Shown here: piece after piece, positions 1 through 64,000 of the stretch | Layout of the letters: each line of letters begins with the position of its first letter | How positions within the stretch are numbered: the stretch's first letter is position 1 | DNA from: Pseudomonadota bacterium | GTDB lineage: Bacteria; Pseudomonadota; Alphaproteobacteria; Puniceispirillales; Marisalimonadaceae | Assembly: GCA_028382005.1 (NCBI GenBank) | Contig: JAOESH010000002.1 | Coordinates: forward strand, 1 to 64,000 | DNA length: 64,000 nucleotides | Direction of reading: 5' to 3' | Notes under the pieces: model-generated | Databases searched by the model: none | What the model was told of the DNA's origin: nothing | The model's input: the letters and a program-made list of their open reading frames with translations, nothing else | Made by a program: the position numbers and the translations under genes

Positions 1-271
1 AAGTTGTTGATAATATGTTAATATATCTGTAAATATTGTAAATCTTTAAACTTGTTTTTTAAATGAACAATATTATTAATAAGTTAAAAACATATGGATA
101 AAAATTATTTATACAATTATAAATTGTGAATACTTTACTTTTTAGTTATAAAATCAACAATTATTAAACTAATAACTTGTTGATAAGAAGATAATAATAT
201 TTTTATCCACAATAATTTTGTTACCTACTACTACAATTAAAAATAATTAATAAATTAAAAAGTTTAAGAAT
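1..271. other. oriC: Candidate chromosomal replication origin (oriC) segment, possibly truncated by the window start
   Basis: Long non-coding AT-rich stretch with perfect DnaA box TTATCCACA (203-211), near-matches TGTTGATAA (5-13, 178-186) and TATGGATAA (93-101), next to hemE, the known oriC neighbour in Caulobacter and Rickettsia; par locus and parS nearby. Confidence 0.7.
203..211 (+). promoter_or_regulatory. DnaA box TTATCCACA
   Basis: Perfect match to TTATNCACA. Confidence 0.7.
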
Positions 272-1306
272 GTGCATAGTAATATAATAAATGACCTTTT
301 CAAAGGTAAAGATTATCCAAATATACCTATTTGGTTTTTAAGACAAGCTGGCAGACATATTCCTGAGTATTATTCAATAAGATCTAGAGCTAAAAATTTT
401 ATTGATTTTTGCCTAAATACAGAGCTTATTGTTGAGAGTACAAAGTTACCCTTAAAATATTACAACATTGATGCAGCTATAGTTTTTTCTGATATTTTAA
501 TGATACCTTGGGCAATGAATAGAAATGTTAAATTTACAAAATATATTGGTCCATCAATGGATCCCATGATTCCGAATGAAACAAAAATAATTAAAAACAT
601 AAATATTTTTCAATCATTAAAACCTTTAGAAAATGCGATTAAAATTTTAAGAAAAGACCTTTCACCTTCTGTATGTTTGATAGGGTTTTCAGGAGCGCCA
701 TGGACTTTAGCATGTTATATGATAGAAGGAAAAAGTAGTAAAGATTTTGTTAATACAAGAATAGCACTTTGGAATCACAATAAATGGTTCCAAGAATTAA
801 TCCAAACATTAATAATTTATATTGCAGACAAATTAGAAATGCAAGCAAATGCTGGAGCAAATGTGTTAATGATATTTGACTCTTGGTCGCATATGATACC
901 AAATAATTTTTACAAACAGCTTGCTATTGACCCTATTAAAGAAATTATTAGTTTGTTAAGATCCAGAAAAATTAACATTCCTATTATTGGTTTTCCTTTT
1001 AAATCGGGTAGTTCCTTAATTAAATATTCATATGAGAGCAATGTTGATTGTATTGCATTAGATTGGACTGTAGACTTGAATTGGGCAGTAAAAAATATTA
1101 ATTCATCTATTGTGATGCAAGGCAATTTAGATCCAGCTTCACTTATCCCTAATAATAGCAATCTTCTTTTGAGTGAAGTCAAATCAATACTGGAAATAAC
1201 AAAAAAAAGGAAGTTTATCTTTAATGTTGGTCATGGTCTTACTCCTGAATGTAAAATTGAAAATGTTAAACATGTTATTAATATTGTTAAGGAATTTAAG
1301 AGTTAG
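272..1306 (+). CDS. hemE: Uroporphyrinogen decarboxylase
   Basis: PIWFLRQAGRHIPEY and GFSGAPWTLACYMIEG motifs; GTG start. Confidence 0.95.
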   Translation: MHSNIINDLFKGKDYPNIPIWFLRQAGRHIPEYYSIRSRAKNFIDFCLNTELIVESTKLPLKYYNIDAAIVFSDILMIPWAMNRNVKFTKYIGPSMDPMIPNETKIIKNINIFQSLKPLENAIKILRKDLSPSVCLIGFSGAPWTLACYMIEGKSSKDFVNTRIALWNHNKWFQELIQTLIIYIADKLEMQANAGANVLMIFDSWSHMIPNNFYKQLAIDPIKEIISLLRSRKINIPIIGFPFKSGSSLIKYSYESNVDCIALDWTVDLNWAVKNINSSIVMQGNLDPASLIPNNSNLLLSEVKSILEITKKRKFIFNVGHGLTPECKIENVKHVINIVKEFKS

Positions 1307-1314
1307 GTTAAATT

Positions 1315-1767
1315 TTGTATTATGATGTAATCAAATCATTACACTTAGTTTCTGTAATTTCATGGATGGTTGGGTTATTGTATCTGCCACGTTTATTTGT
1401 GTATCATTATGACACGGTATATAAGAGTAAAATAGATGAAACATTTCTTTTAATGGAAGCACGCCTTTTAAAAATCATTATGAAACCAGCCATGGTTTTG
1501 ACATATCTATTTGGATTCGTGTTAGTTCATGAAAATAATGATCTAATAAGAGAAACTTATTTTTTGTTGAAATTATTATTAGTTCTTTTACTTACCCTTT
1601 TTCATATATATCTATCTATTCTTTACAAAGACTTTAAAAAAGGTTATAGATTTAAATCTTCTAATTTTTATAGAAAAATAAACGAAGTACCCACTTTTTT
1701 AATGATTTTGATTATTTTCCTTATTATAATTAAACCAGACTTCCCATCATTCATCCCCCCCCTTTAA
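1315..1767 (+). CDS. hemJ: HemJ-type protoporphyrinogen oxidase, membrane protein
   Basis: [24 protein letters not shown] HemJ signature; between hemE and rho. Confidence 0.85.
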
Positions 1768-1777
1768 AGAGAAAAAA

Positions 1778-3037
1778 ATGCACCTTAAAGAATTAAAAGC
1801 AAAAAACCCAGCTGATCTATTAGTTTATGCTGAAAGTTTAGATATTGAAAACGCTAGCACACTTCGTAAACAAGATATGATGTTTGCTTGCTTAAAAAAA
1901 TTAGCTGATAACGATATAGGTATATATGGTGACGGTGTGCTTGAAGTCTTGTCAGATGGGTTTGGTTTTTTACGATCACCAGAGTCTAATTATTTAGCAG
2001 GACCTGATGATATATACATTTCTCCTAGTCAAGTAAGAAAATTTAGTTTGAGAACAGGTGACACGGTTGAAGGAAAAATAAGGGCTCCAAAAGATGGAGA
2101 AAGATATTTTGCCCTATTAAAAGTTGAAACTATAAATTTTGAAGATCCAGAATCAGTTAGACATAGGATAAATTTTGATAATTTAACGCCGCTGTATCCA
2201 GAATCAAAAATAAATTTCGAAACAGAATTTGATCCTGACAACAAAGACATAACAACTAGAGTCGTAGAAATGGTTGCACCTATGGGAAAGGGTCAACGTG
2301 GTTTAATTGTAGCTCCACCAAGAACTGGCAAAACTATGATGCTTCAATCCATAGCCCAATCTATTTCCAAGAACCATCCAGAGATATATTTAATTGTCTT
2401 GTTAATTGATGAAAGACCAGAAGAAGTTACAGATATGCAAAGATCTGTTGATGGGGAAGTAATTAGCTCTACTTTTGATGAACCAGCATCTCGACATGTT
2501 CAAGTTACAGATATGGTTATAGAAAAAGCTAAGCGTTTGGTTGAACACAAACGAGATGTAGTTATTCTTTTAGATTCTATTACAAGATTAGCAAGAGCGT
2601 ACAATACAGTTATCCCTTCAAGCGGAAAAGTTTTAACTGGAGGCGTTGATGCAAATGCTTTGCAAAGACCAAAAAGATTTTTTGGAGCTGCTAGAAATAT
2701 AGAAGATGGTGGATCACTTACTATTATAGCCACTGCTTTAGTTGAAACAGGATCACGAATGGACGAAGTGATTTTTGAAGAGTTTAAAGGTACTGGTAAC
2801 AGTGAAGTTATACTTGATAGGAAACTATCTGATAAAAGAACATTTCCTGCTATAGACGTAACTAAATCAGGAACTAGAAAAGAAGAACTATTAGTAGAGA
2901 AAGATACTTTGTCTAGGATGTGGGTTTTAAGAAGAATTCTAATGCAAATGGGTCCTGTAGATGCTATGGACTTTCTTGCAGACAAACTAAAACAGAGCAA
3001 ATCCAACGAAGATTTTTTTAGAGCCATGAACAAATAA
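1778..3037 (+). CDS. rho: Transcription termination factor Rho
   Basis: [27 protein letters not shown], full length 419 aa. Confidence 0.98.
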
Positions 3038-3044
3038 TCTGAAT

Positions 3045-3060
3045 TGTTTCACGTGAAACA
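3045..3060. promoter_or_regulatory. parS: parS site TGTTTCACGTGAAACA (22-bp palindrome 3042-3063)
   Basis: Exact match to the canonical ParB-binding palindrome, intergenic between rho and mnmE. Confidence 0.95.
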
Positions 3061-3085
3061 ATTTTAACTATTAAAGTAAAATATT

Positions 3086-4384
3086 TTGAACACTATATAT
3101 TCATCTGCTTCTAATAATCAAAAAAGTGCTTTAAAAATTATAAGAATTTCAGGCAATCATTCAAACATTGTCCCATCAATCTTTTCCTTTAAGGCTACAA
3201 AACCAAGATATGCCTCTTTAAGAAAATTATACGACCATAAAAATAAAATTATAGACAATGCCCTTGTAATTTTTTTTCCTGGCCCCTTAACTGCGACGGG
3301 CGAAGATATAATTGAACTCCATCTTCACGGCAGTATTGTGATAGAAAAGAAAATTTTTCAAATGCTGAGGAAACATAAACATTTTCGATTGGCTGAACCG
3401 GGTGAGTATACAAAAAGAGCTTTTTTAAACGGAATTTTAGATTTAACTCAAGCTGAAGGTCTGAATGACTTAATAAATGCAGAAACAGAAAATCAATTTA
3501 AGCTTTCAATGTCTCAATTTGAAGGTTTATTATCAGAGAAAATTAATTTTTGGAGAAATGATATTGTTTTTTTATTATCCAAATTAGAAGCGTTAATAGA
3601 TTTTTCAGATGAAGAACTTCCCTTAGATTTAACAAAAATATTCGTTGAAAAAGTTATAGCCTTACTTAGAGATATGAAAATTTCTATTAAATCCAGCTCT
3701 TACGGGGAAAGATTAAGAAATGGTTTTATAATCACATTAATCGGGAGACCAAATGTAGGAAAAAGCTCTTTAGTTAATTTTTTATCACATAGGAAAGTAG
3801 CTATAGTAACCCAAGAACCGGGCACAACAAGAGATGTTTTAGAAGTTTTGTTGGATTTTGAAGGATACCCTATCATACTCAATGATACGGCAGGTATTAG
3901 GTCAACAGAATCAGAAATAGAAAATATAGGTATCAAAAGGGCGCTTGAGAAAGCAAGAAAATCGGACTTAATTTTAATTTTGTCAGACGATGATAATTTT
4001 ACTTTTGGAGAGCTAAAAGTTGCCTCAAATAATTTCTTAATTCATACAAAATCTGATTTAGGTGCATCGTCAAGAACAGATGTTCATGAAGTTTCAGTTA
4101 AAGAAAACAAAGGAATAGATCAGTTAATAAAAAATATTGTACAACATTTACGATCTTTAAATCCTAAGGAAAATGCCTTACTTACTAGAGAAAGACATAT
4201 TCAAGCTGTAAAAAAAGCATCTGAGGCCCTTAGAAGAGTTTCTCTTACTAATTTAAATACTAAACCGGAATTAGCTGCAGAAGATTTAAGAATTGCCGCT
4301 ACTGCAATTGGATCTATAACTAATAGTATTGACGTTGAAGAAATTTTAGACGATATATTTAATAGTTTTTGTATCGGTAAATAA
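3086..4384 (+). CDS. mnmE: tRNA modification GTPase MnmE
   Basis: GRPNVGKSSLVN, DTAGIR, C-terminal CIGK. Confidence 0.97.
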   Translation: MNTIYSSASNNQKSALKIIRISGNHSNIVPSIFSFKATKPRYASLRKLYDHKNKIIDNALVIFFPGPLTATGEDIIELHLHGSIVIEKKIFQMLRKHKHFRLAEPGEYTKRAFLNGILDLTQAEGLNDLINAETENQFKLSMSQFEGLLSEKINFWRNDIVFLLSKLEALIDFSDEELPLDLTKIFVEKVIALLRDMKISIKSSSYGERLRNGFIITLIGRPNVGKSSLVNFLSHRKVAIVTQEPGTTRDVLEVLLDFEGYPIILNDTAGIRSTESEIENIGIKRALEKARKSDLILILSDDDNFTFGELKVASNNFLIHTKSDLGASSRTDVHEVSVKENKGIDQLIKNIVQHLRSLNPKENALLTRERHIQAVKKASEALRRVSLTNLNTKPELAAEDLRIAATAIGSITNSIDVEEILDDIFNSFCIGK

Positions 4385-4387
4385 TGA

Positions 4388-6274
4388 ATGCTAGATAAAA
4401 TAAAGAATTTTGATGTAATTGTTATAGGAGGAGGTCACGCTGGCGTTGAAGCCGCTGCCGCCGCCTCTAGAATGGGTGTAAAAACTGTTTTAGTTACAAT
4501 GAATATTGAAACAATTGGTGAAATGTCGTGTAACCCCGCTATAGGTGGCTTAGGTAAAGGTCATTTAGTAAGAGAAATAGACGCCTTAGACGGATTAATG
4601 GCAAGAGCAATTGATAGTTCAGGAATTCAATTTCGCATGCTTAATCGATCAAGAGGCCCTGCTGTTCATGGTCCAAGATCGCAAGCAGATAGGAAACTTT
4701 ATAAAAAAGCTATAAATATATTGTTAAATGAACAAGAAAATTTAACAATAATTGAAGCTACAATTAAGGATTTAAAAATAAGTGAAAACGAAATTAAAGG
4801 TATTGTTTTAGAAAACAATGAAGTTTATTCATCTAAGTCAGTTGTTTTAACTACCGGCACTTTTTTAGGAGGCATAATTCATATAGGAGATGAGAAAATA
4901 TCGGCCGGTAGAATTGGTGATAAATCTTCAGTAATATTATCTAAAAAGATACGACAATTAGGTTTGCCTATCGGTAGGTTGAAAACAGGAACACCTCCAA
5001 GACTGAAAAAAAACAGCATTAATTGGAAAAAAATTGAGATGCAATCAGCAGATGCAACGCCAATCCCATTTTCTTATATGAATAGTAAAATAAACATAGA
5101 ACAAATTAAATGTGGTATTACCAGAACTAATTTAAACACACATAAAATAATATCAGACAATATTAATTTATCTCCTGTATACTCAGGCTCAATTCATGGT
5201 TCAGGTCCTAGATATTGCCCAAGTATAGAAGATAAAGTAAACAGATTTAATGACAAAGATTCTCACCAAATTTTTCTTGAGCCTGAAGGCTTAGAAAGTC
5301 CTTTAGTTTATCCTAACGGTATTTCTACAAGTTTACCAAAAAAAGTTCAGGACAATTTTATTAAAACTATAGTTGGTTTGGAAAATGTTATAATTGATCA
5401 ATATGGATACGCCATAGAATACGATTATATGGACCCACGAGCTCTAAATAGCTCTCTCGAAGTTAAAAAAATAAAAGGTTTGTTTTTTGCAGGACAAATC
5501 AATGGTACTACCGGATATGAGGAAGCAGCAGCTCAAGGTATAATTGCTGGAATTAACGCATCTATTAGATTAAACGAAAATCCAAAATGGTTTGTATTAG
5601 ATAGATCTGAAGCCTATATTGGCGTTATGATTGATGATTTAATAATAAGAGGAGCTCCTGAACCATATCGAATGTTTACTTCAAGAGCCGAATACAGATT
5701 ATTGTTGAGATCTGATAACGCAGATCAACGTTTAACTGAAAAAGGTATTTCCTTTGGTGTTGTTGGAAATAAAAGAAAAATTCTTTGGAATAATAAAAAT
5801 ATAGAGCTAAATCAAGCAAATGAATTAATGGACAATTTAAAAGCCAAACCAAGTGAATTAAAGAAATACAATTTACCTTATACTAGAACTGGAAAAGCCA
5901 GAAAACCAAAGGAAATTTTGTCATCTGGCGAATATTTAATTAAAGACTTGTTTGGAATATGGCCTGATTTAAAAAAGATTTCTGATCAGCTGCACCCTCA
6001 ATTGGAAACAGACTGTAGATACAACGTTTACTTAAAAAGGCAACAAGAAGATATTAATGCATATCAGAAGGAAAATAATATCAACATACCTTTGAATTTT
6101 GATTTCAATAAAGTGAAAGGCTTATCGAATGAAATAAAGGATATTTTAAAAAATATAAAACCTAATACAATTGCACAAGCAACTAAGCTTCCAGGCTTCA
6201 CGCCTACGGCTACTTTGTTATTATTAAGATATTTAAAAAAACAGCAAAAAGAAAAAGTTTTCAGTGAACATTAA
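4388..6274 (+). CDS. mnmG: tRNA uridine-5-carboxymethylaminomethyl modification enzyme MnmG
   Basis: GGGHAGVEAA FAD motif, GDKSS, adjacent to mnmE. Confidence 0.97.
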   Translation: MLDKIKNFDVIVIGGGHAGVEAAAAASRMGVKTVLVTMNIETIGEMSCNPAIGGLGKGHLVREIDALDGLMARAIDSSGIQFRMLNRSRGPAVHGPRSQADRKLYKKAINILLNEQENLTIIEATIKDLKISENEIKGIVLENNEVYSSKSVVLTTGTFLGGIIHIGDEKISAGRIGDKSSVILSKKIRQLGLPIGRLKTGTPPRLKKNSINWKKIEMQSADATPIPFSYMNSKINIEQIKCGITRTNLNTHKIISDNINLSPVYSGSIHGSGPRYCPSIEDKVNRFNDKDSHQIFLEPEGLESPLVYPNGISTSLPKKVQDNFIKTIVGLENVIIDQYGYAIEYDYMDPRALNSSLEVKKIKGLFFAGQINGTTGYEEAAAQGIIAGINASIRLNENPKWFVLDRSEAYIGVMIDDLIIRGAPEPYRMFTSRAEYRLLLRSDNADQRLTEKGISFGVVGNKRKILWNNKNIELNQANELMDNLKAKPSELKKYNLPYTRTGKARKPKEILSSGEYLIKDLFGIWPDLKKISDQLHPQLETDCRYNVYLKRQQEDINAYQKENNINIPLNFDFNKVKGLSNEIKDILKNIKPNTIAQATKLPGFTPTATLLLLRYLKKQQKEKVFSEH

Positions 6275-6914
6275 TTCTTACGAAAGTTTCTGTTCCCATC
6301 TATATGTTTCACGTGAAACATATGAAAAATTCGAAATATATCATAAAACCTTGTCTAAGTGGCAGAAATCCATAAATCTAATAAGTAACTCTACTATTGA
6401 TAATATATGGGTTAGGCACTTTCTTGATTCAGCTCAATTATATGACTTTACAGAAAAAATAAGTGGAAACATATTAGACTTAGGTTCAGGAGCTGGTTTT
6501 CCTGGATTGATATTAGCCATGATGGGTAATAAAAATATTAGTGTTGTAGAATCAGATCAAAAAAAATGTACTTTTATTCGTGAAGTAGCATTTCTGTCGA
6601 ATACTAATATTAAAATATATAATAGTCGGATTGAGGATTTAAGTTTTTTAAAACCTACTCTGATAACTGCAAGAGCTTTAGCGCCTCTAAATAAGTTAAT
6701 TAAATATGTAGAAAACCATATGGTAAAAAGCTCATCTAATTTAGAAAATTTTCCTAACATGCTGTTTTTAAAAGGAAAATCTTATAAAACTGAGTTGTTA
6801 GAGCTTGGTAAAAATAGAAATATAGATTATAAAATATATCAATCTATTACTGATGAATTTGGTAAAATAATATATATAAATAAAGTAAATGTGTTAAATA
6901 TTATAAATGACTAA
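6264..6914 (+). CDS. rsmG: 16S rRNA (guanine-N7) methyltransferase
   Basis: ILDLGSGAGFPGLILA; between mnmG and parA. Confidence 0.93.
   Translation: MNINSYESFCSHLYVSRETYEKFEIYHKTLSKWQKSINLISNSTIDNIWVRHFLDSAQLYDFTEKISGNILDLGSGAGFPGLILAMMGNKNISVVESDQKKCTFIREVAFLSNTNIKIYNSRIEDLSFLKPTLITARALAPLNKLIKYVENHMVKSSSNLENFPNMLFLKGKSYKTELLELGKNRNIDYKIYQSITDEFGKIIYINKVNVLNIIND
6305..6320. promoter_or_regulatory. parS: parS site TGTTTCACGTGAAACA (22-bp palindrome 6302-6323) inside rsmG
   Basis: Exact canonical parS; translated in frame as part of LYVSRETY. Confidence 0.95.
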
Positions 6915-7689
6915 AAAGTTGAATAAAATTATTGCGGTAGCAAATCAAAAAGGTGGCGTAGGCAAAACTACTTCGGTTGTTAATTTAGCTACGGCATTAG
7001 CTGCTTGTGATAGAAACACCTTAATTATTGATTCTGATCCTCAAGGGAACGCAAGTACAGGGTTTGGTATTAAGTATAGTGAAAGAGACGCAGATTTATA
7101 TTCAGTAATTTGCGGTAAAACAAATATAATTGATTCAATTAAGCCTACTATGATACCTAAACTTGACATTATTCCTACTTCTCCAAATTTATCAGCTCTT
7201 GAACAGGAATTAGTTAATGTTGATAATAGAGAATACATAATTCGTAATTTAATTGATCAAATTAAAGATAAATACGATTATATCTTTATCGACTGTCCAC
7301 CTTCACTTGGTCTAATAACTCTAAATGCTCTATGTGCAGTAGAAAGTTTAATTATACCACTTCAAACCGAATATTATGCATTAGAAGGTTTGACCCAATT
7401 GATAAACACGTTTGATTCAGTCAAAAAAAACTTTAATAACAATATTACTTTACAAGGTATTCTTTTAACTATGTATGACAAAAGAAATAAAATTTCTGAA
7501 ATGGTGTCTAATGATGTTAGACATCATTTTAACAATCAGGTTTTTAAAACTGTTATTCCAAGAAATGTAAGAGTTTCAGAAGCTCCAAGTTATGGGCAGC
7601 CTGTGTTAATGTATGACATATCATGTCCTGGTTCACAAGCGTATGCATCTTTGGCAGGAGAAATTATAAATCAAGAGAAAGACTTGTAA
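6907..7689 (+). CDS. parA: Chromosome partitioning ATPase ParA
   Basis: ANQKGGVGKTTSVVNLA deviant Walker A. Confidence 0.97.
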   Translation: MTKKLNKIIAVANQKGGVGKTTSVVNLATALAACDRNTLIIDSDPQGNASTGFGIKYSERDADLYSVICGKTNIIDSIKPTMIPKLDIIPTSPNLSALEQELVNVDNREYIIRNLIDQIKDKYDYIFIDCPPSLGLITLNALCAVESLIIPLQTEYYALEGLTQLINTFDSVKKNFNNNITLQGILLTMYDKRNKISEMVSNDVRHHFNNQVFKTVIPRNVRVSEAPSYGQPVLMYDISCPGSQAYASLAGEIINQEKDL

Positions 7690-8573
7690 TGAAAAAAAAT
7701 AAAAATTCTAAAAATATAGGATTAGGTAGCGGTCTTTCTAGTCTTTTGGGCGATGAGTTTAAAAAAAATTCTGTTTTTTCAGATAATAATAGTAACGATA
7801 CATTCAAAATGGTTCCTATTGAATTTATAGAACCAGGACCTTGGCAACCAAGAAAAATTTTTAATAAAGATGAAATAGATTCTTTAGCAAATTCTATAAA
7901 AAAACAGGGAGTTATACAGCCGATAATATTAAAATCTAAAGAAAATAAAAAAAATGAATTTTTTATTATAGCCGGTGAAAGAAGATGGAGAGCATCTCAA
8001 CAAGCAAAAATACATGAGATTCCTTCAATTATAAGAGATGATGTTGAGGATGAGAAAATAGCTGAATTATCTTTAGTTGAAAATATACAAAGATCTGAGC
8101 TAAATCCTATTGAAGAGGCTGAAGGTTATCAATCATTAATTAACAAATATAATTACAAACAAGAAGATGTTGCAAAAGCTGTTGGAAAATCACGTTCACA
8201 TATAGCTAATATAACTAGATTATTGTCATTATCAGACTTAGCAAAAGATTTGTTATTACAGAATAAGTTAACCATTGGACAAATAAGGCCATTAATAGGT
8301 CATAATGACTGTGATTATTTGTTAGACACAATAGTTAAAAACAATCTAACATCTAGACAAGTCGAAAAACTAGTGAAAAAGACAACTCTAACAGCATTAA
8401 AACCTCAAGTAACAAAAGAAGTAGACCTATTAGACTTAGAAAAAGAATTATTAGAAATTACTGGGTTAAATGTAAATATTGATTTCGACCAGGTTAAAAA
8501 AGCAGGAAGTATAAAACTTGAATGTAAAAACTTATCCGAATTTAACTTTATTATTAAGAAACTTAAATCCTAG
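7689..8573 (+). CDS. parB: Chromosome partitioning protein ParB (start at ATG 7689 rather than the extended ORF at 7623)
   Basis: GERRWRASQ, ENIQRSELNPIEEAEGY; TAATG coupling with parA. Confidence 0.96.
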   Translation: MKKNKNSKNIGLGSGLSSLLGDEFKKNSVFSDNNSNDTFKMVPIEFIEPGPWQPRKIFNKDEIDSLANSIKKQGVIQPIILKSKENKKNEFFIIAGERRWRASQQAKIHEIPSIIRDDVEDEKIAELSLVENIQRSELNPIEEAEGYQSLINKYNYKQEDVAKAVGKSRSHIANITRLLSLSDLAKDLLLQNKLTIGQIRPLIGHNDCDYLLDTIVKNNLTSRQVEKLVKKTTLTALKPQVTKEVDLLDLEKELLEITGLNVNIDFDQVKKAGSIKLECKNLSEFNFIIKKLKS

Positions 8574-9606
8574 CTGATTTCTTTGCCATTAATGCTGTTG
8601 ATAATATAAATTGGGATAATAATATTTTATTTGGATATATATTTAATTTACATTTTAACTCAATTTCAATTAACCTTTTTAAAATAAGGTTAACTTTTTT
8701 TAAAGACCACAATTGACATTGAAAAGTTAAAAGAGGTCTATCCTTAAAAAAAATTGGTGGTTTCATATTGTTAATAGTCTCTGAAATATTATAACCATTT
8801 TCAAATGCTAAGAGAATTTTTTCTATTACTTTAAAATATTTAATAAATAACCTAGTTATATTTATATCTGTACTAGAATTTTCATAAATTTTATCATAAG
8901 AAAATAACGCTTCTGAAATTTTACCACTTGAACAAAGTTGTATAATTTTATTTAAATTTATATTTTTATTGTCTGTTATAAGAGATATAATCATTTCTTC
9001 TGTTATATTTTCATTATCTATTAAAAAGATTTCTAATTTTTTTATTTCCATTAAGTTAACTGAACTGTCAGAGTTAAACTTTGAACTTAATGTAGATACA
9101 AAATCAGGGTGACATTTAAATTTATACTGATTAAATAATTTAGTAATTTGTATTTTTACTTCATTAGTATTTTCTTCATAACAGGGAATTAAAACGCCAT
9201 TGTCTAATTTTTCAATAAACCTAACTAACTCGTTTTTAGAACCTAAATTACTCGCTTTTATAAGTAATAAATAATCATCATTTTTTTCTTTTAGAGTTTT
9301 TAAAATTGTATCTTCTATAATTTTATTTAATGTTATATGTGTTAAGTCTAACAATACAGTTCTCTTATCTTTACTCATACCAAATGTAGAGATGTTATCA
9401 CTCAGTGTAGACGGGTTGTCTTTAAACGCGTTTCCATCAATCTTAGAGACATTGAACGGATCCTTTAAATTAATAGATAATATATTAATAATTTTTTTGT
9501 AAAGTAAATCAACTAAGCCGTAATTTGGACCGTACAACAAAAAAACATTACGTAAAAATTTATTATTTTCAAGCAAGGTTATGATATTTTCTGATTTTAC
9601 CTTCAA
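8563..9606 (-). CDS. holA: DNA polymerase III delta subunit
   Basis: FLLYGPNYGLVDLL N-terminus and delta-type C-terminus; follows the parB locus and overlaps lptE. Confidence 0.75.
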   Translation of the reverse strand: MKVKSENIITLLENNKFLRNVFLLYGPNYGLVDLLYKKIINILSINLKDPFNVSKIDGNAFKDNPSTLSDNISTFGMSKDKRTVLLDLTHITLNKIIEDTILKTLKEKNDDYLLLIKASNLGSKNELVRFIEKLDNGVLIPCYEENTNEVKIQITKLFNQYKFKCHPDFVSTLSSKFNSDSSVNLMEIKKLEIFLIDNENITEEMIISLITDNKNINLNKIIQLCSSGKISEALFSYDKIYENSSTDINITRLFIKYFKVIEKILLAFENGYNISETINNMKPPIFFKDRPLLTFQCQLWSLKKVNLILKRLIEIELKCKLNIYPNKILLSQFILSTALMAKKSARI

Positions 9607-10085
9607 TTTAATTTTTGTGTAATTAATTTAATATGCATGTATAATTTTTTTGCAGAACTTAGACTCAATCTTTCTTTTATATGTTCAAGGCTTGAATCGT
9701 TGCTGTATAATGAGCTGGATGATGCGCTCAGTGCAGGAAAAGTAATAATCGATCCTGATTTAATAGTTTTACCTGATTGTAAATTAATAAGAGTATAAGT
9801 AACAGTACCTTTTGTAGATTTTAATTCGTTTAAACCACTTACTGATAATGTGTCACTCGATGTAAATGTAATTTTAGATTTCAAAATAAATTTTGTAACA
9901 TTAGTAGGTTTATAATTAAATGTTCTGTTTAAGTGTTTTTTGAAGATTAAATTAAATTTAGTGTTTGGTGTTTCTATTCTTATATTTTCAAATTTGTTCT
10001 TGGTAGATGATTTATCTTGTGAAAACCCACATCCACTAATTAAAATCAATAAACTTATGAAAAATTTTACTTTTATAAACGACAT
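9603..10085 (-). CDS. lptE: LPS-assembly lipoprotein LptE-like
   Basis: Lipoprotein signal (LISGCGF), position between leuS and holA. Confidence 0.7.
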   Translation of the reverse strand: MSFIKVKFFISLLILISGCGFSQDKSSTKNKFENIRIETPNTKFNLIFKKHLNRTFNYKPTNVTKFILKSKITFTSSDTLSVSGLNELKSTKGTVTYTLINLQSGKTIKSGSIITFPALSASSSSLYSNDSSLEHIKERLSLSSAKKLYMHIKLITQKLN

Positions 10086-10097
10086 ATAGTTTCCATC

Positions 10098-12635
10098 TTA
10101 AATAACAAAGTTAATAACACGGTTAGGAACTATTATAACTTTTTTTGGAACGCCATTCAAAAACTTTAAAACATTTTTCTCTTTCATGGCCATATTTTCT
10201 AAATCTAACTTGTTTGTATCGTATGGAACATTTATTAGTGCCCTCATCTTACCATTTACCTGAATAGGTATCTCAACATTATTCTTTTGCAAATAAGTTT
10301 CATCAACTTCAGGCCAGGCTTGGTTACATATCATATTAGAGTTATTTAATGTTTCCCATAATTCCTCTGCAACATGAGGAACCATTGGATTCAAAAGTAT
10401 CAAGAGTTTTTTTGTCGTGTACAAAACAACTTTATCATCAGATTCATTAATAATGTTATAAGATAAAATAGAGTTAAATAAACTTCTAATTGAAGCTATA
10501 GCATTATTGAAATGAAAATCGTCTATAGATTGCGTGATTTCTTTCACTCTTATATTTAAAGTCCTTAATAATTCTTTATTAGGTTGTGATAAGCCTTTTG
10601 GTAAACCATCATAATTTTTACTAATATTTAGATTTTGAACAAACTTCCACAACTTATTTAAAAATCTCCATGAGCCGTCAATTCCTGCGTCTGACCACTC
10701 CATATCTCTATTAGGTGGAGAATCTGATAACATAAAAAAGCGCGCTGTATCTGCCCCAAATTTTGAAATTATTTCTTGCGGGTCAATGACATTCTTCTTT
10801 GATTTACTCATTTTTTCTGTTCTTCCAACAAATACAGGTTTCTTAGTATCTGCATGAAAAAAATTATTGTTATCTTTTATTACTTCTTTGGGAAACAGCC
10901 ATTGTTTATCTTCATTTATATAAGTTTGATGACATACCATACCTTGTGTTTGTAAAGAGCTAAAAGGTTCTTTAATATTTATTGTTTTTACAGTTTTGAG
11001 CGCACGCATAAAAAATCGTGAGTAAAGAAGATGCATTACTGCATGTTCAACCCCACCAATATATTGATCCACAGGCATCCAATATTTAATAGCTTCTTCA
11101 GAAAAAACTTTTGTAGGACTTAAATCTGTAAATCTAGCAAAATACCAACTTGATTCAAAAAAAGTATCAAAAGTATCTGTTTCTCTTATTGCTTTTTCAT
11201 TACAATTTGGACAATGTGTGAATTTCCAAGTTGGGTGTGTATCTAATGGATTTCCATTTTCACCAAAAGTAATGTCTTGAGGAAGGGTAATAGGAAGTTG
11301 TTTATCTGGGACAGGTACTTCTCCGCAACTATTACAAAAAATAATTGGAATCGGACATCCCCAATATCTTTGGCGTGAGACACCCCAATCACGTATTCTA
11401 AAAGTTGTAGTTTCTTCACCAATTGATAATTGTTTTAGTTTTTTAACGCTCAGTTTTATTGCGTCCTGAGTATTTAATCCATTTAAAAAGTCAGAATTAA
11501 TATGTGTTCCGTCTCCCATGTAAGGTAGATGTTTTTTATTGTTCTGTTCATTATCTTTTAATACTTCAATAATTTCTAGGTTATATTTTTGGGCAAAATC
11601 ATAGTCCCTTTGGTCATGTGCTGGACAACCAAATATTGCTCCTGTTCCATAGTCCATTAAAATAAAATTAGCTATAAAGATCTTTAATTGGACATTTTTT
11701 TTAAAAGGATGAGAAGCGTTAAGTGAAGTTTCATAACCAAATTTCTCAGCTTTTTCAATATCAATTTCTGTAGTAGATTGTTTTTCACAAAAGTCTATAA
11801 AGTTTTGAGCACCTTTATCTTTTTTCTTAATTTCTGATGTAAGGGGATGTTGAGGTGATATAGCGATAAATGTTGCTCCAAAAATTGTATCGGGCCTAGT
11901 TGTAAAAATTTTAATGATATTTTCTGAGTTGTTTACTTTAAAACTAATAGTCGCGCCTTTGCTTTTACCAATCCAATTCTTTTGCATAGTTTTAACTCTA
12001 TCAGGCCATGATTTTAAGTTATCAATTTCATTAAGTAAATCATCTGCAAAATCAGAGATTTTTAAAAACCATCCATTCATTTTTTTCTTTTCAACTTGAA
12101 CACCTGAACGCCAACCACGTCCATCAACAACTTGCTCATTAGCTAAAACAGTTTGTTCAACAGGATCCCAATTAACCCAAGTTTCTTTTTTATAGGCAAT
12201 TCCAGACTTATAGAAATCTAAGAACATTTTTTGTTCAAATTTATAATAATCTGGATCACAAGTAGCAAACTCTCTATCCCAGTCATAGGACAGCCCCATT
12301 TGTTTAAGCTGCTTTTTCATGCTTTTTATATTAGAATTGGTCCATAGGGAAGGAAGTGTTTTATTTTCAATGGCAGCGTTTTCTGCTGGAAGGCCAAATG
12401 CATCCCATCCCATTGGATGAAGAACGTTAAACCCTTGTGCTTTTTTATATCGAGCAATTAAATCACCTAAAGTATAATTTCTTACGTGCCCCATATGAAT
12501 TGCACCTGAGGGATACGGAAACATTTCTAAAACATAATATTTAGGTTTGTTATAGTCTATTTCGGCTTTAAAAATGTTGTGATCATGCCATTTTTTTTGC
12601 CATTTTTTTTCAATAACGGATGGATTATATTTCAT
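10098..12635 (-). CDS. leuS: Leucyl-tRNA synthetase
   Basis: [25 protein letters not shown]. Confidence 0.98.
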
Positions 12636-12644
12636 TTTAATTAA

Positions 12645-13145
12645 TTATTTGTTTGAATTTATTCTTAAATTTCTAGCTTCATTTAATATATTATTTTCAA
12701 TTTGAACTGCTAAAGCCTTATTAGTGAATGTTTCTGACCATGAATTATTTTTAAAATTCTGAATGTGGACCGTAACATTAATGCCTTCAGATCTCAGTTC
12801 GCTTGTTTTGATATAAGCAGTTATTTTCAATCTTTGATTTTTTATATTTTTATTGACATACCAATCGGTGATGATTGTTCCTCCAAGAGCATCTGTAGAA
12901 ATTAAAGGAGCAATAGACAAAATATTTAGAGCTGCTCGCCATAAATAACCATTAACATTAACACTACCACTCATTGAATTTTGTGGATTAAGAAGGTCAG
13001 ATATTGAAATACCTTTGCTAGAATCTTTAGAAAAAAGTCCAGGTTTTGGTTTTTCTCCTGTAATGGGATTAGAAACAATGGAATTATTACTTGAACAACC
13101 TGTCATCACAAAAAAAATATTTATTAATAATAAGAGTTTAATCAT
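12645..13145 (-). CDS. DUF3576-type lipoprotein
   Basis: Lipobox (MTGCSS); ALGGTIITDWY motif; upstream of leuS. Confidence 0.65.
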   Translation of the reverse strand: MIKLLLLINIFFVMTGCSSNNSIVSNPITGEKPKPGLFSKDSSKGISISDLLNPQNSMSGSVNVNGYLWRAALNILSIAPLISTDALGGTIITDWYVNKNIKNQRLKITAYIKTSELRSEGINVTVHIQNFKNNSWSETFTNKALAVQIENNILNEARNLRINSNK

Positions 13146-13327
13146 TAAAGTGGACCTTTATATAATTTTAACTATGTTCTAACAGTATTTTACAATACAT
13201 CAATTAAATTATAATAAAAACATAATTAAAAGAGACAGAAGCCTTAATTAAAAATACTTATGAGATTTATATATAAGGACTTTTAAATTTTTTATAAATA
13301 TATTAAATATTATTAAGGGATACTATA

Positions 13328-14005
13328 TTGGAAAACATAAAACAGAATAGAGAATTACTTTTAAATGATATAAATACTTGTCATTTGAATAGTAAATTTA
13401 AGAACTCAAACATTACAAAACTTGTTGCAGTTTCAAAAAAACAAGATGAATATAAAATAGATTTAGCCATACAGATAGGTCAAAGAATTTTTGGAGAAAA
13501 CAGAGTACAAGAAGCACAAAAGAGATGGGAAGAAAGACTAAAACATCATTCTGATTTGGAGTTGAGATTGATTGGACCTCTTCAAACTAATAAAGTAAAA
13601 CAAGCATTAAATTTATTTGATATTATAGAAACTATAGACAGGGAAAAGTTAGCAAAGGAAATTTATTCTAATTTTGACAGTGAAGTTAAAACAAAAAGTT
13701 TTTTTGTTCAAATAAACACAGGCAACGAATCTCAAAAAAGTGGTTTTTTGCCACTGGAAGCTGACTTATTTATTAAATATTGTCAAAATGATCTTAAGCT
13801 TCCAATTATTGGTTTGATGTGTATTCCTCCAATTGATGAAGAATGTGCAATGCATTTTTCCTTATTAAAGAAAATAGCTGATAGGAATAATCTATTAGAA
13901 CTATCAATGGGTATGAGTGATGATTTTAAACAAGGTATAAAATTTGGTGCTACGTCTGTTAGGATTGGTTCCAAATTTTTTGGTCAAAGAATAAATTTTT
14001 CATAA
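13328..14005 (+). CDS. YggS/PROSC-family PLP-binding protein
   Basis: LVAVSKKQ, FGENRVQEAQ, RLIGPLQTNK, MGMSDDF. Confidence 0.93.
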   Translation: MENIKQNRELLLNDINTCHLNSKFKNSNITKLVAVSKKQDEYKIDLAIQIGQRIFGENRVQEAQKRWEERLKHHSDLELRLIGPLQTNKVKQALNLFDIIETIDREKLAKEIYSNFDSEVKTKSFFVQINTGNESQKSGFLPLEADLFIKYCQNDLKLPIIGLMCIPPIDEECAMHFSLLKKIADRNNLLELSMGMSDDFKQGIKFGATSVRIGSKFFGQRINFS

Positions 14006-15142
14006 AATATGTCCCGACTTCTTAGATTTAGTTTCAAGGTACTTTTTATTATGCTTGTTAGCTTTAATCTTTATTGGAATCCTTGTTTTGACATTTATTC
14101 CTAAATTTGACAAATTTTCTACTTTTTTAGGGTTATTAGTGATTAGTTTTAAAGTATTAATATTTAATTTCTTAAGTATTTGAATTGCTGGGTAGTATAA
14201 TCTTTCGTCATCTTCAAAACCAAGAGCTACATTTGCTTCAACAGTATCCATACCTTTTTCTTGTAAACTATATGCTCTAAGTTTATTTAATAAGCCAATA
14301 TCTCGTCCTTCTTGAGCTAAGTATATCAAAATACCTTCATTAGCTCTAGACATCATTTTAATAGATTGTTTTAGTTGTTGCCCACAGTCACATTTTAAAC
14401 TTTCAAGTACATCACCTGTAATGCATTGGCTATGAACTCTAACTAATGGAATATGTTTGTGGTTTAGTGTCTCAATAATATTTCTTGTTTTTCCGAAGAG
14501 TAAACAAAAATGTTCGTCCCCACCATCTTTTGGGCGAAAAATAATTATTTCACAATTATCGGTATATGCAATTGGAACCTTAGCTTTTACCGACATAGTA
14601 AGGCTATCTGCATTAGAAGTTTCATAAGATTTTATATCGTTGGCCTCTACGTGAAGGAAGTCATTTTTAAAACACCATTGATTAATATCTTCAATTACTA
14701 CATTTGAAATAATAGACATTAAGCCTGCAGGAAGCAATCTAGCCTGTCTTAAAACTAAAAGGCATGAAGATATAATACTGTTATTACTTTCTAGTATAAC
14801 ACCATTCATTATAGGTCTTTTGTGACCGTATAATGGCATACACAGTGACAAAATATCATTATTTGACCATTGTTTTTTTATCAAAATGGAGCTTGGTTGA
14901 TTCTTGACATTTATACCAATAGCATTTGAACGGTTAGCTGATAAAATAATACTTGGACGTGATTGAGTGAGTTCAGACAAGTTTTGAATAGTTTCATTTT
15001 CTATTAATTCAGCAGCAATCAATAGAACACAAGTACCGGTATTAATGTCTGATACAACAAGTTTGCCACCTCGTCTAAGCTCAGATATTGCTCTTTCTAT
15101 TTTAACTGTTAAACTAATATTGTTCATTGAAACCAAATTCAT
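14000..15142 (-). CDS. ribA: GTP cyclohydrolase II with degenerate N-terminal RibB-like domain
   Basis: RVHSQCITGDVLESLKCDCGQQL Zn motif, AQEGRDIGLLNK. Confidence 0.9.
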   Translation of the reverse strand: MNLVSMNNISLTVKIERAISELRRGGKLVVSDINTGTCVLLIAAELIENETIQNLSELTQSRPSIILSANRSNAIGINVKNQPSSILIKKQWSNNDILSLCMPLYGHKRPIMNGVILESNNSIISSCLLVLRQARLLPAGLMSIISNVVIEDINQWCFKNDFLHVEANDIKSYETSNADSLTMSVKAKVPIAYTDNCEIIIFRPKDGGDEHFCLLFGKTRNIIETLNHKHIPLVRVHSQCITGDVLESLKCDCGQQLKQSIKMMSRANEGILIYLAQEGRDIGLLNKLRAYSLQEKGMDTVEANVALGFEDDERLYYPAIQILKKLNINTLKLITNNPKKVENLSNLGINVKTRIPIKIKANKHNKKYLETKSKKSGHIL

Positions 15143-15181
15143 TTTTTATTATTGTTAAATTAATTTAAGGCTATTTCTTTT

Positions 15182-15871
15182 ATGCAAAAAAAATATAATT
15201 TATTAATATATGAAAAAGAAGATTTTTTAAACTCTATTTTACTAGAGCAATTTTTATATTTTGAAAAATATAATGTTCTTACAGTTAATGATGAAAAAAA
15301 ATTATTAGAAATGATAAATAATACATTTTTTGATTTGTTAATTTTTAACTTAGAAATTTTTGATAATCATTTTCCTAATGTTTTAAAAATTTTTCAAGAT
15401 AATAATAAACATATAAATATAATTGCTTATTATGATAATGAAAAAAAATATGATGAATATAAAAACTATAAAATAAGTTTTTTAAAAAAACCTTTTAAAT
15501 TTGAGACCTTATTGAACTATTCGAACAATATATTAAATAAAAAATTTTCTTTTAATAATAATACTTATTTAATGCAACATATTCAATTTATTCCTGTTAA
15601 AAAAATTATTTGTAATTTAATCAGTCATCATCAAGAGCACTTGACAGAAAAAGAGACTTATTTGCTTGATTATCTTAATAAAAACAGAAACATAAATATA
15701 GAGAAGGCAGATCTCTTAAGAAAAATATGGGATGTAAATGAAGATATTAATACACATACAATAGAAACACATATTTATAGATTAAAGTTAAAATTAAATA
15801 AAATAGAGCCAAATTTATCTTTTTCTTTATTAAATCAAAATGGTCTTTATTGTATGAAGGATAATATCTGA
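15182..15871 (+). CDS. Atypical OmpR-family response regulator (degenerate receiver plus winged helix)
   Basis: Receiver-like N-terminus with conserved KKPF; C-terminal LTEKETYLLDYL...NTHTIETHIYRLKLKL winged-helix. Confidence 0.8.
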   Translation: MQKKYNLLIYEKEDFLNSILLEQFLYFEKYNVLTVNDEKKLLEMINNTFFDLLIFNLEIFDNHFPNVLKIFQDNNKHINIIAYYDNEKKYDEYKNYKISFLKKPFKFETLLNYSNNILNKKFSFNNNTYLMQHIQFIPVKKIICNLISHHQEHLTEKETYLLDYLNKNRNINIEKADLLRKIWDVNEDINTHTIETHIYRLKLKLNKIEPNLSFSLLNQNGLYCMKDNI

Positions 15872-15901
15872 ATAGATATTTATAAAGTTAAATTAAATTT
15901 A

Positions 15902-15917
15902 GTTTCTCATGAGAAAC
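15902..15917. repeat. Perfect 16-bp palindrome GTTTCTCATGAGAAAC
   Basis: Read directly; between the response regulator gene and convergent tRNA-Gln. Confidence 0.6.
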
Positions 15918-15998
15918 ATAAAAAAAAAGTTGGAAATAAACTAATATAAACACAATCTATTTTAAGATAAATTATTTAAAGTAATTATTTTATTAAAA

Positions 15999-16073
15999 TG
16001 GCTGGGGCGGTAGGATTCGAACCTACGGTACACGAGATCAAAACCCGATGCCTTACCACTTGGCTACACCCCA
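15999..16073 (-). tRNA. tRNA-Gln(TTG), CCA encoded
   Basis: Acceptor TGGGGTG/CGCCCCA, GGTTCGAATCC T-loop, anticodon loop TTTTGAT. Confidence 0.93.
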
Positions 16074-16086
16074 ATGATATATTGAA

Positions 16087-17004
16087 TTACATTATTTCAG
16101 TTATATTTTCAAGTGTTTTAGAGCTTCTTATTCTGTTCATATTATAATCTCTTTTTTTACCGTACCAAATAAAGTAATTAGAATTAAAATGTTTGTTAAA
16201 AGACTCTAAAAATATATAAATTTCATTTATATTTTTAAAAATGCCAAAACATGTTGAGCCACTACCAGTCATTCCATAGGCAATTATACTTTTTGATTTT
16301 TTTAAATATAATAACAAATCATATATTTGAGGAGCTAAATGAATTGCAGAGGATAAAAGAGAATTATGAATATTGACGTTTCCAAAACTAGAACTTTGTA
16401 TTTTAGTTTCTTCAAATTTAGAATCAGAAAATGTTTTGAACACATCTTTAGTTGATAAATTTATATTAGGATTAATTAATAAAAAGTAATAATCATTTAA
16501 TATTTTTGTTTTTGTAATTTTATCACCATATCCTTCTAATCTCAGATCTTTACTCTTTAAGCATGCTGGAACGTCTGAACCTAATTTTATTCCTATTTTA
16601 TAAAGACTTGGTAATTTAATTTTTTTAGTTTTATAATCGTTATTATATAATTTTCTCAATAATAGTAATGTTGATGCAGCGTCAGCTGAGCCACCACCTA
16701 ATCCAGCTCCAATTGGTATCTTTTTGTCTAAGTAAATTTTAAATTTTTCATTCCATTTAGTAAATAGTCTAAATTCTTTTATAGCTTTCAAAATAAGATT
16801 ATCGTTAGGATCAATAGTTAAAGAACTTTTTGTTGTTTTTTGATGAAAAAAATCATTATCATGACGTTTAATATATATTTTATCAGTTAATTCTAAAAAG
16901 CATACATCGCTTTTCAGCAAATGATATCCCTCCTTTTTCTTTCCGGTCACAAACAGGTTTAAGTTAAGTTTTGCCGGTGCAACTATAGAGTAATATTTAT
17001 TCAT
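16087..17004 (-). CDS. ispE: 4-diphosphocytidyl-2-C-methyl-D-erythritol kinase
   Basis: PAKLNLNLFVTGKKKEGYH, IPIGAGLGGGSADAA, GMTGSGSTCFG. Confidence 0.96.
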   Translation of the reverse strand: MNKYYSIVAPAKLNLNLFVTGKKKEGYHLLKSDVCFLELTDKIYIKRHDNDFFHQKTTKSSLTIDPNDNLILKAIKEFRLFTKWNEKFKIYLDKKIPIGAGLGGGSADAASTLLLLRKLYNNDYKTKKIKLPSLYKIGIKLGSDVPACLKSKDLRLEGYGDKITKTKILNDYYFLLINPNINLSTKDVFKTFSDSKFEETKIQSSSFGNVNIHNSLLSSAIHLAPQIYDLLLYLKKSKSIIAYGMTGSGSTCFGIFKNINEIYIFLESFNKHFNSNYFIWYGKKRDYNMNRIRSSKTLENITEIM

Positions 17005-18631
17005 ATTTACTTAATTTTGCTTTTATTAAATTAATAACGTTAATATCATTTTCATATTTCAAAGCTTTTTTCCATTCATAAATAGCTTCATTAGTTCTTC
17101 CTAACATTAAGTAACAATCTCCAAGATGATCCATTACTTCAGAGCTTTTTGGTAAAATAATAATTGATTGTTCTAGATAAATAACAGATGAATTAAAATC
17201 TTTTCTTTTATATTCAACCCAACCAAGAGTATCCAGAAAAAAACCATTGTTTGGGTCTAAAGACAAAGCTCTTTTAATAAAATTTTGAGCTAAACTTAGT
17301 TCCTCATTTCGTAAGGCTAAACTATATGCCAAATAGTTCAAAGTATAAGTATCTTTTGGGTTTTTTTTCAAAATTTTCATTAATATTTTCTTTGCTTCAT
17401 TCCATTTTCCAATTTTATCTAAGTTAGAAGCATATAAAAAAAATATACGATTGTTTTCTCCATGCTCATTAATTATATTTTTATATATATTTATTGATTC
17501 ATAATAATTTTTTTGAGATTTTTCGTAGTCTGCTAATTTAAGCATAATAAACAGATTATTTGGCCATAATTTTTTATTTTTAAACAAATGTTCTTTATAT
17601 TTTTGATCTAATTTTAATGATTTAAGTATAGAAAACTTTTTTAAGCTACTCGGTAAATAATAGAAAGATTGTGATGAAATTGAGTTAAGTTTTTTTAGAG
17701 CAATATGTCCAGATTTTTGATCATTGTATATTTCAGCTAATGAGTATTTTGCAATATCCATATCTGGGCATAAGAAAAGGACCATTTCTAATAAAATTTT
17801 AAGATGAGTGTATGAATACTCTTCTAAACTATTTATATTAATGCTGTTATACATTTTAGAAGCTAAAATAGTTTTTAAATTTGGTATTTCATTGAAAATA
17901 TTGTTAGTTGTCGCAAAATTTTTAATTAAAAAATCTTTATCAAACTGATTTGGTAGTCTTTCTCTAATTATAGTATTAAATTTTGTGATATCATTTAGTC
18001 TAAAGTAATAACCAGCTAACAATAGAAGATCGTTGTTAGTTAAGTTTTTATTTTTAAAATTATTATCCGCAATTTCTTTTAATTTTTTAGTTTCATAAAA
18101 GTTTTCTAATATTAATAATTTATAAATAGAAATATTTTTAGAAATATTTTTTATATTGAACCCACTGTTAGTCCTAAAATTAAGCAACCAAAATTCGACT
18201 AAGTGTGTTACATTATTTAAATTTAAAAAATTTTTAATTTTTTTACCAATTTGTAAGCTATATTCTAATTTATTGTTATCCAAAGCAATTAAAAATTTTG
18301 GTATCTCAAATTCAGGCCTATTTTTATTAATATTAGTTATCAAATTAGAAATTTTGTTTGCATGCTCAAAATTACCACTCATTAAATTTGAAATAAATTT
18401 AAGTTGTAAAAATTTTAATTTATTAGTGTTGGCGTTAAGTATTCTACTGGCTGTGTAAGCATCTCCTTTAGATATATAATAATTTGCTGACAAATAGGCA
18501 GCATTATTTGAAAGATTCTGTTTGACCGGGAATTCAATATCTGAAATTTTAGTTTTACTTGAACTTATGTTACAACCATACAAACATATAGTAAAAACGA
18601 AGAATAAAATTTTAATCATAAAATTTACCAA
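16997..18631 (-). CDS. TPR-repeat lipoprotein
   Basis: Lipobox LYGCNIS; C-terminal TPR units (LNYLAYSLALR, FLDTLGWVEYKR, VMDHLGDCYLMLGR). Confidence 0.8.
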   Translation of the reverse strand: MVNFMIKILFFVFTICLYGCNISSSKTKISDIEFPVKQNLSNNAAYLSANYYISKGDAYTASRILNANTNKLKFLQLKFISNLMSGNFEHANKISNLITNINKNRPEFEIPKFLIALDNNKLEYSLQIGKKIKNFLNLNNVTHLVEFWLLNFRTNSGFNIKNISKNISIYKLLILENFYETKKLKEIADNNFKNKNLTNNDLLLLAGYYFRLNDITKFNTIIRERLPNQFDKDFLIKNFATTNNIFNEIPNLKTILASKMYNSININSLEEYSYTHLKILLEMVLFLCPDMDIAKYSLAEIYNDQKSGHIALKKLNSISSQSFYYLPSSLKKFSILKSLKLDQKYKEHLFKNKKLWPNNLFIMLKLADYEKSQKNYYESINIYKNIINEHGENNRIFFLYASNLDKIGKWNEAKKILMKILKKNPKDTYTLNYLAYSLALRNEELSLAQNFIKRALSLDPNNGFFLDTLGWVEYKRKDFNSSVIYLEQSIIILPKSSEVMDHLGDCYLMLGRTNEAIYEWKKALKYENDINVINLIKAKLSKYE

Positions 18632-18716
18632 ATTAAAAATATAGCTTTAATAAAAAATCAATACAAACTAATTTAATGAAAGTTTTAATATTAATAATTT
18701 TATAGGAAAGTTTTAG

Positions 18717-19523
18717 TTGAAACAATTAGAAACTAATAATAATAATTTTTTTTTAAGTATATTAAATTTTTATAAGGAAATTGGAGTTGATTTATTAATA
18801 GTTCAAAATCAAGAAAAACAAAAAAATTACAAATTAAATAAAAATCGTACAAATATTAAAGGCAATAACCTAATAAGTTATCCAGTAATGAATGAAGAAA
18901 AAAAAGCAAACAATATTGCAATTAAAGCTCAAAATATTCAGGAGTTACAGGATCTTTTCCAAAATTTTGAGGGCTGTAATCTACAAAAAACAGCAACAAA
19001 CTTCGTTGAATTTCAAGGCAATACAAATACTGATATTTTAGTTATTGATGGAACACCTAATACAGATGAAGATAAAATTGGAAAATCATTTGTATCTGAA
19101 AAAGGTAATCTTTTTGACAAAATTTTAAACGCCATAGGATTAAATAAAGATAAAATTTTTATAGTTAATGCGGTACCTTGGCGTCCTCCTGGAAACAGAT
19201 ATCCAACCGAACAAGAAATAAAAATTTGTAGACCCTTTATTTATAATTTGATAAAATTAATAAAACCAAAAATAATTGTATGTTTGGGTGAAGTGGCAAC
19301 AAATCAAACATTAGATTTGAATCAAAGTATAATTAAATCTAGAGGTAAATGGTATTTTTTAAAATCTAATTCATATTATAACAATAGCGAAATAGAAGAT
19401 AATATATATGTACTTCCTACTCTAGGCATTTCATATTTATTAATGAGACCTGATATGAAAAAAGAAGCTTGGGAGGACATGAAAATGTTAAGAGATAAAA
19501 TAAAAGAAATTATAATCAAGTGA
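18717..19523 (+). CDS. Uracil-DNA glycosylase family-4-like protein with altered catalytic motifs
   Basis: NAVPWRPPGNRYPTEQEI and GKSFVSEKGNLFDKIL; GEAPG replaced by DGTPN, HPAYLL replaced by GISYLL. Confidence 0.85.
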   Translation: MKQLETNNNNFFLSILNFYKEIGVDLLIVQNQEKQKNYKLNKNRTNIKGNNLISYPVMNEEKKANNIAIKAQNIQELQDLFQNFEGCNLQKTATNFVEFQGNTNTDILVIDGTPNTDEDKIGKSFVSEKGNLFDKILNAIGLNKDKIFIVNAVPWRPPGNRYPTEQEIKICRPFIYNLIKLIKPKIIVCLGEVATNQTLDLNQSIIKSRGKWYFLKSNSYYNNSEIEDNIYVLPTLGISYLLMRPDMKKEAWEDMKMLRDKIKEIIIK

Positions 19524-21304
19524 TAAAATATTATAAGAATAAATTAGTAATTATTTTATATTTTGTTTTAAGTATGTTTTTACTTAATAAGTATTCATGG
19601 GCTGATGTTGATAGTTACAACAAAGTTTTGTCTTCTAAAGATATTCAAATATATAAAGAAATTTTTAAAATTCAAAAGAAGATTATTAAAAATAAAAATT
19701 CTAAGGAATGGAATAATGTTAACATTCTTATTAAGAAATTAGATAACAAAATACTGTTGGGTAACGTTTATTCTCAGAGATTTCTCCACCCTACTGGTTG
19801 GAGAAGTTCTTATAAAGATTTAAAAGTATGGCTAGATAGATACAATGATCACCCTGACGCTACAAGAATAGCTAAATTAGCAATTAAAAGAAAACCAAAA
19901 AATGCAAAAAATCCTAAGGCTCCAACAAAAGGTTTTTTAAATGGATATGGTACATATAAATCAAATACCCTTAAACCTAGATTTCCACTAAATAATAACA
20001 AATATTCAAGATTTTCTTATTCTACTTCAATTAAATTTAGACGAGCAATTAACAAACGGAATACTAAATATGCTGAAAATTTAATTAATAGTAAAAAAAC
20101 AAAAAAATATCTCAATAAAAGGGAGTTATCTCAATTAAGAGCTGAGTTATCTCACGCTTTTTTCATATTTAATCAAGATTATAAAGCTATAAGACAGGCA
20201 AGATTATCTTTAAGTTTATCAAAAATACCAAATCCATTGGCGTTATGGGCAGGCGGATTGGCATCTTGGAGAAACAAAGACACTAACTTATCAAAATATT
20301 TTTTTAATAAACTAATAGAAGATAATGATGGACCTGAAGGTATTGTGGCAGGAGGTGGTTACTGGTCGGCACGAATTGCGTTTGTATTAGGAGAACCAAA
20401 AAAAGCAAATTATTATTTAACTAAAGCAGCCCTTAAAGAAAGAACATTTTATGGCTCATTATCAATGGCATCATTAGGTTATAAGTATAATCCAAATTTT
20501 GATTTACCAAAATTGAGTTTAAATTTAATCAAGAAAATTATTAGTTACAAAGGTGGCTTAAGAGCGATGGCTCTTATTGAAGTAAATGAATTTCATAAAT
20601 CAGCAAGAGAGTTTAGAAAAATAATACCTAAATTTGATATAACTGATTATCCTCAATTATTGTCATTTGCCTCTAAAAACAATATGCCTGGCTTAACCTT
20701 TAGATTAGCCGCAATTTTAAGAAATGATCATGATAAAATTTTATTGGGAGGGTTATATCCAGTCCCTTCATGGAAAATGAACACTTCTAACTTAAAAGAT
20801 AGAGCTTTGGTTTATGCTATCGCAAGACAAGAATCTGGTTTTAACCCTAGAGCGAGAAGTTCATCAAAAGCTATGGGCGTTATGCAAATTATACCTTCAA
20901 CAGCTGCATTTATTATGAAAAATAGAGAATATAGACTTAGGAAAAGTAAAAATCATATGCTTTACAACCCACCTCATAATATTCAAATTGGTTCAAAGTA
21001 TATGAAGTTTCTTCTTAACTTACCTATAGTTAATCAAGATTTGATGTGGATGCTAGCAAGTTATAATGCGGGGCCTGGAAATTTTAAAAAATGGACAAAA
21101 AATAAAGATTATAAATCTAGTGATGCTTTACTAATGCTTGAAAGTTTGCCAGCAAGAGAAACTCGTAACTATATTAAGTTAGTATTGACTAATTTATGGA
21201 TATATAAAATCAGATTTAAACAGGAAAATAATATTTTGTCTGCTTTAGCATCAGGCAAGTCGATTGATTTTAAAGTTTTTTTTAAAAATAAAATGGGAAG
21301 TTAA
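19520..21304 (+). CDS. Soluble lytic murein transglycosylase (SLT domain)
   Basis: ARQESGFNPRARSSSKAMGVMQIIPSTA, ASYNAGPGNFKKW. Confidence 0.93.
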   Translation: MIKYYKNKLVIILYFVLSMFLLNKYSWADVDSYNKVLSSKDIQIYKEIFKIQKKIIKNKNSKEWNNVNILIKKLDNKILLGNVYSQRFLHPTGWRSSYKDLKVWLDRYNDHPDATRIAKLAIKRKPKNAKNPKAPTKGFLNGYGTYKSNTLKPRFPLNNNKYSRFSYSTSIKFRRAINKRNTKYAENLINSKKTKKYLNKRELSQLRAELSHAFFIFNQDYKAIRQARLSLSLSKIPNPLALWAGGLASWRNKDTNLSKYFFNKLIEDNDGPEGIVAGGGYWSARIAFVLGEPKKANYYLTKAALKERTFYGSLSMASLGYKYNPNFDLPKLSLNLIKKIISYKGGLRAMALIEVNEFHKSAREFRKIIPKFDITDYPQLLSFASKNNMPGLTFRLAAILRNDHDKILLGGLYPVPSWKMNTSNLKDRALVYAIARQESGFNPRARSSSKAMGVMQIIPSTAAFIMKNREYRLRKSKNHMLYNPPHNIQIGSKYMKFLLNLPIVNQDLMWMLASYNAGPGNFKKWTKNKDYKSSDALLMLESLPARETRNYIKLVLTNLWIYKIRFKQENNILSALASGKSIDFKVFFKNKMGS

Positions 21305-21309
21305 CTTTT

Positions 21310-21852
21310 ATGACTAATAACGTAGACTTTTTACCAATTAATATATCAATTGTTACTATCTCTGACACTAGAAACTTAGAAAACGATAAATCAGGCGAGG
21401 TTTTGTACCAAAGAGTAAAAAATTCTGGCCATAAAGTTTCATCACGTGAAATAGTAAAAGATGATTTTGATCAGATATCTGAATTATTTAAACATCTGAT
21501 TAATGATAATAATATCGATGTGATTATCTCAACAGGTGGCACTGGTCTTACTGGTAGAGATATTACACCAGAAGTAATGGAAACCCTTTTTGAGAAATCA
21601 ATAGACGGATTTGGCGAAATGTTCCGCTGGCTATCATTTTCAAAGATAGGTACATCTGCACTTCAGTCACGGGCACTTGCTGGAGTAACAAAAGGTACAT
21701 ATATATTTTGCTTACCAGGATCACCATCTGCATGTAAAGATGGATGGGATCAAATCTTAGTACATCAATTAGACATAAGGCACAAGCCATGTAACTTTGT
21801 TGAAATTATGCCAAGGCTTCAAGAACATGAAGTTTCTAGAACTAAAAGTTAA
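21310..21852 (+). CDS. moaB: Molybdenum cofactor biosynthesis protein B
   Basis: TISDTRNLENDKSG, STGGTGLTGRDITPE, LPGSPSA. Confidence 0.93.
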   Translation: MTNNVDFLPINISIVTISDTRNLENDKSGEVLYQRVKNSGHKVSSREIVKDDFDQISELFKHLINDNNIDVIISTGGTGLTGRDITPEVMETLFEKSIDGFGEMFRWLSFSKIGTSALQSRALAGVTKGTYIFCLPGSPSACKDGWDQILVHQLDIRHKPCNFVEIMPRLQEHEVSRTKS

Positions 21853-22547
21853 TGGTTAATTTTGATTTTGAGAGATTATGTTATAATAACAATATAAATA
21901 TGATTGGAGTTGACGAAGCTGGGAGAGGTTCATGGGCTGGTCCCTTAGTAGCAGCAGCTTGCTGGATTGATTTTAATAATTATAAATTATTACACTCAGA
22001 TATAAATGATAGTAAAAAGTTAAAATCAAAAAAAAGAAAAGAGATTATACATTCACTTAATAAATCAATAAAATATTCTACGGGAATATCCACTGAAAAA
22101 GAGATAGATCTTTATGGACTTACATTTGCAAATTCGTTAGCTATGAAAAGATCAATATTTTGTTTAATGCAATCCTTTAAAAGTCTTCCTAAAGATCAAT
22201 TAGATCAATTTCATTTTTATATTGATGGCAAATACAAGCCAGATTTTTCTACAGTTGAAATTACGACAATTAAAAAAAATAAAATAAAATTAACTCACAA
22301 TCACGTTGTTCCACTTATTAGGGGTGACAGCAAATCAAAAACTATAGCTTTAGCAAGTATAATTGCTAAAGAAACTAGGGATGCTATAATGACTAATTAT
22401 TCCTTTATGTATCCATCATATTATTTAGAAAAAAATTTTGGTTATGGGACTTATATACATAAAAATGCAATTTCAAAACATGGCATATGTAAGTTACACA
22501 GAAAATCTTTCAAACCTATTGCTACTATATGTAGTCAACAATACTAA
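21852..22547 (+). CDS. rnhB: Ribonuclease HII
   Basis: GVDEAGRGSWAGPLVAAA; DSKKL. Confidence 0.96.
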   Translation: MVNFDFERLCYNNNINMIGVDEAGRGSWAGPLVAAACWIDFNNYKLLHSDINDSKKLKSKKRKEIIHSLNKSIKYSTGISTEKEIDLYGLTFANSLAMKRSIFCLMQSFKSLPKDQLDQFHFYIDGKYKPDFSTVEITTIKKNKIKLTHNHVVPLIRGDSKSKTIALASIIAKETRDAIMTNYSFMYPSYYLEKNFGYGTYIHKNAISKHGICKLHRKSFKPIATICSQQY

Positions 22548-22617
22548 TAAATACCCACATATTGTAATTTTTTATTTTATTTAACTAAGCCATTGACTTT
22601 AATGAGTATTTGTCATT

Positions 22618-22626
22618 TTATCCACA
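22618..22626 (+). promoter_or_regulatory. DnaA box TTATCCACA upstream of the CcrM-type gene
   Basis: Perfect match to TTATNCACA, with ATATTCACA (1 mismatch) at 22629-22637. Confidence 0.45.
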
Positions 22627-22665
22627 TTATATTCACATAATAATAGGGTAAATTTAATTTTAATT

Positions 22666-23748
22666 ATGACTATTGAAAAATTTAAAAATAGAGTGTTGAT
22701 AGGTGATTGCATTGAACAAATGAATAAATTACCGGAAGAAACTGTAGACTTAATTTTCGCTGATCCACCTTATAATTTACAAATTAGTGGGGATTTATCA
22801 AGACCAGACCAAACAAAAGTAAATGGAGTTAATGAAAGCTGGGATAAGTTCGAATCAATTTCTGAATATGATAATTATACCAAACTTTGGATGATTGCAG
22901 CAAAAAGAATTTTAAAGAGAAATGGAGCAATTTGGGTAATAGGTTCTTATCATAATATTTTTAGACTTGGTTATATAATGCAAGATTTAGATTTTTGGTT
23001 GTTAAATGATGTAATGTGGAGAAAAGTTAATCCTATGCCAAATTTTCGTGGTAGGAGATTTACAAATGCTCATGAAACATTAATTTGGGCATCAAAAACA
23101 AAATCTTCAAAATATACTTTTAATTATGAAGCAATGAAATCATTAAATGGTGATTTGCAAATGCGTTCTGATTGGTTCATTCCAATTTGTACAGGAGACG
23201 AGAGACTCAAAGATAAAGAAGGGAAAAAAGTTCATCCAACTCAAAAACCTGAAAATCTCCTTAGTAGGGTAATTATGTCTAGTAGTAATGTAGGAGATAT
23301 AGTTTTAGACCCATTTTTTGGAACAGGGACAACTGGTGCAGTTGCAAAAAAACTTGGAAGAAGTTTTATAGGAATTGAACAAAATGCAAAATATGTTCTA
23401 GAAGCTGAAAAAAGGATTAATTCTGTAAAAGAAATTGTTTCTAATGAGCTTATACAAACACCTAGAAAAACGTTAGAACCAAGAATTCCATTCGGACACC
23501 TACTTGAACAAGGATTAATTAATCCTGGAGAATTGTTACAGGACTCTCGTAATAGGTGGACTGCAAAGATAAGAGCAGATGGAAGTTTAATTTCTAAAGA
23601 CAAAAAGGGATCAATACATTCGGTAGGTGCACATCTACAAGGGCTTCAAGCTTGCAATGGTTGGACTTTTTGGCATATTAAAAGGTCAGGTAAATTAGTT
23701 TCAATAGACAATTTGAGACATGCCGCAAGAGCAGTTAGTCAGGCTTAG
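22666..23748 (+). CDS. ccrM: CcrM-type adenine DNA methyltransferase with C-terminal RAMA-like domain
   Basis: [28 protein letters not shown]-terminal [12 protein letters not shown]...[12 protein letters not shown]. Confidence 0.92.
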
Positions 23749-25912
23749 ATTTTAGCTGTATTCTTCTTTTGTGCAGAATAGGTTCTGTATAACCAGATGG
23801 ACTCACAGTTCCTTCAACAACTAAATCAACAGAGGCTTTAAAAGCAATAGAATTGTCAAAATTGTCTGACATGTCCATATAACCTGGATCATTTTCATTC
23901 TGTTTATCAACTATACGTGCCATTTTTTTCATGGTTTCAATTAATTGATCTTTTGAAAAAATACCATGCCTCATCCAATTAGCTAAATGTTGGCTAGAAA
24001 TACGACAGGTAGCTCTATCTTCCATTAAGCCTATGTTATTAATATCTGGAACTTTGGAACAACCTACACCTTGGTTAATCCATCTGACTACATAACCAAG
24101 AATACCTTGTGCGTTGTTATCCATTTCTTTTTGAATGTCTTCAGAGGACCAGTTATGACCTTTAGAAACTGGTACATTAAGAATATCATTAAGATAGTTA
24201 TTTTTATCGCCAGATTTTTCTTTTTGAATTTCAAATACATTTACTTGATGATAATGAATTGCATGAAGTGTTGCGGCAGTTGGACTTGGAACCCATGCAG
24301 TATTTGCTCCACTTTTAGGATGATTAATTTTTTGTTTTAACATTTCATCCATTAGATCTGGCATAGCCCACATTCCTTTACCTATTTGCGCTTTACCTGA
24401 AAGTCCACATTCCAAACCAATTTTTACATTATTATTTTCATATGCAGAAATCCATTTAGCATTTTTAATTTCTCCCTTAGGAATTATTGGTCCTGCCTCC
24501 ATTGCAGTATGAATTTCATCTCCTGTTCTATCTAAAAATCCAGTATTTATAAAAACTGTTCTTTCTTTAGCTGCTCTAATACATTCTTTTAAATTTACAG
24601 TTGTTCTCCTTTCTTCATCCATTATTCCAATTTTAAGAGTATTTTTATCTAATTGAAGAGCTTCTTCAACTTCAGAAAATATATCACAAGCAAATTTAAC
24701 TTCTTCTGGCCCGTGCATTTTAGGTTTGACGATGTAAACTGAACCGGATCTTGAGTTTAACTTTTTAAATTTAATATCGTGAATTGCTATTAACGATGTG
24801 ATCATGGCATCCATTATACCCTCTGGCACTTCCTCTCCATTTGGTAATAAAATAGCTGGGTTAGTCATCAGATGGCCAACATTTCTAATTAACATTACAG
24901 AACGTCCAGGTAATTTATAATCACCATTTGAAGTTTTATATAATTTATCTTGGTTTAAAATTCTAGTAAGTGTTTCACCATTTTTTTTGAATGTATCCTC
25001 AAGATCACCCTTCATAAGCCCTAGCCAGTTTCTATATGCTAATACTTTATCTTCAGCATCTACCGTAGCAACAGAATCTTCACAATCCTGAATTGTTGTA
25101 AGAGCAGACTCTAATATTATGTCATCAATACCAGAAAGATCTTTTGAACCGATATTTCCATTCCTATCTATTAGAACTTCAACATGTAAATTATTATTTA
25201 CTAGAAGAATGCATGTGGGTGATTCAATGTTGCCTTGATATCCAATATATTGATTTTGATTTCTAAGTTTGGTTGAATTGTTGTTATTTAGTTCGATAAT
25301 TAAATTATCATCCTGAATTTTATAAGATATAACTTCTTTGTGAGAGCTAACTTCTAAAGGAAAGTTTTTATCTAAAAAATCTTTAGCGTAGGCCACAACT
25401 TTTTCGCCCCTTAGTGGATTGTAGGATTTTGTTTTTGCTGCATTTTCATCATCTGAAATTGCATCTGTACCATAGAGCGCGTCATATAAACTGCCCCACC
25501 TTGCGTTTGCAGCATTTAGAGCATATCTTGCATTTGTTACTGGTACAACTAGTTGAGGACCAGCTTTGACTGCAAGTTCTGGGTCTACATTTTGAGTTGT
25601 AATTTTAAAGTCATCTCCTACTGGAACAATATAATTAATTTTTTTTAAAAAATTTACATATTCATCATGATCAATTGTTTTACCGACATTTTGTTTATAA
25701 AAATTGTCAATTTTATTTTTCATTTCAGTTCTAACTTGAAGCAATTTATTATTTTGGGGAATAAATCTATCTAAAATCAATTGAAATTTAGCCCAAAAAA
25801 TTTCTGGACTAATATCAGTATTAGGTAAGGCCTCTTCTTCAATAAAGTTAACAAGAGTTTCAGAAACTTGTAAGTTCCTTCGTTTTAATCTTTTAGTCAT
25901 ATTTATCCTCAA
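23735..25912 (-). CDS. glcB: Malate synthase G
   Basis: 725 aa; [39 protein letters not shown]. Confidence 0.96.
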
Positions 25913-25948
25913 TTTTATGCTTCTAATTTAATTAAATTGTATCATTTT

Positions 25949-27361
25949 TTAATTATTTTCCCAAGTTAATCCTTCATTCTTCAAGCGTTTCTTAACTTCT
26001 ATTAATAATAAATCTTTATCTTTTTGAGATCTTCCCTCAAATCTAATTACAATAGCCTCTTCGGTATTACTTGCTCGAATTAACCACCAACCAAATTCAT
26101 TTTTTGCTCTAACACCATCTAGAGTAATTACATTTTGAGGAGCATAATCTTTTAAAGTTTGATTAGAAATTTTATCAATTAATTCAAATTTAATTTTGTC
26201 TGAGCAATATATTTTAATTTCAGGTGACACATAAGTTTTGGGTAAAGATGTTACAAATTCATCTAGGTTTATATTTTTCGCCATTAAATTAATTAACCTT
26301 ATTGCAGCATAAAGTGCGTCATCGTAACCGTAATATTCGTCTGCAAAAAATATGTGACCGGACATTTCCCCTGCGAGAGGACAATTGATTTCTTTAATTC
26401 TTTTTTTGATATTTGAATGACCAGTTTTTCCAATTTCAGCATTAAAGCCAAATGATAAAATTTTATCATACGCTACATGACTAGATTTAATATCTAAAAT
26501 GATAGTACTATGTTCTTTGTTTTCAACCTCTAGTGAATTAGATAGAAAGGCTGTCAGTAAGTCACCTGCCACTGGTCTACCCTTTTTGTCAATCACCCCT
26601 ATTCTGTCTCCATCACCATCAAAACCTATACCAATATCAGCATCTACTTCTTTCATTTTATTAGAAAGCATCTTTAGAGTTGTCTTATCTGTTGGGTCAG
26701 GGTGGTGATTAGGAAAATTACCATCAACCTCAGAATATAAAATTATATGGTTTCCAGGAATTTTTTTGGCAATCATTTCAACTGATGGTCCTGAAGCACC
26801 GTTACCACAATCCCAAACTATTGTTTTATTAACTAAATTTTCACTAATACTTTTTTTAATTGGTTGAATAATCTTTTCTATATATTTATCAATAATATAA
26901 ACGTTTTTAGAAGGACCTTTAAAAGTTTCAGAGTGACCTTTTTTTGCAAGTTCTCCTAATTTTTTTATGTCGTCACCGAAGAAAGAGTTTTGATTTAAAA
27001 CTATTTTAAAGCCGTTATAGTTTTTAGGGTTATGACTACCTGTCACCTGAATGGCTCCGTCTGACTTATAATAATGGCTAGCAAAATAAAGCATAGGAGT
27101 TGGGCCTAATCCAATTCTGTAAACCTCACAACCTGATTTTTTTAATCCAAAATTGAGACTTTCTTCAAGGATTGGACTTGAAAGTCTTCCATCCATTCCA
27201 ATTATAATTAATGGATTTGACTTTGAAGGTACTGTTCTTTTTACTGTTATGCCAAAAAAATAGCCAATCATAAAGGCATCTTCTTTATTCAACGTTTCTT
27301 CAAAAATACCTCTGATGTCATACGATCGTAAAATACTTGGGTCGAAAATATGTTCATACAT
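25949..27361 (-). CDS. Phosphomannomutase/phosphoglucomutase
   Basis: RSYDIRGI, VTGSHNPKNYNGFK, GFDGDGDRIGV. Confidence 0.94.
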   Translation of the reverse strand: MYEHIFDPSILRSYDIRGIFEETLNKEDAFMIGYFFGITVKRTVPSKSNPLIIIGMDGRLSSPILEESLNFGLKKSGCEVYRIGLGPTPMLYFASHYYKSDGAIQVTGSHNPKNYNGFKIVLNQNSFFGDDIKKLGELAKKGHSETFKGPSKNVYIIDKYIEKIIQPIKKSISENLVNKTIVWDCGNGASGPSVEMIAKKIPGNHIILYSEVDGNFPNHHPDPTDKTTLKMLSNKMKEVDADIGIGFDGDGDRIGVIDKKGRPVAGDLLTAFLSNSLEVENKEHSTIILDIKSSHVAYDKILSFGFNAEIGKTGHSNIKKRIKEINCPLAGEMSGHIFFADEYYGYDDALYAAIRLINLMAKNINLDEFVTSLPKTYVSPEIKIYCSDKIKFELIDKISNQTLKDYAPQNVITLDGVRAKNEFGWWLIRASNTEEAIVIRFEGRSQKDKDLLLIEVKKRLKNEGLTWENN

Positions 27362-28233
27362 TAAAATCTACCATCAAAGAATTCTTTTTTAAGCCAAGTT
27401 TTTAGTTCTTTATTCATTTCAGTGCTCTCAAGTGATAGCTTAATATTAGCTTGTATAAAACCTAGTTTAGAACCACAATCAAATCTCTCTTCTTTAAATT
27501 TATAACCTGAACAGTCAGTTTCACCTATTCTATTAGCTATTGCATCAGTAAGTTGAATTTCATTACTTGCGCCCCTATTTTGTTTTTCTAGTTCTTTAAA
27601 TATAGCAGGTTCAATAATATATCTTCCTACAACAGCCATATTACTAGGTGCATTTTCAATTGAGGGTTTTTCTATAAGACCTAAAATTTCCGTAATATTA
27701 TTTTCTAAAAATTTACCTGGTGTTATAATGCCGTAAGATGAAACATCTTTTTTTTCTACGTCCATAATTGCTAACATGTTCCCAGATTTGTAATTATCAA
27801 TCATTTCTTTGATAGTATTTGAACCTTTAATTAAATCATCAGCAAGTATAACAGCTACTGGTTCTTCTCCTATTAAGTGACGAGCACACCAAACAGCATG
27901 GCCAAGACCTGCTGGTTCCTGTTGTCTAACATATGCAAATGAGCCTGGAATTTTTAACATTTCTTGTGCAGTTTTAAGAGTATCTTTTTTACCCTTTAAA
28001 AGTAGATTGTTTTCCAACTCATATGAATGATCAAAATGATTTTCTATAGATGACTTGCCCCTACTGGTAACAAATATAAACTGTTCTATTCCTGCATTTG
28101 CAGCTTCCTCAACGGCATATTGAATAAGTGGCTTATCAACTATTGGTAACATTTCTTTCGGCATTGATTTTGTAGCTGGTAAAAATCTTGTTCCAAGACC
28201 ACCAACGGGGAAAATAGCTTTTTTGATTTTCAT
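27361..28233 (-). CDS. galU: UTP-glucose-1-phosphate uridylyltransferase
   Basis: KAIFPVGGLGTRFLPATKSMPKEMLPIVDKPLI. Confidence 0.97.
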   Translation of the reverse strand: MKIKKAIFPVGGLGTRFLPATKSMPKEMLPIVDKPLIQYAVEEAANAGIEQFIFVTSRGKSSIENHFDHSYELENNLLLKGKKDTLKTAQEMLKIPGSFAYVRQQEPAGLGHAVWCARHLIGEEPVAVILADDLIKGSNTIKEMIDNYKSGNMLAIMDVEKKDVSSYGIITPGKFLENNITEILGLIEKPSIENAPSNMAVVGRYIIEPAIFKELEKQNRGASNEIQLTDAIANRIGETDCSGYKFKEERFDCGSKLGFIQANIKLSLESTEMNKELKTWLKKEFFDGRF

Positions 28234-28338
28234 TCACAAATCCTTAAAATTAGTATAGTTAAATGTATATTTAATTATTGTAATATATTATTTACGTCAG
28301 TAAGTGTTGAATTAATTATAAACCTAAAAGGAATATAA

Positions 28339-29658
28339 ATGAATATAACAATGTTGGGTACTGGTTATGTAGGTTTGGTATCAGGAACTTGTTTTTCTGA
28401 ATTTGGCTTTAATGTATGTTGTGTAGATAAAGATAAAGTTAAAATAAATAACCTTATAAATGATATTATACCTATATATGAGCCTGGTTTAAATAATTTA
28501 GTAAAAAAAAACAAAGATGCTGGTAGATTGTCATTTAGCAATGACATAAATCAAAATATAAAAAAAGCAGATATAATATTTATTGCTGTTGGAACTCCTA
28601 CACGTCGTGGAGATGGTCATGCAGATCTAACATATGTATATGAGGCAGCTGAACAAATAGCTGAAAATATAGTAGGATATACAGTTATTGTTACAAAATC
28701 AACGGTTCCAGTAGGTACTGGTTTAAAAGTAAAGGAAATTATAACAAAAATAAACTCAAACGCTTTATTCGATGTGGTTTCAAATCCTGAATTTTTACGT
28801 GAAGGTAATGCTATAGAAGATTTCATGAGACCTGATAGAATAATTGTTGGTTTAGAAACTGAAAAAGCTAAAGACATGATATCATCTATATATAAACCTC
28901 TTTATTTAATTGAAACTCCTATTCTTTTTACTGATATCAATACGGCAGAATTAATAAAATATTCAGCTAACGCGTTTTTAGCAGTTAAAATTTCATATAT
29001 AAATCAAATGTCTGATTTATGTGAAAAAGTTGGTGCAGATGTTCATGATGTTGCACGTGGAATTGGTCTAGATAAAAGGATTGGAAAAAAATTCTTACAT
29101 CCAGGACCAGGATACGGTGGATCCTGTTTTCCTAAAGACACATCAGCACTTGTTCAAATTGCAAAAGAATACAACTCTAATGTTTCTATAGTTGAAACTG
29201 TAGTAAAATATAATCAACAACGAAAACTTGATATGGCTGAAAAAGTTTTTGAGGCTCTAAATAATAATTGTAAAAATAAAAAAGTATCAATTCTTGGTCT
29301 TGCGTTCAAACCTGAGACAGATGATATGAGAGAAAGTCCTGCTTTAGATATCATACCTCGATTACAAGAAAAGGGTATAAAAATCTCTGCATTTGATCCA
29401 GTAGCAGTGAATGAAGCAAAAAAATTATTACAAAATATTGAATTTTCAAGCAATATTGAAGATTGCCTTCAAGATAGTGATGCTTTAGTAATTTTAACTG
29501 AGTGGAACGAATTTAGAAGCTTATCAGCCAATCATCTCAAGAAGTATATGAAGGGAAATATATTAGTTGATTTAAGAAATGCACTAAATCCTGATAGTTT
29601 TAAAAACAGTGGGTTTCATTTAATACAGTTAGGAAGGCCAAACAATATTATCCAGTAA
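28339..29658 (+). CDS. ugd: UDP-glucose 6-dehydrogenase
   Basis: MLGTGYVGLVSGTCFSEFG, GPGYGGSCFPKDTSAL. Confidence 0.96.
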   Translation: MNITMLGTGYVGLVSGTCFSEFGFNVCCVDKDKVKINNLINDIIPIYEPGLNNLVKKNKDAGRLSFSNDINQNIKKADIIFIAVGTPTRRGDGHADLTYVYEAAEQIAENIVGYTVIVTKSTVPVGTGLKVKEIITKINSNALFDVVSNPEFLREGNAIEDFMRPDRIIVGLETEKAKDMISSIYKPLYLIETPILFTDINTAELIKYSANAFLAVKISYINQMSDLCEKVGADVHDVARGIGLDKRIGKKFLHPGPGYGGSCFPKDTSALVQIAKEYNSNVSIVETVVKYNQQRKLDMAEKVFEALNNNCKNKKVSILGLAFKPETDDMRESPALDIIPRLQEKGIKISAFDPVAVNEAKKLLQNIEFSSNIEDCLQDSDALVILTEWNEFRSLSANHLKKYMKGNILVDLRNALNPDSFKNSGFHLIQLGRPNNIIQ

Positions 29659-30700
29659 TATTAGTCCCTTGTGATTTTGGTCTCTTCATTCCTTCAATTA
29701 AATTACCTATTTCAATTTTTCCAGTGATTTTCCCTTTTGAATTTTCTATTGTTACTGGTTTTGATGGATCCTTAGACATTATTTGAAGAATATCTTCTAA
29801 AACCATACTTTCTTGCGCTACTGGTCCAGTACTCTTCGTACTCGTTGGGGTCATTATTGATCTAACCTCAATAACTCTAGCTCTATTAATATCTTTTATA
29901 AAATCAGACACATAGTCATCAGCTGGATTCATAATAATTTCTTGTGGACCACTATCTTGGACCATACTTCCATCTTTCAGAATAGCAATTCTATCACCAA
30001 TTTTAAGTGCTTCATCAAGATCATGCGTAATAAATATTATAGTTTTATGTAATTCGTTCTGAAGATCTAATAATATATTTTGCATTTCAGATCGAATAAG
30101 TGGATCTAAAGCTGAGAAAGCTTCATCCATGAGAAGTATCTCAGCATCTGTAGATAAAGCTCTAGCTAAACCAACTCTTTGTTGCATGCCTCCAGATAAT
30201 TGACCTGGATAATAGAACTCATAGCCGTCTAAACCAACTCTACTAATCCATCTTGTAGCTTTTTCAATCCATTCATCTTTAGCTATATTTTGAATTGCAA
30301 GCCCATAACCGACGTTATGTAAGACTGTTTTATGAGGGAAAAGTGCAAACTTTTGAAAAACCATAGACATATTATTTTGTCTAAATTGAACTAATTGTTT
30401 TGGTGATAAGCTTATGATATCTTCATTATTAACTAAGATTTCACCGCTTGTTGGTTCAATTAATCTATTCAAGTGCCTTATAAGTGTTGATTTTCCAGAA
30501 CCGGATAAACCCATTATAACTTGAATTTTTGCTCTGTTAATGTCTAGGTTGATATTGTTTAAACCAAGAACACAGTTTGATTTTTCAAGAAGCTCGTCTT
30601 TACCCATACCATCTTTAACTAAATCAAGTGCTTCAATTGAATTATGACCAAAAATTTTATAAAGTTGATTAATTTTGATTAATATATCGTTTTTACTCAT
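29648..30700 (-). CDS. proV: ProV-type quaternary amine/betaine ABC transporter ATPase
   Basis: MGLSGSGKSTLIRHLNRLIEPTSGEI, LSGGMQQRVGLARAL, C-terminal CBS-like segment. Confidence 0.9.
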   Translation of the reverse strand: MSKNDILIKINQLYKIFGHNSIEALDLVKDGMGKDELLEKSNCVLGLNNINLDINRAKIQVIMGLSGSGKSTLIRHLNRLIEPTSGEILVNNEDIISLSPKQLVQFRQNNMSMVFQKFALFPHKTVLHNVGYGLAIQNIAKDEWIEKATRWISRVGLDGYEFYYPGQLSGGMQQRVGLARALSTDAEILLMDEAFSALDPLIRSEMQNILLDLQNELHKTIIFITHDLDEALKIGDRIAILKDGSMVQDSGPQEIIMNPADDYVSDFIKDINRARVIEVRSIMTPTSTKSTGPVAQESMVLEDILQIMSKDPSKPVTIENSKGKITGKIEIGNLIEGMKRPKSQGTNITG

Positions 30701-30704
30701 AACA

Positions 30705-31649
30705 TCAATCCTTACCGTTATTTCTATATTTCTGCATCCGCAAGCCGAATTTCTGGGTTACTCTGTCAAAAATAATAGCAAGTACTACAATTGCTAAACC
30801 ATTCATCAAACCTAGAGCTAGATATTGATTAGAAACTGCTTGCAAAACTGGAAGACCTAGACCTTTTACGCCTATCATTGAGGCAATAACTACCATTGCA
30901 AGAGCCATCATAATTGTTTGATTAACGCCTGCAAAAATTGTTGGTAAAGCCAGGGGTATTTGAACTCCAAAAAGTTTTTGCCAATAGTTGGCTCCAAAAG
31001 AATCAGAGGCTTCCAGAATATCTTTATCAACTAATCTAATACCAAGGTTAGTTAACCTTACTATTGGAGGGATGGCATAAATACAAACTGCAATTAGACC
31101 TGGGACCTTACCGATACCAAGAAGCATTACAACTGGAATCAGGTAAACAAAACTAGGTATAGTCTGCATAATATCTAAAATAGGAACTATGGTTGCTTGT
31201 ACTTTGTTACTTCTAGCCATCGCAATTCCAACAGGAATTCCAATAGATATACACAAAAAAGTAGCTACTAAAATGATAGCCAAGGTTGACATTGTATCTT
31301 CCCACATACCAAAGTAGCCTATTAACATAAAACTCAAGAAGGTACCAATCACAATAAGAATTGATCGTGATCCGATCCAAGCAAAGATTAACATGCCTAA
31401 AACAATAAATGGCCATGGAGTATTAATAAAAAACTTTTCAAACGACACTAAAAACATTAGCAGAGGTTCAAAAAAATTTTCTATATTTTCACCGTAAGTA
31501 CGAGAAAAATCTGTAAATGCAAAATCAACTGATTTTTTGAACTCTCTTAAATCAGATCTGCTCATGTCAGGGAATTTAAAAAACCAGTCCATCATTAAAA
31601 ATCCTTCATTAAAAAAATGATCACCGCCTCGATTAGAGGTAGTGATCAT
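30705..31649 (-). CDS. proW: ProW-type betaine/proline ABC transporter permease
   Basis: DIMQTIPSFVYLIPVVMLLGIGKVPGLIAV, ALPTIFAGVNQTIMMALAMVVIASMIG. Confidence 0.92.
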   Translation of the reverse strand: MITTSNRGGDHFFNEGFLMMDWFFKFPDMSRSDLREFKKSVDFAFTDFSRTYGENIENFFEPLLMFLVSFEKFFINTPWPFIVLGMLIFAWIGSRSILIVIGTFLSFMLIGYFGMWEDTMSTLAIILVATFLCISIGIPVGIAMARSNKVQATIVPILDIMQTIPSFVYLIPVVMLLGIGKVPGLIAVCIYAIPPIVRLTNLGIRLVDKDILEASDSFGANYWQKLFGVQIPLALPTIFAGVNQTIMMALAMVVIASMIGVKGLGLPVLQAVSNQYLALGLMNGLAIVVLAIIFDRVTQKFGLRMQKYRNNGKD

Positions 31650-31667
31650 AAATATTTTTATGGATAA

Positions 31668-32681
31668 TTATAACCCAGCTTTAACTTTTTTAGCTACATC
31701 TGCACTAACCCATTTTTCCCATACGGCTCCGTGCTTCTCTAAAAATTCATAAGCTGCGTCTTTACCTTGAGCTTTTTCAGCATCCATAAATACAAGCATT
31801 TTATTCATTATGCTTCCTGGATAAGCTCTTGCAGAAATATAATCTAATGCAACGCTAGCATTTTTTTTGAAATTAGCAGTTACAACCGTGTTAACTTCTG
31901 AAACTGTCCAAGACGATTTTTTTGGATTGGCACAATCTTTTTCTGGTTTAGCAATACAACTATCCCAGTGGTCTTTTCCAGCAAAAGGTACACCAAAGTC
32001 TACTTTTGCTAAACTGTGTTTTCCAATTAAAGTTGTTGGAGACCAGTAATAACCGAACCAGTTTTCGTTTCTAGTTAGAGATTTATTCATAGAACCATCT
32101 AAACCAGCTGCGCTACCAGGATCCACAAGGACCCAACCTTTTTTATCCATCTCAAAAGCTCTGAACAAATTTTGATTAACTAGTTGACAACCCCATCCTG
32201 CAGGACATCCAACAAATGCACCTTTAGATTTATCTTCTGCGTAGGGAAACAAATCTGGTCTAGCAATAACATCTGCAGCTGTTTTAAGGTTATGTTTCTT
32301 TGCTGTATATGGAGACAGCCACCAACCCTCACCAAGACCACTAATAGGAACTTTGTTGGCAACAATTAATCTATTTTCACCCACAGCTTTTTTTAATGGT
32401 ATAGCAACGGCATTAGCCCACAACTCAGGAGCAACGTCAGGAGCTCCCTTTTCATTCATTGAAGTAAAAGTTGGCATTGTAGCTCCAGCTACTAATTCTA
32501 CTTCACAGCCATAACCTTTTTCTAAAATTAACTTGTCAACATTTGCCATTAATGATGCAGACGCCCAGTTCATTTCCGCAATGCTTACTTTACCACATGC
32601 AGCATTACCAACAGTAGCCCAACTAAGGCCTACGGCTACGGTTGCCGCCATTGTAAATGCAGCTCCGAATACCCGTTTCAT
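31668..32681 (-). CDS. proX: ProX/OpuAC-type substrate-binding protein (betaine/DMSP/TMAO class)
   Basis: Signal peptide; OpuAC-like fold residues; in operon with proW and proV. Confidence 0.85.
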   Translation of the reverse strand: MKRVFGAAFTMAATVAVGLSWATVGNAACGKVSIAEMNWASASLMANVDKLILEKGYGCEVELVAGATMPTFTSMNEKGAPDVAPELWANAVAIPLKKAVGENRLIVANKVPISGLGEGWWLSPYTAKKHNLKTAADVIARPDLFPYAEDKSKGAFVGCPAGWGCQLVNQNLFRAFEMDKKGWVLVDPGSAAGLDGSMNKSLTRNENWFGYYWSPTTLIGKHSLAKVDFGVPFAGKDHWDSCIAKPEKDCANPKKSSWTVSEVNTVVTANFKKNASVALDYISARAYPGSIMNKMLVFMDAEKAQGKDAAYEFLEKHGAVWEKWVSADVAKKVKAGL

Positions 32682-32732
32682 CTTATCCTCCTGTTTCCGC
32701 TTGTAAAAAATTACAAACCTTTGTTATTAAAA

Positions 32733-32752
32733 AAGACATAGAATTATGTCTT
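32733..32752 (-). terminator. Terminator-like hairpin in the proX 5' leader
   Basis: Minus strand AAGACATA-ATTC-TATGTCTT followed by TTTTT. Confidence 0.5.
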
Positions 32753-32962
32753 CAGGAATCATTCTAACAATAAAAACATACTAATTGCAAATCGCCATTG
32801 GAGAATTTGATAAGTAATAACTTATAAGTATATGAAATATATAAAGAATATTTTTTAAGAAAGTTATATAGACCAATATTTTATTTTTTTGCTTTGAAAT
32901 AAAATATATTGATTTATAATTTAATTGTTTATTATACTTACTATTTGAATAGCGATGATATA

Positions 32963-33511
32963 ATGTTTGTTGATTCTACGCCTTTTATAATTGCACTCGT
33001 TGTTACTTTTTGTATCTTAATTTGTGTTACTATTTGGAACAACATTAATGCTCCTCCACCTCCAAAAAAAGCCCTTCCAATTGAACCTGGTCCTTCAAGA
33101 ACCAGAGAAATTTTAGCTCGGTTTAGTGAATTTTATACAAACTTAAACCCAGAGGGTGAAATGATTTTTGATACTGGTATTTTACCGGACCCTAAGCAAC
33201 ATATAGTTCATGCATTATACGTTGGTTTTGATGAAAGTGAAGATGAAGATGAACGTTCTGCTATTGAAAGAGGGCTTAGAGCTATTGTTACATTTCAAGA
33301 AAGAGTTGGAGAAGAACCTTTGATAAGAAATGTTTCTGAAACAGAAAAAATCTTAGGAGAAATAACTCCAAACTCAAATAATGAAACCCAACATAATGTC
33401 CAACAAATTGATCTAGAAGACGATGAAGAGTTCAATAAAATAGCTATTTTAAGAGATCAAGAATTAGAATTACATTTTCAACACTTAAAAATAGAAATTG
33501 GCGAAGAATAG
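32963..33511 (+). CDS. Membrane-anchored acidic hypothetical protein (likely start MFVDS; supplied ORF begins at 32909)
   Basis: N-terminal TM helix followed by acidic C-terminal region. Confidence 0.6.
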   Translation: MFVDSTPFIIALVVTFCILICVTIWNNINAPPPPKKALPIEPGPSRTREILARFSEFYTNLNPEGEMIFDTGILPDPKQHIVHALYVGFDESEDEDERSAIERGLRAIVTFQERVGEEPLIRNVSETEKILGEITPNSNNETQHNVQQIDLEDDEEFNKIAILRDQELELHFQHLKIEIGEE

Positions 33512-33520
33512 AGTATCGGA

Positions 33521-34330
33521 ATGACCATTTTAAAAATTGATGATAAAAACGAGATTTATTATGAATTTGTAGCACCAAAAGATAACGGTTTTACTTTTGT
33601 GTTCGTGAATGCGCTTACAGGAAATGTGTCAGCTTGGAATGGAGTAATTGGTCAAGAAGTTATTGCCCAAGGAAATGGTTATTTAACATATAATTTTAGG
33701 GGACAAGAGAAAAGTAAATTTAATGCGAACTTAAGTTTAGATACTGAAATTATAGTTTCAGATTTATGTTTATTAATAAATACAATAAAAATTAGGAATA
33801 TAGTATTGGTAGGACTTTCTATAGGTGGATTATATGCAACTCTTGCATTAGAAAAAGGTGTGAAGAGTTTGGGACTAGTATTGATAAACACGTTACGAAA
33901 AAATAACTTAAGATTAAACTGGATTAACGAAACAATGGTAAACGTTGCACGTTTTGGAGGTACATCTTTATTAATGGATTTTAATATGCCTGTTATAGCC
34001 TCACCTCGTTTTTTAGAACAAATGAAGCCTAATGCTCTTAATCCAAATAATTATATAGGATTGGAAGAGACTTCTGGGATTTTTAAACTAATGCAAGGGT
34101 CTTTATCAGCAAACTGGGATGTAGACTGGTCTAAGATTAATATACCTGTTTTAATCATGACTGGTCATCACGACAAAGTTTTTAGAGTTCCCAGTGATAT
34201 TGACGATATTGTAAATACAATTAACAATACTAAAAGAGTTGAACTTCCAGATTGTGGTCACTTAATTCCGACCGAAAAACCAAAAGAATTCGCAGATTAT
34301 ATTAATAAATTTGTTAATAATTTAGCTTAA
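33521..34330 (+). CDS. Alpha/beta hydrolase
   Basis: NFRGQ, VGLSIGGLYA nucleophile elbow, TGHHDKV, CGHLIPTEKP. Confidence 0.85.
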   Translation: MTILKIDDKNEIYYEFVAPKDNGFTFVFVNALTGNVSAWNGVIGQEVIAQGNGYLTYNFRGQEKSKFNANLSLDTEIIVSDLCLLINTIKIRNIVLVGLSIGGLYATLALEKGVKSLGLVLINTLRKNNLRLNWINETMVNVARFGGTSLLMDFNMPVIASPRFLEQMKPNALNPNNYIGLEETSGIFKLMQGSLSANWDVDWSKINIPVLIMTGHHDKVFRVPSDIDDIVNTINNTKRVELPDCGHLIPTEKPKEFADYINKFVNNLA

Positions 34331-34975
34331 TTTTTTTAAAATAATTGTAATGTCATTTGGAAGTAAATTATGTTTAACGCATTCAAAATTACCAAAATTA
34401 TTTTCACAAATATTTTTTATCCAAGACAACTCAGTATAGTATAAGTTTTTTTTAATTATGCGTTCTTGATTTACTAAACAATTAAAAATCAAACCTTTTC
34501 TTGCATACCTCCAATTAGTTTTTAAATTTTCTACAATATAATTTTCCCACATTTTTATACTTTTAACTGGGGTTAAATTATAAGTTCCTGACATAACAAC
34601 ATAATCAACATTTTGAGATGGGTACGTTCTTATTCCAAAAGTTACTTTTTTAAAATATTTTTTGTTTTTACAAAATAAAATCATTTCTTTATTAATATCA
34701 AAGCCACTATATTGAATTTTATTATCTAATTTTCTTTCTTTAATAATCTCAAATAATCTACCATATCCACAACCAACATCTCCAATAGAGATAATGCTTG
34801 GTGGAGAATTATTAGTAATTTTGTCTAAAATTATATTCAATCTTAAATCTTGAGATAATTTACTATTCCAAAACACACCTTTTGGAGTGTTATGATGTTT
34901 ATAAAAGCGATCCTTATAAATATTTGAAATTTGTTTATTTAATAGCTTGTGAAAAAGATTTTTTATAAAATTCAT
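34322..34975 (-). CDS. SAM-dependent methyltransferase (start uncertain: 34975 or 35029)
   Basis: SIGDVGCGYGRLFEII motif I. Confidence 0.75.
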   Translation of the reverse strand: MNFIKNLFHKLLNKQISNIYKDRFYKHHNTPKGVFWNSKLSQDLRLNIILDKITNNSPPSIISIGDVGCGYGRLFEIIKERKLDNKIQYSGFDINKEMILFCKNKKYFKKVTFGIRTYPSQNVDYVVMSGTYNLTPVKSIKMWENYIVENLKTNWRYARKGLIFNCLVNQERIIKKNLYYTELSWIKNICENNFGNFECVKHNLLPNDITIILKKLS

Positions 34976-35027
34976 GTTATTAAGATAATTCAGATTATTG
35001 TTAATTAAAACTTTAAAAAGGCATCTC

Positions 35028-36170
35028 ATGAAAAAAATTTTATTATTAGGTAGTGGTGAATTAGGAAAAGAATTAACTATTAGCCTTAAGAGAATAGGGT
35101 GTTATGTGATTACATGCGATTCATATGAAAATGCACCAGCTATGCAAGTCAGTGACCAAGCAGAAGTGTTTAACATGCTTGATAAAAACAAATTGCAAGA
35201 AATAATAGAAACTCACCAACCAGATTTCATAGTTCCTGAAGTTGAAGCAATTGAAACACAAGTTTTGTTAGAAGCAGAAAAAAATGGATATACTGTAATA
35301 CCATCTGCAAAAGCAGTAAATTTAACTATGAATAGAGATAGAATTAGAGATAGAGCCAAAAATTTAGGCTTGCCAACAGCAAGTTTTGCTTATGCTGAAA
35401 CAGAACAAGAATTAATTTTAGAGGCAAAAAAAATTGGAACAAAAGTCGCAGTAAAACCAGTGATGAGCTCTTCAGGAAAAGGTCAAAGTTATGCTACCAC
35501 AAAAGATGAATTAAAATCTTCCTGGAAATTTGCTATTGAAGGTATGAGAGGAAATAGAAAACGTGTAATCGTAGAAGAGTTTATTGACTTTGATTATGAA
35601 ATAACACTTTTAACAATATTAGAAAAATCAGGTAATGTTTCTTTTTGTGAACCTATTGGACATTTTCAAGAACGTGGAGATTATCAGTATAGTTGGCAGC
35701 CTGCAAATTGTTCTAAAATAGTAATTGAAAATGCACAAGAAGCGGCATGTAAAATGGTATCAGATTTGGGAGGTTCAGGCATTTTTGGAGTTGAATTTTT
35801 TGTTGATAAAAAAGGTAAAGTTATTTTTAGTGAATTAAGCCCCCGCCCTCATGATACTGGTATGGTAACAATGTATACTCAAAATTATAGTCAATTTGAC
35901 ATTCATGCAAGAGTTTTATTGGGGTTACCTTTACCAGAAATCAAATTGAACCGACCTGGAGCTAGTCATGTAATCTTAGCTGAAAAAAATGCAACTGGTA
36001 ATTACGTAATAGAAGGTATCGAAAAAGCTTTAGAAGATCAAAGTGTAGATCTTAGAATCTTTGGCAAACCATTTTTAAAGCCTTACAGAAGAATGGGGGT
36101 AATAATGGCGGAAACCTTAGATAAAGCTAAAATTGCAGCAAGAAAAGTATCTGTTCAGTCTAAGGCATAG
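35028..36170 (+). CDS. purT: Formate-dependent phosphoribosylglycinamide formyltransferase
   Basis: LLGSGELGKELTI, MSSSGKGQSY ATP-grasp, SELSPRPHDTGMVT. Confidence 0.95.
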   Translation: MKKILLLGSGELGKELTISLKRIGCYVITCDSYENAPAMQVSDQAEVFNMLDKNKLQEIIETHQPDFIVPEVEAIETQVLLEAEKNGYTVIPSAKAVNLTMNRDRIRDRAKNLGLPTASFAYAETEQELILEAKKIGTKVAVKPVMSSSGKGQSYATTKDELKSSWKFAIEGMRGNRKRVIVEEFIDFDYEITLLTILEKSGNVSFCEPIGHFQERGDYQYSWQPANCSKIVIENAQEAACKMVSDLGGSGIFGVEFFVDKKGKVIFSELSPRPHDTGMVTMYTQNYSQFDIHARVLLGLPLPEIKLNRPGASHVILAEKNATGNYVIEGIEKALEDQSVDLRIFGKPFLKPYRRMGVIMAETLDKAKIAARKVSVQSKA

Positions 36171-36173
36171 TAT

Positions 36174-36995
36174 TTATTGTAAAACAGGTATTTCTGCGTC
36201 TTCTTCTATATCTGTAATAAGCATATACCCAGGCGTATGTGAAATACAAAATGGAACTGTAGAGTTTAAAATTGCATTTTGAGGAGTTACGCCACAAGCC
36301 CAGAACACATTCACTTCGTCTTTTAATAAGGATCTGGGGGCATTTCCCCAAGTAGGTTCAGATATATTACTTATGCCAATTTCATGTGGATTACCTATAT
36401 GTATAGGTTTACCATGAGCCCAATGAAAGGACTTACAAATATTAATTACCTTATTGACTTGATCTTTCTTAAAAATTCTCATTGATACAACCATAGTATT
36501 TTCAAAGGGACCAGATTTTACATTTTTAATATTGGTTGAATACATTGGTACTACTTTATTCTCATTTATATGATCTATAGAAAAACCATTTCGTAATAAT
36601 GAATGCTCAAACGTAAAAGAGCAGCCTATGGCAAATGCAATAAGGTTTTCATTCCATAAATCATAAATTTCACAGACTGTTTTGTAAAAAACACCACTTT
36701 TATAAATATTATAAGAAGGAACGTCTGTTCTAACATCAATATTATTTCCTAATGTTTTAAAAAAGGGGTCCCCAACATTTGTAACCCCAACGAGGGGGCA
36801 AGCTTTAGGGTTTCTTTGACAAAAAATCATGAAATCTAGCGCATATTTTTTTTCTAAAATAATAAGATTTGTTTGGAGCATATTTTTAGATAGACCCGCT
36901 GTTTGTCCTACATAATCTCCAGACCTTATTAAGTCTCTCAATTGATCATTATTTAATTTTTTGGCTTTATTATACAAATTTAAAAGTTGTTCCAT
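36174..36995 (-). CDS. DUF1445 family putative hydro-lyase
   Basis: GCSFTFEHSLLRNG, CGVTPQNA, ISHTPGYMLITD. Confidence 0.88.
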   Translation of the reverse strand: MEQLLNLYNKAKKLNNDQLRDLIRSGDYVGQTAGLSKNMLQTNLIILEKKYALDFMIFCQRNPKACPLVGVTNVGDPFFKTLGNNIDVRTDVPSYNIYKSGVFYKTVCEIYDLWNENLIAFAIGCSFTFEHSLLRNGFSIDHINENKVVPMYSTNIKNVKSGPFENTMVVSMRIFKKDQVNKVINICKSFHWAHGKPIHIGNPHEIGISNISEPTWGNAPRSLLKDEVNVFWACGVTPQNAILNSTVPFCISHTPGYMLITDIEEDAEIPVLQ

Positions 36996-37019
36996 ATTTT
37001 TTTGCCTTCAAGACAAATG

Positions 37020-37910
37020 TTACTTAAAGTTTGAAATAACAGAGGCTATTTCTTGTTCTTGTTTATAACCCATTAAATGAATACCACTAACACCGTCAAT
37101 TAACTTATATTGTTCGATTAATTCAACACAAACTTTAATGCCCTCTAACTTTTGATTTTCAGAGTTTTCTATTCTTCTTATAATCTCCTCCGGTATATCA
37201 ATACCAAAAAGATTTTCATTCATCCATTTAGCACTTTTGGCAGATTTTATTATACCTAAACCTATAATAAAATGAGCCTTGTCAGTTATACCAAGCTGTT
37301 TTAATTTAAGCATATAATTTTTCAAAATACTTTTATCGAAAGCATACTGAGTTTGAAAAAATTCAACCCCTACATTAATTTTTTTTAACAAATTAGCACC
37401 ATCAAAATCTTCTTTAATTTTAAAAGGAGTATCTGCACCACCAATAAAAAACTCAGGCGCATCTGTTATTTTTCTTCCAGATGGATATGTCTTATTTATT
37501 TTTATGTCATATGCTGTTTTTAATAAGCTTATTGTATCTAGATCCCGAACTTCTTTAGTTTCAGGTTGGTCACCTCCTTTTACTTCATCTCCATAAAGAC
37601 AAAGTATATTTTGAATTCCTAGAGCCCAACCACCTAATAAGTCACCTTGGATGGCAATTCTATTTCTATCTCTTGTTGTAAATTGTAGTATGGGTTCCAT
37701 ACCATTTTGGGCAATGATTGTAGCTGTTGCCAATGCTGACATATGTGACTTGGCCCCTGCTCCGTCAGTAACATTAATTGCATCAGCCAAACCTCTTAAG
37801 CACTCAACCTGATCTATAATTACTTGTTTGTTTCCAGTATCTGGAGGCGAGGTTTCAGCAGTAAAAACAAACTTTTTTTCTTTAAGTGATTTTCTTAATT
37901 TACTTTTCAT
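37020..37910 (-). CDS. Methylenetetrahydrofolate reductase-like protein
   Basis: TAETSPPD, ADAINVTDGAGA, TTRDRNR, GGADTPF. Confidence 0.85.
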   Translation of the reverse strand: MKSKLRKSLKEKKFVFTAETSPPDTGNKQVIIDQVECLRGLADAINVTDGAGAKSHMSALATATIIAQNGMEPILQFTTRDRNRIAIQGDLLGGWALGIQNILCLYGDEVKGGDQPETKEVRDLDTISLLKTAYDIKINKTYPSGRKITDAPEFFIGGADTPFKIKEDFDGANLLKKINVGVEFFQTQYAFDKSILKNYMLKLKQLGITDKAHFIIGLGIIKSAKSAKWMNENLFGIDIPEEIIRRIENSENQKLEGIKVCVELIEQYKLIDGVSGIHLMGYKQEQEIASVISNFK

Positions 37911-37959
37911 AAAAAATGTCCAATGTAGTTTTAGTATTTTTTAAATAGGGTATCTTAAA

Positions 37960-39060
37960 ATGTCTAATGATTTTTTTACAACTTCTAATAGAATTAAAAA
38001 AACACCATTTACTTCCAGAAATGAGCAAGCTGGAGTTAAAAAACATAGTGTATATAACAACACTTTGATACCAACTATATTTAAGTCTTTAAAGAGCGAT
38101 TATTTGCATCTTATTAAAAATGTTCAACTTTGGGACGTTTGTTGCCAAAAAGTAATAGAAATAAGAGGAAACAAAGCTTTATCTTTAATTAAGTTTCTTT
38201 TTTGTAGAGATTTCACTAAAATTGTTCCAGGTAGAGCTTACTATGCTCCAATTGTAAATTTCGAAGGTGGACTATTAAATGATCCGGTTGTCTTTTGTAT
38301 ATCTGAAGAACGGTTTCTTGTTTCTTTGTCGGACTCTGATTTGTTTAACTGGGTTTCTGCAATTAATTATGGAATGAAATTTAATGCTGAAGTAATTGAA
38401 ACGGATATATTCACTGTTGCCGTTCAAGGCCCAAAATCTGAACAGGTAATGGTAAAGATTTTTGGTGAAGAGATAAAAGATTTAAAATTTTTTAATTTTA
38501 AAGAGTTTAATTTTAACAATGAGAATATTTTCATATCAAAAACAGGTTTTAGTAAGCAATCTGGTTACGAAATTTTATTTTCAAGCCCCATTACTGGAAC
38601 TTTATTATGGGATTTGATTATGCAAGACGGGCAGGAATTTAATATTAAAGTTGGTTGCCCTAATATGATTGAAAGAGTTGAAAGTAGTCTTCTAAGTTAT
38701 GGTAATGAGATGACAAATAAAGACTTTCCACATGATTGTGGCCTAGGAAAATTTTGTAATCTTGATACTGATAACGACTTTATAGGAAAATCAGTTTTAT
38801 TAAAACAGAGAGATATAGGGTTTAAAAGATCTATGTTTATGATAAAATTTGATTTTGATGGAAGCAACAAACCGCCCTTTTATAGTAATCTGCCAGTTTT
38901 TATTAACAAAGAAAAGATCGGAAAAGCAACATCTATTGTTTGGTCACCTAAGTATTCAAAATATATAGGATTTTTAATTGCTAATAAAAATATAGAAAAA
39001 AACATTAATGATTATAGTATTTTAGATAAAGTCGCTTTTGAGGTATCTGAGATCACATAA
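37960..39060 (+). CDS. dmdA: DmdA-like aminomethyltransferase-family protein (candidate DMSP demethylase)
   Basis: TPFTSRNEQAGVKKHSVYNNTLIPT, GCPNMIERVESSLLSYGNEMT...HDCGLGKFC resembling DmdA. Confidence 0.75.
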   Translation: MSNDFFTTSNRIKKTPFTSRNEQAGVKKHSVYNNTLIPTIFKSLKSDYLHLIKNVQLWDVCCQKVIEIRGNKALSLIKFLFCRDFTKIVPGRAYYAPIVNFEGGLLNDPVVFCISEERFLVSLSDSDLFNWVSAINYGMKFNAEVIETDIFTVAVQGPKSEQVMVKIFGEEIKDLKFFNFKEFNFNNENIFISKTGFSKQSGYEILFSSPITGTLLWDLIMQDGQEFNIKVGCPNMIERVESSLLSYGNEMTNKDFPHDCGLGKFCNLDTDNDFIGKSVLLKQRDIGFKRSMFMIKFDFDGSNKPPFYSNLPVFINKEKIGKATSIVWSPKYSKYIGFLIANKNIEKNINDYSILDKVAFEVSEIT

Positions 39061-39071
39061 TCTAAAATAAG

Positions 39072-39146
39072 TGGAGCGGGCGAAGAGATTCGAACTCTCG
39101 ACATTCTCGTTGGCAACGAGATGCTCTACCACTGAGCTACGCCCGC
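39072..39146 (-). tRNA. tRNA-Gly(GCC), CCA encoded
   Basis: GCGGGCGTAGCTCAGTGGTAGAGC, anticodon loop TTGCCAA, GAGTTCGAATCTC. Confidence 0.95.
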
Positions 39147-39206
39147 TTATTAAGCATTTTTGGAATATATCATTGTAACCAATACTAGCAAGGAAAATAA
39201 AAGAAA

Positions 39207-40343
39207 TTATTTTTTTATGGTCTCTGCAATACTTTTAACAATAAACATTATATCACTTTCGCTTAAATAAGGGTGCATTGGTAAAGATAATACAGTTTTT
39301 GATAAATAAATTGTATTCTGAAGACCTTCTTGTGAAACTGGGTATTTCTCATATGGTTTATGTTCATTTAAAGGAATAGGGTAATATACTGCTGTAGGAA
39401 TATTTTTGGACCTTAAGCTTTCTTGTAATTTGTTTCTGTCAACATCATCAGGAAGAATAATAGTATATTGAGCCCAACTACTTGTAGCCTTGTTTATTAA
39501 AATGGGCGTTCTAATCCCGAGGTTTAATTTATTAAAATGTTTGTTATAATTATCTGCAACGTTTTGTCTTTTTTTTAATTCTAATGGGAAAATATATAAT
39601 TTTTCTAACAAAATAGCAGCTTGAATAGTAGACATTCGAGCATTCATACCTATTCTATCGTACTCGTATCTAACTTTACCCATACCGTGTACATGAGATG
39701 AATTTGCAATTTCATATATTTCTTTATTGTTTGTAAATAGTGCCCCTCCATCGCCGTAACATCCAAGAGGTTTAGCAGGAAAAAAAGATGTTGCGCTTAC
39801 TTCACATAAGCTTCCAACAGGATTATTATTATATTTTGATCCGAAAGATTGAGCCGCATCGTCAAGAACCCATAAATTATGATCTTTTGCAAATTTATTA
39901 ATAGGGTCCATATCAGCTGGTTGGCCAAACAGTCCTACAGGCATTATACCTTTGACGTTTATCCCAAGTTTATAGGCTGTTTTAAGAGCATTATCTAGTT
40001 TGGTAGGATCGAGATTAAATGTATCACGATCAACATCAATAAAAATAGGAATGGCTCCAAGTAACGGCATAACTTCAGCTGATGAAGCAAATGTAAATGC
40101 AGGTACTATAACCCCTTCTCCAGGTTTTAGACCTAGACCAAGAAGAGCCAATAAAAGAGCATCTGTTCCACTAGAACAGCATAAAACGTATTTAGAATTT
40201 GCAAAAAATTCAAGTTTTTTTTCTAATTCTCTTACTTCTGGACCAAGAATGTATTGACCATGATCTAATACTGTTTTAATTCGTTTATCGATTTTAGAAC
40301 GAATTTTTTCTTGTTGAGATTTTAAATCAATAAATGGTATCAT
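39207..40343 (-). CDS. DegT/DnrJ/EryC1/StrS family aminotransferase
   Basis: FIDLKSQQ, SGTDALLLAL, DDAAQSFGS, SFFPAKPLGCYGDGGA. Confidence 0.93.
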   Translation of the reverse strand: MIPFIDLKSQQEKIRSKIDKRIKTVLDHGQYILGPEVRELEKKLEFFANSKYVLCCSSGTDALLLALLGLGLKPGEGVIVPAFTFASSAEVMPLLGAIPIFIDVDRDTFNLDPTKLDNALKTAYKLGINVKGIMPVGLFGQPADMDPINKFAKDHNLWVLDDAAQSFGSKYNNNPVGSLCEVSATSFFPAKPLGCYGDGGALFTNNKEIYEIANSSHVHGMGKVRYEYDRIGMNARMSTIQAAILLEKLYIFPLELKKRQNVADNYNKHFNKLNLGIRTPILINKATSSWAQYTIILPDDVDRNKLQESLRSKNIPTAVYYPIPLNEHKPYEKYPVSQEGLQNTIYLSKTVLSLPMHPYLSESDIMFIVKSIAETIKK

Positions 40344-40345
40344 TA

Positions 40346-41311
40346 CTATCCTAATTTTTTATCAATCATTTCCATTACAGTTTGAACTTTTAAGGCTTCT
40401 TTATGATCTGTTAGCGGGTTTATTCTAGTTTGTATAGAGTCAATAAATGTCTGTAATTCATTTTTAAGTGGTTCATTTTCATCGACATAAATCTTTTCAA
40501 GAGGATAAAAATCTATGGAGTTATCTTTATTAATAACCGAAGGGTTGAAAATTAACTTATTAGACCAATCTCTTGTATCATCAAATATTAATGATCCATT
40601 TGTACCAATAACGGAAAATTTATGTTCTTTATACGGACACATCCAATCACAATTAATTAATGCTGTTGTACCATCGTTAAATGACAATCTTACACTAATA
40701 GCATCAGGACCAAGATTCGAATTATGATGAATAGACTGAACTTGTAAATTATTAGGTAAATTTTTGGTAATTGACAGTATCATAGAAATATCGTGGGCAG
40801 CCAAATCATATACAACCGATTCATTTGAACGAACAGCACCCAAAGCTAAACGATTAGCTCTTATATTTTTAATAGATCCAATTTTACCATCATTAATAAG
40901 ATCTTTCATTTTTATAAAAGCGTTGTGATAGTTTAGAAGATGCCCAACCATTAAAATCTTATTCTTCTCAAGAGCTAAGTTTGAAATACTTTTAGCATCT
41001 GACAAAGATAAACAAAATGGTTTTTCAATTAAAACATCTTTGTTATTTATAAGAGCTTTTTTTGCTATATCTATATGGGTGTCAGCAGAAGAGGCTATGA
41101 CAACTGCATTGATATTTTTATCAGATAAAATTTCATTCAAAGAGTAATTGGGTAATTTTAACTCGGCTGTAACTTGTTTTGCCGTATCAGAATATGGATC
41201 ATAAACACAATATAAAGAATTCATTTGGGAAAGATTTCGTGAAATATTTTTGCCCCAATTACCACAGCCAATTAAAGCTATCTTTATATTGTTACCTATT
41301 TTAGGATTCAT
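40346..41311 (-). CDS. Gfo/Idh/MocA family oxidoreductase
   Basis: ALIGCGNWGKNI Rossmann motif, EKPFCLS. Confidence 0.92.
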   Translation of the reverse strand: MNPKIGNNIKIALIGCGNWGKNISRNLSQMNSLYCVYDPYSDTAKQVTAELKLPNYSLNEILSDKNINAVVIASSADTHIDIAKKALINNKDVLIEKPFCLSLSDAKSISNLALEKNKILMVGHLLNYHNAFIKMKDLINDGKIGSIKNIRANRLALGAVRSNESVVYDLAAHDISMILSITKNLPNNLQVQSIHHNSNLGPDAISVRLSFNDGTTALINCDWMCPYKEHKFSVIGTNGSLIFDDTRDWSNKLIFNPSVINKDNSIDFYPLEKIYVDENEPLKNELQTFIDSIQTRINPLTDHKEALKVQTVMEMIDKKLG

Positions 41312-41454
41312 ATTTTATTACTAAATAATATTAATTTAGATTAACTAAATATACCTACTTTTAAAAATGGTCAATTGTAGTATTTTGTAATAAATTGTTG
41401 AAAAATAATTTGAGAGTTAACATATATAATTCAGAGGTTATAGGAGACTTATTT

Positions 41455-42345
41455 ATGGAAATTAATGTAAGCACTAATATTAAAGATGTTAACACAGATA
41501 ATTTCATGAATGACGTAATTGAAGCTTCAAAAGAAAAACCTATAATTGTAGACTTTTGGGCTCCATGGTGTGAACCGTGCAAACAACTTGGCCCATTATT
41601 AGAAAATGCAGTTAAAGAGCAAAAAGAAAATTTAACCTTAGCCAAAATTGATATAGATCAAAATCAAGAAATTGCATCTCAATTAAGAATACAATCTATT
41701 CCTACAGTATATACATTTTTTGAGGGCAAGGTTGTTGATGGTTTTCAGGGTTCAAAAACTAACAGTGAAATATTAGAATTTGTTAAAAAGTCAGCTAGTC
41801 TATTGGGTCCAGGAGAAGAGGTAGAAAATTTTATGTCTATGGCTAAGCTTGCTATAGAACAAAGAAATTGGAATGAATCAAAAGAAATTGCTCAAAAAAT
41901 TTTAGATATAGATCCTGAAAATCATGTTGGCTTTGCTTCTTTAATTAAATCCATGATAGGATTGAATCAATTTTCAGATGTAAGAGACATTACTGACGCT
42001 TTAGCAATAGAAATTAGAGAATCAAAACCAGTAACCGAGGCTTTAATGTCACTTGAACCATCAGAAAAAGCATTTAAAGCTCAGGAAAACATAGAAGAAT
42101 TAGAAAAGAAGCTTGAAAAAAATCCTGAGAATTTAGATAGTTTATTAGAAATGGCCATTGCCTTTTACGGAAAAGGAGAAATAGCCAAATCATTTGAATT
42201 ACTTTTGAAATCAATTGATATAGACAGAGAATGGAATGATCAAGCTGCAAGAAAACAACTATTAGAATTTTTTACTTCAGCAGGTTTTGAAGCTGTTGAG
42301 ACTATAGATGCAAGAAGAAAACTTGCTTCTTTGTTGTTTTCATAA
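41455..42345 (+). CDS. Thioredoxin-TPR fusion (YbbN/CnoX-like); start at MEINVS rather than the ORF start at 41395
   Basis: VDFWAPWCEPCKQLGP (WCEPC), C-terminal TPR-like region. Confidence 0.9.
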   Translation: MEINVSTNIKDVNTDNFMNDVIEASKEKPIIVDFWAPWCEPCKQLGPLLENAVKEQKENLTLAKIDIDQNQEIASQLRIQSIPTVYTFFEGKVVDGFQGSKTNSEILEFVKKSASLLGPGEEVENFMSMAKLAIEQRNWNESKEIAQKILDIDPENHVGFASLIKSMIGLNQFSDVRDITDALAIEIRESKPVTEALMSLEPSEKAFKAQENIEELEKKLEKNPENLDSLLEMAIAFYGKGEIAKSFELLLKSIDIDREWNDQAARKQLLEFFTSAGFEAVETIDARRKLASLLFS

Positions 42346-42435
42346 AATGTTTAACTTTATTTTAGTTGTAGGAGATAAAAAATATTAAATCATTTACCTA
42401 AAACAATTCCTATTTTTCCACTGGAGGGAGTAGTA

Positions 42436-43020
42436 ATGTTTCCTAATACGTATCTTCCTTTAAATATTTTTGAACCACGATATTTAAAAATGATAGATAA
42501 AGCTCTTGCTTCTGATAATAGACTTATTGGAATGATTCAGCCTAGGGGAATTAATAATAATAATTTAGATACAAGTCTTCATAATGTGGGTTGTGTTGGA
42601 AAAATTATTAAGTTTGAAGAAGTTGAAAATAGAAGATATTTGATTACCTTGAAAGGATTAAACAGGTTTAATTTAATAAAAGAAATAACAAATAATGACA
42701 ATTTTAAGGTTGCCGAAATAGATTGGAGTTTTTTTATTGAGGACCTTGAAGAAGAGAAAATTAAGGAAGGCTTTAGTAATTTAAAACTTGCTTTAAGGAA
42801 ATATTTTGAGGTTAAAGACATTAAGGTAAATAATGAAATAATTGACTTATGTCAAGATTACAACTTAGTAGATCAAATTACTATGATATGTCCACTGGCT
42901 TCTGAAGAAAAGCAGTTATTATTAGAAACATTATCTATAACAAAAAGAAATGCATTATTATTGTCTATGATTGAAAGTTACACTAGTGAGGCTAATATTT
43001 CTGATGTTATCAAACATTAA
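42436..43020 (+). CDS. LON substrate-binding-domain protein; true start probably upstream (about 42382) with a non-canonical codon
   Basis: IPIFPLEGVVMFPNTYLPLNIFEPRYLKMID reads in frame through and upstream of the ATG. Confidence 0.85.
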   Translation: MFPNTYLPLNIFEPRYLKMIDKALASDNRLIGMIQPRGINNNNLDTSLHNVGCVGKIIKFEEVENRRYLITLKGLNRFNLIKEITNNDNFKVAEIDWSFFIEDLEEEKIKEGFSNLKLALRKYFEVKDIKVNNEIIDLCQDYNLVDQITMICPLASEEKQLLLETLSITKRNALLLSMIESYTSEANISDVIKH

Positions 43021-43112
43021 TAAAATTTATTTTAGATCATACTCCGTTTTTTTTAATGGCCTAATAATCTTTATTGAAACTAAAGCTAAAATTATAAAAA
43101 AAATTATATAAA

Positions 43113-43439
43113 ATGAATGCTTGGCCTTTATCAATTAAAAAAATAGAAGATGGTAAAAATTTATTAATCTTATTTGATGATAATTGTGAATTTACTATTT
43201 CAGCAGAACTATTGAGAGTTGAAGGTCCATCAGCAGATATTCAAGGTCATGGGGGTCCTAAAATTATAGTCAAAAATAAGAGTGATGTGCTTGTTAATAA
43301 AATAGAAGAAGTAGGAAATTACGCAATTAGGATAATATTTTCTGATGACCATAGTTCAGGTATTTTTAGTTGGGACTTGTTATACGATTTTGGAAAAAAT
43401 CAAAAATCATATTTGAATAGTTATTATAACTCTCTGTGA
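43113..43439 (+). CDS. DUF971 family protein
   Basis: LLRVEGPSADIQGHG, YAIRIIFSDDHSSGIFSWDLLY. Confidence 0.88.
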   Translation: MNAWPLSIKKIEDGKNLLILFDDNCEFTISAELLRVEGPSADIQGHGGPKIIVKNKSDVLVNKIEEVGNYAIRIIFSDDHSSGIFSWDLLYDFGKNQKSYLNSYYNSL

Positions 43440-44654
43440 TTATTTAGCAGCTAACTTACTAAATATATTTTTCAACTCACTTCTGTTTAAAGCCTCCATA
43501 CCTTTAGATAGTACTGTCTGTAAAACATTTGAATTTGAAGTAAATCCGTAGAACAGGAAATCAGTAATTGCAGTCATTGCAATAGTATTGGATAATCTAT
43601 CTTTATTATAAGATTCTAAAATAGATATATCACCTAAATCATTTCCAAACTTCAAACTTTTTTCTATAGAATTTATAACTGAAACGCAGTCCCTCAGAGC
43701 TAGGTTCAATCCTTGACCAGCAAGAGGATGTAAAGAATGTGCAGCGTCTCCAATCAAAATAGCTCTTTGTGTTGTTGGATTGATTATAAAATTTAAATTT
43801 AAAGGCCATGAAGATAGTTTGTTATTAATATTACCTATTTTTTTTATAGGTTTAAAATTTAAATTCAAACTAGAAAAAAACATGTCTAATTGATCACATA
43901 TATATTTTTCTGGATAATCCTTTGATAAGATATTTTTACATTTAGTTTTTTCAACGCTTAATACAAAGTTAATCTTATTTTTATTTTCAAATGGAAGCAA
44001 CCCTATTGGGCCTAAATCAGTAAAGGCTTGAATAGCTGAAAATTTATGGTCTCTTGATTGTTGAAGGAAACCAGAAAGAGCTATATGTCCAGTTTTTTTC
44101 GCAATAGTATTTATAGACAATAACTTTCTTAATTGAGAATTTTTTCCATCGGCTGACAAAACCAAAGCTGTTTTAATAGATTCTTTGTTATTAAGATATA
44201 AAGTTCTTTCGAATTCATCACATTTAGTGTTAGTTACAAAAGCTTCAAATTGCTTAATACCATCTAATTTTTTAAAAATAGAATTTAACATGACGTTATT
44301 TTTAACTACTGCTCCAAAACGCTCTTCCTCACTAGAGTTATCCCAAATTAGAGGAGATACATCTTTTTTGCCAAAAACTTCTATTTTTTTTACATTTGTA
44401 TAATCACTTTTTTTTAGGGTGTCCCAAACACCTAATTTATTTAATAAATCGATACTTTTTTGGTTATAAAAAGTCGTTCTAAGATCATTATCTATTTTAA
44501 TTTTTGGAACAATCCAAGCAATATTATTAGAATCAAATAATTTTGATTTTTTTAATAACAGTGCCATTATAGCCCCGGTCATTCCCCCTCCTACGATACA
44601 AATTTTGTAAAAATGTTCTTTGGATAAAGGTTGTTTTTTTGTTAATGATTTCAT
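43440..44654 (-). CDS. UbiH/UbiF/Coq6-family FAD monooxygenase
   Basis: CIVGGGMTGAIMALLL, RAILIGDAAHSLHPLAGQGLNLALRD. Confidence 0.92.
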   Translation of the reverse strand: MKSLTKKQPLSKEHFYKICIVGGGMTGAIMALLLKKSKLFDSNNIAWIVPKIKIDNDLRTTFYNQKSIDLLNKLGVWDTLKKSDYTNVKKIEVFGKKDVSPLIWDNSSEEERFGAVVKNNVMLNSIFKKLDGIKQFEAFVTNTKCDEFERTLYLNNKESIKTALVLSADGKNSQLRKLLSINTIAKKTGHIALSGFLQQSRDHKFSAIQAFTDLGPIGLLPFENKNKINFVLSVEKTKCKNILSKDYPEKYICDQLDMFFSSLNLNFKPIKKIGNINNKLSSWPLNLNFIINPTTQRAILIGDAAHSLHPLAGQGLNLALRDCVSVINSIEKSLKFGNDLGDISILESYNKDRLSNTIAMTAITDFLFYGFTSNSNVLQTVLSKGMEALNRSELKNIFSKLAAK

Positions 44655-44748
44655 ATTATTGAACTTTGTTATTTTGATGTATTAGTTTTAATTATTTATA
44701 ACTATAATATAGTATTTAAATAAATTATAAATTATTTTATGAGGTCAA

Positions 44749-45957
44749 ATGGTCAATCCAGATTATAATATTTTAAAAGATTGGATGTTCGGTAAATTAA
44801 ATGATCTTTTAGCAGATTTACACTCAAATCCTAATTATCCTATTTTAAAAATGTCATTGGGTGAACCAACTCTAAGTATGCCTGAATTTGTTAGAGATCA
44901 ACTATCACTTAATTATAATGAATGGGGTAAATATCCCCCTAGTGCAGCAATTCCTGAGTTAAGTAATAGTATATTAAGATATATAGAAAGAAGACACCCA
45001 GGAGCAGAAAAGATTATTAATATAAATAAAAATATTGTACCCGTCCCTGGGACACGAGAACCTTTGCATTTAGTCGGATTATTAGCTAAAAAAACAAAAA
45101 TGGGAGAAACATCAGCTATAGTAACTAATCCATTCTACCATGCATGGCGTGCAGGAAGTATTTCAAGTGGCTCCAAGATTCATTGGTTAAACGCTTTGCC
45201 AGAAAACGAATATCTCCCAAATATTTCAAACATTCCAGTCAAAATATTAGATTCTTCCGTAATAATGTATATTTGCTCTCCATCAAACCCTCATGGGAGT
45301 ATAGCTAGCTTAAACTATTTAAAAAATGCAATTTTATTAGCTAGAAAACATAATTTCATTCTTGCTATTGATGAATGTTATGGTGATATATACAGATTAA
45401 ATAAACCAAAACCACCAGGTGGACTAGATGCTGCTCTAAGTTTAGGAGACAATTTAGATAATGTAATTGTTTTTAACTCCTTGTCTAAAAGAAGCAACGC
45501 AAGTGGTATGAGAGCTGGTTTTATAGCTGGTGACAAAAAAATAATAGATAGTTATAAGTTATTAGTATCTAATGGAGCTTCACCAGTACCTATACCAATA
45601 CAAAAAGTTGCAGCAGCTTTGTATGATGATGAAAAACATAATACAAGTGCTTGTGAACATTATGACCAAAACTTTCAAATTGTAGAAAAATATTTAAAAC
45701 CTTTTGACAAAAATTTTAAAATTCCAGGAGGAGGATTTTTTCTGTGGCTAAAAGTAAATGATGATGAAGAAGCAACTAAGATTTTGTGGAATAAATTTTC
45801 ACTAAGAGTTATGCCTGGAAGATATATGGCAAGTGATGTAGACGGCTTAAATCCAGGTAAAGGTTATTTAAGAATTTCTATAGTCGATAATAAAGAAGTA
45901 ATTGAAGAAGCCATGAAACGAGTTTCTTTATTTTTAAAATCAGAATATTCAAAGTAA
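44749..45957 (+). CDS. Class I/II PLP aminotransferase (DapC-like)
   Basis: SLGEPTLSMP, CSPSNPHGS, FNSLSKRSNASGMRAGF. Confidence 0.85.
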   Translation: MVNPDYNILKDWMFGKLNDLLADLHSNPNYPILKMSLGEPTLSMPEFVRDQLSLNYNEWGKYPPSAAIPELSNSILRYIERRHPGAEKIININKNIVPVPGTREPLHLVGLLAKKTKMGETSAIVTNPFYHAWRAGSISSGSKIHWLNALPENEYLPNISNIPVKILDSSVIMYICSPSNPHGSIASLNYLKNAILLARKHNFILAIDECYGDIYRLNKPKPPGGLDAALSLGDNLDNVIVFNSLSKRSNASGMRAGFIAGDKKIIDSYKLLVSNGASPVPIPIQKVAAALYDDEKHNTSACEHYDQNFQIVEKYLKPFDKNFKIPGGGFFLWLKVNDDEEATKILWNKFSLRVMPGRYMASDVDGLNPGKGYLRISIVDNKEVIEEAMKRVSLFLKSEYSK

Positions 45958-48363
45958 TTGGGTTTTTTAGTGAATAAGTTAGATGAAGAGATACAAGAAA
46001 AACTATCAACTAAGATTTTTTATTCAGGCTTAGCTTTATTTCTTTTATTTATATCTATATCACTGTGTTTAATGCTTATTTCTTTTAGTCCAGATGATCC
46101 AAGTTGGGGTTTTAAATCTAGCAAAACTCCTATAAATTTTTATAATGTTTATGGTGCTTGGATTTCAGGTTTTATAATAAGAGAACTTGGAATTTTTCCA
46201 GGATTTCTGACATCTCTAGTATTATTTATATGGTCATTAAAATTATTCAACAGATCAAATTTTAAATTTATTAAGTTAAAATTTTTGTCTTTTTTCTTAA
46301 TGATTTTTTTTAGTTCAATAGGTGGTGCTTATTTTGAAGGTTTATTATATCATGATCTCCAACTTAAACTTTCCATTATTAATCAAAATGGTCTTTCTGA
46401 ATGGGTATTCTTAAAATTAGCTAGTGAAATTGCTCAAATATTAAATACAAGTCAACTTTTCACAAAACTAATTACTGCCTTAAGCTCATTAATTATTTCT
46501 TTAATAATGTTGGTTTGGATATCATCTCTGGGATTTCAAGAAACAAAATTCTTAAAATTTCTTTTAAGACCTTTGTTTCTTCCATTAATTTGGATATTGA
46601 ACATACTTTATAATCTCTTTTTTGTTTCTCCAAAAAATTATGGCAATGAAATAACACAAAATCAGAAAAGCTTTAGCTTGATAAATTTAGTAAAACCTTT
46701 TTACTCAAAATTTGCTATTCAAAATAATTTTATTCAAAGAAAAGTCCCACAAGTTAGAAAGAAACCTATTTTGATCACAAATAAAAAAAATGACAATATT
46801 GCTAAAAATTCATCTAACAGAAATAATTCCTTTCAACAAAATTTACAACTTAGTTCGGAAAATGGTTTTACTCTGCCACCTATAACATTATTAAAAAACA
46901 TAACTGAAGATATTAAACCACCAAGTAAAGAAACTTTAGATGCAAACGCAAAAGTTCTTGAAGGAGTTCTGTCTGATTATTCGATAAATGGAAATATAGA
47001 CTCAGTAAGATATGGACCTGTGGTAACTAGGTACGATTTGCAACCTGCACCAGGTTTAAGAAGTCAAAGGGTTGTGTCTCTTGCTGACGATATTGCTAGG
47101 TCCATGACTGTTGAAGCGGTAAGAGTGGCAATGGTGCCAGGACAAAATGTTATAGGAATTGAGTTGCCTAATAAAGTACGTGAGACAGTCATATTAAGAA
47201 ATATTTTAGAACATGAAGAGTTTCAAAACTCAAGTTTTAATCTTCCTGTTTGTTTAGGTAAGAATATAGCTGGATATCCTGTTGTAGTAGACCTAGCCAA
47301 AATGCCTCATCTTTTGGTAGCTGGAACCACTGGATCTGGTAAATCAGTTGGAATTAATGCGATGATTCTCTCTTTATTATTTAAACATACGCCAGAGACT
47401 TGTCGTCTTATTATGATTGACCCTAAAATGCTTGAGTTATCAGTTTATGACGGAATTCCTCACCTACTAACACCGGTTGTAACAGATCCTAATAAAGCAA
47501 TTGTTGCACTAAAATGGGCTGTTAGAGAAATGGAAACTAGGTACATGTCTATGAGTAAATTAGGAGTTAGAAATATTGATAGCTATAATGTTCGGTTAAT
47601 TGAGGCTCGAAAAAAAGGTGAAGTTTTAACAAAAAGTATTCAAGTTGGCTTTGATCCAGAGACAGGTCAAGCAATATTTGAAGATCAACATATTGATCTA
47701 ACCCCATTGCCATTTATTGTGGTAGTTATAGATGAAGTAGCAGATTTAATGTTAGTTGCAGGAAAAGAAATTGAGTCAGCTGTGCAAAGATTAGCTCAAA
47801 TGGCAAGAGCAGCAGGAATTCATGTTGTAATGGCAACTCAAAGACCTTCTGTAGATGTGATTACAGGTACTATTAAAGCTAATTTTCCAACAAGAATTTC
47901 ATTTCAAGTTACTAGCAAGATTGATAGTAGAACTATTTTGGGTGAACAAGGTGGTGAACAGTTATTAGGACGTGGAGACATGTTGTATATGGCTGGAGGT
48001 GGAAAATTAACCAGAGTTCACGGCCCATTTGTTGAAGACATTGAAGTTGAAAAAGTTACTAAATTTTTGTCTGATCAATCTATTCCTGATTATGATGAAA
48101 CTATAACTGAAGAGCCAGAAAATCATAATAATGAGACTTTTTATGGACTTACAAATAAAAATAACAATCAAAATGATGAATTGTATGATCAAGCTGTTGC
48201 TTTGATTGCTAGAGAAAGAAAAGCAAGTACATCTTTTATTCAGAGATATTTTAAAATTGGATATAATAGGGCAGCAACAATAATAGAAAAAATGGAAGAA
48301 AATAATATTATCTCTAAGCCAGGTAGAGCTGGGAAAAGAGAAGTTTTAATAGAGGATAATTAG
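45958..48363 (+). CDS. ftsK: DNA translocase FtsK
   Basis: VAGTTGSGKSVGINAMI, MATQRPSVDVITGTIKANFPTRISF, C-terminal gamma domain. Confidence 0.96.
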   Translation: MGFLVNKLDEEIQEKLSTKIFYSGLALFLLFISISLCLMLISFSPDDPSWGFKSSKTPINFYNVYGAWISGFIIRELGIFPGFLTSLVLFIWSLKLFNRSNFKFIKLKFLSFFLMIFFSSIGGAYFEGLLYHDLQLKLSIINQNGLSEWVFLKLASEIAQILNTSQLFTKLITALSSLIISLIMLVWISSLGFQETKFLKFLLRPLFLPLIWILNILYNLFFVSPKNYGNEITQNQKSFSLINLVKPFYSKFAIQNNFIQRKVPQVRKKPILITNKKNDNIAKNSSNRNNSFQQNLQLSSENGFTLPPITLLKNITEDIKPPSKETLDANAKVLEGVLSDYSINGNIDSVRYGPVVTRYDLQPAPGLRSQRVVSLADDIARSMTVEAVRVAMVPGQNVIGIELPNKVRETVILRNILEHEEFQNSSFNLPVCLGKNIAGYPVVVDLAKMPHLLVAGTTGSGKSVGINAMILSLLFKHTPETCRLIMIDPKMLELSVYDGIPHLLTPVVTDPNKAIVALKWAVREMETRYMSMSKLGVRNIDSYNVRLIEARKKGEVLTKSIQVGFDPETGQAIFEDQHIDLTPLPFIVVVIDEVADLMLVAGKEIESAVQRLAQMARAAGIHVVMATQRPSVDVITGTIKANFPTRISFQVTSKIDSRTILGEQGGEQLLGRGDMLYMAGGGKLTRVHGPFVEDIEVEKVTKFLSDQSIPDYDETITEEPENHNNETFYGLTNKNNNQNDELYDQAVALIARERKASTSFIQRYFKIGYNRAATIIEKMEENNIISKPGRAGKREVLIEDN

Positions 48364-48993
48364 TTGAAATTTCTTAAAATTACATCACGTTTTCTTAGTT
48401 ACCTTTTATTGATAACTTTTATAACAATTAACTTGCTACAAATAACAAATTCAGCAGAGATTAAAAATAAAATTACAGTACAGGTAGAAGATTTCTTTAA
48501 TAACCTCAATACTTTAGAGGCAAATTTCATACAAGTAAGCCCTTCGGGAAAAATTAGTAATGGTAAGATATTTTTAGACTTGCCAGGAAAATTGAGATTA
48601 GATTACAATCAACCAAACAATCTTCTAATAACTTGCAAAGGATTTTGGATTGTCATACAGAATAGAAAATTAAAGTCTACTAATAACATTCCTTTGAGCC
48701 AAACTCCCTTTTCAATTTTATTAGGAAACAAAATTAATTTTGATAATAAAGATCTGATTGTAGATTTACAAAAAACATTAGGTATAATTACATTAAAAAT
48801 CAAGCTTGCTAAGAACACACAAGCTGGTGAATTACTTTTAGAATTTTCAGATAAACCGTTTATTTTAAAAAAATGGATTATTAGGGATATTGTTGGAGAT
48901 GAAACAACAGTATTGATTCAAAACACTAGATATAATCAAAAATTACCATTTACTATTTTTTTTCCAGATGTTTTCCCTGAACCTAATATTTAA
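48364..48993 (+). CDS. lolA: Outer-membrane lipoprotein carrier protein LolA-like
   Basis: LEANFIQVSPSGKISNGKIFLDLPGKLRLDY; downstream of ftsK; TTG start. Confidence 0.88.
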   Translation: MKFLKITSRFLSYLLLITFITINLLQITNSAEIKNKITVQVEDFFNNLNTLEANFIQVSPSGKISNGKIFLDLPGKLRLDYNQPNNLLITCKGFWIVIQNRKLKSTNNIPLSQTPFSILLGNKINFDNKDLIVDLQKTLGIITLKIKLAKNTQAGELLLEFSDKPFILKKWIIRDIVGDETTVLIQNTRYNQKLPFTIFFPDVFPEPNI

Positions 48994-49008
48994 AAAAAGT
49001 GATGTTAA

Positions 49009-50949
49009 ATGTCCATAAATAATCTTTTTGAAAAAGGTAATAAATTTTTTCTATTACAAAACTATATTGCTGGTTTAGAGATATATAAAGAGATTTGGTC
49101 TAAGTATCCAAAAAATACAAGATTAAATGAGGAAATAAAAAATAAAGTAAAAAAATTTAAAATACCTGTCCCAGCTACGTTTAGCCAAAATCAAATTGAT
49201 GAATTTTTTGAATTACATAATGCTGGCAAAACAAATTTGGTAATTCAAACTTTATATTCTTTTTTGGAAACTAATCCAAATAGTATTCTTTCAATTTCAC
49301 TTTTAGGCACTTTTTTGGGTATAAACGAAGAGTATGATAAGGCTATAAAATTTCAAAAATTAGCTATTGAAAAAGCTCCATTCGAAGTTGTTTTTTATAT
49401 AAACTTATCAGAAACTTTAAGTAAAATTAATAAGTTAGAAGAATCTTTGTCAATTTTATATTTTGCAAAAGTATTATCTCTAACAAATAACGTGATAGAT
49501 TATAAATTAGCAAAAGTATATACTGCATTGAAAAATTATTCAAAAGCAGATTTTATTTATCAAGGTCTAATCAAAGAAGGCTCAATTAGTAATGAATTAA
49601 TATATAGTTACTGTAATAATTTAATAAAATTTAATAAAGAAAAAGAAGCGCTTTCTTTTTTAGAAAAATATGAGCTTAAAAACTCCGAAGACGAACAAAT
49701 AAAGATATTAATAGGCTTAACCTATTTTAAAATGCAAGAGTTTAATCTAGCAAAAGACTTTTTTTATAAAGTATTAAAATTAAATAATGACAACGATGAA
49801 GCTCACACGATGCTAGGCGACACTTATGAGAAATTAGGTGATTTAGATCTAGCAAAAACCTGTTATGATCACTCATTAACCATTAACCCTGATAACATAT
49901 CGACAATTAATAACTTAGCTGCATGGCATTTTATTAAAGGAGACATGCTAGAGGCTGAAAAACTTTATAATTTTTCTCTTACAAAAAATAAAAATAATAG
50001 TAATACTCGATATTTTTTATCTCTATGTCAGTTAGCACAATCAAACTATAGTGAAGGATGGTTAAATTTTGATTATAGGTGGTTGTCTAATGAGTTTAAT
50101 TCTTTAGAATTTAAGTCTAATTTAGCAAAATTTAAGTTAAATGATAATAAAAAAAATTTGCTTTTGTGGGGAGAACAAGGAGTGGGTGATCAGATCTTAT
50201 TTATGAGATTCTTAAAAGACATCCAACTTCATGTTGATAATTTATTTATTAATATAGATAAAAGGCTCCATCCATTTATTAAAAGGTCTTTTCCAGAAAT
50301 ACTTTTTTTTAATAAAGACACGAGTACTTATTTAGATTGTCAATTATCTTTTGGTGACTTAGCAGGTTTGTTTGTAAAAGATAATTCATATTTTTTAAAC
50401 AATCAAAATCATTATATTAGCTCAGATCCAGTCATTAAAGAAAGATTAGAGGCGAGCATCAAATCTAAAAATAAATTTTTATGTGGCATTTCCTGGATAA
50501 GTAAAACTGACGAAATAGGAATTAATAAAAGTATAACTCTGGAAATATTAAAACCAGTGTTAAATATAGAAAATATTGAATTCATAGATTTACAATATAG
50601 TGAGACATCAATTGAAAGAGAAAATTTTTACAACAAAAATAACATTAAAATTAAGAAAATTGAAAATATAGATAATTTTAACGATTTAAACGGTCTTAGT
50701 TCTTTGATTGATGTTTGTGACTTTGTAATTACAATAAGTAACACAAATGCCCATATTGCAGGATCTTTAGGTAAGAAGACTTTTTTGCTTTTACCTAAGG
50801 GTAAAGGAAGGTTATGGTACTGGATATCTAAAAAGAAAAGAAGTATTTGGTATCCTAAAATTGAAATCATTGAACAAGAAGAAATAGGTAATTGGAAATC
50901 TGTAATTAAAAAATTACAAAAAAAAGTAAAGGAATATTTAATTGAATGA
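49009..50949 (+). CDS. TPR-repeat protein with C-terminal GT9-like glycosyltransferase domain
   Basis: Multiple TPRs; LLLWGEQGVGDQILFMRFL; ITISNTNAHIAGSLGKKTFLLLPKG. Confidence 0.82.
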   Translation: MSINNLFEKGNKFFLLQNYIAGLEIYKEIWSKYPKNTRLNEEIKNKVKKFKIPVPATFSQNQIDEFFELHNAGKTNLVIQTLYSFLETNPNSILSISLLGTFLGINEEYDKAIKFQKLAIEKAPFEVVFYINLSETLSKINKLEESLSILYFAKVLSLTNNVIDYKLAKVYTALKNYSKADFIYQGLIKEGSISNELIYSYCNNLIKFNKEKEALSFLEKYELKNSEDEQIKILIGLTYFKMQEFNLAKDFFYKVLKLNNDNDEAHTMLGDTYEKLGDLDLAKTCYDHSLTINPDNISTINNLAAWHFIKGDMLEAEKLYNFSLTKNKNNSNTRYFLSLCQLAQSNYSEGWLNFDYRWLSNEFNSLEFKSNLAKFKLNDNKKNLLLWGEQGVGDQILFMRFLKDIQLHVDNLFINIDKRLHPFIKRSFPEILFFNKDTSTYLDCQLSFGDLAGLFVKDNSYFLNNQNHYISSDPVIKERLEASIKSKNKFLCGISWISKTDEIGINKSITLEILKPVLNIENIEFIDLQYSETSIERENFYNKNNIKIKKIENIDNFNDLNGLSSLIDVCDFVITISNTNAHIAGSLGKKTFLLLPKGKGRLWYWISKKKRSIWYPKIEIIEQEEIGNWKSVIKKLQKKVKEYLIE

Positions 50950-51637
50950 AATAGCAGATATAGTTGTAGGGTTTGATCAAAAAGAATCTGTCGCCTATCA
51001 TACTTTTACTCAAAGTGTAATTGATAAAAGTTCTATGCCTATTAGGTTTATGCCCCTCAGTGTTGGGTCTCTAACAAATTATAAGGAAGTACATAAAGAT
51101 GGCAGCAATGACTTTATTTACTCTCGATTTTTAGTTCCATATTTAATGAAATTCAAAGGCTGGGCAATTTATGCAGATGGAGACATGGTCTGTCTAAAGG
51201 ACATAAAAAAATTATGGGATTTACGAGATGAGAAATTTGCAGTTCAAGTAGTAAAGCATGATTATAAAACAAAAATTAAAAATAAATATTGGGGTAATAA
51301 AAATGAAGATTATCCTAGAAAAAACTGGTCTAGTTTAATTCTATGGAATTGTGAGCATCCATCTCATAAAGTATTATCTCCAGAATTTATTCAAGAACAA
51401 CCAGGTTCCTTTTTACATAGGTTTTCCTGGATTAAAGATACAGAAATTGGAGGAATAGAAAAAGAATGGAATTGGCTTGCAATGGAGTATGACGAAAAAA
51501 AAAATATTAATTTAATTCACTATACGATAGGAACTCCTTGTTTTAAGGAATATCAAGATACGTCTTTATCTTCGTTTTGGAAAAAATCTTTTCGCAATAT
51601 GTTAGAGGGTTACTACAAAAAAAATAAATTGGATTAA
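50942..51637 (+). CDS. GT8-like glycosyltransferase
   Basis: IYADGDMVCLKDIKKLW (DxD), overlaps the upstream TPR gene. Confidence 0.75.
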   Translation: MNEIADIVVGFDQKESVAYHTFTQSVIDKSSMPIRFMPLSVGSLTNYKEVHKDGSNDFIYSRFLVPYLMKFKGWAIYADGDMVCLKDIKKLWDLRDEKFAVQVVKHDYKTKIKNKYWGNKNEDYPRKNWSSLILWNCEHPSHKVLSPEFIQEQPGSFLHRFSWIKDTEIGGIEKEWNWLAMEYDEKKNINLIHYTIGTPCFKEYQDTSLSSFWKKSFRNMLEGYYKKNKLD

Positions 51638-51644
51638 AACTTTA

Positions 51645-51866
51645 ATGAAAAGCTTAAACATTGATATAATTATGTCTTGGGAATATGGTTTAACTGTTTT
51701 TTTAATAGGCCTAATACTCGTAGCTTATGGAGTGAAACAAGGTAAAGACAAGGACGAAGACTTTACTAAAGTTCCCATAATTAGACCCACAACAAAAATT
51801 TTGTTTGGTTCATTTATAATGATTTTTGGGATAATACAGTTATTGCCATTATTAAGGTATTTATAA
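51645..51866 (+). CDS. Small two-TM membrane protein (possible start MSWEYG at 51672)
   Basis: Two hydrophobic segments. Confidence 0.5.
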   Translation: MKSLNIDIIMSWEYGLTVFLIGLILVAYGVKQGKDKDEDFTKVPIIRPTTKILFGSFIMIFGIIQLLPLLRYL

Positions 51867-52685
51867 TTTATTTTTGTTTTCTTCTTGTACTCTTAGTATA
51901 AGTTCACGAGACCATTTAAATTGTTTTCTGTTACCTTTTTTGTGATCCATAAATTTACCTAAAACGCTTACCACAAAGACATGATAATCATTACTATTAA
52001 GGCGGTTATTTAAATTGAAAATATCCATATCACTAATATTAAAATTTTTGATGTTTTTAGTTTTCTCTAATTTTTTACGAACAACATCAAAAATATAACT
52101 GTCATGCCATTCTTTTTCCTTAAATAGTTCACCACTATCATACATTTTCATCATATCTATCCAAAATCTTGAATGTATTAGATGGTCCGTATTAAATATT
52201 AAAAAGCCACATTCAGAATATCTTAAATGTTCAGCAGAATTATTTTCTCTTCCTAGATATGACATATAATATTCATCACCTACAAGAGATTCTAGAAAAC
52301 TTAATGGGATTTTTTTATAAGTTTTAATATCAGCATCTAACCAAATTAAATACTTTGTTTTTACATGTTTTAAAGCTTGATCTATGGCATAGACTTTGAA
52401 CGCAAATCTAAAAACATTAAAACGAAAATCGTCAGTATATTTTTCTTTATCTTTAAAGTTATCTAAAAACTTTTTGTATTTAGGAATATGTTGATGGTAT
52501 TCCTTAAAAGTGATTTTATGTTTGACAATAGCATCATCTATACGTGCAGAATTTTCTACAAATGCAGTTAATTTAACTTCTTCTGGCCAGTTCAGAAAAA
52601 AACTATCCGCCATTTCTACACCGTATGGATGCTTATCTAAATTAAAAGTAGTAACTGCACTAAATAGGTTTTTACTTGGAGACAT
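51861..52685 (-). CDS. Putative glycosyltransferase
   Basis: KYLIWLDADIKTYKKIP DxD-containing motif. Confidence 0.65.
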   Translation of the reverse strand: MSPSKNLFSAVTTFNLDKHPYGVEMADSFFLNWPEEVKLTAFVENSARIDDAIVKHKITFKEYHQHIPKYKKFLDNFKDKEKYTDDFRFNVFRFAFKVYAIDQALKHVKTKYLIWLDADIKTYKKIPLSFLESLVGDEYYMSYLGRENNSAEHLRYSECGFLIFNTDHLIHSRFWIDMMKMYDSGELFKEKEWHDSYIFDVVRKKLEKTKNIKNFNISDMDIFNLNNRLNSNDYHVFVVSVLGKFMDHKKGNRKQFKWSRELILRVQEENKNKL

Positions 52686-52702
52686 AATATTTCCTTTAGT
52701 AT

Positions 52703-53611
52703 TTAATTTTGAAAGTTGTTAATAGTTTTCCATGCAAACCCACTTTTAATCTCATCTAACTTAAATTGACAATATGAAAGCCATTTGCAAAGTTTATATC
52801 TATCGGGTTCAATTTCAAATTTTTCATTATTAAGCCCCAAAGATAAATCTTCTAATTTAAAGCTTAACGCAAAACAACTATTATGTTTATCAGTTATAAC
52901 AGGGATCCCTCTCAGAGTAGCATTAAGAGCAACTTGGCTATTGTAAGCTATAATAATTGAACAATTTTCTAAATCTTCTTCAAGTGATACATTTTGAATT
53001 TTTTCATTCTGTTTTAACCCTAAGTAGTTACCATTTTTATCCACAATTGGTTCTTGAGGTTTTTTTCTAATTTTTACTTTTTTAAAATTTTCTTCTGATA
53101 ATATTTTTTTAAGAAAACATAATATTTTTTTTTCCCATTCATATTCACTGAAATACCAACAAATAGCATTTGTAGGTGGTATTATAAGTATGTTAGTCCC
53201 TCTTTGATCAAATGTTTTCCAAGGCATTATGGGATACTTTTTAGCAAAAAAATTTTCCCATCGGAAATTTGTTACTTCTTTAATATTATTGATAGTGTGT
53301 TTGTTCTTTGAAATTCTTAACCAGCAATCGCCTTCATAACCAGGTTCAAAGTATGCATGATCAATATAATATCTATCTATATTTTTTCTTGCAGCTTCTT
53401 TTAACAGGTGTCCAGTACCTCTTAAGATACCAAGTGTTATTATTGCATTTGTATCTTTTGAGATACCATTTTTAAAAAATTCATTTATGTGAACACATTC
53501 AGAACTTACTCCTTTTATATGAACATTTATAGAGTTAGAAAACATATTTATAATGTTGGCTGTATGCTCAACTTCTGTTTTATAAGCTGTAATTTTCTTA
53601 ATTGTACTCAT
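52703..53611 (-). CDS. Capsule polysaccharide synthesis-like (KpsS/KpsC-type) protein
   Basis: CSIIIAYNSQVALNATLRGIPVITDK motif. Confidence 0.55.
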   Translation of the reverse strand: MSTIKKITAYKTEVEHTANIINMFSNSINVHIKGVSSECVHINEFFKNGISKDTNAIITLGILRGTGHLLKEAARKNIDRYYIDHAYFEPGYEGDCWLRISKNKHTINNIKEVTNFRWENFFAKKYPIMPWKTFDQRGTNILIIPPTNAICWYFSEYEWEKKILCFLKKILSEENFKKVKIRKKPQEPIVDKNGNYLGLKQNEKIQNVSLEEDLENCSIIIAYNSQVALNATLRGIPVITDKHNSCFALSFKLEDLSLGLNNEKFEIEPDRYKLCKWLSYCQFKLDEIKSGFAWKTINNFQN

Positions 53612-53619
53612 ATCAATGC

Positions 53620-53719
53620 TTAATAAACTTGTAAATTATGAACCTGTTAATAATGAACTAATTGAATATAATAATATTAATAAATACCTTAATCAATTAA
53701 TAATGAACAAGTTTATTAA
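53620..53719. repeat. 13-bp perfect inverted repeat TTAATAAACTTGT/ACAAGTTTATTAA with internal direct repeats TTAATAATGAAC
   Basis: Arms 53620-53632 and 53707-53719; direct repeats 53647-53658 and 53697-53708. Confidence 0.8.
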
Positions 53720-53868
53720 ATTTTAATATTTCAAGTAATAATAGTGATCAATATAAATTAAATTTGTATAAATATATAATGATTTAAATTTTAGATAATT
53801 ATAATGACATTTGTTTTTGATATCAATAATGTGAATTTAGATAAAACAACTTAGCAAGAAGAGTCCTC

Positions 53869-55578
53869 ATGTGTGGCATCTATGGTATAACAGAACAAAA
53901 CAAACAATGGATTAAGTCTTATATAAATAAATGTCATTATCGTGGCCCTGATATGAATAAAATGTTTTTTGACGAAAACATAACTTTAGGCCATAATTTA
54001 TTGTCAATAACTGATACTCCATTACAAGGCTTACAGCCATGGAAAACGGATAATGGAAATATATTGATATATAATGGAGAAATTTTTAACTATGTTGAAC
54101 TTTTAAAAAAATATAAGAATTTTAAACCCAAAACACAATGCGATACTGAGTTATTGGCTTGGGGCCTTGATCAGTATGGCATTGAATTTATTGACCAAAT
54201 AGACTCACAACATGCTTTTGCCTTCTGGGTTCCTAAGGAAAAATCAGTTTATTTAAGTCGTGATCATGCAGGTATAAAACCGTTATATTATGCGATGACA
54301 AGAGGAATTCTTGTTTTTGGTTCAGAGGCCAAGGGTCTGCTTGATATAGTTCCAGATTCAAGAAATGTAGATATTCATGCACTATCATGTTGGAGCGTTG
54401 CAGGATTAAACGTTACTAATAATAGTTTTTTTAAAGGTATAAAAAAAATAATGCCTGGTGAGACTTTAAAGTATGACCTTAAAACAAAAAAACTAGTACA
54501 AGTAAAGCGTGACATAATATTAGGTGGAAAAGGGCTTTCTTACGATCCAGACGAGTTTAGATCTGTATTTGATAAATCTGTACAGGAATGCCTTATTGGT
54601 AAAAGACCAATAGGAACTTTTCTTAGTGGAGGACTTGATTCAGCAATGATTGCATATCATGCACAAAAATATTTAACACAAAATACTTTTACTAATCACA
54701 TATTGCCTTGTCCAATTGATTCTAATGAAGATTATAACTCTGATAGTTATGAGGCAAAAAAACTTGCAAAACACCTTGGATTTAATCATACGATTGTAGT
54801 TCATTCTCCAAAATTATATGCTAAGCACTGGAAATCAAGCATAGAAGCATTAGAAGAACCAATGTATAATCCAAGCATACCTATGTATTCACATATGAAT
54901 GAGGTTATGAGCAAACATGGTATTGTAGTTACTTTAGCAGGTGATATGGGTGACGAAATATTATGCGGTTATCCGGCATATATTATTGCTAAAAGACAAA
55001 AATTTAAGTCACATAGAGATTGTGTAATGTTTTGGCTGACCAAAAGACTGATGAGACCACCTTCTCTAAAAATTCAAATAAATATTGATGATATAGTTGA
55101 TTTTTTAATTGACACTACTTTTCCAGAATCATTGTGGGACAAAGACGATCCAGTATCAAGTTATATGAGATTAGACCAACAAGGGCTTTGTGCAGAAGAT
55201 TATTTCAGAAGAAATGACAGATTGGGAATGCTTTATTCAATGGAAGGTAGATTTCCTTTTGCATGTAAAAAAATGATCAATTTTTGTATGAACATTCATT
55301 CTTCATATAAAATGAATGATTCATTGGATAGTTTGAAAAGTATTAGCAAAAAATCTTATCAAAGAATATTACCTGAGAGCATTTTAAATAAACCCAAAAC
55401 AGGATGGACCGCTCCAATAAATCTTTGGAGATCTCAGTTTAAAAAAGATTGTAAGGAAATGAATAGGGTAGCTAATAAAATAACTAACGCCAATAATTTG
55501 CCAGATGATAAAAGGTGGGCTCCAATACTTCATTTGTTAACTTGGCAACAAGTATACAATATGAAATTTATTATTTAA
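53869..55578 (+). CDS. Asparagine synthase (glutamine-hydrolysing)-like amidotransferase
   Basis: MCGIYGI N-terminal Cys, YNGEIFNY, FLSGGLDSAMIAYH PP-loop. Confidence 0.9.
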   Translation: MCGIYGITEQNKQWIKSYINKCHYRGPDMNKMFFDENITLGHNLLSITDTPLQGLQPWKTDNGNILIYNGEIFNYVELLKKYKNFKPKTQCDTELLAWGLDQYGIEFIDQIDSQHAFAFWVPKEKSVYLSRDHAGIKPLYYAMTRGILVFGSEAKGLLDIVPDSRNVDIHALSCWSVAGLNVTNNSFFKGIKKIMPGETLKYDLKTKKLVQVKRDIILGGKGLSYDPDEFRSVFDKSVQECLIGKRPIGTFLSGGLDSAMIAYHAQKYLTQNTFTNHILPCPIDSNEDYNSDSYEAKKLAKHLGFNHTIVVHSPKLYAKHWKSSIEALEEPMYNPSIPMYSHMNEVMSKHGIVVTLAGDMGDEILCGYPAYIIAKRQKFKSHRDCVMFWLTKRLMRPPSLKIQINIDDIVDFLIDTTFPESLWDKDDPVSSYMRLDQQGLCAEDYFRRNDRLGMLYSMEGRFPFACKKMINFCMNIHSSYKMNDSLDSLKSISKKSYQRILPESILNKPKTGWTAPINLWRSQFKKDCKEMNRVANKITNANNLPDDKRWAPILHLLTWQQVYNMKFII

Positions 55579-55720
55579 ATTCGCTTACTTCCATAGAGTA
55601 AAAAAGTTTCGTGGATTAATATATATAAATTTCTTATAATAAATTAATTTATTACACGAAAAAATGTTTTATTCATAAGAATAATACAATTAAAAAAAAT
55701 TTATAAAGAAGTAAATTTCA

Positions 55721-56539
55721 ATGACCCAAGAAGCTGAAAAATTTAAATTAGAAAACAAAATAAATTATAATTCTCTAGGTCTTCAAGACTTTAATAAATT
55801 TCCATTATTATCTGGTATTTATAAATTTTCCACAGGTAAATTTGATTTTGATTTAATATGTATTCGCAATGATGATTCATCAGTGGTAGACCATTTTTGG
55901 AAAGGTAAAAAAAACGTTCCAGATTTAAACCTATGGGGTGAAATTACAAAACCAAAAGGTATTTTTATAGATGTTGGATCACACACTGGACTTTACACAA
56001 TCGTTGGATTGCTTTCTAACCCTAACAACTTTTTAATATCCATTGAACCAAGTTATTTAAATGTGGGTAGAATGATGTCGAACTTAAGGTTAAATAATTT
56101 GTTTAAAAATCACGTAAAAATTTTAGGAGCGGCTTCTAATATTACTGGAGTAAAAAATTTTTCATTTCATAGTGATCCGTCTTATATGTCAAAAGGGGGG
56201 AAAATATCAGAAAAAGGTGAAAATATAAATGTACTCAAATTAGACGATATTACTATAAATGATACAAGAAAAGTAAGAGGTTTAAAAATTGATACTGAAG
56301 GAGAGGATTATAAAGTCCTCTTAGGTGCTAAAAATATTATTACTGAAAACTTACCTGACATAATAATAGAAGTTAGAGAAGATAATAAAATTTTGATAAA
56401 AGACTTTCTTATTAATTTTGGTTATCAATTCTTTTTAATTTCAGATACTTTAAAAGAAATTAATATGGTTAAACTTAAAATCAATGAATCAATTAATATA
56501 TTTGCTACTGTGAATCAAAAACTATTTATAAATAAATAA
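55721..56539 (+). CDS. FkbM-family methyltransferase
   Basis: FIDVGSHTGLYTIVG, IEPSYLNV, GLKIDTEGEDYKVLLGA. Confidence 0.85.
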   Translation: MTQEAEKFKLENKINYNSLGLQDFNKFPLLSGIYKFSTGKFDFDLICIRNDDSSVVDHFWKGKKNVPDLNLWGEITKPKGIFIDVGSHTGLYTIVGLLSNPNNFLISIEPSYLNVGRMMSNLRLNNLFKNHVKILGAASNITGVKNFSFHSDPSYMSKGGKISEKGENINVLKLDDITINDTRKVRGLKIDTEGEDYKVLLGAKNIITENLPDIIIEVREDNKILIKDFLINFGYQFFLISDTLKEINMVKLKINESINIFATVNQKLFINK

Positions 56540-56551
56540 CTAGAGATTTTT

Positions 56552-57340
56552 ATGATGAGAATAGCAACTTGGAACATTAATTCAGTAAGGCTTCGGTTAA
56601 ATCAAGTCTTGAATTTTGTCAATGAAAGAAAAATAGATACTTTATGTTTGCAAGAAACTAAAACCCAAGACGAATTTTTTCCCTTAGATGACTTTATTAA
56701 GGCTGGTATGAAATATCAATATTTCAGGGGTGAGAAGTCTTACAACGGTGTAGCTATATTATCTAATACTAAATTTACAGATATGAATCATACAGATTAT
56801 TGTAAAAAGGGTGACGCTAGACATGTTTCTGTTAAATTTATAAATGACATTGAGCTTCATAATTTTTATGTTCCTGCTGGAGGTGATGAACCAGATATAT
56901 CTACTAATCAAAAGTTTGATCATAAAATCTCTTTTTTAAATGAAATGAAGTCAAATTTTTTGAAAGATCAAAAAACTAAGAAAATTTTAGTTGGAGATCT
57001 TAATATAGCTCCATTTGAGCATGATGTTTGGTCTCATAAACAGTTACTGAATGTTGTGTCACACACTAAAATAGAAACGGACACATTATTAGAGATAATT
57101 AGAACCGGAGGATGGGTTGACGTTATGAGAAAGTTAGTTCCTCACGACGAAAAACTTTACTCTTGGTGGTCTTATAGAAATAAAAATTGGGAAATATCAA
57201 ATAGAGGCAGGCGTTTAGATCATGTGTGGGTTTCTAAAAACTTATTTTCTAAAGTTAAATCTGGTGTTATTTATAAAGATACTAGGAATTGGGAAAGGCC
57301 TTCTGACCACGTACCAATTATCATAGATATTAATATTTGA
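56552..57340 (+). CDS. xth: Exodeoxyribonuclease III
   Basis: IATWNINSVRLRL, LCLQETKTQD, VGDLNIAP, RRLDHVWVS, SDHVPI. Confidence 0.95.
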   Translation: MMRIATWNINSVRLRLNQVLNFVNERKIDTLCLQETKTQDEFFPLDDFIKAGMKYQYFRGEKSYNGVAILSNTKFTDMNHTDYCKKGDARHVSVKFINDIELHNFYVPAGGDEPDISTNQKFDHKISFLNEMKSNFLKDQKTKKILVGDLNIAPFEHDVWSHKQLLNVVSHTKIETDTLLEIIRTGGWVDVMRKLVPHDEKLYSWWSYRNKNWEISNRGRRLDHVWVSKNLFSKVKSGVIYKDTRNWERPSDHVPIIIDINI

Positions 57341-57370
57341 CTTTGCTACAAATTTTAAAGGATAAACTTT

Positions 57371-58183
57371 TTGAAAATACCATTTATTAAGATGCATGGA
57401 TTGGGAAATGATTTTATCATATTTGATAACATTAATAACCCAAACATTTATGAAGTAAACTTTATAAAAAAAATAAGTAATAGAAGAGTTGGAATTGGTT
57501 GCGATCAAATATTAATGATTGAAAATACTAATGTAAAAGAAAACTTTAAGGTCAAGATATATAATTCGGATGGTTCGGAAACTGGAGCATGCGGAAATGG
57601 TACTAGATGCGTTGCTGATTATTTAATGAAAAAAGAAGGTATAGATAATATATACATTGAGACAATCTCAGGAAATTTAAAGTGTACCAAACATAAAGAC
57701 GACGTCACTGTTAATATGGGAGAACCCATTTTTAATTGGAACGAGATACCACTTATAAGTAAACAGAACACTCAAAAAGTAATACTAGATGATTTTGAAG
57801 CTTGTTGTTTATCAATGGGAAATCCTCATGCAGTAATATTTTTTTCAAATTTATCGGATCTTGAGAAATTAGATTTATATTCAATTGGTCCTGTTTTAGA
57901 AAAAAACCCTATTTTTCCTGAATTTGCAAATATTGAATTCGCATGTGTTTTAGAAAATGGAGTAATAAGAATGAGGGTATGGGAAAGAGGCGTAGGAATT
58001 ACACAAGCCTGTGGTTCAGGTGCATGTGCCACGTCAGTTGCCGCTTCAGTTCTTGGTTTAAGTTCAAAAGAAAATAAAATTATCTTAGATGGTGGTAATT
58101 TATATATTAATTGGTTAGAAGATAAAACTGTTACACTCACTGGAATAACAGAAAGAGTGTTTGATGGTTTAATAGGTTATTAA
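57371..58183 (+). CDS. dapF: Diaminopimelate epimerase
   Basis: KMHGLGNDFI, ACGNGTRC, QACGSGACATSVAA. Confidence 0.97.
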   Translation: MKIPFIKMHGLGNDFIIFDNINNPNIYEVNFIKKISNRRVGIGCDQILMIENTNVKENFKVKIYNSDGSETGACGNGTRCVADYLMKKEGIDNIYIETISGNLKCTKHKDDVTVNMGEPIFNWNEIPLISKQNTQKVILDDFEACCLSMGNPHAVIFFSNLSDLEKLDLYSIGPVLEKNPIFPEFANIEFACVLENGVIRMRVWERGVGITQACGSGACATSVAASVLGLSSKENKIILDGGNLYINWLEDKTVTLTGITERVFDGLIGY

Positions 58184-59482
58184 TTGACTCTTAGAAATAA
58201 AAATAAAAACTCAATACCAGATATTAAGACTTTTGGTTGCAGATTAAATATTTGGGAAAGTCAGGTAATTAGTGATCATGCTAGTGATTACAAACATAGC
58301 GATCTTATTATTTTCAATACATGTGCTGTAACAAGTGAAGCAGAACGGCAAGCAAGGCAAGCAATAAGGTCTGCAAAAAAAAATCGACCTGATGCTAAAA
58401 TATTAGTTACAGGTTGTGCTGCTCAAATAGATCCTAAAAAGTGGAATGATATGCCAGAAGTAAACTTTGTTGTTGGCAATAAGGAAAAATTAGATAAAAG
58501 ATTCTGGGAAAATTTTGATGTAAATAGTGTTTCTAAATCGCACAATAGTATTTTTGTAGAAGATATAATGAAAGTAAAAGAAACTTCTGAACACCTCATT
58601 GATTCTTTTAATCACCACACTCGAGGATTTGTTCAAGTCCAAAATGGATGTGATCATAGATGTACTTTTTGTATCATTCCGTTTGGTAGAGGTCCAAGTA
58701 GGTCTGTCTCTACTCAGAATATTATAAACTCTATCAATTCATTGTTAAAAAATGGAATTAGAGAAGTTGTGTTAACGGGTGTTGATTTAACCTCATGGGG
58801 AAACGACATCTTTGGAAAACCAAGTCTCGGGTTGTTAGTTAAAAAAATTTTAAAAAACATACCTAATCTACCTCGATTGAGATTATCTTCAATTGACCCA
58901 GCTGAAGTTGATTTTGAGTTAGTGGATGCCATAGAAAATGAAGAAAGATTAATGCCACATATCCATTTATCTATTCAACATGGAGACGATCTGATTTTGA
59001 AAAGAATGAAAAGACGTCACTTGAATAGGGACGTAATTAATTTTGTTAAAGAAGTAAAAAGAAGAAGATCAGACGTAGTCTTTGGTGGTGATTTTATTTC
59101 TGGATTTCCAACAGAAGATGAAAATGCACATAAAAAAAGTATAGATCTCATAAAGTTAGCTGATATTACTTATGTTCATGTTTTTCCTTATTCAGATAGA
59201 GAAGGAACCCCAGCCTCAAAAATGCCAAAAGTTTCTAGTGCGGACATTAAAAAAAGAGCTAAAGATTTGAGAATAGTTGCAGAAACACAACGTCAAAAGT
59301 TTTTGAAAGCTCAGGTTGGAACGGTACAAAATGTTCTTATAGAAAAAAATTCTACTGGCTATACACCAAATTTTTCTAAAATAAAGCTAAATCAAATAGT
59401 TGAATGCAGTGATATAATTTCAACCAAGATTTTAGATTTTAATTCGGAAGGTTTAATAGGGTGTATTAATGAAAATTCATAG
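58184..59482 (+). CDS. mtaB: MtaB-type tRNA methylthiotransferase
   Basis: TFGCRLN, NTCAVTSEAERQARQAIR, QNGCDHRCTFCIIPFGRG. Confidence 0.95.
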   Translation: MTLRNKNKNSIPDIKTFGCRLNIWESQVISDHASDYKHSDLIIFNTCAVTSEAERQARQAIRSAKKNRPDAKILVTGCAAQIDPKKWNDMPEVNFVVGNKEKLDKRFWENFDVNSVSKSHNSIFVEDIMKVKETSEHLIDSFNHHTRGFVQVQNGCDHRCTFCIIPFGRGPSRSVSTQNIINSINSLLKNGIREVVLTGVDLTSWGNDIFGKPSLGLLVKKILKNIPNLPRLRLSSIDPAEVDFELVDAIENEERLMPHIHLSIQHGDDLILKRMKRRHLNRDVINFVKEVKRRRSDVVFGGDFISGFPTEDENAHKKSIDLIKLADITYVHVFPYSDREGTPASKMPKVSSADIKKRAKDLRIVAETQRQKFLKAQVGTVQNVLIEKNSTGYTPNFSKIKLNQIVECSDIISTKILDFNSEGLIGCINENS

Positions 59483-59503
59483 CATTTTCCGAGTTAATAA
59501 AAA

Positions 59504-60442
59504 ATGGCACTAAACTGGTTTAAAAAATTAAAAACTGGATTAAGTAAATCAGCTTCTAAAGTTGGAGGAGCTTTAGCTTCAGTTACAGGAAAAAAGGTAG
59601 TTGATCAGTTAACACTTGATGATATTGAAGACCAGCTCATCTTGGCAGATTTAGGTATTCAAGTATCGGCTCGAATAACAAAAAAAATTAAAGATAAAAA
59701 GTTTGTATTGAATGATAAAAAGGAAATTGCATCATTAGATATTACAGAAACAGTTGCAGCTGAAATTGAAGAAATTTTATTGCCATGTGAACTTAGCCTC
59801 TTTGACAATGTTACTTCTAAGCCACATGTTTTGTTTTTAGCTGGTGTCAATGGTTCAGGAAAAACGACTACTGCAGGTAAGATTGCAGAGCAATTTAGAT
59901 TACAAAATAAATCCGTTATATTAGCAGCATCTGACACATTTAGAGCAGCAGCGGTGGAACAATTAAAAACTTGGGGTAATAGAGTTGGAGCAGAGGTTGT
60001 CTCTGGAGTAGATGGAGGAGATTCTGCAGCAGTTGCTTTTCAGGCTTTTCAAAAGGCACAAAATGAAAGTGTAGATATTGTAATAGTTGATACTGCTGGA
60101 AGATTGCAAAACAAAAAGGATTTGATGGAAGAGCTAACGAAAACTTGTAGAGTATTAGCGAAGTTAGATGATAATGCACCCCACCAAAAAGTTGTAGTTT
60201 TAGACGGTACTGTTGGACAAAATGCTCATTCACAATTAGAAAGCTTTAATGAAGCTATTGGCTTAACTGGTATGATTATTACTAAACTAGATGGAAGTGC
60301 AAAAGGTGGTGTGGTTGTGTCATTGGCAGAAAAATTTAAAATTCCTATTCACTCAGTTGGTGTTGGTGAGGGCTTAGACGATTTACAACCTTTTAAAGCA
60401 TCCTCTTTCTCAAGAGCTATTGCCGGTTTGGACGAATTATAG
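59504..60442 (+). CDS. ftsY: SRP receptor GTPase FtsY
   Basis: GVNGSGKTTTAGKIA, DTAGRLQNKKDLMEEL, TKLDGSAKGG. Confidence 0.97.
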   Translation: MALNWFKKLKTGLSKSASKVGGALASVTGKKVVDQLTLDDIEDQLILADLGIQVSARITKKIKDKKFVLNDKKEIASLDITETVAAEIEEILLPCELSLFDNVTSKPHVLFLAGVNGSGKTTTAGKIAEQFRLQNKSVILAASDTFRAAAVEQLKTWGNRVGAEVVSGVDGGDSAAVAFQAFQKAQNESVDIVIVDTAGRLQNKKDLMEELTKTCRVLAKLDDNAPHQKVVVLDGTVGQNAHSQLESFNEAIGLTGMIITKLDGSAKGGVVVSLAEKFKIPIHSVGVGEGLDDLQPFKASSFSRAIAGLDEL

Positions 60443-60518
60443 AGTTTCTTTAAACTTGACTTGGATATAAATTGTATATAATTAAACAATAATAATTTAT
60501 TTTTAAAGAAGAATTTTA

Positions 60519-60549
60519 ACGCACGTCCTTGAGTTTCAAGCACGGGCGT
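60519..60549 (+). ncRNA. Leader hairpin upstream of ffh (cis element candidate)
   Basis: ACGCACGTCCTTGA-GTT-TCAAGCACGGGCGT, 12 Watson-Crick pairs with 2 mismatches. Confidence 0.5.
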
Positions 60550-60569
60550 AATCTTGGTTTAGGATTAAT

Positions 60570-62090
60570 ATGTTTGAGAATTTAACTGACAAACTAGGTA
60601 ATGTTTTCAAAGGCCTTACAAAAAGAGGTTCTCTTTCTGAAGGTAACGTTGATGAAGCTTTAAAAGAGGTTCGTACAGCTCTTTTAGAGGCAGATGTTGC
60701 TTTGTCAGTAGTTAAAGAATTTATCGATAAAGTTAGAGTTAGGGCAGTAGGTGAAGAAGTTTTAAGATCTGTCACTCCTGGTCAGCAAGTTATAAAAATT
60801 GTAAATGATGTTTTAATTGAAGTTCTTGGTTCAAACGAATCTGAACTTTTAATTGATCATGCGCCTCCTGCCGTTATATTGCTAGTAGGGCTTCAGGGTT
60901 CAGGCAAAACTACTACTGCTGGAAAGTTAGCCTTACATTTAAAATCTAAGAAAAGAAAAAAAGTGATGCTTGCATCACTTGATATCTACAGGCCTGCTGC
61001 AAGAGAGCAACTCAGAATTTTAGGTGAGCAAGCTGAGGTTTCTGTATTGCCAGAAATTGATGGAGAAAGTCCAGAAAAAATAACTAAAAGAGCAATGGCA
61101 GCTTCAAAAATTCAAGCAATAGATGTTTTGATACTTGATACAGCAGGAAGAACAACTATAGACACAGCAATGATGTCTGAAGCACAGGAAGTGTTTAAGT
61201 TGTCTAGTCCGTCTGAAACTTTACTAATAGCAGATGCAATGACTGGTCAGGACGCTGTGCAAACAGCTAAAGCTTTTTCTGAACTAATCAAAATTTCTGG
61301 AGTTGTTCTAACTCGAACTGATGGAGATGCAAGAGGTGGTGCAGCTTTGTCAATGAGATCAGTAACGGGGTGTCCAATAAAATTTGTAGGTGTTTCCGAA
61401 AAATTGGAAGGGTTAGAAGCTTTCCATCCTGATAGAGCAGCTGGTAGAATATTAGATATGGGCGATGTAGTTTCATTAGTCGAAAAAGCTGCTGAAACTA
61501 TAGCTGAAGAAGATGCTGCTCATATGATGAAAAGAATGTCTCAAGGCAGTTTTGATATGAATGATATGTTAAAACAAATTGGACAATTAAAAAAAATGGG
61601 TGGTTTAGGAGGGGTAATGTCTATGTTACCTGGTATTGGTAAACTTCAAAAACAAATGGCGGCTAATAATTTTAATGATAAATCGATTTCTAAACAAGAA
61701 GCTATAATATACTCAATGACAAAGAAGGAAAGAATAAATGTAGCGTTACTAAATGCTTCAAGACGAAAAAGAATTGCATCAGGATCAGGAACGGTTGTTT
61801 CAGATGTCAACAGACTTGTGAAGCAACAACAAGACATGGCTCGTATGATGAAAAAAATGGGTAAAATGGGCGGACTTGGTGGCTTGAAGAATATGATGTC
61901 ATCATTAGGCGGAACTAGTCAAGACGCGCCTACTAGTGATGGACAAGCCCCGGCAATGGATTCAGAAAAGATGGCCCAATTACAAAAAATGATGGGTGGT
62001 AACATGCCAAATTTAGGAAATATGGCCAATAAATTTGGAGGAATGGGTTTGCCCGGGTTAGGCGGAAATTCGTCAAAAAAGAGAAGATAA
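60570..62090 (+). CDS. ffh: Signal recognition particle protein Ffh
   Basis: GLQGSGKTTTAGKLA, DTAGRTTID, Met-rich M domain. Confidence 0.98.
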   Translation: MFENLTDKLGNVFKGLTKRGSLSEGNVDEALKEVRTALLEADVALSVVKEFIDKVRVRAVGEEVLRSVTPGQQVIKIVNDVLIEVLGSNESELLIDHAPPAVILLVGLQGSGKTTTAGKLALHLKSKKRKKVMLASLDIYRPAAREQLRILGEQAEVSVLPEIDGESPEKITKRAMAASKIQAIDVLILDTAGRTTIDTAMMSEAQEVFKLSSPSETLLIADAMTGQDAVQTAKAFSELIKISGVVLTRTDGDARGGAALSMRSVTGCPIKFVGVSEKLEGLEAFHPDRAAGRILDMGDVVSLVEKAAETIAEEDAAHMMKRMSQGSFDMNDMLKQIGQLKKMGGLGGVMSMLPGIGKLQKQMAANNFNDKSISKQEAIIYSMTKKERINVALLNASRRKRIASGSGTVVSDVNRLVKQQQDMARMMKKMGKMGGLGGLKNMMSSLGGTSQDAPTSDGQAPAMDSEKMAQLQKMMGGNMPNLGNMANKFGGMGLPGLGGNSSKKRR

Positions 62091-62119
62091 ATTTAATTAA
62101 CAAAATATAAGGAAAAAAA

Positions 62120-62563
62120 ATGGCACTAAAAATAAGATTATCAAGAGGTGGAGCTAAGAAGAGACCTTTTTACAAAATTGTAGTTGCAGAAGCTTTATCT
62201 CCAAGAGATGGTAAATTCATTGAAAGATTAGGGTCATATAACCCAATGGTAGCTAAAGATCATGCTGAAAGATTAGTTTTAGATGTTGAAAGAGCTAAAT
62301 ATTGGATTTCTAAAGGAGCGCAACCAACATTAAGAGTAGCCAAAATGTTATCTTCTGATGGCTTAGTAAAAGCTCCTGTTATAAGAGAACAGCCTATCAA
62401 AAGTGCACCAGGAAAGAAAAGGCAAGAAAGAGAAGCAGAAGCTGCTGAGAAATTAGCATTAGCAGCAGAAGCACCAGTAGCAGAAGCACCAGTAGCAGAA
62501 GCACCAGTAGCAGAAGCACCTGCGGAAGAAGCTCCTGCTGAAGAAGTGGAGAAAAAAGAATAG
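62120..62563 (+). CDS. rpsP: Ribosomal protein bS16 with Ala/Glu/Pro-rich C-terminal extension
   Basis: [23 protein letters not shown]. Confidence 0.97.
62465..62520 (+). repeat. 15-bp tandem repeat (GCAGAAGCACCAGTA), 3 full copies plus 11 bp, coding AEAPV units in rpsP
   Basis: Exact repeats read directly. Confidence 0.95.
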
Positions 62564-62570
62564 GTATACA

Positions 62571-63080
62571 TTGTCTAAAAGTGATTTAATTGAAATTGGA
62601 TGTTTTGTTGGTGTTCATGGTATAAAGGGCGAAGTTAAGCTTAAAAGTTATGCTGAAAAACCTGAAAATATATTTAGTTATAAAGAAATATTCCTAGAAA
62701 ATAATGTTAATCCAATTAGATTTAAGTTTCTTAGAAAGGTTAAACAAAATCTTATTTGTGAAATAGAAAATGTTAAAACAAGAAATGATGCAGAAAAATT
62801 TAGGAATTCGAAATTATTTATAAAAAGACAAAGTCTTCCTAAGCTTCTGGATGATGAGTTTTACCACAGAGATCTTATAGGTTTTGATGTTTGTAATACA
62901 AATAAGGAAAGTTTTGGTTCAATTATCTCATTTAGTGATTTTGGTGGAGGTTTGTTAATTGAAGTAAAAAAAAATGGAAAGACATTTTATTTACCAGCAG
63001 GTAGTGAATTTTTAAATATAATTAATTATAAAGAAAAAGAGGTAATTTTAAATTTAGATTTTAGTTTTTTTAATGATTAA
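62571..63080 (+). CDS. rimM: Ribosome maturation factor RimM
   Basis: IGCFVGVHGIKGEVKLKSY; between rpsP and trmD. Confidence 0.94.
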   Translation: MSKSDLIEIGCFVGVHGIKGEVKLKSYAEKPENIFSYKEIFLENNVNPIRFKFLRKVKQNLICEIENVKTRNDAEKFRNSKLFIKRQSLPKLLDDEFYHRDLIGFDVCNTNKESFGSIISFSDFGGGLLIEVKKNGKTFYLPAGSEFLNIINYKEKEVILNLDFSFFND

Positions 63081-63095
63081 AAAGGGAGTTTTAGA

Positions 63096-63782
63096 GTGTG
63101 GAATGCGACAGTTTTATCACTATTTCCAGAAATGTTTCCTGGAACTTTAGATTTTTCTATATCAGGTAAAGCCTTAAAAAAAGGGCTTTGGTCATTAAAA
63201 AAAATTAATATTAGAGATTTTTCAAATGATAAAAATGGAAAGGTAGATGATGTCCCATTTGGTGGAGGCCATGGAATGGTTCTTAAACCAGAAGTTCTGG
63301 ATAAAGCTTTAAAATCTGCAGCATATGATAAAGGTCCAAGAATTTATTTGTCACCAAGAGGTCGTAAATTTGATCAAAGTTTTGCAAAAGAATTATCTAA
63401 AGAAAAAGGTGTGGTTTTTATTTGTGGAAGATATGAGGGAGTTGACGAAAGATTTTTAAATCATAATGACATACAAGAAGTAAGTGTTGGTGATTATATT
63501 TTATCAGGTGGAGAAATTGGAGCACAATTAATTATGGATGCTACGATTAGGCTTCTTCCAAATGTAATTGGAAATTCAAAAGGTTTAATAGAAGAGAGTT
63601 TTGAAGGTGGCTTGTTAGAATATCCATTATACACACAACCTAGAGTGTGGAATGGAATAGAAGTTCCAGAGGTTTTGATATCTGGAGACCATAAAAAAAT
63701 AGAAATGTGGAAAATTAAGATGTCAGAAGAGATTACAAAATCAAAAAGACCAGATTTATGGTCTAAATATTTAAAATCTTAA
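63096..63782 (+). CDS. trmD: tRNA (guanine-N1)-methyltransferase
   Basis: LFPEMFPGTLDFSISGKAL, YLSPRGRKF, CGRYEGVDERF, GDYILSGGE. Confidence 0.97.
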   Translation: MWNATVLSLFPEMFPGTLDFSISGKALKKGLWSLKKINIRDFSNDKNGKVDDVPFGGGHGMVLKPEVLDKALKSAAYDKGPRIYLSPRGRKFDQSFAKELSKEKGVVFICGRYEGVDERFLNHNDIQEVSVGDYILSGGEIGAQLIMDATIRLLPNVIGNSKGLIEESFEGGLLEYPLYTQPRVWNGIEVPEVLISGDHKKIEMWKIKMSEEITKSKRPDLWSKYLKS

Positions 63783-63836
63783 CTAGATAAAAAATTATTA
63801 ATTTGTTATGTGTATAAATCACGAAAGGGTAATAAA

Positions 63837-64000
63837 ATGAATGTTATTGATAAAATTGAAAAAAATCAGATGGAGAAGATTTCTGCAGAGAGATCATTGC
63901 CGGAATTTGGTGCAGGTGATACCTTAAAAGTTGATGTTAAGATAGTTGAAGGTGACAAAGAAAGAGTACAGGCATTTGAAGGTTTGTGTATTGCCAGAAG
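63837..64000 (+). CDS. rplS: Ribosomal protein bL19, partial (runs off window end)
   Basis: Own translation [54 protein letters not shown]; downstream of trmD. Confidence 0.92.

Follow-up and report, generated by a model that had tools for sequence, protein, structure and literature searches.

The psi subunit of DNA polymerase III (HolD) has a fold like that of the uracil-DNA glycosylases (UDGs), and among the UDGs themselves, roles that are independent of catalysis are, to our knowledge, chiefly poxviral. Vaccinia UDG has a catalysis-independent role in DNA replication (PMC1936997). In the family-4 enzyme Tth UDGa, single substitutions at the active site are costly; H155S lowers k2/Km about 2,500-fold and E41Q about 900-fold (PMC5387724 Table 1). 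UdgX is a family-4-like protein that becomes covalently linked at sites of uracil. Its motif-B arginine (R184) takes part in substrate binding (PMC10359453). Literature searches on UDGs of SAR116, UDG pseudoenzymes, ties between UDGs and psi, and UDG together with dUTPase in SAR11 found nothing pertinent.

Here, we describe a UDG-derived gene in the window (the whole stretch of 64,000 nucleotides that was analysed) and follow it through the bacterial order to which the window belongs, where relatives bear names such as SAR116 cluster and SCGC AAA536-G10. Below, f1 denotes the window's own bacterial family, with the genera g1 (that of the window), g2, g3 and g4, and f2-f4 denote the order's other families.

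The gene and its altered motifs

The gene lies at 18717..19523 on the forward strand as an intact frame of 268 amino acids, with a TTG start and zero internal stops, and its reading frame, profile matches and orthologues lead us to annotate it as a putative pseudoenzyme derived from a family-4 UDG. The preliminary description of this DNA had taken the frame to be intact and full length and the protein to be of family-4 ancestry, and both points stand; the protein matches TIGR00758 (UDG_fam4) with E 1.3e-45 and 155.2 bits, above the curated cut-off of 125.3, it matches PF03167 with E 5e-25, and its closest solved structures are the family-4 UDGs 1ui0 and 4zbx (Thermus and Sulfolobus). A first scan of the genome contigs that used the single window protein as query returned zero matches. 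Downstream is slt (lytic transglycosylase; 19520..21304, forward strand), which serves as a syntenic anchor in the order; it begins with GTG and shares 4 bp (GTGA) with the stop end of the UDG gene. The TTG start (18717-18719) recurs in all g1 and g3 copies with the 5' end present, such that a weak start codon is itself conserved.

What exactly has changed in this protein? Residue equivalences come from alignment to Tth UDGa, and residue roles from PMC5387724. Motif A (19047..19073, forward strand) reads DGTPNTDED where canonical proteins have GEAPGxxED; GEAPG has become DGTPN at residues 111-115 (G40 to D111, E41 to G112, G42 to T113 and G44 to N115), and P43, E47 and D48 are kept. Motif B (19425..19442, forward strand) reads GISYLL at residues 237-242 where HPAYLL is canonical, with G237 in place of the catalytic H155 and I238 in place of the proline; position 237 is Ser, Asn or Gly in 20 of 20 g1/g3 proteins. 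Just beyond, at M243-R244 (19443..19448, forward strand), the invariant arginine of canonical proteins (LLR-x-P) is lost, and a new invariant arginine stands one residue on. The loss of both signature motifs, claimed earlier for the window protein, recurs in every one of the 28 orthologous loci read from g1 and g3. Sequencing error or frameshift was considered and rejected, as the 28 loci come from separate assemblies and agree.

Other features of the uracil pocket are retained. F125 (19089..19091, forward strand), the equivalent of the uracil-pocket residue F54, is invariant in g1/g3, and the PWRPPGNR loop (19176..19202, forward strand), fully conserved according to orthologue columns and pN/pS, includes N160, the equivalent of the water-positioning N89; together with E118 (E47), these two residues never vary among 20 g1/g3 proteins. 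N151 (19167..19169, forward strand) corresponds to N80, which binds uracil N3/O4, and is kept in the window copy; of the 20 proteins, 9 have N at this position, 10 have K and 1 has T. This loss of N80 in 11 of 20 relatives, alongside the universal retention of E47, F54 and N89, goes beyond what was first described. Several altered columns are conserved in themselves, and the group-specific invariant residues include D111, K129 (19101..19103, forward strand; S or A in the canonical columns), F148, Y162 (which comes after the PWRPPGNR loop), C189, E192 (19290..19292, forward strand; an acidic residue just past a core strand of the model, in a column that is mostly G in canonical proteins) and R244. 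The window protein is without the full set of 4Fe-4S cysteines, but this absence is not diagnostic because the aligned canonical alphaproteobacterial orthologues are also without it.

An AlphaFold2 model calculated with 56 own and related sequences (pLDDT 86) predicts that the UDG fold is intact in the window protein, with a disordered linker at residues 29-54, and the best solved match of this model is the family-4 UDG 4zbx (TM 0.87 on the target). The N-terminal extension contains a predicted helix at residues 3-21 (...LNFYKE; 18723..18779, forward strand), a feature also drawn from pN/pS, and Gly23, directly after the helix, is invariant from the canonical orthologues through g4. The model of the g4 form is less sure (pLDDT 79) and resembles UdgX.

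Descent and selection in the window's family

The gene is a vertically inherited positional orthologue of alphaproteobacterial family-4 UDG. Where f2, f3 and f4 were sampled, the protein encoded at the same locus has GEAPG and HPAYLL motifs in canonical or near-canonical form, in the common gene order TPR - UDG4 - slt - moaB - rnhB - ccrM. One f2 locus (L153:2428-4104) has, between TPR and UDG4, a gene that by eye encodes an electron-transfer-flavoprotein-type oxidoreductase; most f3 and f4 loci have a similar-sized gap at this place, and the oxidoreductase gene is gone from the locus in f1.

Within f1, the altered gene is present in 26 of 40 g1 genomes and in 2 of 2 g3 genomes. In the g1 genomes that are missing it, the adjacent slt is also missing or runs to a contig end, so we attribute the absences to assembly gaps and reject sporadic gene loss. 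In g2 and g4, this position is occupied by an ORF of ~205 amino acids that is intact but still more degenerate; PF03167 gives a weak match in the g2 forms and none in the g4 forms. Profile comparisons nonetheless join the series, linking g2 to canonical UDG4 (97.8% / 8.9e-13), g4 to g2 (98.8% / 1.4e-16) and g4 to canonical UDG4 (90% / 1.6e-6). An HMM of the g4 form gave chance matches only when compared with solved structures. In the slt tree, f1 is one clade in which g1 plus g3 is sister to g2 plus g4. None of the four genera has an equivalent of E41 or of H155, whereas G40D and the motif-B change of P to I are found in g1/g3 and not in g2; the catalytic residues were therefore probably already gone in the ancestor of the family, and the two branches diverged afterwards.

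Purifying selection, which had been presumed from the window sequence, is now measured. In unsaturated g1 pairs, dN/dS is 0.16-0.29 for the UDG4-derived gene and 0.10-0.15 for slt, and for canonical UDG4 in pairs within f2 or f3 it is 0.17-0.26; these are simple Nei-Gojobori estimates from AT-rich genomes and from pairs that are not all independent, and a value well below 1 is robust while fine comparisons between estimates are not. When 12 pairs are pooled, pN/pS by the same simple method is 0.21 for motif A, 0.10 for the PWRPPGNR loop and 0.16 for motif B, compared with 0.25 for the core overall and 0.60 for the N-terminal region, where the helix (residues 10-27) is at 0.39 and the linker at 0.72. 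In other words, constraint on the altered loops matches that on the core. The g4 copies are at 0.42 overall. Constraint is partly relaxed, since relative to slt the protein evolves 2-3 times faster than canonical UDG4 (1.8 in g1 versus 0.5-0.8 in f2-f4, with 1.2 in one single pair).

Uracil repair in the genomes and the rival readings

Is there another enzyme to excise uracil? The search for a further UDG that the preliminary description proposed succeeds in relatives and not in the window's own assembly, which is 80.7% complete and has a single PF03167 match, the altered UDG, with Ung missing. All 6 second PF03167 matches read in g1/g3 were canonical family-1 Ung proteins bearing GQDPYHG and HPSPFS, so uracil excision is covered in these relatives. 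Genera g2 and g4 have Ung plus the family-5 enzyme UDGb, and no UDGb was seen among the g1/g3 PF03167 matches read. A further difference concerns dUTPase; the trimeric form (PF00692) was detected in 0 of 42 g1/g3 genomes (G044, G039, G010 and G004 included), several of which are 90-100% complete, in 10 of 16 g2/g4 genomes and, elsewhere in the order, in 68 of 78, and dimeric dUTPase was not found in f1 either. The absence in g1/g3 may be unrelated to the altered UDG, and an unrecognised dUTPase is possible there. MazG, considered as a substitute, is uninformative in that it is also present in dUTPase-positive genera.

We think it probable, with some room for doubt, that the protein is, throughout the lineage, a pseudoenzyme that no longer excises uracil to any useful extent and is kept as a DNA- and/or partner-binding or scaffold protein. 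The residues lost (H155 and E41/G42) are those that stabilise the leaving uracil, and judging from these residues and the published Tth UDGa single mutants, uracil excision should no longer proceed at a useful rate. The loss would date to the origin of f1, an AAA536-G10-like branch of the SAR116 order, or to soon after it; uracil excision would then have been left to family-1 Ung, and selection would have retained the UDG fold, the PWRPPGNR loop (in g1/g3) and the N-terminal helix on its flexible linker. As conservation suggests, the role served would most likely be the non-catalytic binding of DNA and/or of a replication or repair partner, as with vaccinia D4 and, going by fold, psi. Of the new substrate and the DNA-binding role raised in the preliminary description, binding is favoured because degeneration in g2/g4 removes the whole pocket yet the gene stays; with a pocket that is altered and constrained in g1/g3, a pocket that is dismantled in g2/g4, and a gene that is kept throughout, the simplest account is that the whole family shares a binding role. 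Counting against it, the retained E47, F54, N89 and window-copy N80, along with the new invariants D111, K129, Y162, E192 and R244, would also fit new chemistry, and the faster evolution relative to slt bespeaks partly relaxed constraint.

What might that chemistry be? The main rival, which we regard as unlikely but worth serious attention, is a neofunctionalised enzyme in g1/g3 whose rebuilt pocket accepts a new substrate, for example another damaged DNA base or a uracil nucleotide, the lineage having no detectable dUTPase. Loops as constrained as the core and group-specific invariants beside the retained pocket residues are what such an enzyme would display, and the genomic pattern points the same way, with both dUTPase types undetected in g1/g3, the trimeric form found in g2, in g4 and in the order's other families, and UDGb read in g2/g4 only. 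However, g2 and g4 keep the gene without the whole pocket, so a family-wide function needs none; moreover, the K or N at the N80 position within g1/g3 means that base recognition varies, and S, N or G may stand freely at the H155 position. We consider it quite unlikely that the pocket was rebuilt specifically as a new active site that handles uracil in DNA or nucleotides differently, in bacteria that no longer have a recognisable dUTPase or UDGb, which, if true, would mean a changed way of living with uracil. That the protein is still an active uracil-DNA glycosylase, with catalysis by other residues, is extremely improbable; catalytic residues do differ between UDG families (PMC5387724) and part of the pocket is in place, but the equivalents of H155, E41 and G42 are all gone, N80 is lost in half of the orthologues, and Ung is present in the relatives read. 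The lineage-specific relic entertained in the preliminary description, i.e. a slowly decaying gene with residual or zero function, fares little better and is very unlikely. Faster evolution relative to slt and the shorter, more degenerate g2/g4 copies speak for decay, but every assembled locus in the four genera carries an intact copy, the changed loops are under constraint, omega is well below 1 in unsaturated pairs, and neutral genes should not be expected to persist in small AT-rich genomes.

The pseudoenzyme reading that we prefer also has a more specific form, in which the protein would be a psi-like clamp-loader accessory, an alphaproteobacterial counterpart of psi derived from UDG4; we find this form quite unlikely. 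Membership in psi (HolD) was examined because Foldseek returned E. coli psi, 1em8_B, as a match of the less sure g4 model, with TM 0.58 normalised on psi, prob 0.97 and E 0.034. The HolD profile compared with A1 gives E 0.0014 in a sensible register, but at 17% probability only, and PF03603 has no match in the window protein or in the scanned g1-g4 proteins. A PSSM for the clamp-loader-binding N-terminal motif of HolD gives no significant match either in alphaproteobacterial UDG4, where the median p is 0.34 and 0.58, or in g1/g3, where it is 0.37 and 0.16. The partner chi (HolC, PF04364) was found in 0 of 58 f1 genomes, with E. coli and Caulobacter controls positive. We therefore do not assign the protein to psi by Pfam, profile comparison, N-terminal PSSM or chi presence. 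Elsewhere, a 169-amino-acid HolD-family protein (L226:1468-1974, from G285), of which PF03603 covers residues 6-158, reads by eye as a catalytically dead family-4 UDG (LLKEMGISEW ... FIARPQDKRLLWQDL), and L228, a canonical UDG4 of another Pseudomonadota genome, has a HolD-like N-terminus (shuffle p 0.002); judging by these two proteins, psi itself may have descended from UDG4.

Comparison with known systems

Annotation pipelines would label this protein a uracil-DNA glycosylase and so mispredict repair capacity, in ocean bacteria in which the altered UDG4 coincides with the loss of recognisable dUTPase. The closest described system is family 4 (UDGa; Thermus, Sulfolobus and alphaproteobacterial proteins), with which the window-type proteins share the fold, overall sequence, E47/F54/N89 and the PPxNR loop, and whose canonical representatives in the order occupy the same chromosomal locus; the window-type proteins differ in that E41/G42 and H155 are lost, N80 is partly lost, the motif-B Arg has moved and new invariants have appeared. 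UdgX shares the family-4-related UDG fold, but it keeps GEQPG, HPS and a KRRIH loop (PMC10359453), and the window protein has none of the three; its score on the UdgX test TIGR03914 is 94 bits versus a cut-off of 190. The UDG-like fold of psi has no glycosylase site, and the window-type proteins, the g4 form above all, appear to resemble psi weakly in fold and profile; however, psi is shorter and binds chi, whereas window-type proteins are without a PF03603 match and chi was not detected in f1.

Vaccinia D4 offers the precedent for a UDG that has a role without catalysis, although it is viral, only distantly related, and has the partner A20, and no A20-like partner is known for the window protein. 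The present family would be a bacterial and chromosomal case that spans a whole lineage, and sister families still carry the active-type ancestor at the same locus. Its graded series, from canonical to almost unrecognisable, opens the question of what a glycosylase does once its catalysis is gone.
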